A stretch of DNA of 64,000 nucleotides, taken from contig NZ_BBJO01000034.1 in NCBI RefSeq assembly GCF_000739575.1, forward strand, positions 1 to 64,000. Reading direction: 5' to 3'. The stretch is from Halobellus rufus. GTDB lineage: Archaea > Halobacteriota > Halobacteria > Halobacteriales > Haloferacaceae. The stretch's first letter is position 1. Every line of letters begins with the position of its first letter. This document shows, one piece after another, positions 1 to 64,000 of this stretch. The notes beneath the pieces are model-generated. The model saw nothing but the letters and a program-made list of their open reading frames with translations. It did no database searches and was not told the origin of the DNA. A program made the translations under genes and the position numbers.

Positions 1-413
1 GCGACGACCGTCGCGCCGGCCTCCCGGAGCGCCGCTTCGGCCGCACCCATCAACGCGGTCCCGACGCCCTCGTTTCGGTACTCCGGGTCGACGTAGACGT
101 TGCGGACGACGCCGCGGGTCTCCTCTTGCTCGTAGGCCCCGCGTTCCACGTCGAAGCTCACGAACCCGACGGTCTCGTCCGCGAGGCGGGCGACGCGGAC
201 CCCGCCGCCCACCGCCTGGCGGGCGAGCGTGTCGCGGACGACCGCCCGGTTCGCTTCCGGCAGAATGTGAGAGTCGTGCGCCCGTTGATCCGTCGCGAGG
301 TCGACCCACAGGTCGACGAGCGCGTCGACTTCGGCGGGGTCCGGGCAGTCGATCGATACGGCGGGTTCCTTCGGCCCCCCGACGGCCGATTCGCCGGCGT
401 CGGAACGCTCCAT
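1..413 (-). CDS. GNAT-family N-acetyltransferase (3' end cut by window edge)
   Basis: The reverse strand reads from the ATG at 411-413 off the left edge, about 137 residues, so the C-terminus is missing. The segment VDPEYRNEGVGTAL is the acetyl-CoA pyrophosphate-binding loop (R/Q-x-x-G-x-G/A) of GCN5-related acetyltransferases, and the preceding RVARLADETVGFVSF and RNVYVD stretches fit its central beta-strands. GNAT enzymes move an acetyl group from acetyl-CoA to an amine; the substrate here cannot be told. It is divergent from the glycosylase gene at 538. The family is clear, the function is not. Confidence 0.85.
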   Translation of the reverse strand, partial: MERSDAGESAVGGPKEPAVSIDCPDPAEVDALVDLWVDLATDQRAHDSHILPEANRAVVRDTLARQAVGGGVRVARLADETVGFVSFDVERGAYEQEETRGVVRNVYVDPEYRNEGVGTALMGAAEAALREAGATVV

Positions 414-537
414 ACGCTCGATTCGGCCGACGGACGGATATATCCGTCTGCTTGCGAGCCACGCCCGGACCGCGATCGGGCGTCGCCGCCGCTCCCGAGC
501 GACGCGCCTTTGTCCGGGCGATCCTCATACTCCCCCG

Positions 538-1101
538 ATGGAACCGATACGGACCGATCCTGAGCTGGGGTCGCTGGTGGACGAGCACGGAGAACTACCG
601 ATCGGAACCGCCGAAGACGAGTTCGAGCGGTTCGTCGTCGCGATCGTGAACCAGCAGCTCTCGGTCGAATCGGCGGCGGCGATCCGAGAGCGCCTGTTCG
701 ACCGTATCGAGGTGACGCCGGCGGGCGTACGCGAGGCCGACGAGTCCACGCTCCGGGACGTCGGACTCTCCGGGCAGAAGATCGAGTACGTTCGGAACGT
801 CGCCGACGCGTTCGAAGATGGTGATCTCACACGCGAGGGGCTCGACGGCGTCGCCGACGAGACGGTGATCGATCGGTTGACCGACATCCGCGGCGTCGGG
901 GTCTGGACGGGGAAGATGTACCTGATCTCCGTCTTGGGCCGACCGGACGTGTTCCCCGTGGAGGACCTCGGGATCCGTAAGGGAATGGCCGAACTGTACG
1001 GCTTCGAGGAGGACGACCGCGAGGGGATGGTCGACCACGCCGAGCGGTGGCGACCGTACCGGAGCTACGCGAGTCGGTATCTGTGGCGCGTCGTCGACTG
1101 A
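538..1101 (+). CDS. DNA-3-methyladenine glycosylase, AlkA-like HhH-GPD protein
   Basis: This 187-residue protein carries the helix-hairpin-helix/GPD fold of base-excision glycosylases. The hairpin LTDIRGVGVWTGKM (about residues 114-127) binds the DNA backbone, and the Asp of VEDLGIRKG (D143) sits where AlkA has its catalytic aspartate. NQQLSVESA near residue 38 is the usual start of the domain. The protein lacks the N-terminal AlkA subdomain, so it matches the short DNA-3-methyladenine glycosylase II form. It should remove alkylated purines and leave abasic sites. There is no 4Fe-4S Cys cluster, which argues against EndoIII or MutY. Confidence 0.88.
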   Translation: MEPIRTDPELGSLVDEHGELPIGTAEDEFERFVVAIVNQQLSVESAAAIRERLFDRIEVTPAGVREADESTLRDVGLSGQKIEYVRNVADAFEDGDLTREGLDGVADETVIDRLTDIRGVGVWTGKMYLISVLGRPDVFPVEDLGIRKGMAELYGFEEDDREGMVDHAERWRPYRSYASRYLWRVVD

Positions 1102-1195
1102 CGCTCGTGGTCCGGTCGGCGCGGATGAAACTCTACTTGAGTTTATTTTTCGAGCGAAGGAAACGTTGAAACACCGAGCCGTCGAGAAACTGAGT

Positions 1196-3184
1196 ATGGA
1201 GATCGACGACGTCAACGCGATCGCGGTTCTCGGTGCGGGGAGTATGGGTCACGGCATCGCGGAGGTGGCCGCCCTCGCCGGGTTCGAGGTTCGCCTCCGC
1301 GACATCGAACCGGAGTTCGTGCAGAACGGGTACGAGCAGATCGAGTGGTCGCTCGACAAGCTCGTCGAACAGGGCCAGATCTCGGAGTCGGACGCCGAGA
1401 CGACGCTGGAGCGGCTCTCGACGCACGTGGATCTCACAGAGGCCGTCGAAGACGTCGACGTCGTCATCGAGGCCGTCCCCGAGAAGATGGAGATCAAAAA
1501 GGACGTGTACGGGGACCTCGCCGCGGCCGCGCCCGACGAGACCGTTTTCGCGACGAACACTTCCAGTCTCTCGATCACCGAACTAGCGGACGAAACGGAT
1601 CGACCCGAGCGGTTCTGCGGGATGCACTTTTTCAACCCGCCGATCCGGATGGAGCTCGTCGAGGTCATCTCGGGGTCGCAAACGAGCGAGGAGACGCTCG
1701 ACCTCGTGACGGATCTCGCGGAAGCGATGGGCAAGACGCCCGTTCGCGTCCACAAGGACAGTCCGGGCTTCATCGTCAACCGCGTGCTCACGCCGCTGAT
1801 GAACGAGGCGGCGTGGCTCGTCGAGAGCGGCGACGCGACGATCGCCGAGGTCGACTCGACGACCAAGTACGGGCTCGGGCTCCCGATGGGGAGCTTCGAG
1901 CTGGCCGACCACGTCGGCATCGACGTCGGCTACCACGTTCTCGAATATATGCACGAGATCCTCGGCGACGCTTACCGACCCTGCCCGCTGCTCGAATCGA
2001 AGGTGGAAGCGGGCGATCTCGGCAAGAAGACCGGGGCCGGATTCTACGACTACGAGTCGGGCGACGGCGCGCAGGTTCCCTCCGACGAGGTCCGCGACGA
2101 CGTCGCCGACCGGCTCCTCGCCGTCCTCGCCAACGAGGTCGCCGGTCTAATCGAGGCGGACGTCGCCGGCCCCGAGGCCATCGACACGGCGGTCGAACTC
2201 GGGGCGCGGTGGGCCGACGGCCCCGCGCGGATGCTCGACGAGCGTGACCTCTCCGAACTCCTCGACGTACTCGACGAGCGGTACGAGGAGACCGGGGAGG
2301 AGCGCTACGAGGCCGTCTCGTACCTCCGCGAACTGGTCGAGTCCGGGAACAGCTTTTACGCGTCCGAGGAAGTGACGGACGCCACCGGCGACGACGGCTA
2401 CGACTACGACGCGATCACCGTCGAGGTACGCGAACGCGTCGGCCACGTCGTCTTGGATCGACCGCACCGGATGAACACGATCACCGAGACGATCCTCGAA
2501 GAACTGCCCGACGCGATCGAGCGCTTCGAGGCCGACGAGGACGTCCGGGCGGTGCTGATCACCGGCACCGGCGAGCGCGCGTTCTCCGCCGGGGCCGACA
2601 TCCAAGCGATGGCCGGCGGCGCGGGCGACGTCAACCGCGCGGCCGACATCTCGCGGCTCGGACAGGAGGCCTACGAGCGGCTTGAATCCTCCGAGCTCCC
2701 GGTCGTCGCGGGCGTTGACGGCTACTGCCTCGGCGGCGGGATGGAACTCGCGATGGCGGCGGACCTCCGCATCGCCTCCGAGCGCTCGGAGTTCGGCCAG
2801 CCCGAGCACGACCTCGGGCTCATCCCCGGCTGGGGCGGTACGGCCCGACTGCAGCGCATCGTCGGGATGGGCCGCGCCAAGGAGATCATCTTCACCGCCG
2901 ACCGCTACGACGCGGAGACGATGGCCGACTACGGCTTCGTCAACGAGGTCGTTCCGAACGAGGAGTTCGACGAGCGGGCCTTCGAGTTCGCGCGGGACCT
3001 CGCCGCCGGCCCGCCGATCGCCCACCGGTACACGAAGCGCGCGATGCACCGAAGTTGGGACGACTTCGACGCCGGCTTGGACGTCGAGGCGCAGTCCTTC
3101 GGTCTGCTCTTCGACACCGAGGACCTGATGGCCGGGATGACGGCGTACATGGGTGACTCAGAGCCCGAGTTCGAGGGGAAGTGA
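1196..3184 (+). CDS. Fused 3-hydroxyacyl-CoA dehydrogenase / enoyl-CoA hydratase
   Basis: The protein has 662 residues if read from the ATG at 1196. An in-frame ATG at 1166 would add ten residues that look non-conserved, and the family normally starts just before the Rossmann motif VLGAGSMGHGIAE. Order of domains: NAD-binding 3-hydroxyacyl-CoA dehydrogenase (about 5-185), its C-terminal dimerisation domain (HKDSPGFIVNRVL, about 186-285, and a second copy near 300-380), then a crotonase domain (about 405-660) with the oxyanion-hole motifs SAGADIQAMAGG and GGGMELAMAADLRI. It should carry out the hydration and NAD-linked oxidation steps of beta-oxidation. The dehydrogenase comes first, the reverse of bacterial FadB. 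It stands alone here. Confidence 0.92.
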   Translation: MEIDDVNAIAVLGAGSMGHGIAEVAALAGFEVRLRDIEPEFVQNGYEQIEWSLDKLVEQGQISESDAETTLERLSTHVDLTEAVEDVDVVIEAVPEKMEIKKDVYGDLAAAAPDETVFATNTSSLSITELADETDRPERFCGMHFFNPPIRMELVEVISGSQTSEETLDLVTDLAEAMGKTPVRVHKDSPGFIVNRVLTPLMNEAAWLVESGDATIAEVDSTTKYGLGLPMGSFELADHVGIDVGYHVLEYMHEILGDAYRPCPLLESKVEAGDLGKKTGAGFYDYESGDGAQVPSDEVRDDVADRLLAVLANEVAGLIEADVAGPEAIDTAVELGARWADGPARMLDERDLSELLDVLDERYEETGEERYEAVSYLRELVESGNSFYASEEVTDATGDDGYDYDAITVEVRERVGHVVLDRPHRMNTITETILEELPDAIERFEADEDVRAVLITGTGERAFSAGADIQAMAGGAGDVNRAADISRLGQEAYERLESSELPVVAGVDGYCLGGGMELAMAADLRIASERSEFGQPEHDLGLIPGWGGTARLQRIVGMGRAKEIIFTADRYDAETMADYGFVNEVVPNEEFDERAFEFARDLAAGPPIAHRYTKRAMHRSWDDFDAGLDVEAQSFGLLFDTEDLMAGMTAYMGDSEPEFEGK

Positions 3185-3293
3185 GTCGGTTCGGCCGTCC
3201 GTAGAGCGCCGCGCCGAGACGTACGCGAAACAGTGCCGCACCGCTTCTGTAACGGAATCTTTAAACGAATATACCCGCCACGTAGGGATGCAG

Positions 3294-3368
<75 letters not shown>

Positions 3369-3388
3369 TTCTGCGAAACCAAGACCTT

Positions 3389-3410
3389 CGAGAGACCTCT
3401 ACGTCTCTCG
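3389..3410 (+). terminator. Strong hairpin just downstream of tRNA-Glu
   Basis: CGAGAGAC (3389-3396) and GTCTCTCG (3403-3410) form a perfect 8-bp stem around the loop CTCTAC, 20 bases after the tRNA 3' end. It may help 3'-end formation of the tRNA precursor. No long T-run follows, so a terminator role is only inferred. Confidence 0.4.
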
Positions 3411-3519
3411 GTTCTATGAGACCGAATGCGAGCAAGTGGATGTGAGCCAGCGAGCAACGCGTGGCGAGCGCGGTTCATATCCCCACGAAGTCGCCATCTC
3501 CGAGGCGACGTTCCGGACA

Positions 3520-3539
3520 GTGAATCACAACAAGTTCAC
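3520..3539. promoter_or_regulatory. Inverted repeat GTGAA...TTCAC upstream of the HTH gene
   Basis: GTGAA (3520-3524) and GTTCAC (3534-3539) form an inverted repeat about 65-80 bases before the membrane HTH gene. A related GTGAATCCGTTCAC lies at 5111-5124, upstream of the secreted protein in the same block. Sharing one dyad between two genes of one module suggests a common operator, perhaps for the HTH protein itself. This is inference from two sites only. Confidence 0.3.
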
Positions 3540-3602
3540 CTGTTGCGTTCGAAGCCCAAGTATGATTACGACGCACGATCCCGTCGGGGTGAGCGTGAGC
3601 GT

Positions 3603-4190
3603 ATGAACCGACGTCGTGCGGATATCGTCGTCGTGGGGATCGTGAGCGCCGTCGTCCTAGGCGGAAGCGCACTCAGCTGGCAAGCCTATCAACGGCAGCG
3701 GGAACTCGACCAGACGATGGGGTCGATGATGGGCGGATCGGTCGGCACAATGCACGGACCGAACCCACTCTGGTACGTGTTCGGGACGCTCGTCGCCGCA
3801 GCCGTTATCGGTGGCGGGTATCTCGTGTTTCGGTCGGAACGTTCCGAGACGCTACAGCAGGAAGACGGGGAGACGGGAGCATCGCCGTCGGGCACGCCTC
3901 CCGAGAGTGAGTCGGATGCTTTCGAGGCTCCGGCGACCGATTCGGTAGCCCCAGAAGCGCAACCGAGAGCCCGCGTACTCGACCTGTTGCCGGAAGACGA
4001 ACGACGGGTTCTCGAACCGGTCCTCACCTCGCCGGGGATCACACAGATCGAACTCCGAGACCGCTCGGACTTCTCGAAGAGCAAGGTGAGCCAGACGGTC
4101 AGCGCTCTCGAACAGCGCGGATTACTGTATCGGGAACGGCAGGGTCGGACGTACAGAATCTATCCGAGTGACGATCTCAGCGACCGGTGA
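3603..4190 (+). CDS. Membrane-anchored winged-helix (MarR-like) transcriptional regulator
   Basis: Read from the ATG at 3603 (195 residues); the open frame continues upstream without a plausible start. A transmembrane helix (about 8-26, VVVGIVSAVVLGGSALSW) is followed by a short Met/Gly-rich loop MGSMMGGSVGTMHG. A second helix (about 59-78) comes next, then an acidic linker and a C-terminal winged helix (about 120-190; ITQIELRDRSDFSKSKVSQTVSALEQRGLL). This layout is typical of haloarchaeal membrane-bound HTH proteins. The Met-rich external loop could sense a metal, and the genes around it fit that. It would act at the membrane on nearby promoters; ligand and targets are inferred. Confidence 0.75.
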   Translation: MNRRRADIVVVGIVSAVVLGGSALSWQAYQRQRELDQTMGSMMGGSVGTMHGPNPLWYVFGTLVAAAVIGGGYLVFRSERSETLQQEDGETGASPSGTPPESESDAFEAPATDSVAPEAQPRARVLDLLPEDERRVLEPVLTSPGITQIELRDRSDFSKSKVSQTVSALEQRGLLYRERQGRTYRIYPSDDLSDR

Positions 4191-4331
4191 GCGGATTGAG
4201 CGGCTCTCGCTCTGGGTAGCGAAGACCACGGTTCCACCGCACCGACGAGTACGTCTCCTCGGTCCGTGAAAGAGGCGAGACGTTTCTGCCAGTCGACACG
4301 GTCTTCGTGAAAGCTGAGTTGACTACGGTAC

Positions 4332-4676
4332 TCAGGGCTCTTCTAGCCGGCGTCTCCGCTCTTCAAACTCTTCGTCGGTGATCTCGCCTCGCGCGTAGCG
4401 CTCGCGGAGCTTCGAGAGTGCAGTATCCCTCTGCTCGCTTTCGGTCCCTCGACTGACACCATAGACGAGTGCCAAGATGAGCCCGATCAGGAGTACCGGC
4501 CCGAGGAACATCCCGCCGGGGAATACTCCGAAGCCGCCCATACTACCCCAACCGCTTCCCATCATACCGCCACCTCCCTGTGCGACGACTGTTCCGCTGG
4601 CACCGATAAGTGCCGAAAGGGCGAGGAGTCCGATCTTCAATCCGGTCGTCCGTATCGAGGTACGTTGTTCGGTCAT
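4332..4676 (-). CDS. SHOCT-domain small membrane protein
   Basis: This 114-residue protein has a hydrophobic N-terminal helix (about 12-32). A Gly/Met-rich stretch GGGGMMGSGWGSMGGFG follows, then a second membrane helix (about 55-70). The C-terminal SHOCT motif (KLRERYARGEITDEEFEERRRRLEE) is a short oligomerisation module common in archaeal and bacterial membrane proteins. Function is unknown. The Met-rich loop resembles that in the divergent-side HTH protein and in the secreted neighbour at 4753, which suggests a common ligand such as a soft metal ion. It follows the secreted protein gene on the same strand after 76 bases, so the two may be cotranscribed. Confidence 0.75.
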   Translation of the reverse strand: MTEQRTSIRTTGLKIGLLALSALIGASGTVVAQGGGGMMGSGWGSMGGFGVFPGGMFLGPVLLIGLILALVYGVSRGTESEQRDTALSKLRERYARGEITDEEFEERRRRLEEP

Positions 4677-4752
4677 AGGTTCGTGTTCCGTGGTATCGCG
4701 TCCGTTCTTCGGTCGATTCCCGAATGGAGACTGCGGAGCGAACAGGGTCCGA

Positions 4753-5058
4753 TCAGCAGTGACCGGCCCCGGCTCGGGGTCCCACTCCGTGCTTCGCTCT
4801 GTTGTCGGCCATCTCCGGTCTCATCTCTCCGGCAGTCGTCCCCATCTGAGACTCCATCCACGCGACCGCGTCGGGACCCATATGCTCGGTCATCTGTTCT
4901 TCCATCCAAGCAGTCCAGCCGTCTGCCATTCTGTCGTCGGGGTGGGCGTCTTCAGCCATCGGTTCGTCACCGTGGGCGCTAACCACGGGTGCGGCGACCG
5001 CGAGTGCGACAACCGCGAGCGCGACGAGCAGCCAAGGTCGGATTTTTTGAGTGGTCAT
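4753..5058 (-). CDS. Secreted Met/His-rich small protein, unknown function
   Basis: The 101-residue product begins with a Sec-type signal (KIRPWLLVALAVVALAVAAPVVSAHG; cleavage is likely after VSA, leaving an N-terminal His). The mature part is acidic and holds a loosely repeated unit, AWMEEQMTEHMG and AWMESQMGTTAG. It has many Met and His residues and ends in Gly-His-Cys. Such spacing of Met and His is usual in extracytoplasmic copper or silver binding proteins, but no named family is recognised. It is first in a two-gene unit with the SHOCT protein. Its upstream region holds dyad repeats. Confidence 0.65.
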   Translation of the reverse strand: MTTQKIRPWLLVALAVVALAVAAPVVSAHGDEPMAEDAHPDDRMADGWTAWMEEQMTEHMGPDAVAWMESQMGTTAGEMRPEMADNRAKHGVGPRAGAGHC

Positions 5059-5393
5059 TGTCGTTCTCCTCGGTTACTCATACGCCCGCTCGGTGGTTAT
5101 CACTCTGGGTGTGAATCCGTTCACCAGATCGTTCGAGAGCGTTTATGAGACGATTTAAACGTTTCTCACGACAGAGACCGTTCACCGCTGGCGAATTCGA
5201 CCACCTCAGTCGGGGCCTGAACACAGGCGACGTTTCGATAGCAAACGCGACTCGGAACTCGATTCAGGGGGAGGGGGTGTGAGCAAAAGCCCGTTAAACG
5301 AGGATCGATTAGTAGACCCTCCACAGCGAGTTGTCGGGCACTCCGGCCACGCGTGCCGAGAACGACACCATACGGATTTTCGATCCACAATCG
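5059..5393. promoter_or_regulatory. Divergent intergenic region with two dyads
   Basis: A 335-base gap between the secreted protein (minus strand) and the DUF4396 gene (plus strand). It contains GTGAATCCGTTCAC (5111-5124), a dyad like the one at 3520. It also contains an imperfect palindrome, GAGACG-ATTTAAA-CGTTTC (about 5147-5165), whose AT core could be the TATA box of the minus-strand unit. No convincing gene is present. Both dyads lie within 110 bases of the 5058 start, so an operator role is plausible. Confidence 0.35.
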
Positions 5394-6134
5394 ATGCTAC
5401 TGAACCAACTATTCACCCGGCTCGAACACGTGTTCGCTCCCATTCGGGACGTAGTCACACCGATCCTCTCGGATCCGCGAGTCGCTGCCGTGTGGGTCCT
5501 CCTCGTCGGTGCCGCCGTCGGAACGCTGCTGTGGGATATCCACAGGAACAATCAGCCCTTGCCGTCGATGATGAAGGGCGTCTGGGCGCTGGTCGTGTTG
5601 TACTCGGGGCCGTTCGGGCTCGCACTCTACTGGTATGCGGGCCGAACGCAGATCAGTCGAGATTCGCTGTGGCGACGCGGGGTCCGGTCGACGGCGCACT
5701 GTTACTCCGGCTGTGGGGCCGGCGAAGTCGTCGGAATTACGCTCGCGCAGGGCATCCTCGCGTTGGCAGTCGGTTGGGTCGCGGCCATCACGTTCGGATT
5801 TGCGTACCTGTTCGGATATGCGCTCACCGTCGGCCCGCTGATGCAGGAGGGCGTCGCCTTCTGGGAAGCGATGAAAGACGCCCTCTACAGCGAAACGCCT
5901 TCGATTACGATTATGGAGATCACCGCAATCGGGTCGGACCTCCTGCTCGCCTCACGGGCACATATGGGTGATCTCCTGTTCTGGACGGCGCTGGCGTTCT
6001 CTCTGTCTTTGGGCTTCCTCGCGGCCTTCCCCGTGAACGTCGCGCTCGTGTCGCTCGGCGTCAAAGAGGGAATGAAGAATCCCGCCGAGATGGGAAGCAG
6101 TCAGCCCAGACCATCGGCACAGACAGCGGATTGA
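5394..6134 (+). CDS. DUF4396-domain polytopic membrane protein
   Basis: Read from the ATG at 5394 (246 residues); the ATG at 5331 would add an unlikely 21-residue polar leader. Five or so membrane segments are visible (about 25-42, 60-78, 115-150, 195-215). The motif AHCYSGCGAGEVVG (about residues 103-116) is the His-Cys-x-x-Gly-Cys signature of DUF4396 proteins, which are often found near copper-resistance genes. The Cys/His pair in a membrane could bind metal. The Met-rich neighbours support a metal-related role, but no activity is established. The C-terminus is a short soluble tail. Confidence 0.7.
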   Translation: MLLNQLFTRLEHVFAPIRDVVTPILSDPRVAAVWVLLVGAAVGTLLWDIHRNNQPLPSMMKGVWALVVLYSGPFGLALYWYAGRTQISRDSLWRRGVRSTAHCYSGCGAGEVVGITLAQGILALAVGWVAAITFGFAYLFGYALTVGPLMQEGVAFWEAMKDALYSETPSITIMEITAIGSDLLLASRAHMGDLLFWTALAFSLSLGFLAAFPVNVALVSLGVKEGMKNPAEMGSSQPRPSAQTAD

Positions 6135-6323
6135 CGCCGCTGCGATCGGACGTTTGGATCGACGAACGACACGTTACATATCGCTGTCGACACTATCCGT
6201 CGCCACCAGGGCCAGTGTTTCGAGGCACGTACCATCGGGCCGCGGCTGTTTCGTGTTCGATCGGTTGCGGCTTCAGTGATCAGATTACACGACTGGAACC
6301 CTGTTCGATGCCCGAAGGGTGTT

Positions 6324-7631
6324 CTACCTACTCCCGAAGCCCGTCTGCGACCCGTCGCGCCCGCTCGCGGATGTCGTCGGCGTCGCCGGTCTGGAGGCCG
6401 CCGAAGGCTCGTCGTAGACGATGTCGCCGTCGACCATCGTGAACGTCACGTCGTCGCCGTGCGCCGCGAAGACGAGATGCGAGAGCGGGTCGTACAGCGG
6501 CGTCGCGCGCGTCAGGTCCGTGTCCAGCGCGATCACGTCGGCTTTCCACCCCGGGCGGAGCGCCCCGACGGACTCGAAGCCCGCCGCGCGGGCCCCGCCG
6601 AGCGTCGCCATCTCGAAGACGACCTGCGCGGGGGTGACCTCCGGGTCCAGGCGGTCGACCTTCTGGAGGAGGCTCGCCTGTTTCATCTCGGTGAAGGGGT
6701 CGAGCGTGTTGTTGCAGGGCGGCCCGTCGTTGCCGAGCGCGACGTCGATTCCGCGGTCGAGGTAGTCGACGATCGGCGCGATGCCGGAGGCGAGCTTCAT
6801 GTTCGAGGAGGGGCAGTAGGTGACATGCGTGCCCGTCTCCGCGAGGATCTCCCGCTCGCGCTCGTCCGTGTGGACGCAGTGGGCGAGCACGACGTCCTCG
6901 CCGGTGAGTCCGACCTCGTGGAGCCACTCGACGTTCCGCATCCCGGTGTCGGCCTCGACGGTCGCGATCTCGTCGGCGTTCTCGCTGGCGTGGGTGTGGA
7001 TCCGAACGCCGTCGTAGCGGTCGGCGATCTCGCGCGCGCCGCGGAGGCACGCCTCGGTGCAGCTCACGGCGAACCGCGGCGTGACGGCGTACCGAATCCG
7101 ATCGTCGGCCGCGCCGTGGTACGCTTCCAGCAGTCGCTCGGTCGAGTCGAGCGCCTCCTCGGCGTCTTCGCGGAGGCCCTCGGGGGCGCGCTTGTCCATC
7201 AGCACCTTGCCCAGTCGCCCGCGGACGCCGAGGTCGATCGCGGCCTCGAACGCCGCCTCGGCGTGGTTGACCGATAGGTGGTCGATGGCGGTCGTGGTGC
7301 CGCTTTCGAGCAGTTCGAGGTAGCCGAGTTCCGCCGCCGTGCGCATCTCCTCGCGGCCGAGCGACGCCTCCATCGGGAGGACGTGCTCTGCGAGCCACTC
7401 CAGGAGCGCGGTGTCGTCGGCGATGCCCCGCCCGACGCTCTGGACGGAGTGGACGTGGCCGCCGACGAGCCCCGGCGAGAGCAGGTCGAACTCCCGGACC
7501 GGGTGGTCGGCGTGAGCGTCTTCGACCGAAGACCGCGGTCCGACTGCGACGATTTCGTCGTCGTCGACGACGACCGCGCCCTCCTCGTAGACGGTGTCGG
7601 GATCGGCGACGACCGTTCCTGCCAGTAGCAT
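6324..7631 (-). CDS. Amidohydrolase, adenosine/SAH/MTA deaminase type, with late frameshift
   Basis: The TIM-barrel metallohydrolase shows GGHVHS (first two His ligands), HTHASEN, AHCVHT, and GNDGPPCNNTLD with the metal-binding Asp. This pattern belongs to the 5'-deoxyadenosine / methylthioadenosine / S-adenosylhomocysteine deaminase group, which deaminates adenine nucleosides to inosine forms. After DGDIVYDE the frame switches into a Ser/Thr/Gly-rich tail. Adding one G near 6407 restores AFGGLQTGDADDIRERAR and a stop at 6328, the expected family C-terminus (434 residues). Either a sequencing indel or a mild C-terminal frameshift. The catalytic core is unaffected. Confidence 0.85.
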   Translation of the reverse strand: MLLAGTVVADPDTVYEEGAVVVDDDEIVAVGPRSSVEDAHADHPVREFDLLSPGLVGGHVHSVQSVGRGIADDTALLEWLAEHVLPMEASLGREEMRTAAELGYLELLESGTTTAIDHLSVNHAEAAFEAAIDLGVRGRLGKVLMDKRAPEGLREDAEEALDSTERLLEAYHGAADDRIRYAVTPRFAVSCTEACLRGAREIADRYDGVRIHTHASENADEIATVEADTGMRNVEWLHEVGLTGEDVVLAHCVHTDEREREILAETGTHVTYCPSSNMKLASGIAPIVDYLDRGIDVALGNDGPPCNNTLDPFTEMKQASLLQKVDRLDPEVTPAQVVFEMATLGGARAAGFESVGALRPGWKADVIALDTDLTRATPLYDPLSHLVFAAHGDDVTFTMVDGDIVYDEPSAASRPATPTTSASGRDGSQTGFGSR

Positions 7632-7722
7632 CCCACCGCTCGGAGTGGGCGGGAAGACAAGTGCCTTGCGTTCGCGGTGGTGACGGAGGCGTCAGACAGC
7701 CGCGGAGACAGAGACGTCCCGC

Positions 7723-9255
7723 TCACCCGAGGAACGCGGGCGTCGCCGTCGGCAGCGAGATGAGCCACAGGCTCGCGACGGTGTAGCCGATCATCACGAA
7801 GACGAACGGGTACTGACTCCGGATCGCCTGCAGTCGGCTAGGAAAGAGCCGGTAGGCGATCGAGTGCGCCACCCAGATGGCGACGAGGTGGCCGCCGAGC
7901 ACGAACGCGATGTTCAGCGCCGAGACCCACGCGGGCAGCGTGAGGACGATCGGATTCGTCGGCGCGGAGAGCGGGTCTGCGAGCACGGCCGTGAGGGAGG
8001 GCGAAAGCGAGAGGAAGAACGCGAAGTAGTGCGCGAGGTGGTAGCCCGCGGCGACGACGACGAGCGGCGGCGCGAAGGCGACCGCGAGCTCGCGCGGCGT
8101 CCGCGTCGTCAGCACGCGTCGGACGGAGACGTGCGCCGCCGTGAGGTACGCGCCGTAGAACGCGGCGAAACCGCCGAGGAAGAGGGCGGCGTAGACCAGC
8201 ATCGGCGGCAGCCCGACGCTCGCGACGGCCCGGACCGTCGCCGCGCCCTGTTCGGTCGTGACGAAGCCGCTGAACGTGAGCTCCCAGACGAGCGCGACGG
8301 CGACGGCGACGTCGCCCAACCCGGTCACGAGTCGCTGCCGGGTCGTTCCCGAGCCGTCAGTCGCGGCCGTGCCCTCCGCCGCGGTCCGGGCGTCGCCCCC
8401 CGGCTCCGACTGCCCCGCGACCGACTCGGACCGTTCGTCGATCTCGACGAGGCGCATCGCCGGCAGCGACGCGCGGAGCCGCCCGCCCTCCCACGCGAGC
8501 GGGGCCACCCGGCCGTAGAACCGGAAGAAGGTCGCGACCGGATCGACGTTCCGAAACCACGCGTCGCCGCCGACGAGCACCGCGCCGACGACGCTGAGGG
8601 CGACGTATGCCGCCGCGAACGTCGCGAGCGTCCGGGGCGTGTCGGTGACGCCGGTCGTCGTCTCGATCCACACGAGCAGCAGGATCCCCGCGGCGGCGGG
8701 CCAGCGGCCGAGCCGGTCGGGGTAGGTGAGGAACCCGTTCGGCAGCCGCGAGGAGAGCGTCCGGGCGGGGTTCAGCGCGGGCCAGGCGTTGCCGACGGCG
8801 TAGGCCGCCATCGTCAGCCCCGCGCGGCCCCCGGCGAAGACCACGACGACCGCGAAGTTGATCGTCGAGAGCTGCGGTCCCGCGATCCCGCGGTAGACGA
8901 CGAGCGCGAGCAGGACGAGGCCGACGATCGCGCCCACTGCCGTCGCGAGCGTGCGCCCGCGACCGCCCGCCGAGAGGTCCCGCCGCCAGCCGTGCACGCG
9001 CTCGACGAACCCGCGGTCGGTCACGAACCCGGCCAGAAGCGCAGAGGCCCCGATCGCCGCGCCGCCGGTCGCGACGTAGAGCCAGCGAGGAATCGCCAGC
9101 GCGTCCCGGGAGGCCTCGGACAGTCCGACGGCGGCGTTGCTCGCGGCGACGCCTCGCGCGAGGAGCAGCGCGCCGACCAGCGCGAGGCCGAGTGTCGCTG
9201 CTCTGACGGTCCATCTGGCCGTCACCGACTCGCGGGCGGAGCGTTCACGAGGCAT
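7723..9255 (-). CDS. Polytopic membrane protein, unknown function
   Basis: A 510-residue protein with about eleven predicted membrane helices: near residues 20-36, 55-75, 105-124, 134-155, 180-200, 208-228, 310-330, 345-370, 395-425, 445-465 and 485-505. A soluble acidic insert lies around 265-310. No catalytic motif is recognisable. Its start overlaps the end of the C2H2 gene at 9245 by 11 bases, so the two are translationally coupled and probably function together. Similar paired genes occur in other haloarchaea, but I know of no assigned role. Confidence 0.7.
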   Translation of the reverse strand: MPRERSARESVTARWTVRAATLGLALVGALLLARGVAASNAAVGLSEASRDALAIPRWLYVATGGAAIGASALLAGFVTDRGFVERVHGWRRDLSAGGRGRTLATAVGAIVGLVLLALVVYRGIAGPQLSTINFAVVVVFAGGRAGLTMAAYAVGNAWPALNPARTLSSRLPNGFLTYPDRLGRWPAAAGILLLVWIETTTGVTDTPRTLATFAAAYVALSVVGAVLVGGDAWFRNVDPVATFFRFYGRVAPLAWEGGRLRASLPAMRLVEIDERSESVAGQSEPGGDARTAAEGTAATDGSGTTRQRLVTGLGDVAVAVALVWELTFSGFVTTEQGAATVRAVASVGLPPMLVYAALFLGGFAAFYGAYLTAAHVSVRRVLTTRTPRELAVAFAPPLVVVAAGYHLAHYFAFFLSLSPSLTAVLADPLSAPTNPIVLTLPAWVSALNIAFVLGGHLVAIWVAHSIAYRLFPSRLQAIRSQYPFVFVMIGYTVASLWLISLPTATPAFLG

Positions 9256-9523
9256 AGATCACGTACAGGAAGAGGAAGCCGAAGTACAGGAGCACGAGGA
9301 TCCCCAGCGCGCGGAGGCGGAACGAGCGGATCGCGCGCTCCTCGGCGGCGTACGCCTCGCGGTAGGCGTCTCTTTCGGCCGCGTCGAGCGCCTCGGGGTG
9401 CGTGACGCCGCGGTGCAGCACGAGCAGGTCCTCGGTGTAGAACCGGCGGCCGCAGTCGGCGCAGACGTGGTCGGCTCGCTCGGCCCGGTCGTCGTCGGTG
9501 TCGGCGACGTGAGTGTCGGTCAT
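9245..9523 (-). CDS. C2H2-type zinc-finger membrane-tethered small protein
   Basis: A 92-residue protein with a single C2H2 finger, CADCGRRFYTEDLLVLHRGVTH (about residues 21-42), which would hold one zinc ion. An acidic helical region follows, then a C-terminal membrane helix (about 70-90, ALGILVLLYFGFLFLYVIY). The finger is therefore tethered on the cytoplasmic face. It is upstream of, and overlaps, the polytopic membrane protein gene, so the pair likely forms one complex. A regulatory or assembly role is possible; none is known. Confidence 0.72.
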   Translation of the reverse strand: MTDTHVADTDDDRAERADHVCADCGRRFYTEDLLVLHRGVTHPEALDAAERDAYREAYAAEERAIRSFRLRALGILVLLYFGFLFLYVIYAS

Positions 9524-9568
9524 TGGTCAGTCGGTGGGAGCGCCCGGAGGGTCCGCTGATTCGATGCT

Positions 9569-9587
9569 GGCGGACGTCGCGTCCGCC
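9569..9587 (-). terminator. Hairpin at the end of gatD
   Basis: GGCGGAC (9569-9575) and GTCCGCC (9581-9587) form a perfect 7-bp stem around GTCGC, immediately after the gatD stop codon on the minus strand. No clear T-run accompanies it, so it is better taken as an mRNA 3'-end structure than as a proven terminator. Confidence 0.35.
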
Positions 9588-9588
9588 G

Positions 9589-10842
9589 CTAGGTCCACGG
9601 GACGGAGCGCTGCTGCAACTCCCCCGCGAGCGAGCGCTCCATCGCGTCGGCCGGGTCCTCGCAGTGTTCGAGCGCCCACATCAGCTTCACCTTCGCCGTG
9701 CCGGGGAGGGTGTCGCCGGTCTCGACGACGCCGGCGTCGAGCAGGTCGCGGCCGGTGTCGTAGACGCGGTCGCAGACGCGGCCCTCCAGACACTGACTCG
9801 TCATCGCGACGACGACGCCGTCGTCGACGAGGTCTTCGAGCACCGGGATCAGGTCCGTGTGGACGTGACCGAGGCCGGTCCCCTCGACGACGAGTCCGTC
9901 GAGATCGGCGTCCCGGAGCATCGCCGCGTAGCGGTCGACGTCGAGTCCGGGCGTGAACTTCAGGAGGTCGACGTCCTCGTTCAGTTCGAGGCTGACGTCG
10001 AGGTCGACCGCGCCGCGTTCGGCGAAAGCGCGACGGAACTCGACGGTCTCGGTGTCGTAATCGACCGTTCCGAGCGGCTCCGCGCCGACCGTCTCGAAGG
10101 CGTCCCGGCGGGACGTGTGGTTCTTGCGGACGCGGGTCCCGCGGTGGAGCGCGCAGGCGTCGTCGGAGGTGGAGCCGTGCATACAGACGAGCACTTCCGC
10201 GGCGTCTGCCTTGGCGGCCTCGACCGCGCAGACGGCGTTCATCACGTTGTCCGAGGAGGGTCGATCCGCCGAGCGTTGGCTTCCCGTGAAGACGATCGGG
10301 ACCGGCGTGTCGAGCATGTACGAGAGCGCCGACGCGGAGAACTGCATCGTGTCGGTGCCGTGCATCACGACCACGCCGTCGGCACCCGCGCGGATCTCCT
10401 CGGCGACGGCCTCCGCGAGTTCCTTCCAGACCGCGGGCGTCATGTTCTCCGAGAGGATATTCGTGACGACGCGGCCGCGGTAGTTGGCCCGGGCCGCGAG
10501 GTCGGGGACGGCGCGGAGCACGTCCTCGGCGTCGAACTGGGCCGTCACCGCACCGGTGCGGTAGTCGACCGTCGAGGCGATCGTCCCGCCGGTCGAGATG
10601 AGCGAGATCGTCGGGAGGTCGTCGTCGAAGGCGATCTCGCTCGCCGCGGACTCGGACTGTGCGGACTCGACGTCGTAGACGTCGGACTCGAGGACGTCGA
10701 CGTCGGCGTCTTCGCGCGCGATCCCCACGTTGTACCCGCCGTCGAGCTTGACGACGAGGTGGTCCGGCGTCGAGGAGGGCATCAGGACGCCCTCGTTCGT
10801 GACGCCCGCGCGCTCGACGCGGACGCGGTCTCCGGGGTTCAT
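9589..10842 (-). CDS. gatD: Glutamyl-tRNA(Gln) amidotransferase subunit D
   Basis: Read from the ATG at 10842, giving 417 residues; the in-frame ATG at 10887 would add a non-conserved leader. GatD is the archaeal glutaminase/asparaginase-like subunit that frees ammonia for GatE to turn Glu-tRNA(Gln) into Gln-tRNA(Gln). An N-terminal small barrel (about 1-75, PGDRVRVERAGV) precedes the L-asparaginase fold. The two Thr-containing active-site motifs are present: STGGTIAST (near 85) and HGTDTM (near 160). The length and N-terminal barrel separate it from a plain asparaginase. gatE is not in the window. Confidence 0.93.
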   Translation of the reverse strand: MNPGDRVRVERAGVTNEGVLMPSSTPDHLVVKLDGGYNVGIAREDADVDVLESDVYDVESAQSESAASEIAFDDDLPTISLISTGGTIASTVDYRTGAVTAQFDAEDVLRAVPDLAARANYRGRVVTNILSENMTPAVWKELAEAVAEEIRAGADGVVVMHGTDTMQFSASALSYMLDTPVPIVFTGSQRSADRPSSDNVMNAVCAVEAAKADAAEVLVCMHGSTSDDACALHRGTRVRKNHTSRRDAFETVGAEPLGTVDYDTETVEFRRAFAERGAVDLDVSLELNEDVDLLKFTPGLDVDRYAAMLRDADLDGLVVEGTGLGHVHTDLIPVLEDLVDDGVVVAMTSQCLEGRVCDRVYDTGRDLLDAGVVETGDTLPGTAKVKLMWALEHCEDPADAMERSLAGELQQRSVPWT

Positions 10843-10967
10843 ACGCGTCGGTACCGGGGGCGCGGACTTGAATCCATTCGTTCGCACCAGACGGCGTCGT
10901 TCCCCCTCGGTCGAGACAGGCGTTCGCCGAGGAAAACACCTATGCGTCGGAGTGTCGTTCGACAGAT

Positions 10968-11963
10968 ATGAACCGGACCGGGGGAATCAACGCGCTCGTT
11001 GCGGTCGAGGAACACCGACCGATCGACGTGCTGCACGTCGACGACGACGCCTCGTTCGCGGAGCTGACGGCGCTCAGACTCTCTCGCGACGGCGACGAGG
11101 AACGCCCCGAAATCCGCGTCGAGACGTGCACGGACCCGACGGCCGCGCTCGGTCGGATCGACGCCTTCGACTGCGTCGTCAGCGACTACGATATGCCCGA
11201 GATGGACGGCCTCGAACTCCTGAACGGCGTCCGCGAACGCGTTCCCCGCCTGCCGTTCATCCTCTTCACCGGCAAGGGGTCCGAGGAGATCGCCAGCGAC
11301 GCCATCTCCGCGGGCGTCACCGACTACCTCCGGAAGGGCGGCACCGCCGACAGCTTCGACGTCCTCGCCAACCGCGTCCGCAACGCCTGCGCGCGCGACA
11401 GGGCCGAACGCGCGGTCGAACAGAGTGAACGCCGGCTCAGACAGGTCCTCGATCGACTGCCGCAGTGCATCTTCGTGAAGGACACCGCGGGGACCTACCG
11501 GTTCGTCAACCGGGCCGGCGCGGCCGGGTTCGGCCGCTCGCCCAAGGAGATCGAAGGCGAACTCGAACCGTCGGTCGTCGGCGACCCCGAGGTCGCAGCG
11601 CGGTTCCGCGCGGAGGACGAACTCGTCCTCGACACGGGGAACCCCCTCGTCGTCACCGATCAGCACGTCGACGGCACGTCGGGCGAGCGGGTCGAACGCG
11701 TCGTGAAGTACCCGGTCGAACTGTCGCCGGGCGGAACCGAGGTCGTCCTCGGGATCGCCGAGGACGTCACCGGCGAGCACGCGCGCAGCGAGGCGCTCGA
11801 AACGGTCGAGGAGACCCTTCGGGACCTCCTCCACCTCGTCGACGAGGGCGACGTCGACCCGCCCGCGATCCGCTCGGAACTCGGAACTCTCCTCGAGGTC
11901 GTCGACGACGCGCCCTCGATGACCGAGAGCGTTCCCACGCCGAGTTCGGGGTCCGACGGGTAG
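10968..11963 (+). CDS. Response regulator receiver plus PAS protein without kinase
   Basis: This 331-residue protein has an N-terminal receiver domain (about 19-135) with acidic pocket HVDDD, phospho-acceptor D73 in VSDYDMPEMDG, the Thr of LFTGKG and a Lys in LRKGG. A PAS domain follows (about 150-270; IFVKDTAGTYRFVNRAG), then an acidic helical tail. No HisKA or HATPase region is present, so it can take a phosphoryl group but cannot give one. It may be a stand-alone output or scaffold in a phosphorelay with the kinases elsewhere in the genome. Divergent from gatD. Confidence 0.85.
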   Translation: MNRTGGINALVAVEEHRPIDVLHVDDDASFAELTALRLSRDGDEERPEIRVETCTDPTAALGRIDAFDCVVSDYDMPEMDGLELLNGVRERVPRLPFILFTGKGSEEIASDAISAGVTDYLRKGGTADSFDVLANRVRNACARDRAERAVEQSERRLRQVLDRLPQCIFVKDTAGTYRFVNRAGAAGFGRSPKEIEGELEPSVVGDPEVAARFRAEDELVLDTGNPLVVTDQHVDGTSGERVERVVKYPVELSPGGTEVVLGIAEDVTGEHARSEALETVEETLRDLLHLVDEGDVDPPAIRSELGTLLEVVDDAPSMTESVPTPSSGSDG

Positions 11964-12038
11964 CACGGGGGCGTCGACGGCGACGGGACGAAAAAGGAGA
12001 ATATAGGGTGCCGCAGACGAAACGTCCCGCAGAGACAG

Positions 12039-12470
12039 ATGTTCGAGCGAATCCTGCTGCCGACCGACGGAACTGACTCTATGGAGGCGGTCGTCGAGAC
12101 CGCGGCCGACATCGCCGCCCGACGCGGCGCGGAGGTCCACGTTCTCTACGTCATCGACGACCGCGCGTTCCTCACGTTGGACGAACAGATGAAGACCGAC
12201 GTCGTCACCGAACTCGAGGGCGAAGGCGAGGCGGCGACCGACCGCGCGGCGACCCGTCTCCAAGACGTCGGTATCGACGTCACCACCGCGATCCGCGAGG
12301 GCGACCCCGCCGACGAGATCCTCGCGTACGCCGATACCGTCGGAGCGGACCTCATCACGATGGGCACGCGCCGCGGCGACTACGCGAAGAACATGATGGG
12401 AAGCGTCTCGCAGAAAGTCGTCGCCCGCGCGTCGATGCCGGTGCTGACGACGAACCTCGCCGAGGAGTGA
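12039..12470 (+). CDS. Universal stress protein, UspA family
   Basis: A 143-residue single-domain UspA protein. It opens with ILLPTDGTDSMEAVV and ends with the ATP-binding signature G-x2-G-x9-G-S, seen here as MGTRRGDYAKNMMGSVSQKV (about 113-132). It therefore belongs to the nucleotide-binding UspFG-like group. Such proteins usually dimerise in the cytoplasm and are induced by stress; the exact role is unknown. It starts 75 bases after the receiver-PAS gene and may share its transcript. The AT-rich stretch GAATATAGGG at about 11999 could give it its own promoter. Confidence 0.9.
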   Translation: MFERILLPTDGTDSMEAVVETAADIAARRGAEVHVLYVIDDRAFLTLDEQMKTDVVTELEGEGEAATDRAATRLQDVGIDVTTAIREGDPADEILAYADTVGADLITMGTRRGDYAKNMMGSVSQKVVARASMPVLTTNLAEE

Positions 12471-12508
12471 ACTCGGCGTAGTCCCGACCCCGCCCGAACG
12501 TCCGTCGC

Positions 12509-12919
12509 CTACTCGTCGGGGTCGAACTCCAGCGCGACCGAGTTGATGCAGTAGCGCTTGCCGGTCGGTTCCGGGCCGTCCTCGAAGACGTGACCCAGGT
12601 GACCGCCGCAGTTCCGGCAGAGCACTTCGATCCGCCGCATCCCGTGTCGCGTGTCCGTCCGCGTCTCCACGGCGTCCTCGTTGGCGTCGAAGAACGAGGG
12701 CCACCCGGAGTTCGAGTCGAACTTCGTGTCGCTGTCGAACAGCGCCGCCCCGCAGCCCGCACAGCGGAACGTCCCCTCGTCGTCGACGTCGAGGTACTCG
12801 CCGCTGAACTTCGGCTCCGTCCCGCGCTCGCGCAGGATCTCGTACTCTTCGTCGGTGAGCCGCTCGCGCCACGCGTCCTCGGAGTCCGGAAGGTCCTCGC
12901 TTCCTGTCTCGCTCGTCAT
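12509..12919 (-). CDS. msrB: Peptide-methionine (R)-S-oxide reductase
   Basis: A 136-residue MsrB. The two structural zinc CxxC pairs are CAGC and CRNC. The catalytic site is RYCINSVALEF with resolving-type Cys at about 124. The motifs GWPSF and GGHLGHVFEDGP are standard for the family. It reduces methionine-R-sulfoxide in proteins with thioredoxin as electron donor. The gene is convergent with the UspA gene and lies next to the iron-responsive block, consistent with oxidative-stress repair. msrA is not in the window. Confidence 0.95.
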   Translation of the reverse strand: MTSETGSEDLPDSEDAWRERLTDEEYEILRERGTEPKFSGEYLDVDDEGTFRCAGCGAALFDSDTKFDSNSGWPSFFDANEDAVETRTDTRHGMRRIEVLCRNCGGHLGHVFEDGPEPTGKRYCINSVALEFDPDE

Positions 12920-13056
12920 ACGCGCTCTTCGAGGCGGAGCCTGAAGAACTTCGCCCCGAGATTCGGTCGAACAGGTCCGGTGGCCCAGCGCGTCCCGCTC
13001 GGACCGGTGTGTTAATTCGACTACCTGCTCGCGGACGGTCGATCTGACCGATACCG

Positions 13057-13082
13057 TTTTATTCTTTTAGGCAAGCCTAAAA
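13057..13082 (+). promoter_or_regulatory. TATA box and DtxR-type operator before the repressor gene
   Basis: A TATA-like TTTTATT (13057-13063) is followed at once by the perfect palindrome TTTTAGGCAAGCCTAAAA (13065-13082). The 16-base core TTTAGG-CAAG-CCTAAA closely resembles the bacterial DtxR and haloarchaeal iron-repressor operators. Placed between the TATA box and the start region, a bound dimer would block initiation. This implies autoregulation of the DtxR-family gene that follows. Confidence 0.75.
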
Positions 13083-13122
13083 ATATGCGGCGAGAGGGAC
13101 GGAGAGACGCGGAGGGCGACGG

Positions 13123-13542
13123 GTGAGCGACCGCGCACAGTACCTCCTCGCGCTGTTCATCGAGGAACACCGGGCGGGAACGCCAGTCTCCACCGGGCGG
13201 CTCGCAGAGCGGCTGGACCGGTCCGCGGCGGCCGCGACGGAGATGATCCAACGGCTCGACGACGACGGACTAGTGTCCTACGAACCCTACGAGGGCGCGG
13301 CGCTCACCGGCCCGGGCCGAGAGCGGGCGGCGACGCTCCACGAGACGTACGTCGTCCTCTCGTGGTTCTTCCGCGACGTTCTCGACCTCGACACGTACGA
13401 ACGCGAAGCCAGAGAGATGGCCGATCTCGTCAGTCCCGCGGTCGCGGAGTGCCTCGTGACGCTGCTGTTCGAGGACGAGGCGGATATGCCGGACGCATCG
13501 TCCGCGACGACGTTGGACCGGGAGTCGTTTCCCGACGAGTGA
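13123..13542 (+). CDS. DtxR/SirR-family metal-dependent transcriptional repressor
   Basis: Starts at the GTG at 13123; 139 residues. An N-terminal winged helix (about 1-65; TGRLAERLDRSAAAATEMIQRLDDDGLVSYEPYEGAALT) carries the recognition helix. The dimerisation and metal domain follows (about 66-125; REMADLVSPAVAECLVTLLF). The family loads Fe(II) or Mn(II) and represses uptake genes while adjusting storage genes. Ligand Cys and Glu positions are plausible (AECL). A 13-codon ORF (13085-13126) that starts just past the operator overlaps its start as GTGA, so translation may be coupled. Next to dpsA and two operator-like palindromes, an iron role is likely. Confidence 0.85.
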   Translation: MSDRAQYLLALFIEEHRAGTPVSTGRLAERLDRSAAAATEMIQRLDDDGLVSYEPYEGAALTGPGRERAATLHETYVVLSWFFRDVLDLDTYEREAREMADLVSPAVAECLVTLLFEDEADMPDASSATTLDRESFPDE

Positions 13543-13613
13543 GCTCGCGAGCGTTCGCCTTGACCGCTTTTGCCCCGCGCCGAACGCGTCCCCATCGAAC
13601 CGCACCACTTTTG

Positions 13614-13629
13614 TTTAGGCACACCTAAA
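13614..13629 (+). promoter_or_regulatory. Second DtxR-type operator
   Basis: TTTAGGCACACCTAAA is a 6-4-6 inverted repeat identical to the core of the 13066-13081 site except at two spacer bases. It lies nine bases before the ATG of the small ORF at 13638, so it should overlap that gene's promoter or transcript start. The shared sequence suggests that the DtxR-family protein controls the small protein and amphi-Trp genes. Confidence 0.7.
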
Positions 13630-13637
13630 ACTAGAGT

Positions 13638-13805
13638 ATGCAAGTCGGAACGAACGCGCGCCTCGACGGCGACTTCGAGACCGGGTCGGAACCCCGCCCG
13701 GAGATCAACGTGTGCGAGAGCCGTCCCGGCCGGTCGATATTCCTCGAGGACCGGAACACAGACGGCTGGATATCGAGCGATCTGACCGTCACGGTGGATC
13801 GATAG
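13638..13805 (+). CDS. Small conserved-type protein (55 aa) under the iron operator
   Basis: The ORF runs ATG 13638 to TAG 13805. It ends in the pattern SIFLEDRNTDGWISSDLTVTVDR, which is like the C-termini of many short haloarchaeal proteins of unknown function that end in a W-I-x-S-D motif. There is no signal or membrane segment. It begins directly behind a DtxR-type operator and is followed after four bases by the amphi-Trp gene, so both form one iron-responsive unit. It is too short for many gene callers. Function unknown. Confidence 0.7.
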   Translation: MQVGTNARLDGDFETGSEPRPEINVCESRPGRSIFLEDRNTDGWISSDLTVTVDR

Positions 13806-13809
13806 ACCG

Positions 13810-14109
13810 ATGACCGACGACGCTTCAGCGGAATCCGAGAGCGACAAGTCGCTCATCCGGTCCGGCCGTGAGTTCGAGCAAACGTTCCGCGTCGACGCGA
13901 GCGAGGCCGGGGCGTTCTTGATCTCGCTGGGCGAGCAGCTCGAACGCGGCGAGACGCTCACCCTCGAAACCGACGAGTGGGAGCTACCGTTCGCGTTCGG
14001 CGAGCCGGTCGAGTTGGAGATCGACTTCGACGGCGTCAACGACCCCGAACTCGAGATAGAACTGTCGCTGCCGGGTCGAACCGACGAGACGGCCCCGGAA
14101 GTCCGCTAA
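13810..14109 (+). CDS. Amphi-Trp domain protein
   Basis: A 99-residue protein. Residues about 18-85 match the amphi-Trp domain, a short haloarchaeal and bacterial module with an amphipathic repeat: a helical QTFRVDASEAGAFLISLGEQLERG stretch, then the hallmark WELPFAFGEPVELEIDF. The tail is a beta-strand-like ELEIELSLPG. Biochemical function is not known. It follows the 55-residue ORF by four bases and lies convergent to dpsA, inside the iron-operator block. Confidence 0.85.
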   Translation: MTDDASAESESDKSLIRSGREFEQTFRVDASEAGAFLISLGEQLERGETLTLETDEWELPFAFGEPVELEIDFDGVNDPELEIELSLPGRTDETAPEVR

Positions 14110-14118
14110 CGGAGCGGT

Positions 14119-14664
14119 TCAGTTCGTCGCCGATTCGAGGACGAGCGTGTCGTTTTCGAGGTAGTGGTGGACGTGGTGGGCGTGTTCCTCGATCGTCTCG
14201 AGCTGCTCGCGGAGCATCTCCGCGGTCGCGTGGTCGCCGAGACCCGCCGCGAGTTCGATGTGCTGGCGGTAGCTCTCGATGATGTCGCCCATCATTTCGA
14301 GGTCGTTCGCGAGCGAGGTCCGAATGTCGTAGACGTCCTCGTCCTCCGGTTCGACGGACGCCTCCGACGCCAGTGTCGCCATACTCGCGTGTGGGACACC
14401 GCCGAGCGCCTGCAGGCGCTCGGCCAGTTCGTCGGCGGCATCCTCGACGTCTTCGTACACTTCCTGTAGGAAGACGTGGATGTCGAGAAACTCCGCGCCC
14501 TCGACGTTCCAGTGGTGTTTGTGGAGTTGGTGATAGAGGACGTACGCGTCCGCGAGGTCCGCGTTCAGCGCGTCGATGATCTGTTCGGCCTTCTCGGTCT
14601 CGAGTCTGAGCGGATTCTCGTCCACGGTACCGGCCGTCTGTCGGACTTTCTTCTGCGTGTTCAT
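14119..14664 (-). CDS. dpsA: Dps-family ferritin-like iron-storage / DNA-protection protein
   Basis: Read from the ATG at 14664 (181 residues), close to known haloarchaeal DpsA; the upstream ATG at 14688 adds a non-conserved leader. The ferroxidase site at the subunit interface is visible in HKHHWNVEGAEFLDIHVFLQE. LAERLQALGGVPHAS and YDIRTSLANDLEMMGDIIE are typical of the DpsA group. It forms a twelve-subunit shell that oxidises and stores iron and protects DNA from peroxide. TTTTAA on the reverse strand (about 14692-14700) is the likely TATA box, giving a nearly leaderless message. A degenerate iron operator lies further upstream. Confidence 0.95.
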   Translation of the reverse strand: MNTQKKVRQTAGTVDENPLRLETEKAEQIIDALNADLADAYVLYHQLHKHHWNVEGAEFLDIHVFLQEVYEDVEDAADELAERLQALGGVPHASMATLASEASVEPEDEDVYDIRTSLANDLEMMGDIIESYRQHIELAAGLGDHATAEMLREQLETIEEHAHHVHHYLENDTLVLESATN

Positions 14665-14718
14665 TGCACACGTAGCTACGCCGGCCATCGACTTAAAAGT
14701 TATCAGAATTCAGATATT

Positions 14719-14734
14719 TTTCGCACAGCCTAAA
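14719..14734 (-). promoter_or_regulatory. Degenerate DtxR-type half-site upstream of dpsA
   Basis: TTTCGCACAGCCTAAA keeps the right arm CCTAAA and three of six bases of the left arm of the two clear operators. It sits about 20-40 bases upstream of the probable dpsA TATA box rather than over it. If functional, this position would fit activation or modulation rather than simple blocking. The match is partial and the call is tentative. Confidence 0.35.
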
Positions 14735-14944
14735 ACTTCGGCTTGTGCCACGCCGTTTCCGGATACGTTCGACCCGGGTCGCGTCCCGTCGACAGAGCGT
14801 TCTCTCGAAGAACTACGTAACAGACACACTATGGACGATGTGTTCGAAGAGAATCGGATGTCGGCACGCCGATTCCGGGGAGGACCGAAGCGTCTCTTCG
14901 CGGAGACGTCGGGTGACGAGTGTCCGAATTACCTCAGAGAGATA

Positions 14945-15358
14945 TCATTCTTCGCGCGTGAGAAACGACGGCAGTCGGAGGCGTTCGAGTTCGTCGATGT
15001 CGTAGCCGTCGAGCACCGACGGCCGCTCGACCGCGTCGGGCGTCTCGCGCGACCGACGGGTCGGTTGCAACGACTCCGGGGACGGGGCGGCCGACTCCTC
15101 GGTCTCGACGAGCTCCTCCCACGTCTCCTCGTCGCTGTCGTGCATCGGTCGGACGTCCTGCACCTCGCGCTTCCCCTCCTCGAACGCCAGGTCGAGGACG
15201 CTCCGCTCGTAGGCGCTCGACGCGAGCGCTCGGATCCGCGAGCGCTCCTCGGGGTTTCCGTATCCCAACTGCGCCGCGATGCCGAGGACGTACGTCCGGC
15301 GGATGGCCTCCTCGCCGGACAGCGACTCCCAGTCGGTGTCGAAGACGCGCTCGTACAT
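14945..15358 (-). CDS. Acidic haloarchaeal protein of unknown function, coupled to RecA-fold ATPase
   Basis: A 137-residue soluble protein with an alpha-helical N-terminal half (FDTDWESLSGEEAIRRTYVLGIAAQLGYGNPEE) and a low-complexity acidic middle. A short conserved-looking tail reads GYDIDELERLRLPSFLTREE. No known domain is recognised. Its ATG lies one base after the stop of the RecA-fold ATPase gene, so the two are almost certainly cotranscribed and may form a signalling pair. Confidence 0.65.
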   Translation of the reverse strand: MYERVFDTDWESLSGEEAIRRTYVLGIAAQLGYGNPEERSRIRALASSAYERSVLDLAFEEGKREVQDVRPMHDSDEETWEELVETEESAAPSPESLQPTRRSRETPDAVERPSVLDGYDIDELERLRLPSFLTREE

Positions 15359-15359
15359 C

Positions 15360-16064
15360 TCAGAAGTCCACGCGCTTCGTCGGGTCGACGACGAGGCCCT
15401 CGTCGGTGAACCGGAGCGACCGGATGTCGCAGTCGATGTCGGTGCCGCGCATCTTCACGACCTGTATCCCGCGGGTCATCCCCGTCGCTTCGAGGTAGTT
15501 GTGGAAGAACACCACCCCGTGTGCGAGGAAGTGCTCGTCGGAGTAGGCGCTCGGGTCGGTCATCTCCGAGATGAGAAGCGTCGTCGCGTCACAGCTCTTC
15601 AGCGCCGTCAGGAACCGCGCCATCTCGTCTTCGCCGTCGGTGAAGAACAGTTCGAGAAGCATCGTCGAGTCGATGACGAGCCGATCGATCTCTCTGGAGT
15701 TGACGAACGCGACGACCTTGTCGGTCAGCCCCTGCACGCTGGAGGGGTTGCCGCTCTGTGAGAACTGGTTCAGCAGCCGCTTTCCCTTCTTGTTCGCGAG
15801 GTTGACGAAGCGGAACTGCTCGGAGGCCGCGAGCGTCTCGAAGCCGAACTCGAAGCTCGACATGTCGTCGACGAGCTCCCCCCTGGACTCGTGCATCGTG
15901 ATGTACAGACAGTTCTCGCCGTTCCTGAGCCCCTCCGCGACGAACTGGGCGGTGAACGTCGTCTTGCCGCTGCCGGGCGGCCCGGACAGCACGTACAGTC
16001 GTCCCGGGAGGAACCCGCCCTGGATGAGGTGGTCGAACCCGCTGACGCCGCTCGGAATCCGCAT
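15360..16064 (-). CDS. RecA-fold ATPase of the RAD55/KaiC-like signalling family
   Basis: A 234-residue single RecA domain. Walker A is GPPGSGKTT (about residues 31-39), and Walker B is the hydrophobic strand DRLVIDST (near 130). The N-terminus IPSGVSGFDHLIQGGFLPGRL is the usual KaiC/RadA-like entry. Such single-domain proteins are frequent in haloarchaea, are sometimes called HTR-like, and are thought to serve in signalling rather than recombination. The nearby C-terminal residues VVKMRGTDIDCDIR match the KaiC family K-x-R-G pattern. Function is inferred from the fold only. Confidence 0.8.
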   Translation of the reverse strand: MRIPSGVSGFDHLIQGGFLPGRLYVLSGPPGSGKTTFTAQFVAEGLRNGENCLYITMHESRGELVDDMSSFEFGFETLAASEQFRFVNLANKKGKRLLNQFSQSGNPSSVQGLTDKVVAFVNSREIDRLVIDSTMLLELFFTDGEDEMARFLTALKSCDATTLLISEMTDPSAYSDEHFLAHGVVFFHNYLEATGMTRGIQVVKMRGTDIDCDIRSLRFTDEGLVVDPTKRVDF

Positions 16065-16181
16065 ATCGGAGCGTCAACCGACGGCCGTTTAACGGTTCCG
16101 GGCCGATTCTCACCGAGAATAACGAGATGGACGCGGAGGGGCGGCCCGAACGGTGATGCCGCTTCAGTCCCTCGATCGGAT

Positions 16182-17291
16182 ATGACCGAGCGAGACGCTC
16201 CGAGCGGGTCGCCGCGCGTCGGGATCGTCGGCGCTGGCGCGGCGGGCGTCGGCGCGGCGTACGCCCTCCGCGAGACGGACGCCGATGTGACCATCCTCGA
16301 AAAGAGCGGCGGGGTCTGCGGGCGGGCCGCCACGAGGCGAAAGCACGGCTGCCGCTACGACCACGGCGCGAACTACGTGAACGCGACGGACGACCGAACC
16401 GCGGAACTCCTCGAAGACCTCGGACGGGCGGGGCTCGCGGAGATCGACGAACCGGTCTGGACGTTCGACGCGGAGGGAACGATCACCGCCGGCGACGGCC
16501 GCGACTCGAAGAAGTACACTTGGACTGAGGGGATCACCCAGTTGGCGAAGCGACTCCTCGATCGCACGGACGCGACGGTGCACCGCCGGACTCGCGTCGC
16601 CGAAATCCGCCGGGACGACGCGGGACGGCGTCCGTGGGCGCTCGTCGACGCCGACGGCGTCAGTCACGGCCCGTTCGACGCCCTCCTCTTGACGCCGCCA
16701 GCGCCGCAGACCGCCGCGTTGCTCCGGGCGGCCGCGTGGGACGATCACCGCCGCGAAGCGCTCGTCGACGCCGTCGAATCCGTCTCCTACCGGACGATTC
16801 GGACGATCATACTCCACTACCCGTTCGGAGAGTCGTACCCGTGGTACGGACTCGTGAACCCCGACCGCGAGCACGCGATCGGGTGGCTGTCCCGCGAGGA
16901 GTGCAAGCCGGGGCACGTCCCCGACGGCGAGAGCGTACTCGTCGTGCAGATGAGCCCCGAGTGGTCGACTAAGCGCTACGACGACCCGCTCTCTGCCGTC
17001 GTCGACGACGTCGCGGACCGCGTCGCGACTCTCCTGGACGACGAGCGGTATCGCGACCCGGACTGGGCGGACGATCAGGGGTGGCGGTACGCGCTTCCGG
17101 ACGACGCCGTCGAGACGGCTCCGTTCGGTGGCAGCGTCGGAGAGTCCGCCGAGGAGCGGTCGCTCGTCGAGGACGTCGCCGACGCTGGCCTCTACGTGGC
17201 CGGAGACTGGGTCGCCGGCGAGGGTCGCGTTCCCGCGGCGCTCTGGAACGGGTACGAGACCGGCGAGTGGATCGGGGAGCGAGTCGGGTAA
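16182..17291 (+). CDS. FAD-dependent amine-oxidase-like (renalase-type) oxidoreductase
   Basis: A 369-residue flavoprotein. The Rossmann motif GIVGAGAAGVGAAYALRE (about 12-29) and the acidic residue in TILEKSGGVCGRAATRR bind ADP of FAD. The C-terminal LYVAGDWVAGEGRVPAALWNGYETG is the second FAD motif. The middle segment HGANYV and WSTKRY fit the renalase-like / NAD(P)-binding amine oxidase group. The substrate cannot be told. It begins after the divergent RecA-fold gene and is followed by the PHP gene 95 bases later. Confidence 0.82.
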   Translation: MTERDAPSGSPRVGIVGAGAAGVGAAYALRETDADVTILEKSGGVCGRAATRRKHGCRYDHGANYVNATDDRTAELLEDLGRAGLAEIDEPVWTFDAEGTITAGDGRDSKKYTWTEGITQLAKRLLDRTDATVHRRTRVAEIRRDDAGRRPWALVDADGVSHGPFDALLLTPPAPQTAALLRAAAWDDHRREALVDAVESVSYRTIRTIILHYPFGESYPWYGLVNPDREHAIGWLSREECKPGHVPDGESVLVVQMSPEWSTKRYDDPLSAVVDDVADRVATLLDDERYRDPDWADDQGWRYALPDDAVETAPFGGSVGESAEERSLVEDVADAGLYVAGDWVAGEGRVPAALWNGYETGEWIGERVG

Positions 17292-17386
17292 ACGGAGCGA
17301 GAGAGCGAGTGCGACGCGTGTGATTGCGCCGCACTCCACCGACGAAAGCAGACAGGCTTTACTCCGAGCGGGACTAACCGAGGGTC

Positions 17387-18199
17387 GTGTCGCTCACTGT
17401 TCGAATCGATCCCCACGTCCACTCGGAAGCCTCCTACGACAGTTCCGCGCCGACGGAGCTCCTGTTGGAACAGGCGGCCGAGATCGGCCTCGACGCCGTC
17501 GTCGTGACCGACCACGACGTCATCCACGAGTCCGTTCGCGCCGCCGAACTGGCTCCGATGTACGGGCTTGTCGGCATCCCCGGCGTCGAGGTGTCGACCG
17601 CTGACGGGCACCTGCTCGCTCTCGGCGTCGAGGAGATGCCGCCGCGGCGCGAACCGATGGGCGAGACGGCCGAGTGGGTCCGCGAGCGCGGCGGCGTCGC
17701 GATCGTCCCGCACCCCTTCCAGCGCAGCCGACACGGCGTTCGCCGGAACCGGCTGGAGACCGTCGATCCCGACGCGATCGAGGTGTACAACTCCTGGGCG
17801 TTCACCGGCTGGAAGAACCGTCGCGCCCGGCGGTACGCCGACACGTTCGGGTACCCCGGCGTCGCCGGCAGCGACGCGCACAAGGTCGGATACGTCGGCC
17901 GCGCGTACACGGAGATCGAGATCGACGACGTCACGCGGGCGGACCTGACCACGGACGTCGTGTTGGACGCAATCCGCGACGGCGCGACGCAGGTGGAGGG
18001 TCGCCGGACGCCGATCCCGACCTCCGCACGCCACTACGCCGGTGCCGGCGTCAGAAAGAGCGGCTTCTACGCGAAGTACGGCGCCTACCGCAGCGGGACG
18101 CTGGCGAAATACGGTGCCTACCGGAGCGGGGCGCTCGCGAAGACGGGGGCGGTGCAGGCCGCACGGATGCTGTATCGGATGTCGCCGCTGTCGGGCTGA
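17387..18199 (+). CDS. PHP-domain metal-dependent phosphoesterase
   Basis: Starts at the GTG at 17387; 270 residues. The PHP metal-binding motifs are present: DPHVHSEASYDSS, VVVTDHDVIHE, HLLALGVEE, PHPFQ and AGSDAH (His and Asp ligands for a tri-metal site). Family members hydrolyse phosphomonoesters or nucleotide oligomers. After the domain the C-terminal tail carries a near-exact repeat of AKYGAYRSG, which is unusual for the family and may be a basic binding tail. Confidence 0.88.
   Translation: MSLTVRIDPHVHSEASYDSSAPTELLLEQAAEIGLDAVVVTDHDVIHESVRAAELAPMYGLVGIPGVEVSTADGHLLALGVEEMPPRREPMGETAEWVRERGGVAIVPHPFQRSRHGVRRNRLETVDPDAIEVYNSWAFTGWKNRRARRYADTFGYPGVAGSDAHKVGYVGRAYTEIEIDDVTRADLTTDVVLDAIRDGATQVEGRRTPIPTSARHYAGAGVRKSGFYAKYGAYRSGTLAKYGAYRSGALAKTGAVQAARMLYRMSPLSG
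18071..18136 (+). repeat. 33-bp tandem repeat inside the PHP gene
   Basis: Two copies of a 33-base unit encode AKYGAYRSG(T/A)L, and a partial third begins at 18137 (AKTGAV). The copies differ at synonymous positions, so the duplication is not very recent and the peptide has been kept. Confidence 0.75.
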
Positions 18200-18265
18200 A
18201 CTGAGCCGTCTACGGGGCCGACCGATAGGCAGCTAGAAGTACCGCCGCCGTGACACGTACCGAGT

Positions 18266-19387
18266 ATGTCGGGTGGTGACACGACGTACGGGGAGCGACT
18301 CTGGATCGAACAGGCCACAGACTGGATCGCAGCCCGGGTCGCTCAGACGCTCCCGGCAATCGATCCGTCGGCGCCTGCGATCGATCGATTTCAGCGAATA
18401 CCGCGACCGTACCTGCTCATCGGCTCTCTGATTCTGCTCGACGTGTTCCTGCTTCACTCGATCCAACAGCTGACTGTCGGGCGGAACCTCGTCTTCGACA
18501 ACCCCTCGTGGCTGGCGCTCCCGGCGACGGTCCTCCTCGCGGTGTTCACGAATCGGTACGCGCGTGATCGCTACGCGAGGGCGTGCCGAGAGATCCGAAT
18601 CGAATCCCGCGTCGCGTCCGATTCGACGTCGTTCCAGCGACTCGTCCCCCGCCGGCCGAAGCGCCTGCTCTTCGTCGCCGCTGTCGTCGGCTACTACGCG
18701 TATCTGCTTGCCACCGGTCGGATCCCGACGATCGTCGAGTACGAGGGCCTCGCCGGCCTGTTCGGCTGGCTCGTCGTCATCCCGTTCGGATACGCGCCGG
18801 TCTTGGTGGAGACGGCCGCGATCTACGCCAGCCTCCATTTCTCGCTCCCGCGGCGGTTCGACGCCGAGGAGGTGAAGTTCTACTACTTCGATCCGCACAA
18901 CCTCGGCGGACTCCGCCCGATCGGCGAACTCCTTAAGCACTCGTTTTACCTCTTTGTCGCGGGCGTCGTGTTGCTCACTGTTCTGCTGTACGCCCCGTTC
19001 GTCTTTCCGGGCCACTTGTACACGCCGTATCAACCTCCCGAGCGCGTCGTCAGCGCGCTCCTGACGGGACTGTGGGCTCTCGGCGTCTTCTCGATCGGGT
19101 TCTCGCTCCTGACGCTGCACCGGTATATGCGGAAGCGACGGCGTCGGAAGCTGAAGTCGTTGGAGCAGCGATTCTACGACGTCGTCGGGGACCCCTACGA
19201 GGTGCAGAATGCACTGACTGATCCCGACGAACTGGAGCGATTCGAGCGCGAACGACACCGGATCGGTCAGGTACGAGACACCAAGGAGTTCCCGGCGTCG
19301 ACGGCGATGTGGCTACAGGTCATCGTCGGCGGCGTCATTCCGCTCGTCATTCAATGGGGCGTCCGCTGGCTGGCAAACACCGTCTGA
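18266..19387 (+). CDS. Multi-pass membrane protein, unknown function
   Basis: A 373-residue protein with membrane segments near residues 48-66, 78-94, 135-152, 165-190, 235-258, 270-290 and 350-368. A basic loop, YMRKRRRRKLKSLEQRFYDVVGDPYEVQNALTDPDE, lies near 297-331. No catalytic motif is seen. It stands between the PHP gene and the convergent dioxygenase. I do not recognise the family. Confidence 0.65.
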   Translation: MSGGDTTYGERLWIEQATDWIAARVAQTLPAIDPSAPAIDRFQRIPRPYLLIGSLILLDVFLLHSIQQLTVGRNLVFDNPSWLALPATVLLAVFTNRYARDRYARACREIRIESRVASDSTSFQRLVPRRPKRLLFVAAVVGYYAYLLATGRIPTIVEYEGLAGLFGWLVVIPFGYAPVLVETAAIYASLHFSLPRRFDAEEVKFYYFDPHNLGGLRPIGELLKHSFYLFVAGVVLLTVLLYAPFVFPGHLYTPYQPPERVVSALLTGLWALGVFSIGFSLLTLHRYMRKRRRRKLKSLEQRFYDVVGDPYEVQNALTDPDELERFERERHRIGQVRDTKEFPASTAMWLQVIVGGVIPLVIQWGVRWLANTV

Positions 19388-19445
19388 CCGCAGTCGCTCG
19401 TCGAGGGATGGGCGACGCGCTTCAGAGAATGACCGTCGGTGTCGA

Positions 19446-20414
19446 CTAGACGTAGTCGATGCCGTCCCACGTCGGGCCGCCGCCGTGCCACTGGTGGTTA
19501 GTCGGCCCACCGAGTGACTCCTCCTTCCACTCGATGGGCTCCCAGTCGGGCTCGAAGTTGAGGTATCCCGGCCCCGCGAACAGTTCGAGGCGAAGCCCGC
19601 TGGCGGGGTCTTTGACGTACATACAGTCCGCGCGGGTGATCGCGTGCATCGCCGGCCCGTTACTTCTGTTATTGATCTCGATGCCGTGCTCGCTGCAGAT
19701 GTCGCCCGCCGTCCAGAGGTCCTGCAGGCTGTCGAGGTGAAAGGCGACGTGGTGGAACTGCGTCGGGTCGCCCGCGGGCTCTCGGTGGATGGCGATGTCG
19801 TGCGGCAGCGGCGTCACGGCGTACCACCAGCCCCAGTACTCGCCCTCTTTGTCCTCGTAGCGCTCGTTTAGCTGGAAGTTCATCGTCTCTCGGAGCCACT
19901 CGTCGTGGTCGAAGGCGTTCTGGCCGGGATCGTTGACGTGGATGTGGTCGATCCGCCGCGGGGCGATCCGGTTGCCGACGGACTCGCTGTAGACGCGGTT
20001 CTTCAGGCCGGAGCGCTGCCCCTCGGGCGCGCCGGGCTTCTCGACGTCCCAGTAGAACTCGTAGTTGTGACCGAACTTCTCGACGCGGATCGCCTCGCCG
20101 ATGCCGTTCTCCTCGCCCGCCTCGACGTGGGTGATCTCCTCGCCCTCGGCCTCGAACTGCGCTCGGAGTTCGTCGAACGCTTCTGCGCTCGCGGTGCGGA
20201 ACGCGAAGTGGTCGACGCCCTGCCGTCCGCTCTCTGTGAGGCTGAGCGTGTGATGCTCCCAGTCTCGCATCCCGCGGAGGTAGGCGGTGTCGCCGTCGCG
20301 CTCGGTGACCCGAAACCCCATCACCTCCTCGAAGAACCAGAGGGATTCGTCGAGATCGGGAGTGTGCGCTGCGACGTGACCGAGCTTCGCGACCGGTGAG
20401 TTTCGTCGTTTCAT
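19446..20414 (-). CDS. Extradiol ring-cleavage dioxygenase (catechol 2,3-dioxygenase type), VOC fold
   Basis: A 322-residue two-domain vicinal-oxygen-chelate protein. The C-terminal catalytic half has the expected Fe(II) facial triad: His in RRIDHIHVND, His in FHHVAFHLD and Glu in GLRLELFAGPGY, with the second-sphere His/Tyr of the family. The N-terminal half is the usual inactive repeat. It should open catechol-type rings next to the diol with O2. No other aromatic pathway genes surround it, so the substrate is unknown. It faces an HTH activator gene across 158 bases. Confidence 0.88.
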   Translation of the reverse strand: MKRRNSPVAKLGHVAAHTPDLDESLWFFEEVMGFRVTERDGDTAYLRGMRDWEHHTLSLTESGRQGVDHFAFRTASAEAFDELRAQFEAEGEEITHVEAGEENGIGEAIRVEKFGHNYEFYWDVEKPGAPEGQRSGLKNRVYSESVGNRIAPRRIDHIHVNDPGQNAFDHDEWLRETMNFQLNERYEDKEGEYWGWWYAVTPLPHDIAIHREPAGDPTQFHHVAFHLDSLQDLWTAGDICSEHGIEINNRSNGPAMHAITRADCMYVKDPASGLRLELFAGPGYLNFEPDWEPIEWKEESLGGPTNHQWHGGGPTWDGIDYV

Positions 20415-20508
20415 TGTCGGTGAGTGTATCGGATAGAGACGCAGTCGGTGGTCTGCACGGGATAGTAGCGAAAGCGTGGGCGAATAGCCCGCACCCCTAT
20501 ATTTGGGT

Positions 20509-20520
20509 ATTTTATATATC
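20509..20520 (+). promoter_or_regulatory. TATA-rich promoter of the HTH-10 activator
   Basis: The stretch ATTTTATATATC (about 20509-20520) is a strong archaeal TATA box. The usual 25-base spacing puts the transcript start near 20545, about 30 bases before the GTG at 20573. This decides against the earlier ATG at 20396. Confidence 0.55.
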
Positions 20521-20572
20521 CGTGAGAACGAATCCCGAACGATTCTTACTCCCGCGCGCCATACCCCCGGCC

Positions 20573-21256
20573 GTGAATGGGATTCGCGCGGAGATCACCG
20601 TCGAATCGCCGCCGGACTGCCCGGCGGCCTCGGCGTCGGCGTCGGCCGGAGCCCCCGCCTCGTCGGTCGCGAAGTCGGTTCCCGCGGATCCGAGCGAACC
20701 GGTGACCGAGGAGTTCGTCGTCGACGCGGCGGCCGAGGGATCGACGGGGAACGACGCTCCCGACGATTTCGGGGAATCCCTCTCGGAGGACGACGACCTC
20801 GCGGAGGTGTTCTCCTACGGGTCAGAGCGCGTCTACCGGTTCGAGCGCCCGCAGGGACAGACGTGTTTCTGCGAGTGCATCGAGCAGTTCGGCTGCCCCG
20901 TCCGCGACGTCCACGCCCGGGACGGCGCGCTGACGGTCAGCTTTCACGCGCCCGACGCCGACACGCTCCGCTCGGTCGTCTCCCGGCTCGAGGAGCGCTG
21001 GTCGGGCGTCACCGTCGACCGACTCCTCCGAGCGAGCGACGACGGCGGGAGCGAGGAACTCGTCTTGATCGACCGCGGCGAACTGACAGACCGACAGCGC
21101 GAGGTCTTAGAGACCGCACACGAGATGGGCTACTTCGAGTACCCGAAAGGAGCGAACGCGGGCGAGGTCGCAGACGCGCTCGACATCGCCGCCTCGACGT
21201 TCACTCAGCACCTCGCCGCCGGCCAGCGGAAGCTGCTCTCGTCGATCCTCTCGTGA
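20573..21256 (+). CDS. Bacterio-opsin-activator type HTH-10 transcriptional regulator
   Basis: Read from the GTG at 20573 (227 residues), since the open frame upstream passes through the TATA box. The C-terminal HTH-10 domain (about 170-225) has its hallmarks LTDRQREVLETAHEMGYFEYPKGANAGEVADALDIAASTFTQHL. The N-terminal part has a Cys-containing sensor-like segment, QTCFCECIEQFGCPV, which could respond to redox or metal. It is divergent from the extradiol dioxygenase, which makes that gene its most likely target; this is inference. Confidence 0.85.
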   Translation: MNGIRAEITVESPPDCPAASASASAGAPASSVAKSVPADPSEPVTEEFVVDAAAEGSTGNDAPDDFGESLSEDDDLAEVFSYGSERVYRFERPQGQTCFCECIEQFGCPVRDVHARDGALTVSFHAPDADTLRSVVSRLEERWSGVTVDRLLRASDDGGSEELVLIDRGELTDRQREVLETAHEMGYFEYPKGANAGEVADALDIAASTFTQHLAAGQRKLLSSILS

Positions 21257-21331
21257 CCTTCGCGGCGCGGGCGTCGATCTCCCCGTCGCCACGTCCGACA
21301 GTATAAGTGGGCCGCGGCCGCGCGTCGAAGT

Positions 21332-22282
21332 ATGCTCGACGAGTTGCTCGGCCGCGCGGAACTCAAAGCCCGGATCGAGGAACTGGAGGAGGAGAAGCGA
21401 CACCTCGAACGCCGGGCGGCGGCCGAGGAGGAACGCCGCTCGGAGGCGGCCCGGAAGCGACAGGAGGCCGAAGCGGAAGTCAATCGCCTCGAAGACAAGA
21501 TCGAAGGGCTCGAAGAGCGTGTCGAACGGCTATCCGATACCGACGAGGCCGACGTCGATTTCCGCGGAACCGAAGCCCTCCGGGGCGCGCGCCGCGACGA
21601 GATCCTCGATCGGCTCGCGTCCGTCGAGACCGACGCGGAGGGGGCGCTGACGGCGATGGTCCGCGAGGACGTGCCGACGTCCGTCTCCGAGGCGCTCGGC
21701 GACCGCGCGGCGCTGGTCCGCCGCGCCGCTCCGTGTCTCGTCTGCGTCGACGACGCCGGCCTCGTCGCCGCCGCGCTCGACCCGCCGACGCCGCCCGCGG
21801 CGTTCGACGAGTGGGGGTCGTCGTTTCGGATCGAACGCTCGTGGTTCGCGCCGGTCGAGCCCGTGTGGGTCGCGCTCGTCCGCTCGGACCTCTTCGCGCT
21901 CGGCGTCTACGACGGCGAGTCGGTGACGCTCGTCGACGAGGTCGAGTCCGACGTGATGGGCACGCACTCGAAGGGCGGCTTCTCGCAGGCGCGCTTCGAG
22001 CGCCGGCGCGACCAGCAGGTCGACGAGCATCTGGACCGCGCACGCGAGGCCATCGACGCGCACCTCGACGCGGCCGACGGCGACGCGCCGGCCGAAGCGG
22101 ACACCGGTGACGACGACGTGTCGACCGAGCGCGATCTGATCGTCCTCGGCGAGCAGACGGTGCTCGGGCGCTTCACCGACCTCGCCGATCGGACGGCCGC
22201 CGTCGACGCCACGGGCGACCCGGCGGAGGCGCTCGACAGCGCGGTTCGTGAGTTCTGGACGGTTCGGCTGTCGCTGTTGTGA
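21332..22282 (+). CDS. Archaeal Vms1/ANKZF1-like (VLRF1) peptidyl-tRNA release factor
   Basis: A 316-residue protein. An N-terminal coiled coil (about 8-72, heptad-rich LEEEKRHLERRAAAEEERR) precedes a VLRF1 release-factor-like domain. Its signature SKGGFSQARFERRRDQQ (about 213-229) holds the Gln (Q219) used by Vms1 and ANKZF1 to cut the nascent chain from tRNA on stalled ribosomal subunits. It likely frees peptides during ribosome-associated quality control. The C-terminus GEQTVLGRFTD also resembles eRF1-type domain 2/3 folds. Confidence 0.78.
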   Translation: MLDELLGRAELKARIEELEEEKRHLERRAAAEEERRSEAARKRQEAEAEVNRLEDKIEGLEERVERLSDTDEADVDFRGTEALRGARRDEILDRLASVETDAEGALTAMVREDVPTSVSEALGDRAALVRRAAPCLVCVDDAGLVAAALDPPTPPAAFDEWGSSFRIERSWFAPVEPVWVALVRSDLFALGVYDGESVTLVDEVESDVMGTHSKGGFSQARFERRRDQQVDEHLDRAREAIDAHLDAADGDAPAEADTGDDDVSTERDLIVLGEQTVLGRFTDLADRTAAVDATGDPAEALDSAVREFWTVRLSLL

Positions 22283-22369
22283 ACGGGGCTGTCCCCGTCG
22301 TGAAGGATCGTCGTCCCTCGGAGCGTTCGGATCAAGAGGATTAAAACCACTGTCGACGTCGGTTCAGGT

Positions 22370-23422
22370 ATGACAGAGCCATCGACGACCGACGACCCGG
22401 AACGGGTCGTCGTGCTCGCCCACGAGAAGTTCCCCGAGCGCGCGAAGACCGCCACCGGCGTCCTCAAGTACGCCGATTACGACGTCGTCGCCGTGCTCGA
22501 TCGCGACCGACCCGGGACCGTCGCGAGCGACCACCGCCGTGACCTGCCGGACGTGCCGATCGTCGAGTCGATGGCGGACGCGCCCGAGGCCGACACGCTC
22601 CTCATCGGCATCTCGCCGATCGGCGGCGAGTTCGACGACTCCTGGCGGCCGGACGTCAGAACGGCGATCGAACGCGGCTGCGACGTCGTCTCCGGCCTCC
22701 ATTACTTCCTCTCGGAGGACGAGGAGTTCGCCGCACTCGCCGACGAACACGGCGTGGCGCTGCGCGACGTGCGAAAGCCCAAGGAGGACCTGGCGGTCGC
22801 CGGCGGCCGCAGCGCCGACATCGACGCCGACGTCGTGCTGACGGTCGGCACCGACTGCTCGGTCGGGAAGATGACGGTCTCGCTGGAACTGGTCGAGGCC
22901 GCCCGCGAGCGCGGTCTCGACGCGGGGTTCATCCCGACGGGGCAGACCGGGATCATGATCGCCGGGTGGGGCAACCCGATCGATCGCGTCATCTCCGACT
23001 TCACCGCGGGCGCGGTCGAGGAGATGTTGCTGGAAGTCGGCGACGACTACGACGTCCTGTTCGTCGAGGGGCAAGGCAGCATCGTCCACCCGGCGTACTC
23101 GGCCGTCACCTGCGGCATCCTCCACGGCGCGATGCCCGATTCGATGGTGCTGTGCCACACCGCGGGACGCGAGGTGATCCACGGCTACGAGTCGTTCTCG
23201 CTCCCGGAGATCGACGAGTACGTCGATCTCTACGAGAACCTGGCCGCGCCCGTCCACGAGGGCGGCGTCGTCGCCGGCGCGCTGAACACCTCGGGGATCG
23301 ACGACGACGAGGCGGCGCGGGAGGCCGTCGACGCCTACGCCGAGGAACTCGGCCGGCCCGCGACGGACGTCGTCCGCTTCGACGCCGACGAGATCCTCGA
23401 TTCGATCTTCGGAGCCGAGTGA
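22370..23422 (+). CDS. dgcN: DUF1611 protein, probable D-glutamate N-acetyltransferase DgcN
   Basis: A 350-residue DUF1611 protein. An N-terminal Rossmann-like half (PERVVVLAHEKFPERAKTATGVLKYADYDVVAVLD) precedes a P-loop-like half with VGTDCSVGKMTVSLEL (near 158) and FIPTGQTGIMIAGWG. DgcN proteins with this layout N-acetylate D-glutamate in marine bacteria, and the partner DgcA then racemises it. Here the partner gene follows two bases after the stop, so the same two-step route from D-Glu to N-acetyl-L-Glu is likely. Confidence 0.8.
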   Translation: MTEPSTTDDPERVVVLAHEKFPERAKTATGVLKYADYDVVAVLDRDRPGTVASDHRRDLPDVPIVESMADAPEADTLLIGISPIGGEFDDSWRPDVRTAIERGCDVVSGLHYFLSEDEEFAALADEHGVALRDVRKPKEDLAVAGGRSADIDADVVLTVGTDCSVGKMTVSLELVEAARERGLDAGFIPTGQTGIMIAGWGNPIDRVISDFTAGAVEEMLLEVGDDYDVLFVEGQGSIVHPAYSAVTCGILHGAMPDSMVLCHTAGREVIHGYESFSLPEIDEYVDLYENLAAPVHEGGVVAGALNTSGIDDDEAAREAVDAYAEELGRPATDVVRFDADEILDSIFGAE

Positions 23423-23424
23423 CG

Positions 23425-24462
23425 ATGCTCTCGACGGAGTTCGAGCGCGTCTCGCTCCCGCTCGCGGACGCGTTCACCATCTCGCGCGGGACCCAAGAGG
23501 TCGCCGAGAACGTCGTCGTCCGAGTCACCGACGACGAGGGGCGGACGGGGGTCGGGGGCGCGGCCCCCTCCGGCCACTACGGGGAGACCCCCGAGACGGT
23601 CGAAGCCGTGCTCCCGGAACTCCTCGAGGTCGTCGAATCCGTCGGCGATCCCCACGCGATCGAGCGGATCGAGCGCGAACTCCGCACCGTCGTCGAGGAC
23701 AATCCCGCCGCGCGCGCCGCCGTCGACGTCGCGCTACACGATCTGGCGGCTAAACGGCTGGACGTCCCGCTGTATCGACAGTGGGGACTGGATCCGGACC
23801 GCGCCCCGAAGACGTCGTTCACGATCGGACTCGACACCACCGAGCGGATGCGCGAGAAGACCCGCGAAGCCGTCGACGACGGCTACGACGTCCTGAAGGT
23901 GAAACTCGGGACCGACCGCGACGAGGAGATCGTCGCCGCCGTCCGCGAGGAGGCGCCGGACGCCAGAATCCGCGTCGACGCCAACGAGGCGTGGACCCCC
24001 AGAGAAGCGGTGCGGATGACCGAGCGACTCGACGCCTACGACGTCGAGTTCGTCGAACAGCCCGTCCCGGCCACCGATCCCGACGGTCTCAAGTTCGTCT
24101 ACGAACGCTCGGCGCTGCCGATCGCGGCCGACGAGTCCTGCGTGACGCTGCCGGACGTCCCCGCGGTCGCGGACCGCACGGACATCGTGAACCTGAAACT
24201 GATGAAGACCGGCGGCCTCGCGGAGGCCCGCCGGATGATACACGCCGCGCGGGCCCACGGACTGGAGGTGATGCTCGGCTGTATGATCGAGTCGAACGCG
24301 TCGATCGCGGCCGCCTGCCACCTCGCGCCGCTCCTCGATTACGCCGACCTCGACGGCGCGCTGCTGCTCGACGACGACGAGTACGCGGGCGTCCCGATCG
24401 AGGGCAGCGAGATCCGACTCGCCGACGTCGACCGCCCGGGGACGGGCGCGCGGCGGACGTAG
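23425..24462 (+). CDS. dgcA: Enolase-superfamily epimerase, probable DgcA
   Basis: Starts at the ATG at 23425, 345 residues. It shows the muconate-lactonising enolase-superfamily residues: the acid/base Lys in DVLKVKLG, metal ligands Asp/Glu in RVDANEAW, EFVEQPV and AADESC, and the second Lys in NLKLMKTGGL. The D-E-D triad and the final CMIESN segment fit L-Ala-D/L-Glu epimerases. Coupled tightly to dgcN, it is best read as the N-acetyl-D-glutamate racemase; dipeptide epimerase is the alternative. Confidence 0.85.
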   Translation: MLSTEFERVSLPLADAFTISRGTQEVAENVVVRVTDDEGRTGVGGAAPSGHYGETPETVEAVLPELLEVVESVGDPHAIERIERELRTVVEDNPAARAAVDVALHDLAAKRLDVPLYRQWGLDPDRAPKTSFTIGLDTTERMREKTREAVDDGYDVLKVKLGTDRDEEIVAAVREEAPDARIRVDANEAWTPREAVRMTERLDAYDVEFVEQPVPATDPDGLKFVYERSALPIAADESCVTLPDVPAVADRTDIVNLKLMKTGGLAEARRMIHAARAHGLEVMLGCMIESNASIAAACHLAPLLDYADLDGALLLDDDEYAGVPIEGSEIRLADVDRPGTGARRT

Positions 24463-24854
24463 TATTCCCCGAGAGCCGATTGCATTCTCGACGAGCGTTT
24501 ATATATCAACGAGCGGCCACTGCCGCTGTGATCTGAGAGACGTCCCGCGTCGTGTCGCGGTTGTTCGGCACGGCGGCGCGGGAGAACGGGAGGTCGTCGC
24601 GGTGGGTGGAACCGACGCCGAGACGCCACCGACGCGGGTGCCGACTGTCCGCCAACGCCGACCAGCCACGGCAGAATCACGACTGCTGGGTCGAAAACTC
24701 TTAGTTGGTGTCTATGAGTTGTCGTGACGCGTCCGCGGCTCGCTCGCGGATGCGAGGACGGGACCGCCGCTCACCGGATGGCACCTGTAGCGGCCGTCCT
24801 GATCCTTCCCGGAGACAGCGCGAAGAGCGGTGCGACCGGCACCGAGATCCGGCG
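24463..24854. other. Intergenic region with a TATA box and no clear gene
   Basis: 392 bases between dgcA and the convergent DUF7126 gene. A clear TATA-like GTTTATATATC lies near 24498-24508. No downstream reading frame has haloarchaeal protein character: the open frames are Arg/Ser-rich antisense-type. A small RNA or a short peptide gene remains possible. Confidence 0.4.
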
Positions 24855-25190
24855 TCAGTCGCTCGCGGCCAGGCTGTCGAGCAGTTCCTCGGCGACGACG
24901 TCCGGCTCCAAGAGCGCGGGGTCGACGGCCAGATCGGTCTGCCCGCGGGCGAACTCCGGCAGCGAGTCGCGGCTGTAGGTGACGACTCGGAGGTCCGGGC
25001 GCAGCTCCTTGGCGACGGGGATCGCCGAGGCGTCGTCCATCTCGGTGAGCACGAGCGCCCGCGCATCGCCGACTCCGGCGTCGACGAGCGACTGCTTCGT
25101 CGCGATGCCCTCCACGCGGACGACGTCAGCGCCGAGCGCGGCGAGCGCGTCGCCGAGTCCGTCGTCGTCGGCCCCTGCGAGCAGGATCAT
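24855..25190 (-). CDS. DUF7126-type TrkA-N-like protein at the end of the pyrG operon
   Basis: Starts at the ATG at 25190, 111 residues, and overlaps the guaAb stop by four bases (ATGA). It has the [28 protein letters not shown] opening of a TrkA-N/Rossmann half-domain and ends in an acidic helix. There is no full nucleotide-binding glycine motif. It accompanies guaAb and pyrG in other haloarchaea and is sometimes mislabelled as CTP synthetase. Function unknown; translational coupling suggests a link to nucleotide synthesis. Confidence 0.75.
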
Positions 25191-26104
25191 TCGTACTCGA
25201 TGGTCGCCGGCGGTTTGTGCGTCACGTCGTAGACGACGCGGGCGACGTTCTCGTTCTCGCCGGTGATCCGCGATTGGATGCGCTGGAGCGTCTCCCACGG
25301 GAGTTCCTGGGCGCGCGCGGTCATCCCGTCGCGGGACTCCACCGACCGGACCGAGACGATCCACCCGTGGACGCGGTTGTCGCCCTTCACGCCGGTCGCC
25401 TTGCCGACGACGGCGGCGAACGCCTGCCAGGGGTCGTGCTCGGCGGTCTCCTCCTCGACGATGTGACACGCCTCGCGGGCGACGGCGACCTTCTCTCTGG
25501 TCACCTCGCCGACGACGCGGATCGCCAGCCCCGGGCCGGGGAACGGCATCCGCTCGGAGATGATCTCCTCGAGGCCCAGTTCGCGGGCGACCTCGCGGAC
25601 CTCGTCTTTGTACAGTTCGCGAACGGGCTCGACGAGGCCCTCGAAGTCGACGACCTCCGGGAGCCCGCCGACGTTGTGGTGGGACTTGATGTTGCCCTCC
25701 GACTCGATGCGGTCGGGGTAGATCGTCCCCTGCACGAGGTAGTCGGCGTCGGCGTCTTTCGCCTCGCGCTCGAACTCGCGGATGAACTGCTCGCCGATGG
25801 CGTGACGCTTCTCCTCGGGGTCGACGACTCCCGAGAGCGCGTCGAGGAACCGATCCTGCGCCTCGACGACGCGCAGCGAGTCCATGTAGGAGAACGTCTC
25901 GCGGATCTGGTCGGTCTCGCCCTTCCGCATCAACCCGGTGTCGACGTAGACGGGCGTGAGCTGGTCGCCGATCGCGCGGTACGCGAGGGCGGCCGCGACC
26001 GAGGAGTCGACGCCGCCGGAGAGCGCGATGACCGCGTTCGCGTCGCCGACCTGTTCTTCGATCTCTGCCACTGCGTCGGTGATGAAAGATTCTACGTTGA
26101 CCAT
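25187..26104 (-). CDS. guaAb: GMP synthase subunit B (ATP pyrophosphatase)
   Basis: A 305-residue subunit. The PP-loop [12 protein letters not shown] (about 29-40) adenylates XMP, and the C-terminal GMP-synthase domain has [19 protein letters not shown] and [13 protein letters not shown], ending in PPATIEYE. In archaea the glutaminase subunit GuaAa is separate; it is not in this window. The ATG overlaps the pyrG stop by one base and the stop overlaps the DUF7126 ATG by four, so all three are one operon. Confidence 0.95.
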
Positions 26105-27765
26105 CAGGCTTGCACCTCGGTTTCCTCGGAGAGTTCGCGGGCGTCCAGATCCCCGGCGATCGCGTCGAGCAGTCCCACGAACGGCGGGCTCGCCCGATCG
26201 GGCCGCGAGCGGAACTCGGGGTGGAACTGGGTCCCGAGGAAGTACGGGTGGTCCGTCCGTTCGAGGATCTCCATCCGGTTGTTCGCGCGGCCCGAGAACG
26301 CGAGCGGGCCGTCCTCGAGTTGCTCGATGTACTCGGGGTTGACCTCGTAGCGGTGTCGGTGCCGCTCGGTACAGACCGTATCGCCGTAGACCGTCGCGGC
26401 CAGCGAGCCGGCCTCGATGTCGGTGTCGTGTGCGCCGAGTCGCATCGTCCCGCCCATGTCCTCGACCTCGTACTGCTCGGGGAGGATGTCGATGACCGGG
26501 TGGGCGGTGTCGGGGTCGAGCTCCGCGGAGTGGGCGTCCTCGAACCCGAGCACGTTCCGCGCGTGCTCGACGACGGCCATCTGGAAGCCGAGACAGAGCC
26601 CGAGGAAGGGCACGTCGTTCTCGCGGCAGTACTGGATCGCCTTGATCTTCCCGGCGGTCCCGCGTGAGCCGAACCCGCCGGGCACGACGACGCCGTCGGC
26701 CTCCTTCAGTCGGTTCTCGTGGCGGTCGAGCATCTCGTCGGAGTCGACCCACAGGACGTTCACCTCCGTCCGGCGCTCGATCCCGGCGTGCTTCAGCGCC
26801 TCGTGAACGGACATGTACGCGTCTTCGAGGTCGTACTTGCCGACGAGGGCGATGTCGACCTCGTCGGTCCGCTCGCGGGTCACGAGCTCGCGCCAGCGGT
26901 TTTCGCGCTCGGGTTTCGGAAGCGCCTCGCCGTCGAGATCCAGCCGCTCCATCACGTACTCGTCCAGGCCCTCCTCTTCGACCATCAGCGGGACGTGATA
27001 GACGTCCTCGACGTCGGCGTTCGAGAAGACGGCCTCCGTCGGCACGTCGCAGAACAGCGCGATCTTCTCCTTCGTCTCGGGGTCGAGTTCGTTCTCGCAG
27101 CGCCCGACGAGGATGTCTGGTTGGAGGCCAATCGAGCGCAGTTCCTTGACGGAGTGCTGCGTCGGCTTCGTCTTCTGCTCGCCGTTCTTCGAGTACGGGA
27201 CGAGCGTGACGTGCGTAAAGAGGATGTCGCCGTCGTCCTCCTCGTGAGCGAACTGCCGGAGCGCCTCGAGGTAGGGCATCCCCTCGATGTCGCCGACGGT
27301 GCCGCCGACCTCGACGATGCAGACGTCGGTTCCCTCGGCGGCCTCGCGGATGCGGCGCTTGATGTCGTCCGTGATGTGGGGGATGATCTGGACGGTCTTG
27401 CCCAGGTAGTCGCCCGCGCGCTCCTTCTCGATGACGTGCTGGTAGGTCTTCCCCGTGGTGACGTTGTGATCGGAGGTCATGTCGACCCCGAGGAAGCGCT
27501 CGTAGTTCCCCAGGTCGAGGTCGACCTCGCCGCCGTCTTTCAACACGTACACCTCGCCGTGCTGGTAGGGGTTCATCGTCCCCGCGTCGACGTTGAGATA
27601 CGGGTCGATCTTGACCGCGGTCACGTCGAAGCCGGCGTTCGACAGCAAGCGGCCGGTGCTCGCCGCGGTGATGCCCTTCCCCAGTCCGGACATCACCCCG
27701 CCGGTCACGAAAATGAACTTCCGACCCAGTGTCGGGTCGTACCCGGTGTCGGGTTCCTTCGGCAT
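26104..27765 (-). CDS. pyrG: CTP synthase
   Basis: A 553-residue enzyme read from the ATG at 27765; the in-frame ATG at 27870 precedes a poor leader. The N-terminal synthetase domain (about 1-280) has the P-loop [17 protein letters not shown] and [11 protein letters not shown]. The C-terminal class I glutaminase domain has the nucleophile Cys in LGLCLGFQ and the His-Glu pair in QFHPEF. It makes CTP from UTP, ATP and glutamine. It is the first gene of a pyrG-guaAb-DUF7126 operon. Confidence 0.97.
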
Positions 27766-27924
27766 ACCGAGTGTGCGCGAGGGCCCATCAAAACCGTTTC
27801 GGAGCGCCCGATCCCCTGCGAGAACCTCGCACGCATCCCACCCGATCGTTCGGCGATCTCGCCGGGGCACCGCACCGAGTCAGACACCGAAAATAACGTC
27901 GGCGTCGCGTGCGACTTCCCGGGT

Positions 27925-28725
27925 ATGGCACTCCCACCGCTCGGCCTCGGAACGTACAAACTGACCGATCCGGAGACGGCGAGGACCGCCGTCGCCACCG
28001 CCGTCGACCTCGGCTACGACCACGTCGACACCGCCCAGAGCTACGGCAACGAGGAACTCGTCGCCGAGGGTCTCGCGCGCGCCGACCGCGACGCCGACGA
28101 CGTCTTCGTCGCGACGAAACTCGACACCGCGAACCTCGCGTACGACGACGTTCTCTCGACCGCGCGCGAGAGCGCCGAGCGGCTCGGCGTCGACTCGATC
28201 GACCTGCTGTACGTCCACTGGCCGATCGAGACCTACGACCCCGAGGAGACCCTGCCCGCGCTCGACGAACTCGTCGCGGAGGGCGTCGTCGAGAACGTCG
28301 GGCTGAGCAACTTCCGGCCGGACCAGCTCGAAGCCGCCATCGAGCGGCTCGACGCGCCGCTGGCGGCCCACCAGGTCGAGATGCACCCGCTCCTGCCGCA
28401 GCGGGAGCTGCACGAGCTGGCGGTCGAGCACGGCCACCGACTGGTCGCGTACTGCCCGATCGCGCGCAACCGGGTCGCGGAGGTCGACGCGATCGTCGAG
28501 GTCGCGGAGAAGCACGACGCGACGCCCGCGCAGGTGTCGCTCGCGTGGCTGCTCGAGAAGGAGAACGTCACGCCCATTCCGAAATCCGGAACGCCCGCGC
28601 ACATCCGCGAGAACTTCGGCGCGCTCGACGTCGACCTGGACGCCGAGGACGTCGCCGCCGTCGACGCCGTCGAGGAGCGACACCGCATCGTCGACTTCGA
28701 CGCCGCGCCTTGGAATCAGCTCTAG
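27925..28725 (+). CDS. Aldo/keto reductase
   Basis: Read from the ATG at 27925; the open frame upstream is antisense to pyrG. The 266-residue TIM barrel has the AKR catalytic tetrad D35, Y40, K65 and H98 (YDHVDTAQSYGNE, ATKLD, YVHWP) and the NADPH site IPKSGTPAHIREN. It reduces aldehydes or ketones with NADPH; the substrate is unknown. It is divergent from pyrG and convergent with ppc. Confidence 0.92.
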   Translation: MALPPLGLGTYKLTDPETARTAVATAVDLGYDHVDTAQSYGNEELVAEGLARADRDADDVFVATKLDTANLAYDDVLSTARESAERLGVDSIDLLYVHWPIETYDPEETLPALDELVAEGVVENVGLSNFRPDQLEAAIERLDAPLAAHQVEMHPLLPQRELHELAVEHGHRLVAYCPIARNRVAEVDAIVEVAEKHDATPAQVSLAWLLEKENVTPIPKSGTPAHIRENFGALDVDLDAEDVAAVDAVEERHRIVDFDAAPWNQL

Positions 28726-28759
28726 GGGCTCCGTCCGGGGTCTCGACCCGACGAGCCCG

Positions 28760-31453
28760 TTATCCAGTGTTCTTCATTCCGGCGGCGATCCCCTTGACCG
28801 TCAGCCGGAGCGTCTGCTCCTCGTCGTCGGTGCGGTACTCCTGGTCGAGGAGGTGCGTCTGCAGCAGGTTCAGCGGGTCGACGTAGGGGTTTCGCCGGCG
28901 GAGGCTCTCGTCGAGCCACTCGCGTCTGAGCAGCGAGTCCTGGCCGGTGATGTCGAGGACGACGTCACGGGCGCGTTCGTACTCCTCGCGGAGGTGCGGG
29001 AAGAACGCCTCGCGGAGTTCGTCGTCCGCGAGGTCCGCGTAGTACGTCGCGATGTCGAAGTCGGTGCGCGCGAGCGCGAGCGACGCGTTGTCCAGCGTCG
29101 TCCGGAAGAACGGCCACTCCTCGTACATTTCCTGCAAGGTTTCGAGGTCGCCGCCGTTCTCGAGGTACGTCTCGATGCCCGTTCCGAGGGCGTACCAGCC
29201 CGTGATGATGCAGCGCGACTGCGTCCACGAGAACACCCACGGGATCGCCCGCAGGTCCTCGACGGTCCGCTCGCCCGAGCGCGACGCGGGGCGAGAGCCG
29301 AGGTTCAGGTTCTCGATGACGCCGATCGGCGTCGCCTGCCCGAAGTACGTCACGAAGCCGTCGGATTCCAGCAGATCGCGGTACTGCGCGCGCGCGGTCG
29401 CGGCCATCTCGTCCATCGCGTCGAGCCACTCCTCGCGGACGTCCTCCTCGGGTTCACGAATGGCCTGATGCCGCGCGCGGACCTGTGCGTTCAGCATCTG
29501 TTCGACGTTGCGCTCGGCGATCTGGGGGTTGGCGTACTTCTCCGCGATCGCCTCGCCCTGCTCGGTGAACTTGATCTGGCCCGTGACCGTCTCGTTCGGC
29601 AGCGCGAGCATCGCCTCGTTCATCGGGCCGCCGCCGCGGGAGATCGACCCGCCGCGGCCGTGGAACAGCCGCATCTGCACGTCGAAGTCGTCGCAGATCG
29701 TCGCGAGGCGGCGCTGGTTCTTGTAGAGGTCCCAGTTGGCGGCCAGAAAGCCGTTCTCCTTGTTCGAGTCGGAGTAGCCCAGCATGATCTCCTGGACGTC
29801 GTTGCGCGCCGCGAGCGCCTGCGCGTACGCCTCGTTCTCGAAGAGCGTCCCCATGATCCGGCGCGCGCCGTTGAGCGCCGACTCGGTTTCGAGCAGGGGG
29901 ACGACGTCGATCCCGCAGTGGTCCGGCAGCGAGACGACGCCCGCCTGATCGGCGAGGAAGAGCACTTCGAGGACGTGGCTGGGCTCCTCGGTCATCGAGA
30001 TGCAGTAGGTGTCGATCGCGCCGACGCCGAACTCCCGCTGCCACTCGCCGAGCATCTCGAAGCGTTCGAGCACGCGGGCGGCCGTCTCCGAGACGTCGCC
30101 GGGGCTGTCGAAGTCGATCACGGGCTCGTCCTGCAGGATCGCCTCCGTCAGCACGTCGACGCGGCCCGACTCGTCGCGGTCTCGGTAGTCGATACCCTCC
30201 TGTGCGAGCGCCTCGTGGACGGCTTCGGTGTGGTTCTTCTGGTGGTCTCGGAGGTCGAGGCTCGCGAGGGTGAATCCGAACGTGTCCACCTGCCGCATCA
30301 GCGGTTCGACGTACTCGTCGGCGACGGCGTCGGCACCGATCGAGCGCAGGCTCCCGTCGATCACCTCGAGGTCGGAGAGCAGCTCCTCGGGCTCGCCGTA
30401 GCCGTCGGGGCGGACGTCCTCGATCCGGCGGAGCCGCTCGCGCATCAGCTTCAGCTTCTGTCTATACGGCTCGCCGGGGTAACGCTCCTCGGCCTCGTCG
30501 GCGACGCCGGGTAGCCGCGCGCGGTCGGCCTTCAGCGACCGTTCGAGGTCGGCTCCGGCGTCGACGCGGCGGCCGTCCTGACTGAGTACGCCGGAGAGGC
30601 GCTTGAGCGCCTGGCTGTACTTTTCGAGGACCACCGTCCGCTGCCGTTCGAGCGTGTCGGTCGTCACCTCGGTCGTGACGAAGGGGTTGCCGTCGCGGTC
30701 AGAGCCCGCCCACGAGCGGAACTCGAAGAGCTTCGGGACGTCGACCTCGGGGTACTCCTCGGCCAGCAGGTCCTCGAACTCGGCGTACACCTCGCCGACG
30801 ACGTCGAAGAGGATCGATTCGAGGTACCACTGGATGTTCCGCGCCTCGTCTTGGGGCTCGGGGCGGCGCTCGCGGACCTGAGAGGTCTGCCAGAGGCTGG
30901 TGACCTCGGCGTCGACCTTCCGCCAGAGCTGGTCGTGCTCCCGGTCGGTGAGCCGACGCTCGTCGAGTTCTTCGAGGCGGCTCGCGATCGATCGGAGCTT
31001 CGCCTTCACGGTCTTTCGGCGCGCCTCCGTCGGGTGGGCGGTGAACGTCGGCTCGATGAGGACGTCGTCGAGGACCCGCTGGACGGTGTCGGCGTCCGCG
31101 TCGGCTTCGACGAGCGTCTCGACGGTCGCGACGAGTCCGTCGTCGAGTTCGCCCGCCTGCGAGGACTCGCGGACGACGCGGGCGCGCTCGCGCTCCTCGG
31201 CGAGGTTGATGAGCTCGAAGTACGTGGTGAACGCGCGAGCGACGATGCTCTCGCCGTCGGGGTCGAGACCGTCGAGCAACGCATCCAGTTCGGCCCTCGA
31301 CTCCCGTTCGCCCTTTCGGTAGTCGATCGCGGCCGTTCGAATGTCTTCGACGGTCTCGAAGGACTGATCGGAGGTCTGCTCGGCCAACACGTCGCCGAGC
31401 AGCGCGCCGAGTTCCCGGACGTCCTGCTTGACGTCCCTGCTGTGTAATTCCAT
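28760..31453 (-). CDS. ppc: Phosphoenolpyruvate carboxylase
   Basis: The 897-residue bacterial-type enzyme starts at the ATG at 31453; the longer open frame begins before a probable promoter (T-rich TTTTTTACT on the reverse strand, about 31482-31490). Catalytic and signature regions are intact: TFTAHPTEARRKT (catalytic His), GYSDSNKENGFLAANWDLY (PEPcase active site 2), FHGRGGSISRGGGP, and the C-terminal MKNTG. It turns PEP and bicarbonate into oxaloacetate to refill the citric acid cycle. Confidence 0.97.
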   Translation of the reverse strand: MELHSRDVKQDVRELGALLGDVLAEQTSDQSFETVEDIRTAAIDYRKGERESRAELDALLDGLDPDGESIVARAFTTYFELINLAEERERARVVRESSQAGELDDGLVATVETLVEADADADTVQRVLDDVLIEPTFTAHPTEARRKTVKAKLRSIASRLEELDERRLTDREHDQLWRKVDAEVTSLWQTSQVRERRPEPQDEARNIQWYLESILFDVVGEVYAEFEDLLAEEYPEVDVPKLFEFRSWAGSDRDGNPFVTTEVTTDTLERQRTVVLEKYSQALKRLSGVLSQDGRRVDAGADLERSLKADRARLPGVADEAEERYPGEPYRQKLKLMRERLRRIEDVRPDGYGEPEELLSDLEVIDGSLRSIGADAVADEYVEPLMRQVDTFGFTLASLDLRDHQKNHTEAVHEALAQEGIDYRDRDESGRVDVLTEAILQDEPVIDFDSPGDVSETAARVLERFEMLGEWQREFGVGAIDTYCISMTEEPSHVLEVLFLADQAGVVSLPDHCGIDVVPLLETESALNGARRIMGTLFENEAYAQALAARNDVQEIMLGYSDSNKENGFLAANWDLYKNQRRLATICDDFDVQMRLFHGRGGSISRGGGPMNEAMLALPNETVTGQIKFTEQGEAIAEKYANPQIAERNVEQMLNAQVRARHQAIREPEEDVREEWLDAMDEMAATARAQYRDLLESDGFVTYFGQATPIGVIENLNLGSRPASRSGERTVEDLRAIPWVFSWTQSRCIITGWYALGTGIETYLENGGDLETLQEMYEEWPFFRTTLDNASLALARTDFDIATYYADLADDELREAFFPHLREEYERARDVVLDITGQDSLLRREWLDESLRRRNPYVDPLNLLQTHLLDQEYRTDDEEQTLRLTVKGIAAGMKNTG

Positions 31454-31745
31454 ACCTCGCTGTATACTCTCATCCGAGTAAAAAACCACCGAGTCTGCGA
31501 TCACCGTACCCCACGCGGGACCGGGTATCGGGCCCTGAACGGACCGTTTCGGTCGACGATCGTTGATCCCCCTATCGACGACTAACGTCTTCGAGGCCGC
31601 TCGGAGATCACCTGCCGTCGAGAGCACACGGTCGGACCACCCCCCGCCGTCGCTTCTCAACATCTCCGCGGGGTGATGGTTCGTGGAGTGCCGATCCGAC
31701 CGGGGGTTTCGTCATCCTTTTTACCGGCGGGACGAACTGTCGAAT

Positions 31746-32591
31746 ATGAGTGAGCGCGACAAGTATCCGGCGGAGTCGGGTCGTCGCCGGTTCGTGAAGG
31801 GTGTCGTGGGGGGCGCGGCGCTCGCGGGCGTCGGCGCGACAGGTGCGACCGCGATCAACTCCGCGACGCAGGCCGCCGGGGCGGGCGGCGGATCGACCGT
31901 CGCGTACGCGATCGAGAACACCGACGGCCCCGCCCCGCGCGGGATGCCGCAGATCCCCGTCGAAATCGACGACGAGGGGTACCTCCGCGGCGTCTGGCCG
32001 GAAGTGAAGACCGTAGACCAACAGGGCATCCAGGTCACCATCGCCGAGACGGAGGACTTCAAGGGCTCCGGCGTCACCTACGGTTCCGACTGGTTCCAGT
32101 TCTGCGGAGTCGAATCCTACGGCGGAATCGACCCCGAGTACGACTCGGACAACTACTTCCGATCGGGGGGTAGCCCCGGCTACGAGTGGCAGAACGAGGC
32201 GTACTCCGAGGGCGACCGACTCCACGTCGACGACTTCGAGGACTATCAGGACTGGTCGAACGGCGTCGGGACCGACGGCCTCGGAAAGCCGGCGACCGGC
32301 CGCTGGCGCTCCGAGGACGTCGAGGACGTCATCCCGATTCAGGTCATCAAGTCCGACCGCGTGATGGAGATGGCGCAGAACGATCCGTGGCTGGAAGCCT
32401 CGACGGAGGAGGGCTTCATCGCGTGGCTCAACAAGTGTACGCACTTCTGCTGTGTCCCCCAGTTCAAAGCCGAGGGGTCGGCGAAGTTCAACGCCGAGGA
32501 CGACGTCTACTGCCAGTGCCACCAGTCGGTGTACAACCCGTTCAGCATCGTCGAGACGCTGTTCATCGCGCGGCCGCGTCCGACCGAGTAA
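31746..32591 (+). CDS. Rieske 2Fe-2S protein, Tat-exported, bc1-type
   Basis: Read from the ATG at 31746 (281 residues), about 25 bases after the T-rich box CCTTTTTAC; the upstream ATG adds a poor leader. A twin-arginine signal (SGRRRFVKGVVGG, about 11-23) precedes a hydrophobic anchor. The Rieske ligands are CTHFCC and CQCHQS (two Cys and two His around the cluster, plus the disulfide Cys of each box). The protein resembles the iron-sulfur subunit of haloarchaeal quinol oxidising bc-type complexes. No cytochrome b or c gene lies beside it, so it is an orphan here. Confidence 0.9.
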   Translation: MSERDKYPAESGRRRFVKGVVGGAALAGVGATGATAINSATQAAGAGGGSTVAYAIENTDGPAPRGMPQIPVEIDDEGYLRGVWPEVKTVDQQGIQVTIAETEDFKGSGVTYGSDWFQFCGVESYGGIDPEYDSDNYFRSGGSPGYEWQNEAYSEGDRLHVDDFEDYQDWSNGVGTDGLGKPATGRWRSEDVEDVIPIQVIKSDRVMEMAQNDPWLEASTEEGFIAWLNKCTHFCCVPQFKAEGSAKFNAEDDVYCQCHQSVYNPFSIVETLFIARPRPTE

Positions 32592-32741
32592 TCCTCTCGA
32601 ACCGTCTCGACGTCGTCAGACCGGTTTCGACGTCGGATCGAACCGGCTATCGCGGATATCGACGGACGGGCCACGACCGGAACGCAGGCGACTGCCGATT
32701 CGGACAGGTTCATGTATGACGACTTCTGAGAGTAGTACGTG

Positions 32742-33292
32742 ATGAGCGAACCCGAGGACGTCCACCGCCCGACGACGGCACACTGGACGCCTCGGAGATC
32801 CACGACGTTCTGCGAAACGATCGGCGTCGGCTCGTCCTCGAACGACTTCGCGAGGGAGCCGGAACCGAAACCGTGTCGGACCTCGCAGAGCGGATCGGAG
32901 CCGTCGAGGCCGGAGAGTCGCCGCCACCGCGCAACGTCCGCCAGAGCGTGTACGTCTCGCTGCACCAGACGCACCTCCCGAAACTCGACGATCTGGGGAT
33001 CGTCGAGTACGATCCCGACGCGAAGACGGTGACGATCGCCGACAACGCCGGCGACGTGGCCGTCTATATGGAGGTGGTGCCGCAGTACGGGATCTCGTGG
33101 GCGGAGTACTACCTCGGCCTCGGGCTCCTCGGCGGCCTCTCGCTGCTCGCGATCGCCGTCGGAGTGCCGGTGCTCCGGACGCTCCCGCCGGCGGCCGTCG
33201 GCGGCGGCCTCTCGGTGCTGCTCGTCGCCTCGGCGGCCTACCAGTTGGTCGATCAGGAGAGCTCGCTCGTTCACCGGCTCCGAGACGACTGA
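32742..33292 (+). CDS. DUF7344-type HTH membrane protein with an N-terminal frameshift
   Basis: The frame that encodes the membrane half also codes, upstream of its first possible start (GTG at about 32867), a typical HTH sequence, LDASEIHDVLRNDRRRLVLERL. That frame has no start codon, while the ATG at 32742 opens MSEPEDVHRP in the next frame. Adding one C in the CCC run at 32768-32770 joins both into a 183-residue protein. It has an HTH (about 15-80; NVRQSVYVSLHQTHLPKLDDLGIVEYD) and two membrane helices (about 120-160). It is likely a membrane-bound regulator like others in haloarchaea. Confidence 0.65.
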
Positions 33293-33774
33293 TCCTGCCC
33301 GCCGTCGCGGTGGAGCCACACCGCCACCGACAGGCCCGTCACGAGGAGGAACGCGAGCAGCGAGAGCCGCGGAATCGTGAGTAGCCCGCCGAGCATCGGG
33401 TAGAGAACCGACGAACAGCCGCCGTCGACCGAACAGGTCGCCCCGACCGTCGGTCGCAGTTGGAGCAGCACGTGGTAGGCGGCGACGACGACGCCGACAG
33501 CCGAAAGCGGAAGTACCGTCCGGACGACAGCCGGCCGGTCCTCCATCGTCGCCACGCCGAGAACGACCGTCAGCGGGTACAGCAGGATCCGCTGGTACCA
33601 GCACAACTCACACGGGACGAGTCCGAGCCCGAGGCTGAACCAGAGGCTTCCGACCGTTCCGACGACGGCGACCGCCGTCGCGACCGCGAGGAGTCGCCGC
33701 GTTCGAGTCGTCACGGTTGCGGCGAAACGCCGGGAGGGCTTGATACTGTCGTCGACTCCTCCGACCGCAGACAC
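33271..33774 (-). CDS. dsbB: DsbB-type thiol oxidoreductase
   Basis: This 167-residue membrane protein has four helices. The CELCWYQR motif lies in the first loop and a second Cys pair, GATCSVDGGC, in the second, as in DsbB quinone-linked oxidases. A GTG at 33714 (MTTRTRRLLA-like) is an alternative start that removes a polar leader of 20 residues. It would reoxidise a DsbA-like protein in the extracellular space and pass electrons to quinone. The 3' end overlaps the HTH gene by 22 bases, convergently. Confidence 0.85.
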   Translation of the reverse strand: MSAVGGVDDSIKPSRRFAATVTTRTRRLLAVATAVAVVGTVGSLWFSLGLGLVPCELCWYQRILLYPLTVVLGVATMEDRPAVVRTVLPLSAVGVVVAAYHVLLQLRPTVGATCSVDGGCSSVLYPMLGGLLTIPRLSLLAFLLVTGLSVAVWLHRDGGQDQSSRSR

Positions 33775-33863
33775 TACGGCGGCAGATTTTACCGCGCGTC
33801 CGGAAACGGGAAGAAAGACTTATCATCGTTTCCCGTCCGCAAATACCGTGAGGATAGTTATCA

Positions 33864-34970
33864 ATGGGTATTGCCGAGACGTACACACGCGGACGGCAGT
33901 TCGCGGTCACACGGCCGGGGTCCGTGCTGCTGGCGCTCGTTGGAGTCGTTCTGCTGTTTGACCTGCTCGCAGGTCTCGCGACGGGACAGCACTCCTTCAG
34001 CGGCGTCGGCTCGCTCGTCTGGGACGGGCTGATGCGCGGACTGGTCGTCGGTCTCGCGGGCATCGGGCTCTCTATGACGTACAGCATTCTGAACTTCGCG
34101 AACTTCGCGCACGGCGATTACATCACCGCTGGGGCGTTCTCCGGGTGGGCGACGACGTACCTCGTCGCCGGTCTGGGGCGCGCCGACGTTGGCGCGCTGC
34201 TGCTCGTCGGGGCGGGCGGCTCCGTCTTCGGCGGGTCACTCGGCATCGGCGTCACCGGGACGCCGCTGGCGGTCCTCGCGGGGATTCTGGTCTCCGGGGT
34301 CGTCACTGTGGGGCTGGCGCTGTTCGTCGACCGGACGGCGTTCCGTCCGATCCGCGACGCCGACGGGATCACGCTTCTCATCACCAGCATCGGCGTGGCG
34401 TTCGCGCTCCGCTATCTGATGCAGTTCGTCTTCGGTGCAAGCGTCCGCGGGACGACGGCCCAACCCCCCGCCGTCGGGCTGTATCTCGTCGACGGCTTCG
34501 TCCGCATCGACGCCCACGACGTCGCGCTCGTCGTCGTCGCGGGCGCGCTGATGCTCGCGGTGCACCTCCTCTTGCAACTGACGAAACTCGGCAAGGCGAT
34601 GCGCGCGATGGCCGACAACGAGGACCTCGCCCAAATCACCGGGATTCCGACAGAGCGCGTCGTTCGCGCGGTGTGGGTGATCGGCGGCGGACTGACGGGC
34701 GTCGCTGGCTACATGTTCATCCTCTGGAAGGGGACGCTCGGGTTCAACGACGGCTGGCTGCTGCTGCTCTTGATCTTCGCGGCCGTCATCCTCGGCGGGA
34801 TCGGGTCGATCTACGGGGCCATCGTCGGCGGTCTCGCGATCGGACTGACGGCGTCGGTCTCGGTCATCTGGATCCCCTCGGCGTTCGCCCGCGCGGCGGC
34901 GTTCTTCGTGATGATCGTGCTCCTGTTGGTGAAACCCGAAGGGCTCTTCTCCGGGAGGACGACGGCATGA
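33864..34970 (+). CDS. livH: Branched-chain amino acid ABC transporter permease, LivH type
   Basis: A 368-residue permease with about eight to nine membrane helices. The LivH signature ILNFANFAHGDYITAGAF (near 74-91) is intact. So is the EAA-type loop near AMRAMADNEDLAQITGIPTERV (about 247-268), which touches the ATPase. First gene of a livHMGF operon; the TATA-like CTTATCAT near 33818 is the probable promoter. Together with the other subunits it takes up leucine, isoleucine and valine or related solutes. Confidence 0.92.
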   Translation: MGIAETYTRGRQFAVTRPGSVLLALVGVVLLFDLLAGLATGQHSFSGVGSLVWDGLMRGLVVGLAGIGLSMTYSILNFANFAHGDYITAGAFSGWATTYLVAGLGRADVGALLLVGAGGSVFGGSLGIGVTGTPLAVLAGILVSGVVTVGLALFVDRTAFRPIRDADGITLLITSIGVAFALRYLMQFVFGASVRGTTAQPPAVGLYLVDGFVRIDAHDVALVVVAGALMLAVHLLLQLTKLGKAMRAMADNEDLAQITGIPTERVVRAVWVIGGGLTGVAGYMFILWKGTLGFNDGWLLLLLIFAAVILGGIGSIYGAIVGGLAIGLTASVSVIWIPSAFARAAAFFVMIVLLLVKPEGLFSGRTTA

Positions 34971-36301
34971 GCGTCCGCGACGACGTCGCCGACCGCATCC
35001 CGGGCGGCGACGCGGGGCTGATCGTCGTCGTCCTCCTCGCGCTGTACGCCGTGTACATTCTCGTGGGGGTCGGTCTCGGCTACTCAGTTCGCGGTCAGTT
35101 GAACACGATCGCCGTGCTGACCTTCTACATCGGCGTCTTCGCGATGCTCGCGCTCGCGCTCAATCTCCACTGGGGATACACCGGGCTGTTCAACATCGGT
35201 ATCGTGGGGTTCATGGCCGTAGGAATCTACGTGATGGCGCTGGTCTCGAAACCGTTGTACGGCTCCGGCGGCGCGGCGCAGGTCGGAGGACTCGGTCTGC
35301 CGCTGGTGGTCGGGATCGTCGCCGGGATGGTCGCCGCGGCCCTGCTCGGAGCGCTGGTTGCCTTACCGGCGCTTCGGTTGCGGGCCGACTACCTGGCGAT
35401 CGTCACGATCGCGATGTCCGAGATCGTCCGCTTTTCGTTCCTCTCGGGCGAACTCCAGCAGTTCCAGTTGTTCGGCGAGCGCGTCGGGTTCGGCGGCGGC
35501 TCCGGGCTCATCCTCGATTTCACCAACCCGCTGGAGGCGTTCTTCGCGTTCTTCGGACTGTGGGACGCCTATCTCGGCTTCGTCGACGCGTTCACCGTGA
35601 TCATCCCCAACAACCCGAAACCTGTCGTCGACGGACTCGTGTACGGCGCGGTGCTTCTCGGCTTCGTCGCCGCGTTCTTCTGGCTCCTGAAGCGAACAGG
35701 CGAGTCGCCCTTCGGGCGAGTCCTGAAGGCGATCCGCGAGGACGAGGACGTCGCGAACTCGCTGGGGAAGAACACGAACCGGTTCAAGATCAAGGCGTTC
35801 ATGCTCGGCTGTGCGCTGATGGGGCTGGTCGGGATCCTCTGGCTGATGACAAGCGGCGCGGTCACGCCGAACTTCTTCCGCCCTCGGATCACCTTCTTCG
35901 TCTGGATCGCGCTCATCATCGGCGGCGCGGGCTCGAACACCGGCAGCGTGCTCGGCGGAGCCGTCTTCGCCGCGCTCCTGTACCAGGGCCCGCGGTACCT
36001 GAAGAACCTGATCGACACGGTAATCCCGAACGCGGACGCGCCGTCGAGCTTCGGCCCGGCGGTCGCGCCGCTCGTCTCGAACTTCGACCCCGCACCGCTG
36101 TTCTTCTACACGATCGACAGCGTCCGACAGCTCCAACTCGTCATTATGGGGTTGGTGTTGATCTGGCTGATGCACAACCGCCCCGAGGGGATGCTCGGGC
36201 ACCGCAAGGAGACCGCCGCGGGGATTCCCCTGACCGCGTCGCGAGCGCGCGGGACGGCGAGCACCGACGGCGGCGACGCGGGAGGTGAGGTCGATGAGTG
36301 A
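34967..36301 (+). CDS. livM: Branched-chain amino acid ABC transporter permease, LivM type
   Basis: Starts at the ATG at 34967, overlapping livH by four bases; 444 residues. It has about nine helices. The LivM signature NLHWGYTGLFNIGIVGFMAVGIY is followed by the coupling loop VLKAIREDEDVANSLGKNTNRFKIKAF. Compared with bacterial LivM it has an acidic insert and a soluble acidic C-terminal tail after GMLGHRKE. It pairs with LivH to form the membrane channel. Confidence 0.92.
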   Translation: MSVRDDVADRIPGGDAGLIVVVLLALYAVYILVGVGLGYSVRGQLNTIAVLTFYIGVFAMLALALNLHWGYTGLFNIGIVGFMAVGIYVMALVSKPLYGSGGAAQVGGLGLPLVVGIVAGMVAAALLGALVALPALRLRADYLAIVTIAMSEIVRFSFLSGELQQFQLFGERVGFGGGSGLILDFTNPLEAFFAFFGLWDAYLGFVDAFTVIIPNNPKPVVDGLVYGAVLLGFVAAFFWLLKRTGESPFGRVLKAIREDEDVANSLGKNTNRFKIKAFMLGCALMGLVGILWLMTSGAVTPNFFRPRITFFVWIALIIGGAGSNTGSVLGGAVFAALLYQGPRYLKNLIDTVIPNADAPSSFGPAVAPLVSNFDPAPLFFYTIDSVRQLQLVIMGLVLIWLMHNRPEGMLGHRKETAAGIPLTASRARGTASTDGGDAGGEVDE

Positions 36302-37196
36302 CACCGACGCGACGAACGCCGAGGCGGAGTCAGAGCCCTCGGGCGCTGCGGGCGGCACGGGCGCGCCCACAACGGAAGAGCCGTCGACCCGGCTGGATCT
36401 CGGCTCCGGCGGCCCCGACGTCTCCGAGCAGTACCCGTTGCAGGTCGACGGTCTGCGAAAGACCTTCGGTGGGATCACCGCCGTCGACGACGCGTCGTTC
36501 CAAGTCGAGCGCGGGACGCTCACGGGCCTCATCGGCCCGAACGGCGCGGGGAAGTCGACGACGTTCAACCTCATCACCGGGATGCTGACCCCCGACGCGG
36601 GCACCGTCACGTTCGACGGCGAGGACATCACCGGCCAGCGGCCGCACGCGATCGCGAACAAGGGGCTCGTCCGGACGTTCCAGATCGCGAGAGAACTGCG
36701 GGATATGACCGTCTTGGAGAACTTAATGCTCGCACCGAAGGCCCAGCGCGGAGAGGCGCTCTGGCGCTCGGTCACTCCCGGCTTCCGCGACGACGTCGTC
36801 GAACAGGAGGAGGAACTCCTCGAACGGGTCTGGAACGTCCTCGAGTTCTTCGACATCGACCACATCGCCGAGGAGTACGCGGGCAACCTCTCCGGTGGGC
36901 AGCGCAAACTGCTGGAGATGGCACGCGCGCTGCTCACCGATCCGGACATGCTCCTGTTGGACGAACCGTTCGCGGGCGTCAATCCGTCGCTGGAGAAACG
37001 CCTGCTCGAACACGTACACGAACTGCGCGAGCAAGGCTACACCTTCCTGCTCGTCGAACACGACATGGACCTGATTATGGAGAACTGCGAGCGAGTGATC
37101 GTCCTGCATCAGGGGCAGGTCCTCACCGAGGGGTCACCCGCGGAGATTCAGGCGAACGAGGAGGTCATCGAGGCCTACCTCGGGGGGAACGTATGA
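36294..37196 (+). CDS. livG: ABC transporter ATP-binding protein, LivG type
   Basis: The ATG at 36294 overlaps the livM end by eight bases; a GTG at 36285 is an alternative. The 300-residue ATPase has an acidic N-terminal extension of about 45 residues, then Walker A GPNGAGKST, the signature LSGGQRKLLEMA and Walker B LLLDEPFAG. It is one of two ATPases that power the LivHM permease. Confidence 0.94.
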   Translation: MSDTDATNAEAESEPSGAAGGTGAPTTEEPSTRLDLGSGGPDVSEQYPLQVDGLRKTFGGITAVDDASFQVERGTLTGLIGPNGAGKSTTFNLITGMLTPDAGTVTFDGEDITGQRPHAIANKGLVRTFQIARELRDMTVLENLMLAPKAQRGEALWRSVTPGFRDDVVEQEEELLERVWNVLEFFDIDHIAEEYAGNLSGGQRKLLEMARALLTDPDMLLLDEPFAGVNPSLEKRLLEHVHELREQGYTFLLVEHDMDLIMENCERVIVLHQGQVLTEGSPAEIQANEEVIEAYLGGNV

Positions 37197-37975
37197 GCGC
37201 AGACACCGAACGGGACCCTCCGTCGGGTGACGGCGACGTGTCCCGAAAGACGGTCCCCGACCGCGAGGGGCAGTCGCTGCTCGAAGTGCGGGGCCTCGAC
37301 GCGGGCTACGGCGACCTGCAGATCCTCACCGACGTCGATATGGACGTCGCAGGCGGGGAGTACGTGACGATCGTCGGACCGAACGGCGCGGGGAAGTCGA
37401 CGGTGATGAAGTCGATCTTCGGGCTCACGTCGCACATGGGCGGGACGGTGACGTTCGAGGGCGAGGACATCACCGGACTCCGCCCCGAGGAGATCATCCA
37501 CGAGGGGATCGGCTACGTGCCGCAGAACGACAACGTGTTCGCCTCCCTGACGGTCAGAGAGAACTTGGAGATGGGCGCGTACATCCTCGATTCGGTGCCG
37601 CAGGACGCCCTCGACGCCGTCTTCGAGCGCTTCCCGATCCTCGAAGAGCGACAGTCGCAGAAGGCGGGGACGATGTCGGGCGGCCAACAGCAGATGCTCG
37701 CGATGGGTCGGGCGCTGATGTTGGAGCCCTCGCTGCTGCTCCTGGACGAACCGTCGGCGGGGCTCGCGCCCGACTTCGTCGACGATATGTTCGACCGCAT
37801 CGACGCGATCAACGACGACGGGACGGCGGTGCTGATGGTCGAACAGAACGCCAAGGAGGCGCTGCGGCGCTGTGATCGCGGCTACGTCCTCGCGAACGGA
37901 CGGAACCGCTACATGGACGACGGCGACGTCCTCCTGAACGACGAGCAGGTCCGCAAGGACTTCCTCGGTGGGTAA
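37193..37975 (+). CDS. livF: ABC transporter ATP-binding protein, LivF type
   Basis: A 260-residue ATPase that overlaps livG by four bases. Walker A is GPNGAGKST, the signature MSGGQQQMLAMG, Walker B LLLDEPSAGLAP. The motif GIGYVPQNDNVFASLTVRENLEMG is specific to LivF. It ends the livHMGF operon. The substrate-binding lipoprotein for the system is the convergent gene at 38394. Confidence 0.95.
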   Translation: MSADTERDPPSGDGDVSRKTVPDREGQSLLEVRGLDAGYGDLQILTDVDMDVAGGEYVTIVGPNGAGKSTVMKSIFGLTSHMGGTVTFEGEDITGLRPEEIIHEGIGYVPQNDNVFASLTVRENLEMGAYILDSVPQDALDAVFERFPILEERQSQKAGTMSGGQQQMLAMGRALMLEPSLLLLDEPSAGLAPDFVDDMFDRIDAINDDGTAVLMVEQNAKEALRRCDRGYVLANGRNRYMDDGDVLLNDEQVRKDFLGG

Positions 37976-38090
37976 GACGCCGAGCCAGAGCGGCTTCTGT
38001 CCCTCCGGTGTCGGTCCCTCTGCCTCACCGAATGCGGGTGCTACTGACACTCAAATAACAGTTAAGTGACGTCAGGACCGTTCGAGGCGT

Positions 38091-38279
38091 ATGTCTGCTG
38101 CTGCCGCACGGTTCTGGCAGGAGTGCGACCGCTATCACGACCTCGCCGAGCGGTTCGAGCGAAACGTCGAGGTGGCGCACCCCGACTACCTGACGGGACG
38201 GAGTGGCTACTACGGCTGCGGCTGCGCGTGGTGTGCGAGGGAGATCACGTACTACCGGTACACGGGGCCGCGACTGTAA
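38091..38279 (+). CDS. Small Cys-containing protein, unknown function
   Basis: A 62-residue protein with a helical N-terminus (AAAARFWQECDRYHDLAERFERN) and a C-terminal CGCAWCAREITYYRYTG segment. Three Cys in GCGCAWC plus one at residue 12 could bind a metal, but no known domain is evident. It sits 115 bases after livF; an AT-rich stretch, AAATAACAGTTAAG near 38055, may be its own promoter. It could be a haloarchaeal accessory protein. Confidence 0.55.
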   Translation: MSAAAARFWQECDRYHDLAERFERNVEVAHPDYLTGRSGYYGCGCAWCAREITYYRYTGPRL

Positions 38280-38311
38280 GTCGCAGACGGGGATCGAGGC
38301 CCTTCGCTGGC

Positions 38312-38322
38312 GGGGGGGGGGG
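38312..38322. repeat. Poly-G run of 11 bases
   Basis: Eleven consecutive G residues occur between the small protein gene and the 3' end of the substrate-binding protein gene. No other run this long is evident here. It is a likely slippage or sequencing-error site and lies outside coding sequence. Confidence 0.9.
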
Positions 38323-38393
38323 CGAGCGAGTCCGGCGACTGACTGCCTCCGTAGCGACGCCAAAAAACGGTGATCGAGAGGGTCCCGCGTCCC

Positions 38394-39791
38394 TTATTCG
38401 GGGCCCGAAAGCGCCGTACTGATGACCGAGGAGTAGGAGGATTCGCCGATGTTGAAGGCGACCTGCCTGTAGACCTCACCGTCGAAGGTTTCCTCGAAGA
38501 CGTTGCTGAAGCGCTCGGAGAGCTGCTGGCCGTAGTCGTTGTTGACGTACAGCGTCGCGACGTTGTCGACGCCGAGCCGTTCGGACATCACCTGCGCCAT
38601 CACGCGGCCCTGGAGGATGTCCGACGGTGCCGTCCGGAAGATGTAGTCGTTGTCTTCGAGGTTCGTGACGGACAGCGCCGTTGACGAGGGCGAGCAACCG
38701 ACGACCTCGTTCGGGATGAACACCTCCTGAGAGACGGGGACGTTCACGCCAGAGGACGCAGACCCGCAGACGCTCGGGACGCCGGCGCTCACGAGCGACT
38801 CGGCCGCCGCGGTCCCGGCGCTCGGAGAGGTCTGGGAGTCCTCGATCTGGGCGTTGACCTCGAGGCCGGCGGGGTTGGCCTCGTTGATCTGAATCGCCGG
38901 GAGCTCGGCTGCCTGGATCATCGGCGCACCGACCGAAGCGAGGTCACCCGTCTCCGGCAGGAGGATGCCGACCGACATCTCGCGGTCGCTGCCGCCGGGG
39001 CCGCTGTCGGCGGCCGGTCCCGAACCGTCGGGGTTCTCGCCCTCGAAGTTCTGCACTTCGATGTTCTCGGCCGCTCCCTCGTCGGCGTTGAACTCCCAGA
39101 TCGCGTAGGCTGCCGAGGCCGGGTCGCCGGCCTCGTTGAAGTTCGTCGCCGAGGACGCGCCCTGGTAGTTCACGTCCTCGCCGTTGGCGGCCGCTTCGAT
39201 CCCCTCGACGAGGTTCTCCGGCGTGACCTCCATTCCGCCGGGGTTGGCGACCCGACGCATCTGGTCGCGGATCGCCGTCCCGTCGTTCTCTCCGGCGGCG
39301 GCGTTCGCGAGTAACTGGATCGCGACCGAGTCGTACGACTGCGAGGTGAACACGCCCGGCGAGGCGTCGTACTCCTCTTGGAAGAGGGTGTTGAACGCCT
39401 CCTGGTTCGGCCCGCCAGCCGCCGGGGCCGTCCCGATCACGTTCTCCATATCGTTTCCGACCTGTCCCGGCATCGACCCGTCTCTGAGGCCGTCCGGAAC
39501 GAGTATCTCCTCTTCGCCGTCCGACTGGCTGTAGTAGTCGCGGAACAGCTGAATCCCGCTTTCGGGGTAGCCGATGATGACGAGCCCGTCTGGGCCGTCC
39601 GAACTGCCGCCGCCGCTGTCACCGCTACTGTCTTCTCCACTGTCGCCACCGCTGTCCCCCCCACTGTCGCCACCGCTGTCTCCCCCACTGTCGCCGGGAC
39701 TGCCGATACAGCCGGCGACGCCTGTCGCGCCGATCGCTCCCGCCGCACCGACCTGCTTCAGGAATCTGCGTCGTACGATATCACGTGCCAT
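38394..39791 (-). CDS. Branched-chain amino acid-type ABC substrate-binding lipoprotein, circularly permuted
   Basis: Starts at the ATG at 39791, 465 residues. A Tat-type lipoprotein signal (RRRFLKQVGAAGAIGATGVAGC, lipobox Cys at 28) precedes a GDSGG-rich linker (29-66). The periplasmic-binding fold then appears in the wrong order. Residues about 67-255 are the second half of a LivJ-type protein (DGLVIIGYPESGIQLFRDYY to the family C-terminus). A short linker (about 252-270) leads to the first half: MSVGILLPETGDLASVG, SSGVNVPVSQEVFIPNEVVGCSPSSTALS, then SSYSSVISTALSGPE and stop. The usual order would join STALSGPE to DGLVIIGYPESG. Expected to supply livHMGF. Confidence 0.88.
   Translation of the reverse strand: MARDIVRRRFLKQVGAAGAIGATGVAGCIGSPGDSGGDSGGDSGGDSGGDSGEDSSGDSGGGSSDGPDGLVIIGYPESGIQLFRDYYSQSDGEEEILVPDGLRDGSMPGQVGNDMENVIGTAPAAGGPNQEAFNTLFQEEYDASPGVFTSQSYDSVAIQLLANAAAGENDGTAIRDQMRRVANPGGMEVTPENLVEGIEAAANGEDVNYQGASSATNFNEAGDPASAAYAIWEFNADEGAAENIEVQNFEGENPDGSGPAADSGPGGSDREMSVGILLPETGDLASVGAPMIQAAELPAIQINEANPAGLEVNAQIEDSQTSPSAGTAAAESLVSAGVPSVCGSASSGVNVPVSQEVFIPNEVVGCSPSSTALSVTNLEDNDYIFRTAPSDILQGRVMAQVMSERLGVDNVATLYVNNDYGQQLSERFSNVFEETFDGEVYRQVAFNIGESSYSSVISTALSGPE
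39606..39695 (-). repeat. GDSGG-coding low-complexity repeat
   Basis: Near-tandem 12- to 15-base units encode repeated GDSGG in the lipoprotein linker (residues about 33-62). Acidic low-complexity linkers after the lipobox are common in haloarchaeal lipoproteins. The DNA is prone to slippage and to assembly collapse. Confidence 0.8.
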
Positions 39792-39813
39792 AAGCACGGA
39801 AATGGGACACCTC

Positions 39814-39822
39814 AATATAAAT
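39814..39822 (-). promoter_or_regulatory. TATA box of the substrate-binding lipoprotein
   Basis: The reverse complement reads ATTTATATT, a strong archaeal TATA box, about 25 bases from the ATG at 39791, which supports a leaderless transcript and this start. Confidence 0.7.
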
Positions 39823-40046
39823 GTACCCGTCGCGACACTGCGTGATCAGGTGTCGTCAACGAACGATACGGAACGTTCCGCGGCGACAGCCCCGGTTCAA
39901 CACGAACCCCGGTTCCTGATCGAAATCGCCGTTGCATATCCTCTCGACTTTTTGAGAGGACCTGTTTGCCGCTCGCGTCGACAGATCCGCGCGAACCGTT
40001 CGTCGAACCGCCACGCTCAAGCGCTCGGAGCCTCCTCCTTCAGAAA

Positions 40047-40736
40047 ATGACTATCCCCTCGTTCGTCATCGGGATCGCGGGCGGGACCGGCGCGGGGAAG
40101 ACGACGGTTGCGCGGCTCATCACCCGCAACGTCGGCGACTCCGTCACGCGAATCCCGCTCGACAACTACTACGAGGACCTGAGTCACCTCGACATCGAAG
40201 AGCGCGAGGGCGTGAACTACGACCACCCCTCGGCCTTCGAGTGGGAACTCCTCCGTGAGCAGCTCGGGACGCTGCTGGAGGGACAGGCGATCGAGATGCC
40301 GACGTACGACTTCGAGGTCCACAACCGAACCGACGAGACGATCCGCGTCGAGCCCACCGACGTCATCATTCTGGAGGGAATCCTCACGCTGTACGACGAA
40401 GAGATCAACGAGATGCTGGATCTCAGACTCTACGTCGAGACCGACGCCGACGTCCGCATCCTGCGGCGGATCCAGCGCGACGTCATCGAGCGCGGTCGCG
40501 ACCTCGAGGGCGTCATCGACCAGTACCTCTCGACGGTGAAACCGATGCACGAGCAGTTCGTCGAGCCGACGAAGAAGCACGCGGACCTGATCGTTCCAGA
40601 GGGCGCGAACAGCGTCGCCGTCGACCTCCTCGAAGAGAAGATCCACGCCGAGGTCGAGGGCACGTCCGGGCGCGACTGGGAGCGACCGTCGACCGAGGAG
40701 TTCGCGGACCAACTCGTCGTCGACCCCGACGAGTGA
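40047..40736 (+). CDS. udk: Uridine kinase
   Basis: Read from the ATG at 40047; the longer open frame has a poor leader. The 229-residue kinase has the P-loop GGTGAGKTTVARL, a Mg/nucleoside site PLDNYYEDLSHL, the motif YDHPSAFEWELL and the lid RRIQRDVIERGRDLEG. It phosphorylates uridine and cytidine with ATP or GTP in pyrimidine salvage. It begins divergently from the substrate-binding lipoprotein, and the hydrolase gene begins two bases after it. Confidence 0.95.
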   Translation: MTIPSFVIGIAGGTGAGKTTVARLITRNVGDSVTRIPLDNYYEDLSHLDIEEREGVNYDHPSAFEWELLREQLGTLLEGQAIEMPTYDFEVHNRTDETIRVEPTDVIILEGILTLYDEEINEMLDLRLYVETDADVRILRRIQRDVIERGRDLEGVIDQYLSTVKPMHEQFVEPTKKHADLIVPEGANSVAVDLLEEKIHAEVEGTSGRDWERPSTEEFADQLVVDPDE

Positions 40737-40738
40737 GT

Positions 40739-41632
40739 ATGTCGACCGGCCTCCTCGCGTCGGACGTCGGCGTCGACGCCGACTCACGGTTCGTCGACGT
40801 CGGCGAGGTGACGCTGCACGTCGTCGACGCCGGACCCGAGACGGGCGAGCCCGTCGTTCTGCTCCACGGCTTTCCGGAGTGTTGGTACGGCTGGCACGAG
40901 TACGTCGAACCGCTGGCCGAGGCCGGCTACCGGGTGCTCGTCCCGGATCAGCGCGGCTACAACGCGAGCGAGAAGCCCACCGACGTCGGGGCGTACCACG
41001 TCGACTCGCTCGCGGGCGACGTGACGGGACTGCTGGACGCGCTCGGCGTCGACGACGCCCACCTCGTCGGCCACGACTGGGGCGCGTACGTCGCGTGGTG
41101 GGTCGGGCTCCACGCGCCCGACCGGCTCCGAACGCTGTCGATCCTCAACGTCCCGCACCCGACGGCGTTCCGTCGAGCGCTGACGCGAGACCCGCGGCAG
41201 ATGCTGCGCAGTTGGTACGTGCTCTTCTTCCAACTGCCGTACCTCCCCGAGCGGCTGGCGCGCACCGGAAACTGGCGGGTGCTCACGGACCTGTTCGAGC
41301 GAAGCAGCCGCCCGGGGACGTTCGACGAGGCGGACCTCGACCGCTACCGGACCGCGTGGGCGGTCGAGGGCGCGTACCGATCGATGCTGAACTGGTACCG
41401 CGCGATCGTCCGCGCGAACTCCCGTCCGCGGACGACCCGCGTGGAGACGCCGACACTCGTGCTGTGGGGCGCGAACGACGACTTCCTACTGGAGTCGCTG
41501 GCCGACGAGAGCGTCCGGTTCTGCGAGTCGGGCCGGCTGGTCACGCTCGACGACGCGACCCACTGGCTGCACCACGAGTTCCCCGACCGGATCCTGAACG
41601 AACTCACCGACCAGTTCGAGCTGGGGCCGTGA
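40739..41632 (+). CDS. Alpha/beta hydrolase, epoxide-hydrolase-like
   Basis: A 297-residue enzyme. The oxyanion-hole motif LLHGFPECW (about 42-49), the nucleophile Asp in GHDWGA (D113), the acid Asp in WGANDDFL and the His in DDATHWLHHE form the triad used by epoxide hydrolases and haloalkane dehalogenases. The HGFPE motif favours epoxide hydrolase. The substrate is unknown. It follows udk by two bases and may be cotranscribed. Confidence 0.9.
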   Translation: MSTGLLASDVGVDADSRFVDVGEVTLHVVDAGPETGEPVVLLHGFPECWYGWHEYVEPLAEAGYRVLVPDQRGYNASEKPTDVGAYHVDSLAGDVTGLLDALGVDDAHLVGHDWGAYVAWWVGLHAPDRLRTLSILNVPHPTAFRRALTRDPRQMLRSWYVLFFQLPYLPERLARTGNWRVLTDLFERSSRPGTFDEADLDRYRTAWAVEGAYRSMLNWYRAIVRANSRPRTTRVETPTLVLWGANDDFLLESLADESVRFCESGRLVTLDDATHWLHHEFPDRILNELTDQFELGP

Positions 41633-41939
41633 GCGACGGGATCGAAACGCTACCCACCGCTCCGGTGAGCTACGTATCGGTACGGACGACTCTTAGCGAG
41701 CTTCTTGTGGTGGAGGCCGGGAGTCCCACTCGGCGCGAGGCCGATCACGTGCCTACCGACGTCGGACCCGACGGGATGAGCTCCGTCGGACTCGCACTCG
41801 CGCCACTTCGTGAGCCGCTGGCCGGGTTCCCCCGCCCGGCCACCTTCGTTTTCCGACCCGCCTCGGAGGCCGAGCGCGGTCTCCGCCGACGCCGCACCCA
41901 CAGCGCTACGTTGAAATCGAACCACCGAGACGTACCGGT
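41633..41939. other. Structured intergenic region without a clear gene
   Basis: A 307-base gap. It holds hairpins such as GGCCGGG-TTCCCCCG-CCCGGCC (41820-41841, 7-bp stem) and a CGACGG...CCGTCG stem just upstream (about 41768-41787). Open frames on both strands lack the acidic haloarchaeal signature. I could not match it to RNase P, SRP or tRNA. It may be an untranslated structured RNA or a decayed gene. Confidence 0.4.
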
Positions 41940-42965
41940 ATGCCGGACCTCGGAAAAGTCGACCGCGCGTTCTTCGACGAGCACGTCTTCCCGCGGCTCG
42001 GGGCCGACCGCGACGACGTCACGGTGGGGCCGACACACGGCGTCGACTTCGGGTTGCTGGACGTCGGCGGGCGAGCGGTCGCCATCGCCACCGATCCCGT
42101 CTCCGTTCTCCCGGGCCTCGGTTTCGAGCGCGCCGGCCGCTTCGCCCTCGACTTCGTTCTCGCCGACGTCGCCGTCTCGGGGCTGCCGCCCTCGCATCTC
42201 GCGGTCTCCTTCACGCTCCCGCCCGACCTCGACGACGAGTCGTTCGCGACGCTCTGGGAGTCGATGCACGCGGAGGCCGAAGACCTGGGCGTCTCGATCG
42301 TCACCGGCCACACCGCCCGGTACGCCGGCTGTTCGTTCCCGTGGGTGGGCGGCGCGACGGCGCTCGCGGTCGGCGACCACGACTCGGTGATCCGCCCGGA
42401 CAGGGCGCGCGTCGGCGACGACGTGCTCGTGACGAAGGGGCCCGCCGTGGAGGCGACCGGGTTGCTCACGACGCTGTTTCCCGACCAGATCGAACTCGAC
42501 GAGGCGACGCTGTCAGCCGCGCAGGCGCGCCTCGACGAGGCCTCCTGCGTCCGCGACGCGATGACGGCCGCGGCCGCCGGCGGCGTGCACGCGATGCACG
42601 ACGCGACCGAGTGCGGCCTGTACGGCGCGTTCGTCGAGATGGCCTCGGGCGCGGACGTCCGACTCGACCTCTCGACGAGCGAGATTCCGATTCGTCCCGG
42701 CGTCCGCGAGACGTGCGACGCGCTCGGCATCGACCCGTGGGCGGCGACCACCGGCGGGACGCTGGTGCTCGCCGTCGACCCCGACCGCACGAGCGACGTG
42801 GTCGCGGCGCTGGAGGCCGAGGGGACGCCCGTCGGCGTCGCCGGGACGGTCGAGTCCGGGTCCGGCGTGGTCGTCGACGGGGAGACGATCGAGCATCCGG
42901 GGATCGACCCGTCCTGGGCGGCGTACGACCGCCTCGCAGCGGCGGCCGGCGGCGAAGACGACTAG
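41940..42965 (+). CDS. AIR-synthase-fold protein (HypE/PurM-like)
   Basis: A 341-residue AIR-synthase-related protein. ATP-site features are [27 protein letters not shown] and [12 protein letters not shown] (N-terminal domain), and the C-terminal half begins [38 protein letters not shown] resembles HypE and related proteins. Some members are selenophosphate or hydrogenase factors, but no hyp genes are nearby, so the role is unknown. Its 3' end overlaps the DUF309 gene by four bases, convergently. Confidence 0.82.
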
Positions 42966-43456
42966 TCCAACCGCTCGGCGTACTCGCGGTCGAGCCGATC
43001 CGCTTCCGGGCGCTCGCCGTCGAGTGCGATGCGCCAGCCCGCTAACGCCTCGGGATCGTCGAGCGCCGCTTCGATGGTCGCTCTGACCTCGGCGACGTCG
43101 ACGCCGTAGTAGTCGTCCGGGACGCCGTCGAGGTACTGCAGCGCCGTCCGGAACAGCGAGCGCATCCCCGAGTCGTCCTCGAAGTCGAAGTGCTTGTACG
43201 CGCCCGCGGCGACCTGCACCATCCCGTGGAGGAAGGCGCTCTCGGTCGTGCCGGAGCCGTAGTTGTACCACTCGTCCTCGAAACAGTCGTGGGACTCGTG
43301 GAACGCGCCCGAGTTGTAGAGGCGGACGCCGTGGACCGTCGCGCGGCGGAGCGTCCCGTGCTCCCACCCGTTCGAGACCCGTCGCTCGCGGTCCCAGCCG
43401 GTGGGTGCGCCGGCCGTCGGGGGCGCGACGGCGTCGTCGCGGGTGTGGTCGTTCAC
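42962..43456 (-). CDS. DUF309-domain protein
   Basis: A 164-residue protein. The helical DUF309 core shows [14 protein letters not shown] and [19 protein letters not shown], with conserved His and Glu residues that look metal-binding. The N-terminal 35 residues are a variable acidic tail. Family function is not established. It is convergent with the AIR-synthase-like gene and divergent from the aspartoacylase-like one. Confidence 0.85.
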
Positions 43457-43516
43457 GACTCACCGTTCGTCCCGACAAATAAAGAGATTTGACCCTCCGT
43501 CGCTTGCGAGGTAGCA

Positions 43517-44335
43517 ATGCGAATCTACGAACTCGGGGAGGGGACACCCGAGGTCGCCGTCGTCGGATCGGTCCACGGAGACGAACCCTGCGGCGAGCGG
43601 GCCATCGAACGCCTCCTCGCCGCCGAACCGGACGTCGAGCGCCCGGTCAAACTGGTCGTCGCGAATGAGGAGGCGCTGGAGGCGGGCGTCCGCTACCTCG
43701 ACGAGGACCTGAACCGCGCGTTCCCTGGCGACGCGACCGCCGAGAGCCACGAGCGCCGCCTCGCACACGACCTCGTCCGCGAACTCCGCGGGAAGACCGT
43801 CCTGTCGCTGCACTCGACGCAGTCGTACGCCGAACCGTTCGCGCTCGTCGACGAGGTGGACGCGGTGTCCCGAGCGATCTGTCCGCACCTGCCGATAGAG
43901 TATCTCGTCGAGACGGGGGCGTTCGCGGCCGGACGGCTCATCGATCACGCCCACACCATCGAGGTCGAGTGCGGCCTGCAGGGCACCGACCGCGCCGCCG
44001 ACAACGCCTACTGGATCGTCCGCGCGTTCTTGTCGGCCACCGGCGTCCTCCCCGCACCGGTCGAGGGCGAGGAGGAACCGCCGCTGTCGCTGCACCGCCG
44101 CGACGAGGCCGAGGTGACCGTCTTCCGGATGCTGGATCGGATCCCGAAGGGACCGGCCGAGGAGTACCGCGTCTTCGTCGACAACTTCCAGCGGGTCGCG
44201 CCGGGCGACCTCGTCGCCGCCGCCGACGGCGACGAGTTCAGCGCCGACAGCGAGTTCTACCCGGTGTTGCTCTCGGCGAACGGCTACGAGGACGTGTTCG
44301 GCTACGCGGCCGACCGGCTCGGGACGCTCGCGTAG
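43517..44335 (+). CDS. Succinylglutamate desuccinylase / aspartoacylase family protein
   Basis: A 272-residue zinc carboxypeptidase-fold protein. The zinc site is VHGDEPCGE (His and Glu) with a distal His in VLSLHSTQ, and the catalytic Glu is in HTIEVECGLQ. The C-terminal beta domain is complete. It would cleave an N-acyl amino acid; the exact substrate is unknown. It shares the DUF309 divergent promoter region. Confidence 0.88.
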   Translation: MRIYELGEGTPEVAVVGSVHGDEPCGERAIERLLAAEPDVERPVKLVVANEEALEAGVRYLDEDLNRAFPGDATAESHERRLAHDLVRELRGKTVLSLHSTQSYAEPFALVDEVDAVSRAICPHLPIEYLVETGAFAAGRLIDHAHTIEVECGLQGTDRAADNAYWIVRAFLSATGVLPAPVEGEEEPPLSLHRRDEAEVTVFRMLDRIPKGPAEEYRVFVDNFQRVAPGDLVAAADGDEFSADSEFYPVLLSANGYEDVFGYAADRLGTLA

Positions 44336-44354
44336 GGCGGACGATGCTTCGCGA

Positions 44355-44804
44355 TCACTCCTCGGGCGGCGCGAGTTCGACGAGCGTCAGGTCCCTGTCC
44401 AGATAGCAGAACTCGTGGGGCGGATCGCCGACGACCTCGTCGATCCGGTACTCCGTCTCGAAGTCCGCGCCCTCGGGGACGCAGTACTCGTGGCTCGGAC
44501 ACTCGGTGTGCGGGCAGGGGCCGGACAGGCTCACCTTGCTGCCCGCGTACGCGCCCTTCGCGGCGACGTTGGCGGTGATCGACGCGGGCTCGACCTCGAC
44601 CGCCCGCACGCCGGTGTCGTGGACGGCGCAGTCCAGTAGCTGCCCGGCCTCGCGGACGTCCGTCACCTCGTAGCGGACGCCCTCCGTGAGGTTCAGACAC
44701 TGCTGTCGGTAGGGGCAGCCCTCACAGGCCGCCGACTCGCCGCCGTAGACGAACTCCGTCCCCGGCGACGCGAGCCGATCGCCGATGAGCGTGACCTGGG
44801 TCAT
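44355..44804 (-). CDS. UPF0179 family Cys-rich protein
   Basis: The 149-residue archaeal protein has the UPF0179 hallmark Cys sets CEGCPYRQQC (about 27-36), one Cys near 59, and CPHTECPSHEYC (about 97-108). Eight or so Cys residues suggest bound zinc or an iron-sulfur cluster. The function is unknown. It is convergent with the aspartoacylase-like gene. Confidence 0.92.
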   Translation of the reverse strand: MTQVTLIGDRLASPGTEFVYGGESAACEGCPYRQQCLNLTEGVRYEVTDVREAGQLLDCAVHDTGVRAVEVEPASITANVAAKGAYAGSKVSLSGPCPHTECPSHEYCVPEGADFETEYRIDEVVGDPPHEFCYLDRDLTLVELAPPEE

Positions 44805-44964
44805 CGGGTGGCGGTACTCGTCGCGCGCTGTTAAGCCTGTGCGTCGATCGGGACGTTGTGTCGCTGGGCGTGACGGGGGTGTCGTAGAAAAGTTCTCACA
44901 CTCGAATCAAGAATTGCTCAAGGTAAATAAGATATATAGCAGTCCTGTTTAAAACCCACAACCA

Positions 44965-45243
44965 GTGGCGCTCGAATCATCCCGACCAGGTATCCTCAGG
45001 ACGGTTGGTGCCTATGCGCTTTTGTTAGTGGTTCTCCACCCGATTGCGCTGATACTCCTGGGCTGTTTCGGTATCCTCGTCACCGCTCCCACGACCGGTT
45101 TCGGCCCATCGATTATGGCCCGTCTTTTTCCCGAACTCGAACGCACTGTTTCAATTATCAGCGTCCTCGCTATCGGGATCGGAAGTGCTGAAATCGTCTT
45201 CTACTACAAAATCCTCCCGCGGATCCGGGGTGTGCTTTCGTGA
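44965..45243 (+). CDS. Small two-helix membrane protein in AT-rich DNA
   Basis: Starts at the GTG at 44965, 92 residues. Two membrane helices (about 14-40 and 62-80) flank a short loop. A TATA-like AAGATATATAG (near 44929) lies about 30 bases upstream. The flanking DNA looks clearly lower in GC than the neighbours, which suggests recent gain. No family is recognised. Confidence 0.5.
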   Translation: MALESSRPGILRTVGAYALLLVVLHPIALILLGCFGILVTAPTTGFGPSIMARLFPELERTVSIISVLAIGIGSAEIVFYYKILPRIRGVLS

Positions 45244-45427
45244 CTTGGTTGGCACACACGGGAACCATTGCACCAGGGACTCTGTGATGGATCAATCGCT
45301 ATAGGCGCCGCAATTTCTAACGGTTGATTCGGTTACGAGATCCTGAAATAAAACTGTTCCAAGAACTCTATGACGCTCTCGGGCGTGGAACCGCAGTCGA
45401 TGATGAGACGACGTCGTAAGCCCCCGC

Positions 45428-46441
45428 TCACAGCAACACGTCTTTGACGTCGGCCGCGCCGGCGCGGCGGACCACCGCGCGGACGACGTCCTCCGCCCCG
45501 GCGAGGTTGTCGGAGTCGCCGTCGAGGACGAGCAGTTTGGCGTCGCGACCGGGCTCGACGACGCCGCAGTTCAGGTCTGCGATCGCCGCGCCGTTGACGG
45601 TCGCCATCTTGAGGACCTCGCGGGCGGGGACGTCCGCGAGCTTCGCGGCGAACTCCATCTCGCGGAACATCGACGGCGAGTTCAGCATCACGTTGTCGGT
45701 GCCGAGCGCGACGGTCGTCCGCTCGACCAGTTCGCGGATCGGCGGGACGCCGACGCCGGTGACGAGGTTCGAGCGCGGGCAGACCACGACGGGGACGTCG
45801 TTGTCGGCCACCCGCTCGTAGTGGATCGACTCGGGGTGAACCATGTGGACCACGAAGTCGGGATCGAGGTCCAGCGCCGGGTTGATGTCGTGGGGGTCGC
45901 GCTCGCCGGCGTGAATTCCGAAGAGCTTCCCGGCCTCGCGGGTCGCGTTCCGCAGTCGGTCGAAGTCGCCGTCGCGCGCCCCGGACGCGCCGAACCCGTC
46001 GGAGGCGTGCATCGCGTCCTCGGACTCGCGGCCGAGGACGACGGGGTCGATCGGGAGCCCCTGCGCCGCCTCGCGGATGTACTCGACGCCCTCGACGTCG
46101 CCCTCGCGGAACTCCAGACACGCGGCCGTCCCCGTGTCGGCCATCAGCCGGAGCGAGCGACGCATTGCCTCGACGGTCTCCTCGCGGCCGGCCGCCCGCA
46201 GCAGCCGATGTTTCAGCCCGTCCGGCGGCGCGACGAGTTCGTCGAGCGAGAGCCCCCCGCCGGCCTCCTTGGCGATCGAGTCGCCGATGTGGGTGTGGGC
46301 GTTGACGAAAGCCGGGAGCACGATGTCGTCCGAATACACGTCTGCCTCCTCGACGGCGACGATCTCGCCGTCCTCGACGACGACGCGGCCCCGGACGGGT
46401 TCGAGTTCGGGGCCACGCAGTACGGTTCCCTCGACGATCAT
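45428..46441 (-). CDS. Amidohydrolase-family deaminase, unknown substrate
   Basis: A 337-residue TIM-barrel amidohydrolase. First metal site NAHTHIGDS, further ligands GIHAGE, VHMVHPE and the Asp in LGTDNVMLNS (all present). The pattern is of the chlorohydrolase/deaminase subgroup, so it likely deaminates a heterocycle. It is not closely alike the 6.3 kb amidohydrolase. It begins 79 bases downstream of the HD gene on the same strand. Confidence 0.85.
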   Translation of the reverse strand: MIVEGTVLRGPELEPVRGRVVVEDGEIVAVEEADVYSDDIVLPAFVNAHTHIGDSIAKEAGGGLSLDELVAPPDGLKHRLLRAAGREETVEAMRRSLRLMADTGTAACLEFREGDVEGVEYIREAAQGLPIDPVVLGRESEDAMHASDGFGASGARDGDFDRLRNATREAGKLFGIHAGERDPHDINPALDLDPDFVVHMVHPESIHYERVADNDVPVVVCPRSNLVTGVGVPPIRELVERTTVALGTDNVMLNSPSMFREMEFAAKLADVPAREVLKMATVNGAAIADLNCGVVEPGRDAKLLVLDGDSDNLAGAEDVVRAVVRRAGAADVKDVLL

Positions 46442-46520
46442 TGCTACCCCGTCACCGGTACAGCGGCTTGAAACTCCCGGAGCCGACCGGGCGGCGTGGT
46501 ACGCTGGTCGGGCATCGAGA

Positions 46521-47750
46521 TCACGCGTCGGTGAACTCGTCGAGCGTCGCGGTCACGCCCGGGCGGACGTCGGAGACGAGCGCGCCGTCGATGTCGAGGC
46601 CGAGCGTCTCGACCGCCGCGCGGCCGACCGCGTCCGTCTCCGACGCGGGAGCGTAGACCCCGAGCCGCCACTGCTGGCGCTGCGCCGTCCGCAGCGCCGA
46701 CACCAGCGGCGACTGTTTCCCCAACCGGCGCATCTCGCCGCTGACCATCACCCGCGAGGTCGACTCCGTCATCTCGGGGCGCTCGGGGACGTCGACGACG
46801 ACGTGCGACGGTGGCAGGTCCACGCGAGAGGCGATCTCGGCTTCGAGGTCCCGGATCGTCTCGACGCCGGCGTCGACGACGTCGTCGGGGACGGCGTCGA
46901 TCTCCGCCCAGACCGCCCGCTTGTACAGGTCGCGGGTGCGGAGGCGGCGGGCCGTCTCAGCCGTCGCGTCCGTCGTCCGCAGCGCGACGAGCAGGTCGTG
47001 GTCGTCCATCCGTCGGAGTGAGTCGGCGGCGGTCTCGGTGACGTCGAGCAACCGCTCCGCGCCGCGCCGGAGCATCGTCTTCGAGATGCGGGCGACGTGG
47101 TGCTGGTAGACGGTCGGGTTCATCAGCGCGCGCGCGAGCAACAGCGACTCGGCGGTCTGGACGTTCCCCTCCGCGAGGACGAGTTCGCCGTCGACGAACG
47201 TGAGTTCGCGGATGAGCCGCTCGTGGTCGATCGTCCCGTAGGGGACGCCCGTGTGGTGGGCGTCGCGGACGAGGTAGTCCATCCGGTCGACGTCGAGTTC
47301 GCCCGAAACCAGCTGTCCGTACTGGCCCTCGCCGGCGACGAGGTCGGCGACGCGCTCGGGGTCGAGGCCGTGATCGCGCAGGATCTCGCCCACCGAACCG
47401 GCCGCGAGCAACTCGTAGACGTCGTCGTGGTACTTCCCCGTGTGCCGGTGAGTCACGGGTTCGACGTTGTGGCTGTAGGGCCCGTGACCGACGTCGTGAA
47501 GCAGCGCGGCCGCGCGGATCTCCTCCGCGCGCCGACCCTCGATGCCGAGGTGCGAGAGCGCGCGGTCGGCGAGGTGATAGACGCCGAGGGAGTGCTCGAA
47601 CCGGGTGTGGTTCGCCGAGGGGTAGACCAACTGGACGGTTCCCAGTTGTTTGACGTGTCGAAGCCGTTGGACCGGCTCGGTGTCGAGGAGGGCGGCGGCG
47701 ACGCCCTCGACCTCGATGTGGTCGTGGACGCTGTCCTTGATCGTCGTCAT
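46521..47750 (-). CDS. HD-domain phosphohydrolase
   Basis: Read from the ATG at 47750, 409 residues. The HD motif is intact: FEHSLGVYHLADRAL (His), LLHDVGHGPYSH (His-Asp) and LDVDRMDYLVRDAHHTG (final Asp). This pattern is of dGTPase/SAMHD1-like nucleotide phosphohydrolases. The C-terminal 120 residues are a variable alpha/beta extension. It may act on dNTPs or cyclic nucleotides; function is inferred. Confidence 0.88.
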   Translation of the reverse strand: MTTIKDSVHDHIEVEGVAAALLDTEPVQRLRHVKQLGTVQLVYPSANHTRFEHSLGVYHLADRALSHLGIEGRRAEEIRAAALLHDVGHGPYSHNVEPVTHRHTGKYHDDVYELLAAGSVGEILRDHGLDPERVADLVAGEGQYGQLVSGELDVDRMDYLVRDAHHTGVPYGTIDHERLIRELTFVDGELVLAEGNVQTAESLLLARALMNPTVYQHHVARISKTMLRRGAERLLDVTETAADSLRRMDDHDLLVALRTTDATAETARRLRTRDLYKRAVWAEIDAVPDDVVDAGVETIRDLEAEIASRVDLPPSHVVVDVPERPEMTESTSRVMVSGEMRRLGKQSPLVSALRTAQRQQWRLGVYAPASETDAVGRAAVETLGLDIDGALVSDVRPGVTATLDEFTDA

Positions 47751-48347
47751 ACGTCGCGTTGGCGCGGCCTCGTACAAAAACCGTCGGTCGAACCCGGTCA
47801 CCTCCGATGACGGTTTACCCGAATTTAGCCGGATTTAGCCCCCGTCTAAGGTGTGAATTCGGATTGACCGTCGACCCGGTTGAAGTCCCCTCGCACCCAA
47901 GCGTGAATCGCGACGTCGTGCCGCGCCGCGCGGCGTCGCTCCGCGGCCGAACCGAGGGATGGTCGGTGACGCCGCACTCCCACGCGGGAGGCTTCGGACG
48001 CTACCCCACTGGCGTCCTCGGCCTCGCGCCGTGGGTTCCGCGCCGGCCGGCCGATCTCCCGTCTCGGCCCGTCGGTGCGCTCGCGGACGGGCCTGACCAC
48101 CCGTTCGCACGGTACCTCCGCGACCGCTCGCTGACCCCATTCGGCGACCGGCCCACAGAGGCACCCGGTCGTGGACGGTCACCCCGTCCACTCGATCGAC
48201 ACCCCTTTTGTCGCGTGTTCGAGGCCAGCGATCCCCCAGTCGCACCGAGACGCCGACGCCGTGAACCGACCGGGACGGTCGCATCTGTCACGCAATTCGG
48301 AGGGTTGATGGTGATCCCGGCTAATTCGGGACTACGATCTGATACGG
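47751..48347. other. 597-base GC-rich gap without a clear gene
   Basis: The region separates the HD gene from the histidine kinase. A direct repeat, ATTTAGCC, occurs twice at about 47824-47840, and AT-rich patches near 47810 may be the promoter of the HD gene. The central 350 bases are GC-rich and Arg/Pro-rich in every frame, with no haloarchaeal protein character. No tRNA, CRISPR or known stable RNA is recognised. Confidence 0.4.
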
Positions 48348-49982
48348 ATGTTCCCGCTGTTCTCGCAAAGCGTGCTGTACGGCGCGTACGTGTCCGCTTT
48401 CGCCGCTGCAGCCGTCGTCTCCTTTGCGATGGCGCCGCGGACCAAGCGGATCGAGCACGACGACACGAGACGGGGGCTCTTCTGGCTGCTGCTCACGAGC
48501 GGCGGCTGGGCGGCCGCACACGTCGGGTATCTCACGTTGCCGACGGTCGGACTCCAGTACGCGTCCTACGTGCTCGGGCTGGTCGTCGGCATCGCGTCGG
48601 TCGGCCCGTGGCTGTACTTCTGTTCGGCGTACACGGGGCGGTCGATACACCGAGATCCGACCGTCAGGCGCGCGTTCCTGGCCGTCTTCCTCGTGATAAT
48701 CGCGGTGAAGCTCACGAACCCGATCCACAACTGGTACTTCGTCGCGGAGTGGGCGACGGAGCCGTTCGCCTACCTCGAGATGCGCCATCGCGCGTTCCAC
48801 TGGATCGCGATGGGGCTGGCCTACGCGCTCGCGTTCGTCGGCTTCTTCATGCTCTTGGAGCTTTTCACCCGCGTCAACTCCGACACGCGCCCGCTGTTCG
48901 CGCTGATCGCGCTGACCGGGATTCCGGTGATCTTCGACGTCGCCGGCGCGGTCTCGCCGATGGTCCTCGACATCACCTACTCCTCGATCGGCGTCGCTGC
49001 CTTCTCCGTCGGCGTGTTCTCGCTGTACTTCGACCGGTTCCAGTTCGTTCGCGTCGCCGGCGAGACGGACAACCCGATCGTCGTCGTCGACGAGAGCGGC
49101 GACCTCCGGGATTACAACGGGCGCGCCGCCGAGCTGTTCCCGTCGCTCTCTGACTCGCTCGACGAGCCGCTGGCGGAGTTGGTTCCGGAACTGACCGACG
49201 CGATCGACGACTCGGAGGGGATACTCGAAGTCGAGAGGGACGAGACGACGCGGTACTACAACGTCTCGGCGAACCCGTTCACCACGGGCGGCGCGCAGAC
49301 CGGACAGTCGATCGTCCTGACCGACGTGACGCACCGCGAGCGGTACCGCCAGGAGCTCGAAGCGAAAAACGAGAAGCTCGAACAGTTCGCGAGCATCGTC
49401 TCCCACGACCTCCGGAACCCGCTGCAGGTCGCGAAGGGGCGCGTCGAACTCGCCCTCGAACAGGACGACACGACGCACCTCGATCCGGTGGTCCGAGCGC
49501 ACGCGCGGATGGAACAGCTGATCGAGGAGATGCTGACGCTCGCCCGGGAGGGCGTCTCGATCGACGAGACCGAGACCGTCGACCTCGGTCGGATCGCCGA
49601 GCGGTCGTGGGGGATGGTCGCCGCCGCCGACGCGTCGCTCTCGGTGGACCTCGGCGACGGGCCGACCGTCTCGGCGGACCCCGAGCGCCTCCAGCAACTG
49701 TTCGAGAACCTCTTTCGGAACGCGGTCGAACACGGCGGCGACGACGTCGTCGTGACGGTCGGTGCCCTCTCAGACGGAGCCGGGTTCTACGTCGAGGACG
49801 ACGGCGAGGGGATCCCGGCCGACGAGCGCGAGGAGATCTTCGAGGCGGGCTATACGACGTCGACGAACGGCACCGGATTCGGTCTCGCGATCGTCTCGGA
49901 GATCGTCGAAGCGCACGGCTGGGAGATCCGCGCGGTGGACGGAACTGACGGCGGGGCGCGGTTCGAGATCCGGACCGAGTGA
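48348..49982 (+). CDS. Sensor histidine kinase with 7-TM N-terminus
   Basis: A 544-residue kinase. Seven membrane helices (about 5-225) form a His-kinase 7TM sensor, then a PAS-like segment (about 240-330). The HisKA box is SIVSHDLRNPLQVAKGR (His near 355), the N box LFRNAVEHGGDD, and the G boxes DDGEGIP and GTGFGLAIV. It senses an unknown signal at the membrane and passes a phosphoryl group to a receiver. No receiver domain is fused. Confidence 0.93.
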   Translation: MFPLFSQSVLYGAYVSAFAAAAVVSFAMAPRTKRIEHDDTRRGLFWLLLTSGGWAAAHVGYLTLPTVGLQYASYVLGLVVGIASVGPWLYFCSAYTGRSIHRDPTVRRAFLAVFLVIIAVKLTNPIHNWYFVAEWATEPFAYLEMRHRAFHWIAMGLAYALAFVGFFMLLELFTRVNSDTRPLFALIALTGIPVIFDVAGAVSPMVLDITYSSIGVAAFSVGVFSLYFDRFQFVRVAGETDNPIVVVDESGDLRDYNGRAAELFPSLSDSLDEPLAELVPELTDAIDDSEGILEVERDETTRYYNVSANPFTTGGAQTGQSIVLTDVTHRERYRQELEAKNEKLEQFASIVSHDLRNPLQVAKGRVELALEQDDTTHLDPVVRAHARMEQLIEEMLTLAREGVSIDETETVDLGRIAERSWGMVAAADASLSVDLGDGPTVSADPERLQQLFENLFRNAVEHGGDDVVVTVGALSDGAGFYVEDDGEGIPADEREEIFEAGYTTSTNGTGFGLAIVSEIVEAHGWEIRAVDGTDGGARFEIRTE

Positions 49983-50047
49983 GTTCGCCGGCGGCCCTCC
50001 CGCGAGCGACCGACAACGTATAGGCGATTCCGACACACGGGGCAGGT

Positions 50048-50377
50048 ATGACGAACCTCGATCTGTACGACGACGTCCGTTCGACGCTCGACCCCGCCGC
50101 AGAGGAGATCCAGACCGCGGAACTGGTCGTCACCGACGACGTGCTCGTGAAGGCGTTCGCGCTCGGGCCCGGCGCGGAACTGGAACCGCACGAGCACGCC
50201 GAGAGCACGAACGTCTTCCACGTCCTCGAAGGGTCGGTGGTGGTCGTGCGAGACGGCGAGACCGAAACCGTCGACGCGCCCGGGGCGGTCCGCCACGACC
50301 GCGGCGCGATCCACGGCGCGCGAAACGAGACCGACGAGACGGTCGTGTTCACCGCGAGCCTCTGTCCGCTGCCCTGA
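50048..50377 (+). CDS. Cupin-domain protein
   Basis: A 109-residue single cupin barrel. The metal-binding motif HEHAESTNVFHVLEG and the second motif DRGAIHGARN provide His and Glu ligands. Small cupins can bind metals or act as isomerases or sensors; the role is unknown. It sits between the kinase and the RecA-fold gene on the same strand. Confidence 0.88.
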   Translation: MTNLDLYDDVRSTLDPAAEEIQTAELVVTDDVLVKAFALGPGAELEPHEHAESTNVFHVLEGSVVVVRDGETETVDAPGAVRHDRGAIHGARNETDETVVFTASLCPLP

Positions 50378-50464
50378 GCCTGGTCTCCGCGAGGCCGCCG
50401 AGGCAACCAGGCGCGCCGTCCCGCCGCCCGAAACGATTAACGGCGACGCCCGAGACGGGCGGGT

Positions 50465-51301
50465 ATGGACCGCATCCCGTTCGGCGTCTCGCACTTCGAC
50501 AGCGTCGTCGGCGGCGGCGCGCCCTCCGGGACGGTCGTCCTCCTCGTCGGCGAACCGGGCGCGGGCGCGCGGGAGTTTATGTACACGAGCGCGACGATGA
50601 ACGCCGTCGCTCACGTCGATCCCGAGCTGTTCGAGCTGCACTACGGCGACCTCGACGAGACCGCGCGGCTCCCCGAGGAGGTCCACTACATCTCGTTCAC
50701 CGACGACGAGACCAAGCTCCGACGGGAGATGTCCTACGTCCTCGACGACGACCTCGTCGACGCCGCGGCGGACACCATCCACGTCCGGGACCTCTCACCG
50801 GAGTACTTCCAGTTGAGCCCGGTCCCCCGCGAGTGGTACCTCGGCGAGACGACGACCCTCCAAGACCTCGGGGGCCGCGAGGAGCGGGCCTCGGTCCTCA
50901 CCGCGCTCGGCCGTCACCTCAACGCGAACGCCCCGGAGAACCTCGTCGTCGTCGACTCCATCACCGACCTGCTGGCGGCCATTTCGGGCGAGATGACGTG
51001 GAACGACATCGCGATGCTGCTCCGCGGGCTCGGCAAGGCCGCACACCGGTGGGACGGCCTCGTTCTGGCGTACGTCAGCCGCGATGCGCTCGAACAGACC
51101 GAACTCGGCCACCTGATCGACGCCGCCGACGGGACTCTCCAGTTCGAGTGGGAGTCAGGCGGCTCGAAGCGCGCCCGAACGATGGTCGTCCAGGAGTTCC
51201 GCGGCGTCCTCTCGCAGATCGAACGCGAGAACATCGTCCGCTTCGAGACGGAGATCCACGAGGGCGGGTTCGACGTCAGCGACGTGCGAAAGATCCGGTG
51301 A
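50465..51301 (+). CDS. RecA-fold KaiC-like protein with degenerate Walker A
   Basis: A 278-residue single RecA domain of the haloarchaeal HTR-like group. It opens RIPFGVSHFDSVVGGGAPSGTVVLLVGEPGAGAREF. The Walker A loop GEPGAGAR lacks the Lys-Ser/Thr, so it probably binds nucleotide weakly or not at all. The Walker B strand NLVVVDSITD (about 159-168) is present. It lies tail to tail with the kinase gene at 51328, which suggests a signalling role. Confidence 0.75.
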   Translation: MDRIPFGVSHFDSVVGGGAPSGTVVLLVGEPGAGAREFMYTSATMNAVAHVDPELFELHYGDLDETARLPEEVHYISFTDDETKLRREMSYVLDDDLVDAAADTIHVRDLSPEYFQLSPVPREWYLGETTTLQDLGGREERASVLTALGRHLNANAPENLVVVDSITDLLAAISGEMTWNDIAMLLRGLGKAAHRWDGLVLAYVSRDALEQTELGHLIDAADGTLQFEWESGGSKRARTMVVQEFRGVLSQIERENIVRFETEIHEGGFDVSDVRKIR

Positions 51302-51327
51302 GGTCGACGTCTCGGTCCCGACGCCGA

Positions 51328-53634
51328 TCAGGCGTCCTCGATGTCCACGCCGGAGATCTCGAACCGGGCACCGCCGTCTCTCCCCTCGACCGCGCGGATC
51401 TCCCAGCCGTGGGCGGCCGCGCACTGCTGGACGATCGAGAGGCCGAACCCGGTCCCCTCGTGAGTCGTCGAGAACCCGTACTCGAACACCCGATCGCGGT
51501 CGTCGGGGGGGATCCCGGGACCGTCATCCTCGACGAAGAATCCCGTCCCGTCCTCGAGGGTGCCGACGGTCACATTCACGTCGTCGCCGCCGTGTTCGAC
51601 CGCGTTGCGAAGCAGGTTCTCGAACAGCTGTCTGAGTTGCGTCTCGTCGGCCTCGACGACGCCCGAGACGTCGATCGCGACGTCGGCGTCGCCGGTGTCG
51701 ACGTTCCGCCAGCAGGCGTCGACGAAGTCGGCGAGCGAGACGGATTCGACGTCGAGGTCGGTGTCGCGGTCGCGAGCGAGCGTGAGCAGGTCGTCGATGA
51801 GTTCGGCCATCCGGTCGTGGGCGTCGGCGACGTGTTCCAGTTGGTCGCTGTCGCACTCCGCCTGCGCGAGCTCTAAGCGTCCCTCGGCGACGTTCAGCGG
51901 GTTCCGGAGGTCGTGCGAGACGACGCTCGCGAACTCCTCGAGTCTGGCGTTCTGCTTGGTCAGTTCCCGCTCGCGCTCGCGCAGCCGCTCGTTCCGCTGG
52001 ACCTGTTCGAGCGCGGTGACGATGTTGACCCCGAGGATCTCCGCGAGGACGACGTCCTCCGCGTCGAAGGCGTCCGGCGTGGGCGACCCCGCGATGAGGA
52101 CGCCGTACTCGTCGAGCGGCACGTACAACTCGCTCCGGATCTCCGTGTCGGGGTTGTAGACGTCGGGGTCGGCGTGAACGTCCTCGATCGACTTCGCCTC
52201 GCCCCGCTCGTAGACGCGCCAGGCGATCCCCTCGCCCTCCGAGAACGTCGGCACCTCGCCGATGAGATCGGTCACTCTGCCGCTGTAGGCGACCGGGACG
52301 AGCCCGACGCCCTCCTCGTAGAAGTTGACCACGTTCGCGTCGAGGTCGAGGACCGTCTCGGCGGCGTCGACGCCGATCTCGGCAACTTCCGAGCAGCTTT
52401 CGGCCGTCATCAGCTCTCTGGCGGTCTCGTTCAGCGATTCGAGCCGCTTTTCGCGCCGTTTCCGCTCCGTGATGTCGTAATAAACCCACAGGTGGCCCTG
52501 CCCGGCCGGCAGTTCGATGGGACGGTAGTTCCGCTCGTACGCGCGGCCGTCTTCGAGGAGGAGTTCGTCGTTCCAGACCGGTTCGCGCTCCTCCACGAGG
52601 TCGTCGATCCGGGAGATGAACTCGCCCGGGGCGGCGAAGAGTTCGCTCACCTCCTCGGCGAACGCCTCACAGTCGATCCCGACGACGTCCTCCGGGTCGC
52701 CGGGAACCTCGAAAAGCTCCAGCAGGCGCTCGTTGACGCGGAGGACGTTTCGGTCCGCGTCTTCCGCGAGCACGCCGACCGGGAGCGTCTCGAAGAGCGT
52801 CGACCGCAGGATGTTCGTCTGTTCGAGTTCCTCGCGCTGTCGCTGCTCTTCGGTGATGTCCTCGAACTGCGAGAAGATGGTGATGATGTCGCCGTCGTCG
52901 TCGGTGACGACCCGGTTGTGCCACGCGCAGAGCCGCCGTTCGCCGTCCTTCGTGACGATGTCGTTGACGCTCTGGTAGCCGCCGCGGTCCGCGAGCAACT
53001 GCCGTTCGATCTCGGCGACGTGTCGACGCTCCTCCTCCGGGACGATCGGCAGCCACGTGCCCCCGACGAGTTCGTCCGCCGAGTACCCCGTGATCTCCGT
53101 GGCCGACTCGTTGACGCGGACGATCGTGAACGTCTCGTCATACTCGATCGTCCCCAGCGGCGACTGCTCGATGAACCGCGAGAGCCGCTTCTCGCTCTCG
53201 GTCAGCGCGCGTTGCGAACGGGTCTGCTCGACGGCGTTCTCGATCCGGTTCGCGAGGACGGTGTACTGCTCGGTGCCGGTCTCCTTCTGGAGGTAGTCGG
53301 TCACGCCCGCAGAGATCGCCTTGCTCGCGATCTCCTCGGAACCGCGGCCCGTAAAGAGGATGAACGGGACGTCCCGATCGAGCGCCCTGACCCGTTCGAG
53401 GAGTTCGAGCCCGTCGATCTCGGGCATCTCGTAGTCGCTGACGACGCAGTCGATCCGCTCGCCCTCGATCCGTTCGAGGGCCGACTCCGGGTCTGTCGAG
53501 GTGTAGACGGAGAAGGACTCGTCGAACCGCGTCAGAAACGCGGCCGTGAGGTCGACGATCGCGGGATCGTCGTCGACGTGGAGCACGCGAATTTCGTCCG
53601 GGGAGTCTCGCGCCGCTCCCGTCGTCTCAACCAT
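51328..53634 (-). CDS. Hybrid sensor histidine kinase, REC-PAS-PAS-GAF-HisKA-HATPase
   Basis: A 768-residue soluble kinase. It has an N-terminal receiver (about 15-130, phospho-acceptor D67 in CVVSDYEMPEIDG), two PAS domains (about 150-275 and 285-405), and a GAF-like domain (about 420-560). HisKA follows with SVVSHDLRNPLNVAEGR, and then the HATPase with LLRNAVEHGGDD, DDGPGIP and GTGFGLSIV. The N-terminal receiver resembles that of the protein at 10968. TATA box GGTATATAAG (53658-53667, reverse) supports the start. Confidence 0.93.
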   Translation of the reverse strand: MVETTGAARDSPDEIRVLHVDDDPAIVDLTAAFLTRFDESFSVYTSTDPESALERIEGERIDCVVSDYEMPEIDGLELLERVRALDRDVPFILFTGRGSEEIASKAISAGVTDYLQKETGTEQYTVLANRIENAVEQTRSQRALTESEKRLSRFIEQSPLGTIEYDETFTIVRVNESATEITGYSADELVGGTWLPIVPEEERRHVAEIERQLLADRGGYQSVNDIVTKDGERRLCAWHNRVVTDDDGDIITIFSQFEDITEEQRQREELEQTNILRSTLFETLPVGVLAEDADRNVLRVNERLLELFEVPGDPEDVVGIDCEAFAEEVSELFAAPGEFISRIDDLVEEREPVWNDELLLEDGRAYERNYRPIELPAGQGHLWVYYDITERKRREKRLESLNETARELMTAESCSEVAEIGVDAAETVLDLDANVVNFYEEGVGLVPVAYSGRVTDLIGEVPTFSEGEGIAWRVYERGEAKSIEDVHADPDVYNPDTEIRSELYVPLDEYGVLIAGSPTPDAFDAEDVVLAEILGVNIVTALEQVQRNERLRERERELTKQNARLEEFASVVSHDLRNPLNVAEGRLELAQAECDSDQLEHVADAHDRMAELIDDLLTLARDRDTDLDVESVSLADFVDACWRNVDTGDADVAIDVSGVVEADETQLRQLFENLLRNAVEHGGDDVNVTVGTLEDGTGFFVEDDGPGIPPDDRDRVFEYGFSTTHEGTGFGLSIVQQCAAAHGWEIRAVEGRDGGARFEISGVDIEDA

Positions 53635-53657
53635 ATGAAGTCATACGCAAACGACTG

Positions 53658-53667
53658 GTATATAAGT
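53658..53667 (-). promoter_or_regulatory. TATA box of the hybrid kinase
   Basis: The reverse strand reads CTTATATACC about 25-30 bases before the ATG at 53634, a clean archaeal promoter for a leaderless transcript. Confidence 0.7.
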
Positions 53668-53763
53668 TCGCGCCGGGGTATCGCCGCTGATAGCCGCACT
53701 GGACGCGGTCGAAGCGTCGACGACGGGCAGTACACCCTTGTCGGTCGAGCGCCAACTCGGGGT

Positions 53764-54549
53764 ATGCTCACGGGGCTCCGCCGGCTCGGTCTGGAGGCGA
53801 AGTCGCTGGCCCGCGCCCGGACGTTCTACGAGGAGCGGCTGGGACTCACGCCCGTCGACGGCGTCGCTGACGTCACCGAAAGAGAATCAGCGGACGAGAC
53901 TGCAGCCGTCGCCTATCCCGTCGGCACCTCCGATGCCGACGCCACCACGCTGCTGCTTCGCCGACCAGAGGACGCGCCGCGCGGCGGCGTACACACCCAC
54001 TACGCGTTCTCGACGACGGCCGCGGCCTACCCCCGGTGGCGACGCCGACTCGCCGACCTCGACCCCGTCGAGTTCTCGTTCGGGTCGAGCGACTCGCTGT
54101 ACGTCTACGATCCGGACGGCAACTGCGTCGAGATCGGGAGCGTCGATACCGACGCCGCCGACGCCGCGGCGCGGGACGGTCCGCCCGCATCTCGCGACGC
54201 CGCCGAGTCGGCACCGCCGCTCACGGGGATCTTCGAGGTCGTCTTGGAGGTGCTGGATCTCGACCGCGCGGAGGCGCGCTACCGCCGCCTCGGATTCGAG
54301 GTAGTCGACCGCGGCTCGGACCGGCGTCGAGTCCGCCTCGATGGCCCGGTCGCGCTGGAGCTGTGGGAGCCGCAGTTGGGGATCGCCGACGCCCGCGGGG
54401 GGCTGCACGTCGATCTCGCGTTCGCCGCACCGAACCCCGACGCGGCCGTCGAGGCCGGCGCGCCGTGGCCGGGCGATCCCGAGCCAGTCGAGGGCGGCGT
54501 CCGCGTCGTCGACGGCGACGGGCACGTGCTCACGTTTCTCCGCGCGTAG
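53764..54549 (+). CDS. Two-domain VOC (glyoxalase/dioxygenase-like) protein
   Basis: Read from the ATG at 53764, 261 residues. The first VOC domain (about 1-120) has LEAKSLARARTFYEERLGL and YVYDPDGNCVEIGS. The second (about 155-260) has FEVVLEVLDLDRAEARYRRLGF and VVDGDGHVLTF. The metal-binding residues of active dioxygenases are only partly kept. Substrate and activity are unknown. It starts divergently from the hybrid kinase. Confidence 0.8.
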   Translation: MLTGLRRLGLEAKSLARARTFYEERLGLTPVDGVADVTERESADETAAVAYPVGTSDADATTLLLRRPEDAPRGGVHTHYAFSTTAAAYPRWRRRLADLDPVEFSFGSSDSLYVYDPDGNCVEIGSVDTDAADAAARDGPPASRDAAESAPPLTGIFEVVLEVLDLDRAEARYRRLGFEVVDRGSDRRRVRLDGPVALELWEPQLGIADARGGLHVDLAFAAPNPDAAVEAGAPWPGDPEPVEGGVRVVDGDGHVLTFLRA

Positions 54550-54601
54550 CGCGCGGGAGTCGTCGTAGCCGCAGTACGGCACGGTGCCAGTGACGCCGCG
54601 C

Positions 54602-54886
54602 TCAGAGCCGGTCGGTGTCGATGTTGACGCCCGGCGGCGCGACGACGAGGAACCGGCGGAAGTGCGTCAGCGATCCGCCGAGGTCTCTGACGGGCCGGGC
54701 GAACCCCTTCGCCAACTCGTTGAGGTCGCCCTCGACGGCGAGCACGAGGACGTTGTCGGACTCGACGGCGTCGATCCACACCTCGGGGTCGGTCGAGCCG
54801 TCGAGGATCCCGAGCACGACGTCGCCCTCGACGTCGTCGTCGAGGTGTTCTTCGGCCTCCGAGAGGTTCAGGTTGAAATCGCTCAT
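54602..54886 (-). CDS. DUF5779-type small acidic protein
   Basis: Read from the ATG at 54886, 94 residues. The sequence MSDFNLNLSEAEEH, VVLGILDGSTDPEVWIDAVESDNVLVLAVEGDLNEL and FLVVAPPGVNIDTDRL matches the haloarchaeal DUF5779 family. No known activity. It is convergent with the VOC gene. Confidence 0.82.
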   Translation of the reverse strand: MSDFNLNLSEAEEHLDDDVEGDVVLGILDGSTDPEVWIDAVESDNVLVLAVEGDLNELAKGFARPVRDLGGSLTHFRRFLVVAPPGVNIDTDRL

Positions 54887-55284
54887 AGTCTGCCTCACGC
54901 GAAGCGGGACGAAAAGGATTCGGACGCGTGTGACGGGAGTCGGACGCGGCGAGTCAGTCACTTCAACCGGGTCGGTCGGCGACTGGCCGGAGTTGCACGG
55001 TATCGCGGATGCACCGACACCGCGGATCGTGACTCGGTGGGCGTTCGTCCACTCCGGCGTGCGCGCGAGCGGACTCGGTGACCGATCGTCCGGATTCGAG
55101 GCGGAATTTGCGCCAACTCGCGGGTCGTGACACGGAGCCAGACCGCAGCGGGTCCGAGGTTCCAGTGACCCCGGTACCATCCCGAGAGGGCGGATTCCCC
55201 CGTGAATTCGGTGGTTCCACGCCTCCTTTCGCCAGACCGCGTCGGGAGCGGATTCGACCGCTGCGGCCGCTCACAGCGAAAGCC

Positions 55285-55292
55285 TTTAATAT
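55285..55292 (+). promoter_or_regulatory. TATA box of leuA
   Basis: TTTAATAT lies 26-33 bases before the ATG at 55318 and fixes a near-leaderless transcript. The in-frame GTG at 55202 is upstream of it, so it cannot be the start from this promoter. The region between DUF5779 and this box (54887-55284) has no recognised gene. Confidence 0.65.
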
Positions 55293-55317
55293 CTTTCCGG
55301 ATCAGTGAACAGACACA

Positions 55318-56566
<1,249 letters not shown>

Positions 56567-56650
56567 TGGCGCGCGCGCCGGTTGCTCGTTTCCGCGAGCC
56601 ACGGGTGCGCTGCCGACCGACTTTCCCGAGCGGGCGCGCGGCGCGAAACG

Positions 56651-56657
56651 TTAATTA
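56651..56657 (+). promoter_or_regulatory. TATA-like box for the ilv leader
   Basis: TTAATTA lies about 27-33 bases before the ATG of the leader peptide at 56684, fitting a leaderless start of the ilvB transcript. Confidence 0.5.
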
Positions 56658-56683
56658 CCGACGAGACGAATCTGTGAGGTACG

Positions 56684-56806
56684 ATGCGACGACGGCACAC
56701 CAGCGCGAGGGACGCCGCGGCGGAAGCGGCGCCGCTCGCCCGCGTGCGCCGGTCGGTCGGCGTCGATACCGACGTCGACACGCAGATCATTGTAGGGGCC
56801 CTATAG
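56684..56806 (+). CDS. Putative leader peptide of the ilv-leu operon
   Basis: A 40-residue ORF that begins at the expected transcript start. It is basic at first (MRRRHTSARD) and ends DTQIIVGAL just before a TAG. The last codons include ATT, GTA and CTA, which are little used in this GC-rich DNA, and spell Ile-Ile-Val-Gly-Ala-Leu, the end products of the operon. The final codons and the stop sit in a hairpin (56795-56810). This is the layout of a transcription-attenuation leader, but attenuation of this kind is not established for haloarchaea. Confidence 0.5.
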   Translation: MRRRHTSARDAAAEAAPLARVRRSVGVDTDVDTQIIVGAL

Positions 56807-56810
56807 CCCC
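56795..56810 (+). promoter_or_regulatory. Hairpin at the leader-peptide stop codon
   Basis: GGGGC (56795-56799) and GCCCC (56806-56810) pair around CCTATA. A weaker CTAT (56801-56804) / ATAG (56813-56816) pairing overlaps the first, so the two cannot form together. A ribosome held at the Ile/Val/Leu codons would cover the first stem. Confidence 0.4.
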
Positions 56811-56883
56811 GCATAGCCACATTTCCGCCTCGATTCCGTCCGCGCTCACCGCTCGACCGACCAGCGACTGTCACACACCGACT

Positions 56884-56985
56884 ATGGAACACGCTCGATC
56901 CGCACGACCGACACCGACGCACCGTATCCAGACCACACGAACACCTCGTTGCAGAGCCGTCGCCTCGCGAGGTGAGAACCGATGA
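56884..56985 (+). CDS. Small upstream ORF overlapping the ilvB start
   Basis: A 33-residue basic ORF, MEHARSARPTPTHRIQTTRTPR to RGENR, whose TGA overlaps the ilvB ATG (ATGA). Translation could therefore be passed on to ilvB. No known family. Confidence 0.4.
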   Translation: MEHARSARPTPTHRIQTTRTPRCRAVASRGENR

Positions 56986-58760
56986 GTAAACAGGCACCGT
57001 CGTCGCCGAACGCGGCGTCCGACGCCGCCGAGGCCGAGGAGGACGCGACGGCCGAATCGGAGACCCAGCGCCCCGTCACGACGGGGTCGGAGTCCGTCAT
57101 CCGCGCGCTCGAAAACGAGGGCGTCGAGGCGGCCTTCGGCGTGCAGGGCGGGGCGATCATGCCCATCTACGACGCGCTGTATCACTCCGACATCCGCCAC
57201 GTCACGATGGCCCACGAGCAGGGGGCGGCGCACGCCGCCGACGCGTTCAGCGTCGTCCGGAACGAGCCGGGCGTCTGTCTGGCCACGTCGGGCCCGGGCG
57301 CGACGAACCTCGTCACGGGGATCGCCGACGCCAATATGGACTCCGACGGCCTGCTCGCGCTGACCGGGCAGGTCCCGGTCGACATGGTCGGCTCCGACGC
57401 GTTCCAGGAGACCGACACGACGGGCGTGACCGCGCCGATCACGAAGCACAACTACTTCGCCAGCGACGCCGACACCGTCGGCGACACCGTCGGCGAGGCG
57501 CTGGCGCTCGCGGGCGAGGGACGGCCCGGTCCGACGCTCGTCGACCTCCCGAAGGACGTCTCGCTCGACGACACCGACGTCGACCCCGGCCCGGCGGAGC
57601 CGCCGGAGACGACCCGGCCGCAGTACGTCGCCGACGAGGAGGACGTCGCCGAGGCCGCCGCGGCAATCGAGGCCGCCGAGCGACCGCTGCTGCTCTTCGG
57701 CGGCGGCGTCATCAAGGCCGACGCCACCGACGAGGCCCGCGCGTTCGCCCACGAGTACGACATCCCCGTGGTGACGACGATGCCGGGCATCGGCTCGTTC
57801 CCCGAGGACGACGACCTCTGTCTCTCGTGGGCGGGGATGCACGGCACCGGCTACGCGAACATGGCGATCACGCACACCGACCTGCTCATCGCGGTCGGCA
57901 CGCGATTCGACGACCGCCTGACGGGCGGCGTCGACACGTTCGCGCCCGAAGCGGAGGTCGTCCACATCGACATCGACCCCGCTGAGATCTCGAAGAACGT
58001 CCACGCGGACTACCCGCTCGTCGGCGACGCCGGCATCGTCATCGGTCAGGTCGACGACGCGATGGACGCCGCGCCCGACGCCGACGAGTGGCGCGAGCAG
58101 TGTCGCACGTGGAAAGACGAGTACCCGATGGACTACGCGACGCCCGACGACGAGCCGCTGAAGCCGCAGTTCGTCGTCGAGATCCTCGACGAGGCGACCG
58201 ACGACGACACCATCGTTACGAGCGGCGTCGGCCAGCACCAGATGTGGGCCGCCCAGTACTGGGAGTTCACCGAGCCCCGGACGTGGGTGTCCTCGCACGG
58301 CCTCGGGACGATGGGCTACGGCCTGCCCGCCGCGATCGGCGCGCGCATCGCGGCCGACGACGAGCAGGACGTCGTCTGCGTCGACGGCGACGGCTCGTTC
58401 CTGATGACGATTCAGGAGCTGTCGGTCGCGGTCCGAGAGGAACTGGACATCACCGTCGCCGTCCTGAACAACGAGTACATCGGGATGGTCCGCCAGTGGC
58501 AGGACGCCTTCTTCGAGGGCCGGCGGATGGCCGCCGAGTACAACTGGTGTCCGGAGTTCGACAAGCTGGCGGAGGCGTTCGGCGCGCGCGGCTGGCGCGT
58601 CGACGACTACGACGAGGTCGCAGACGCCGTCGAGGAGGCAGTCGACTACGACGGGCCGTCGGTCATCGACTTCCACATCGATCCGGCGGAGAACGTCTAC
58701 CCGATGGTCCCCTCCGGCGGCGCGAACGGCAAATTCGCCCTGACGGAGGATCAGCTATGA
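56982..58760 (+). CDS. ilvB: Acetolactate synthase large subunit
   Basis: A 592-residue thiamine-diphosphate enzyme with an acidic N-terminal extension of about 33 residues. The catalytic Glu is in MAHEQGAAHAADA, the FAD/central domain in the middle, and the ThDP/Mg motif GDGSFLMTIQELSVA followed by LNNEY. It makes 2-acetolactate or 2-aceto-2-hydroxybutyrate from pyruvate. It overlaps the upstream ORF and ilvN (four bases). Confidence 0.96.
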   Translation: MSKQAPSSPNAASDAAEAEEDATAESETQRPVTTGSESVIRALENEGVEAAFGVQGGAIMPIYDALYHSDIRHVTMAHEQGAAHAADAFSVVRNEPGVCLATSGPGATNLVTGIADANMDSDGLLALTGQVPVDMVGSDAFQETDTTGVTAPITKHNYFASDADTVGDTVGEALALAGEGRPGPTLVDLPKDVSLDDTDVDPGPAEPPETTRPQYVADEEDVAEAAAAIEAAERPLLLFGGGVIKADATDEARAFAHEYDIPVVTTMPGIGSFPEDDDLCLSWAGMHGTGYANMAITHTDLLIAVGTRFDDRLTGGVDTFAPEAEVVHIDIDPAEISKNVHADYPLVGDAGIVIGQVDDAMDAAPDADEWREQCRTWKDEYPMDYATPDDEPLKPQFVVEILDEATDDDTIVTSGVGQHQMWAAQYWEFTEPRTWVSSHGLGTMGYGLPAAIGARIAADDEQDVVCVDGDGSFLMTIQELSVAVREELDITVAVLNNEYIGMVRQWQDAFFEGRRMAAEYNWCPEFDKLAEAFGARGWRVDDYDEVADAVEEAVDYDGPSVIDFHIDPAENVYPMVPSGGANGKFALTEDQL

Positions 58761-59431
58761 GCTCTGAGGATTCCACAGACGACCTGCCGAAGCACGGACT
58801 GAAGGGACCGAGCCCGGAGGAGCGACCGCACCCCGAGGGACGGCGGAACTCCGAGGGGATCCGCATCGACCCCGAGGCGGAGGCCGAACACGAGCCGCGG
58901 CGGGCGGTGCTGTCCGCGCTCGTCGAGAACGACCCCGGCGTGCTCTCGCGCGTCGCGGGGCTGTTCTCGCGGCGGCAGTTCAACATCGAGAGCCTCACCG
59001 TCGGGCCGACGACCGTCGAGAACCACTCGCGGATCACGATGGTGATCGAGGAGCCCGATCCGGGCATCGACCAGGCGAAGAAGCAACTCGCCAAACTCAA
59101 GCCGGTGATCTCCGTCGGTGAACTCGACGACGACGCCGTGCGGACCGAACTCGTCCTGCTGAAGGTCGAGGGCGACGAACCCGACAAGGTGCACGCCGTC
59201 ACCGAGATGTACGACGGACAGACGCTCGACGCCGGGCCGAAGACCATCACGGTCCAACTCACCGGCGACGAACAGAAGATCGACGACGCCATCGACGCGT
59301 TCCGCCAGTTCGGCATCATCGAGATCGCCCGGACCGGCTACACGGCGCTGGCGCGCGGCAACCAACCCACTGTGCCCGGCGAGAAACCGGGGACCGCGGA
59401 CGAACCGACGAAACCGACGAACACCCAATAA
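58757..59431 (+). CDS. ilvN: Acetolactate synthase small (regulatory) subunit
   Basis: Read from the ATG at 58757; 224 residues. A 50-residue acidic N-terminal tail precedes the ACT domain (about 51-120; AVLSALVENDPGVLSRVAGLFSRRQFNIESLTVGP). The C-terminal IlvN domain and an acidic/Thr tail follow. It activates IlvB and carries valine feedback. Overlaps ilvB by four bases. Confidence 0.95.
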   Translation: MSSEDSTDDLPKHGLKGPSPEERPHPEGRRNSEGIRIDPEAEAEHEPRRAVLSALVENDPGVLSRVAGLFSRRQFNIESLTVGPTTVENHSRITMVIEEPDPGIDQAKKQLAKLKPVISVGELDDDAVRTELVLLKVEGDEPDKVHAVTEMYDGQTLDAGPKTITVQLTGDEQKIDDAIDAFRQFGIIEIARTGYTALARGNQPTVPGEKPGTADEPTKPTNTQ

Positions 59432-59440
59432 CAATCCAAA

Positions 59441-60478
<1,038 letters not shown>

Positions 60479-60486
60479 ACGAGAAG

Positions 60487-60537
60487 ATGACAGTGACACA
60501 GGTATTTGCGACAGCCAACGGTGATGTAGATGAGTGA
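60487..60537 (+). CDS. 16-codon ORF overlapping the leuC start
   Basis: The reading frame [16 protein letters not shown] starts eight bases after the ilvC stop and ends with a TGA inside leuC's first codons. It could couple translation from ilvC to leuC across the junction. Too short to claim as a gene with confidence. Confidence 0.3.
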
Positions 60538-61951
60538 GGGAACGCTGTACGACAAGGTGTGGGAGGAACACACCGTCGCGGAGCTGCCGACCGGACAGAC
60601 GCAGCTGTTCGTCGGGCTGCACCTCATCCACGAGGTGACGAGCCCCCAGGCGTTCGGGATGCTGCAGGAGCGCGACCTCGAGGTCGCCTATCCCGAACTG
60701 ACCCACGCGACGGTCGACCACATCGTCCCCACGTCGGACCAGTCGCGGCCCTACCGCGACGACGCCGCCGAGGAGATGATGTCCGAACTGGAGGAGAACG
60801 TCCGCGAGTCGGGCATCCAGTTCTCCGACCCCACGACGGGCGATCAGGGGATCGTCCACGTCATCGGCCCCGAGCAGGGACTCACCCAGCCCGGCAAGAC
60901 GATCGTCTGCGGCGACTCCCACACCTCGACGCACGGCGCGTTCGGCGCGCTGGCGTTCGGGATCGGGACGAGCCAGATCCGCGACGTGCTGGCGACCCAG
61001 ACCGTCGCGATGGAGAAGAAGAAGGTCCGGAAGATCGAGGTCACCGGCGAACTCGGCCCCGGCGTCGAGGCGAAAGACGTCATCCTCGAAGTCATCCGTC
61101 GGCTCGGCACCGAGGGCGGCGTCGGCTACGTCTACGAGTACGCCGGCGAGGCCATCGAGAACCTCGACATGGAGGGTCGGATGAGTATCTGCAACATGTC
61201 CATCGAGGGCGGAGCTCGCGCGGGCTACGTCAACCCCGACGAGACCACCTACGAGTGGTTGAAAGAGACGGACTACTTCCAGGAGAACCCCGAGAAGTTC
61301 GACGAACTCAAGCCGTACTGGGAGTCGATCCGCTCCGACGAGGACGCCGAGTACGACGACGTCGTCACCATCGACGGCTCCGAGTTAGAGCCCGTCGTCA
61401 CGTGGGGGACGACCCCCGGACAGGGCATCGGTATCTCCGAGCCGATCCCAGAGCCCGAGTCGCTGCCGGCGGACAAACAGGACACCGCGCGACGCGCCCA
61501 AGAACATATGCGCGTCACGCCCGGGGAGACGATGGAGGGCTACGAGATCGACGTCGCCTTCCTCGGCTCGTGTACGAACGCGCGCCTGCCCGACCTCCGC
61601 CGCGCGGCGGAAGTCGTCGAGGGCCGGCAGGTCCACGAGGACGTCCGCGCGATGGTCGTCCCCGGCAGCCAGCGCGTGAAGGCCGCCGCGGAGGCCGAGG
61701 GCCTCGACGAGATCTTCGAGGAAGCCGGCTTCGAGTGGCGCAACGCGGGCTGTTCGATGTGTCTCGGGATGAACGAGGACCAGTTGGAGGGCGACGAGGC
61801 CTCCGCGTCCTCCTCGAACCGCAACTTCGTCGGCCGGCAGGGCTCGAAAGACGGCCGGACGGTCCTGATGAACCCCCGGATGGTCGCCGCCGCGGCGATC
61901 GAAGGGGCGGTGACTGACGTGCGCGAACTGAAGGAGGTGACGACGGTATGA
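60530..61951 (+). CDS. leuC: 3-isopropylmalate dehydratase large subunit
   Basis: A 473-residue aconitase-type enzyme. Cluster Cys residues are in [12 protein letters not shown] and [11 protein letters not shown]; substrate-binding motifs are [12 protein letters not shown] and the C-terminal [12 protein letters not shown]. It isomerises 2- and 3-isopropylmalate together with LeuD. Overlaps leuD by four bases. Confidence 0.96.
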
Positions 61952-62556
61952 CCGACGAGATCCCCGAGATCGACTCCGTCACGGGAACCGGCGTCCCCAT
62001 CCGCGGGAACGACATCGACACCGACCAGATCATCCCCGCGCGCTTCATGAAGGTCGTCACCTTCGACGGCCTCGGCGAGTTCGCGTTCTTCGACCTCCGG
62101 TTCGACGAGGACGACAACCAGAAGGACCACCCGTTCAACGAACCGCAGTTCCAGGACGCGTCGGTGATGGCGGTCAACGCCAACTTCGGCTGCGGCTCCT
62201 CCAGAGAGCACGCCCCGCAGGCGCTGATGCGCTGGGGGATCGACGCCATCATCGGCGAGTCGTTCGCCGAGATCTTCGCCGGCAACTGCCTCGCGCTGGG
62301 CATCCCGACGGTCACCGCCGACCACGACACCATCGTCGAACTCCAGGAGTGGATCGACGAGAACCCCGACGGCGAGATCCACGTCGACGTCGAGGCCGAG
62401 ACCGTCACCTACGGCGACACGACGATCGAAGCGACCGTCGACGACGCACAGCGGCGGGCGCTCACCGAGGGCGTCTGGGACACCACGGCGCTGATGAAAT
62501 CGAACGCCGACGCGGTCGCCGACAAGGCCGCCGCCCTGCCCTACGTCGATGAGTGA
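61948..62556 (+). CDS. leuD: 3-isopropylmalate dehydratase small subunit
   Basis: A 202-residue swivel-domain protein: [33 protein letters not shown] and [23 protein letters not shown]. It completes the LeuCD heterodimer. Overlaps leuB by eight bases. Confidence 0.96.
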
Positions 62557-63529
62557 GGAGATCGTCGTCATCGAAGGGGACGGCATCGGCAAGGAGGTCG
62601 TCCCCGCCGCGGTCTCGGTCCTGGAAGCCGTCGGCGACTTCGAGTTCGTCGAGGCCGAGGCCGGCGACGCGGTGCTCGCGGAGACCGGCGAGGCGCTCCC
62701 GCAGGAGACCTACGACACCGTCGCCGACGCGGACGCGACGCTGTTCGGCGCGGCCGGCGAGACGGCCGCCGACGTCATCCTGCCGCTTCGGGAGGCTGTC
62801 GGCTCCTACGTCAACATCCGCCCCGCCCGGGCGTACCCCGGCGTCGACGCGGTCCGTCCGGAGACGGATCTGGTCTTCCTGCGCGAGAACACCGAGGGCG
62901 TCTACTCGGGTCACGAGGACCGTCTCTCCGAGGATCTCTCGACGCTCACCCGCGTCGTGACGACCTCCGCCTCCGAGCGACTGGCCGAGTTCGCCTGCGA
63001 GTACGTCGACGAGCAGGGGACGGACGGCTTCCAGGTCGTCCACAAGGCGAACGTGATGCGCGAGACCGACGGGCGGTTCCGCGACGCGGTCGTCGACGTC
63101 GCCGACGAGGCGGGCGTCGAGACCGAGGAGGTCCTGATGGACGCCTTCGCGACCCGGGTCTGTCTGGATCCCACGCAGTTCGACGTCGTCGTCTGCCCGA
63201 ACCTCGCGGGCGACGTCCTCTCGGATCTGGCGGCGGGACTCGTCGGCGGACTGGGGCTGCTCCCTTCCGCCAACGTCGGTCCCGACAACGCGTTGTTCGA
63301 GCCGGTGCACGGCACCGCTCCCGACATCGCGGGCGAGGGCGTCGCCAACCCCTCGGCGGCGATCCTCTCGGCGGCGATGCTGCTCGATCACCTCGGCTAC
63401 TCCGCGGAGGCGACGAACGTCCGCACCGCGGTCGAGTCCGTCCTCGAAGACGGCCCGCGGACCGCCGACCTCGGCGGCGACGCCGGGACCGAAGACGTCA
63501 CGAGCGCGGTCCTCGACCGACTCGACTGA
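62549..63529 (+). CDS. leuB: 3-isopropylmalate dehydrogenase
   Basis: A 326-residue beta-decarboxylating dehydrogenase. The signature [11 protein letters not shown], the catalytic Lys in [13 protein letters not shown], the metal Asp motif [21 protein letters not shown] and the NAD site [19 protein letters not shown] are all present. It makes 2-oxoisocaproate for leucine. Last gene of the operon; a T-run follows. Confidence 0.95.
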
Positions 63530-63562
63530 GCCGACTGCGCTCCCCGGTCTCGTCTGGTTCGG

Positions 63563-63568
63563 TTTTTT
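63563..63568 (+). terminator. Poly-T terminator after leuB
   Basis: TTTTTT in the context GGTTTTTTGTTTCTG lies 33 bases after the leuB stop, matching U-rich archaeal termination sites. The 220 bases after it hold no gene and lead to the AT-rich glpR promoter. Confidence 0.6.
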
Positions 63569-63790
63569 GTTTCTGTCGCCGGGACGTCCACCGTCGAGTG
63601 ACGCGAGGAGACGGATGCTGACACGGACAGCGCGAGCTGTGCGGTTCGCGTCAGCGGGCTCGTCGAGGCGGCGGTATCCGCGCGCGGCTGCCCGTTAGTG
63701 ATCGTTAGACGGTCCAATTGCTCCGTTCCGATCCGATACGAACACAAACCATTAACAATACACAGATCGAAACACGGATAGACGACCCTT

Positions 63791-64000
63791 ATGTTACCCG
63801 CTGAGAGAAAACGGCGCATCGTGGAACTCGTCACCGCCGCCGACGGCAAGTCGGTCGACGCCCTCGCCGACGAACTCGGGTACTCGAAGGCGACGATCCG
63901 GCGCGACCTGCACGAACTGGAGGACCGCGGCCTCATCGAGCGGTCTCACGGCGGGGCGGTCCCCGTGACGAGCGTCGGACACGAGCAGGCGTACGGACAG
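63791..64000 (+). CDS. glpR: DeoR-family regulator, GlpR-like (3' end cut)
   Basis: The first 70 residues are in the window. MLPAERKRRIVELVTAADGKSVDALADELGYSKATIRRDLHELEDRGLIERSHGGAVPVTS is the DeoR HTH and closely resembles haloarchaeal GlpR, which represses sugar kinase genes. Its ATTAACAAT promoter (about 63751-63759) is clear. The effector domain lies outside the window. Confidence 0.88.
   Translation, partial: MLPAERKRRIVELVTAADGKSVDALADELGYSKATIRRDLHELEDRGLIERSHGGAVPVTSVGHEQAYGQ

Follow-up and report, generated by a model that had tools for sequence, protein, structure and literature searches.

Layout of the locus and order of the permuted gene

The window, a stretch of 64,000 nucleotides from contig NZ_BBJO01000034.1 of Halobellus rufus, encodes a LivHMGF-type transporter on its plus strand and, convergent with the last gene of that transporter, a substrate-binding lipoprotein in which the two halves of the family sequence stand in exchanged order. 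The features are these:

33864..34970, plus strand: LivH-like permease of the linked transporter, a name presumed from gene order
34967..36301, plus strand: LivM-like permease, start inferred from an ATGA overlap
36285..37196, plus strand: LivG-like ATPase
37193..37975, plus strand: LivF-like ATPase, convergent neighbour of the binding-protein gene
38394..39791, minus strand: circularly permuted LivJ-type substrate-binding lipoprotein gene, 465 aa plus stop
39708..39791, minus strand: twin-arginine signal with lipobox, residues 1-28 (from sequence and TIGR01409)
39594..39707, minus strand: low-complexity GDSGG-type spacer behind the lipobox, residues 29-66 (from sequence; 12-nt repeats)
39042..39593, minus strand: family C-terminal half, now leading, residues 67-250 (profile positions about 191-375)
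38985..39044, minus strand: fusion linker from old C-terminus to old N-terminus, residues 250-269 (about 20 residues, egenpdgsgpaadsgpggsd)
38397..38984, minus strand: family N-terminal half, now trailing, residues 270-465 (profile positions 1-192)

The minus-strand translation of 38394-39791 runs for 465 residues with zero internal stops. Its C-terminal half opens with PDGLVIIGYPESG at residue 67, its N-terminal half opens with REMSVGILLPETGDL at residue 270, and the protein ends in STALSGPE; in normal-order relatives the sequences found at these two ends are contiguous, as in SKLQSALSNDPDTLVVIGYP of L045. Against a profile from 14 normal-order relatives, positions 191-375 align first and positions 1-192 second. 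The protein belongs to Pfam family PF13458 (Peripla_BP_6), scoring 106 bits against a gathering cut-off of 31.7 in two stretches, the best of which pairs residues 273-460 with profile positions 3-186. An earlier note, made from the letters of the window alone, had claimed an in-frame LivJ-type permutation, C-terminal half before N-terminal half with the signal kept, and translation, Pfam match and profile alignment all bear this out. Model NF011933 from NCBIfam (high-affinity branched-chain amino acid binding protein, LivJ/K) gives 63.4 against a curated cut-off of 477, and the normal-order L045 is likewise under that cut-off at 64.9.

The signal region scores 18.6 bits to TIGR01409, against a cut-off of 16.7. 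Twin-arginine signal and lipobox together predict export as a Tat lipoprotein, with Cys28 (C28) of the lipobox the probable lipid-carrying residue. Structure prediction, a check the earlier note had suggested, yields a confident AlphaFold model of the permuted chain as one fold (pLDDT 89.6, pTM 0.86). In type I binding proteins the chain crosses between the lobes three times and its two termini fall in separate lobes, which makes the earlier statement that both termini share a lobe doubtful.

LivJ/LivK-type branched-chain binding proteins (type I; PDB 4n0q, 3ipc, 3td9, 4gnr) have the PF13458 domain and LivHMGF neighbours in common with the permuted protein, and residues 1-195 of the solved proteins align with its N-terminal half; the second half of the chain matches 4n0q as residues 10-195 of the latter, with an E value of 2.8e-14. 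The permuted protein differs from them in its swapped halves, its new fusion linker, and an anchor placed ahead of a strand of the second half. Orthologues in haloarchaea that are unpermuted (L045, L046 and L146, from Halogranum and its kin) are 55-63% identical to it per half and share its place, the window's LivHMGF genes and a uridine kinase-like neighbour; unlike it, they have the normal order and no internal linker. Because these relatives occupy this very position, with LivF of the shared LivHMGF set convergent to them, the gene appears to have been rearranged in situ. The window's own genome holds no unpermuted orthologue, only a distant paralogue (30-31% identity over one half) besides signal-region matches; given this and the shared place, the simplest view is that the permuted protein serves this transporter as its binding protein.

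We consider it highly probable that this gene supplies the adjacent LivHMGF-type importer with its substrate-binding lipoprotein, and that the circular permutation, cut at an outer alpha-to-beta loop, came about by an in-place change of order that has occurred repeatedly. Judging from its gene neighbourhood, the substrate would be of the hydrophobic amino acid type, delivered to the LivHMGF (HAAT) partner. Three genomes (G013, G028 and G066, loci L054, L055 and L056) carry a divergent normal-order paralogue in addition to the permuted gene, at 41-54% identity per half, and L054 also adjoins a Liv cassette.

Spread and conservation of the permuted order

Two permuted registers occur among relatives: P1, the first, as in the window, and P2, cut at another loop. 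Classification of 251 gene instances, with five ORFs left unclassified (two in L156, one each in L112, L130 and L003), gave 152 distinct P1 sequences, all haloarchaeal, together with 30 normal and 4 P2 sequences. In 149 of the 152 P1 sequences the overlap or gap at the cut is at most five profile positions, as expected of a circular permutation. A lipobox-like pattern is present in 147 of 152 P1, 29 of 30 normal and all four P2 sequences. Over loci of at least 9 kb, some of which overlap, a convergent LivF homologue is situated no more than 1.5 kb from 84 of 94 P1, 4 of 4 P2 and 14 of 27 normal gene instances.

Among the genomes of 79 relatives, the window's own included, a match of some kind was present in 70, and in at least 34 of them it was permuted, colinear and full-length, with three such matches at 93% identity in other assemblies (G009, G007 and G011). 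Within Halobellus, 15 of 17 genomes have a colinear full-length permuted match, and the remaining two, 68% and 72% complete, have normal-order pieces only. In a scan of named genomes, the best 80 of 178 confirmed stretches correspond to 79 loci, 78 of them with a classified gene: 68 P1, 9 normal and 1 P2, proportions that are biased because the set was chosen by similarity to a permuted query. The haloarchaea represented include Halobellus, Haloferax, Halogeometricum, Halorubrum, Halorussus, Haladaptatus, Natrialba and Natronorubrum. Outside the order, the 69 genomes (of 80 in the phylum) contained no full-length colinear match and 17 had some match; among the matches listed, five proteins, from other families of the phylum, have both halves, all in normal order. 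The search for orthologues that the earlier note had called for thus finds a feature widespread in haloarchaea rather than a one-off. Two candidates for further forms were rejected: G402, with a match at 81-398 that had looked like a third register, is ordinary P1, and G277, where a match ran through stops, is a single normal gene.

The permuted gene gives dN/dS values of 0.08-0.14 against four relatives, and the fusion linker 0.03-0.11 in four pairs, as calculated with a short in-house Nei-Gojobori script. These values bear on the notion that the order is an assembly artefact or decaying debris. The genome of the window is an 81-contig draft with an estimated contamination of 4.43%, but the same order recurs in many independent assemblies, which excludes a swap of halves during assembly, the case that the earlier note had named as refuting its claim; with purifying selection of this strength, the chance of artefact or debris is practically nil. 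That note had also favoured a working protein, and conserved order, purifying selection, confident model and fixed place beside LivHMGF all support it.

Origins of the first register

P1 splits into group a, which includes the window's gene, group b (L042-like) and group c (L043-like). Group b has full-length matches at 70% identity or more in 32 of 391 genomes, with one further match truncated, and group c is found at 73% or more in 24 of 391. In trees thinned at 80% identity, with L054, L055 and L057 left out and L056 also omitted from the outgroup tree, group a has support of 100/99, or 99/99 with the outgroup. Group b is nested with the normal-order L059, L180 and L168 (98/98 and 100/93; with the outgroup, 99/98 and 99/93), and group c falls with normal sequences (91/93 and 83/90). 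Later trees use single copies; L192 and L193 are two P2 copies.

An alternative is that P1 arose once, in early haloarchaea, with the normal order later regained or imported and the three groups left as remnants. The cut does lie at an identical profile position in groups a, b and c, and the C-half tree joins b and c at a support of 87. On the binding-protein data, the AU test of one P1 clade gives borderline values, p 0.012 without the outgroup and 0.064, above 0.05, with it; the pairwise values (b+c, 0.146 and 0.074; a+b, 0.093 and 0.094; a+c, 0.052) are exploratory, because groups b and c were defined once the first tree had been seen. Against a single event, none of 200 bootstrap trees has P1 as one side of a branch, the five outgroup proteins are of normal order, and the linkers share no sequence, reading ..NPdGsGPaADsgPGGsdR in group a, NELSDEDRNATAADPVGVDSFEA in group b and IPQPEPxGSGSDSGR in group c. 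The linked LivHMGF genes, which are an independent witness on condition that they have moved together with the binding protein, reject a single P1 clade at p 1.3e-10 with all 44 loci and at p 2.6e-4 without L041 and L054; the latter set also rejects b+c (0.009) and a+b (2e-8). We regard a single ancient event as distinctly unlikely. Two origins of P1 from the normal order are likely, and three are strongly suggested as the best single estimate.

L041, whose binding protein lies at 5823-7301 (reverse strand count), belongs to group a by that protein, while its LivHMGF genes fall, weakly (80/39), with loci of normal, b and c forms; the discordance hints at exchange between binding protein and transporter.

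The second register and a proposed route of permutation

The P2 cut is at profile position 38 or so, before the second strand, and the P1 cut at about 191; both precede a strand in the predicted models. P2 carries linker a, the same fusion linker as the P1 proteins of group a, and one P2 clade is rejected (p-AU 4e-15). On this sequence evidence, P2 is shown to have arisen from within P1 at least twice. By type I topology, we place the P1 cut within lobe 2 and that of P2 within lobe 1. Should this assignment be right, the lipid anchor would have been shifted out of lobe 1 into lobe 2 by P1 and returned by P2, through selection or through tolerated drift.

A stronger version would have selection on anchor position drive the changes, P2 being an adaptive return beside the original first strand. 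The two derivations of P2 from P1 and the location of both cuts before a strand, with lobes assigned by type I topology, are in its favour, but the majority of P1 lineages never moved back and five P1 proteins lack any lipobox; we judge it unlikely. The boldest reading, to which we give somewhat less than an even chance, is that the chain ends have wandered, with about three independent P1 events at one loop and two P2 re-permutations that returned the anchor to its ancestral lobe and were possibly selected.

Permutation by duplication, as modelled in PMC3320104, offers a possible route. The gene body would first be duplicated in tandem, in place; a new linker would join the old C-terminus to the old N-terminus; and the new order would result from trimming at a loop. 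In the product the two halves may enclose an amino-acid-type ligand, as LivJ does, and pass it on to LivHM. Thanks to the long Gly/Asp/Ser spacer that follows it, the lipid anchor could be attached in front of nearly any outer strand, so that such moves would be tolerated. Whole head-to-tail copies at the locus in G076 and Haladaptatus sp. DYF46 supply the starting material that permutation by duplication needs. Tandem duplication and trimming, proposed in the earlier note, is plausible, but the intermediate it predicts, of N-C-N or C-N-C form, does not appear among the relatives: the 251 classified genes include whole tandem or nearby copies only, and none partly duplicated or split. Nor was any relic of a moved half established outside the ORF among these genes. 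Twelve matches were obtained. Whole second copies account for eight (L040, L080, L125, L068), a divergent paralogue in L112 for two, and a single weak match (29%, E 0.002), shared by L001 and L011, for the remaining two.

The gene might instead have been split into two halves that were re-fused in the opposite order, a known way to permutations according to PMC3320104. No split pair of half-genes of the family occurs among the classified genes, although this absence is weak evidence because loci were chosen by whole-length similarity; we hold fission and re-fusion to be very unlikely. The 8-bp sequence GGCCC(C/A)GA, which the earlier note had pointed out, is indeed present at both cuts, but by chance. 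As a recombination site it is rejected: 10 copies occur in the window where 8.2 +/- 2.4 are expected, and just 14 of the 152 permuted sequences have the protein counterpart, GP[DE], at both cuts.

Circular permutation is usually met as a single old event between distant families. In this gene, closely related and syntenic normal, once-permuted and twice-permuted forms make the rate, route and fitness cost of permutation testable with natural proteins, and a tractable host is at hand, as Haloferax carries P1. If the wandering of chain ends is real, it provides a natural series of repeated, stacked circular permutations. For annotation there is a warning, in that sequence and fold aligners detect just half of such permuted proteins. 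Natural permutation is already known, and PMC3320104, a review that covers swaposin, DNA methyltransferases and transhydrogenases, describes it as repeated in some families; what sets the present case apart is that the protein is predicted to be a secreted substrate-binding lipoprotein, that its gene was permuted in place next to a fixed operon, and that on two occasions a second permutation was added to the first. Matches listed from the open-access literature comprised biosensor work and general papers and no natural permuted substrate-binding protein, haloarchaeal or other. What appears to be new, from the sequences compared, is stacking and repetition within one syntenic gene.

Head-to-tail pairs of permuted genes lie beside the transporter at L125:6782-9607 (Haladaptatus sp. 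DYF46) and L080:5880-8692 (G076); the members of a pair are 63-68% identical to each other, and the second type is without the lipobox cysteine. Three more permuted proteins, in L131, L132 and L034, have no recognisable lipobox and so are possibly secreted without a lipid anchor. In L068 (G008), two permuted copies, 93% identical to each other, lie about 10 kb apart.
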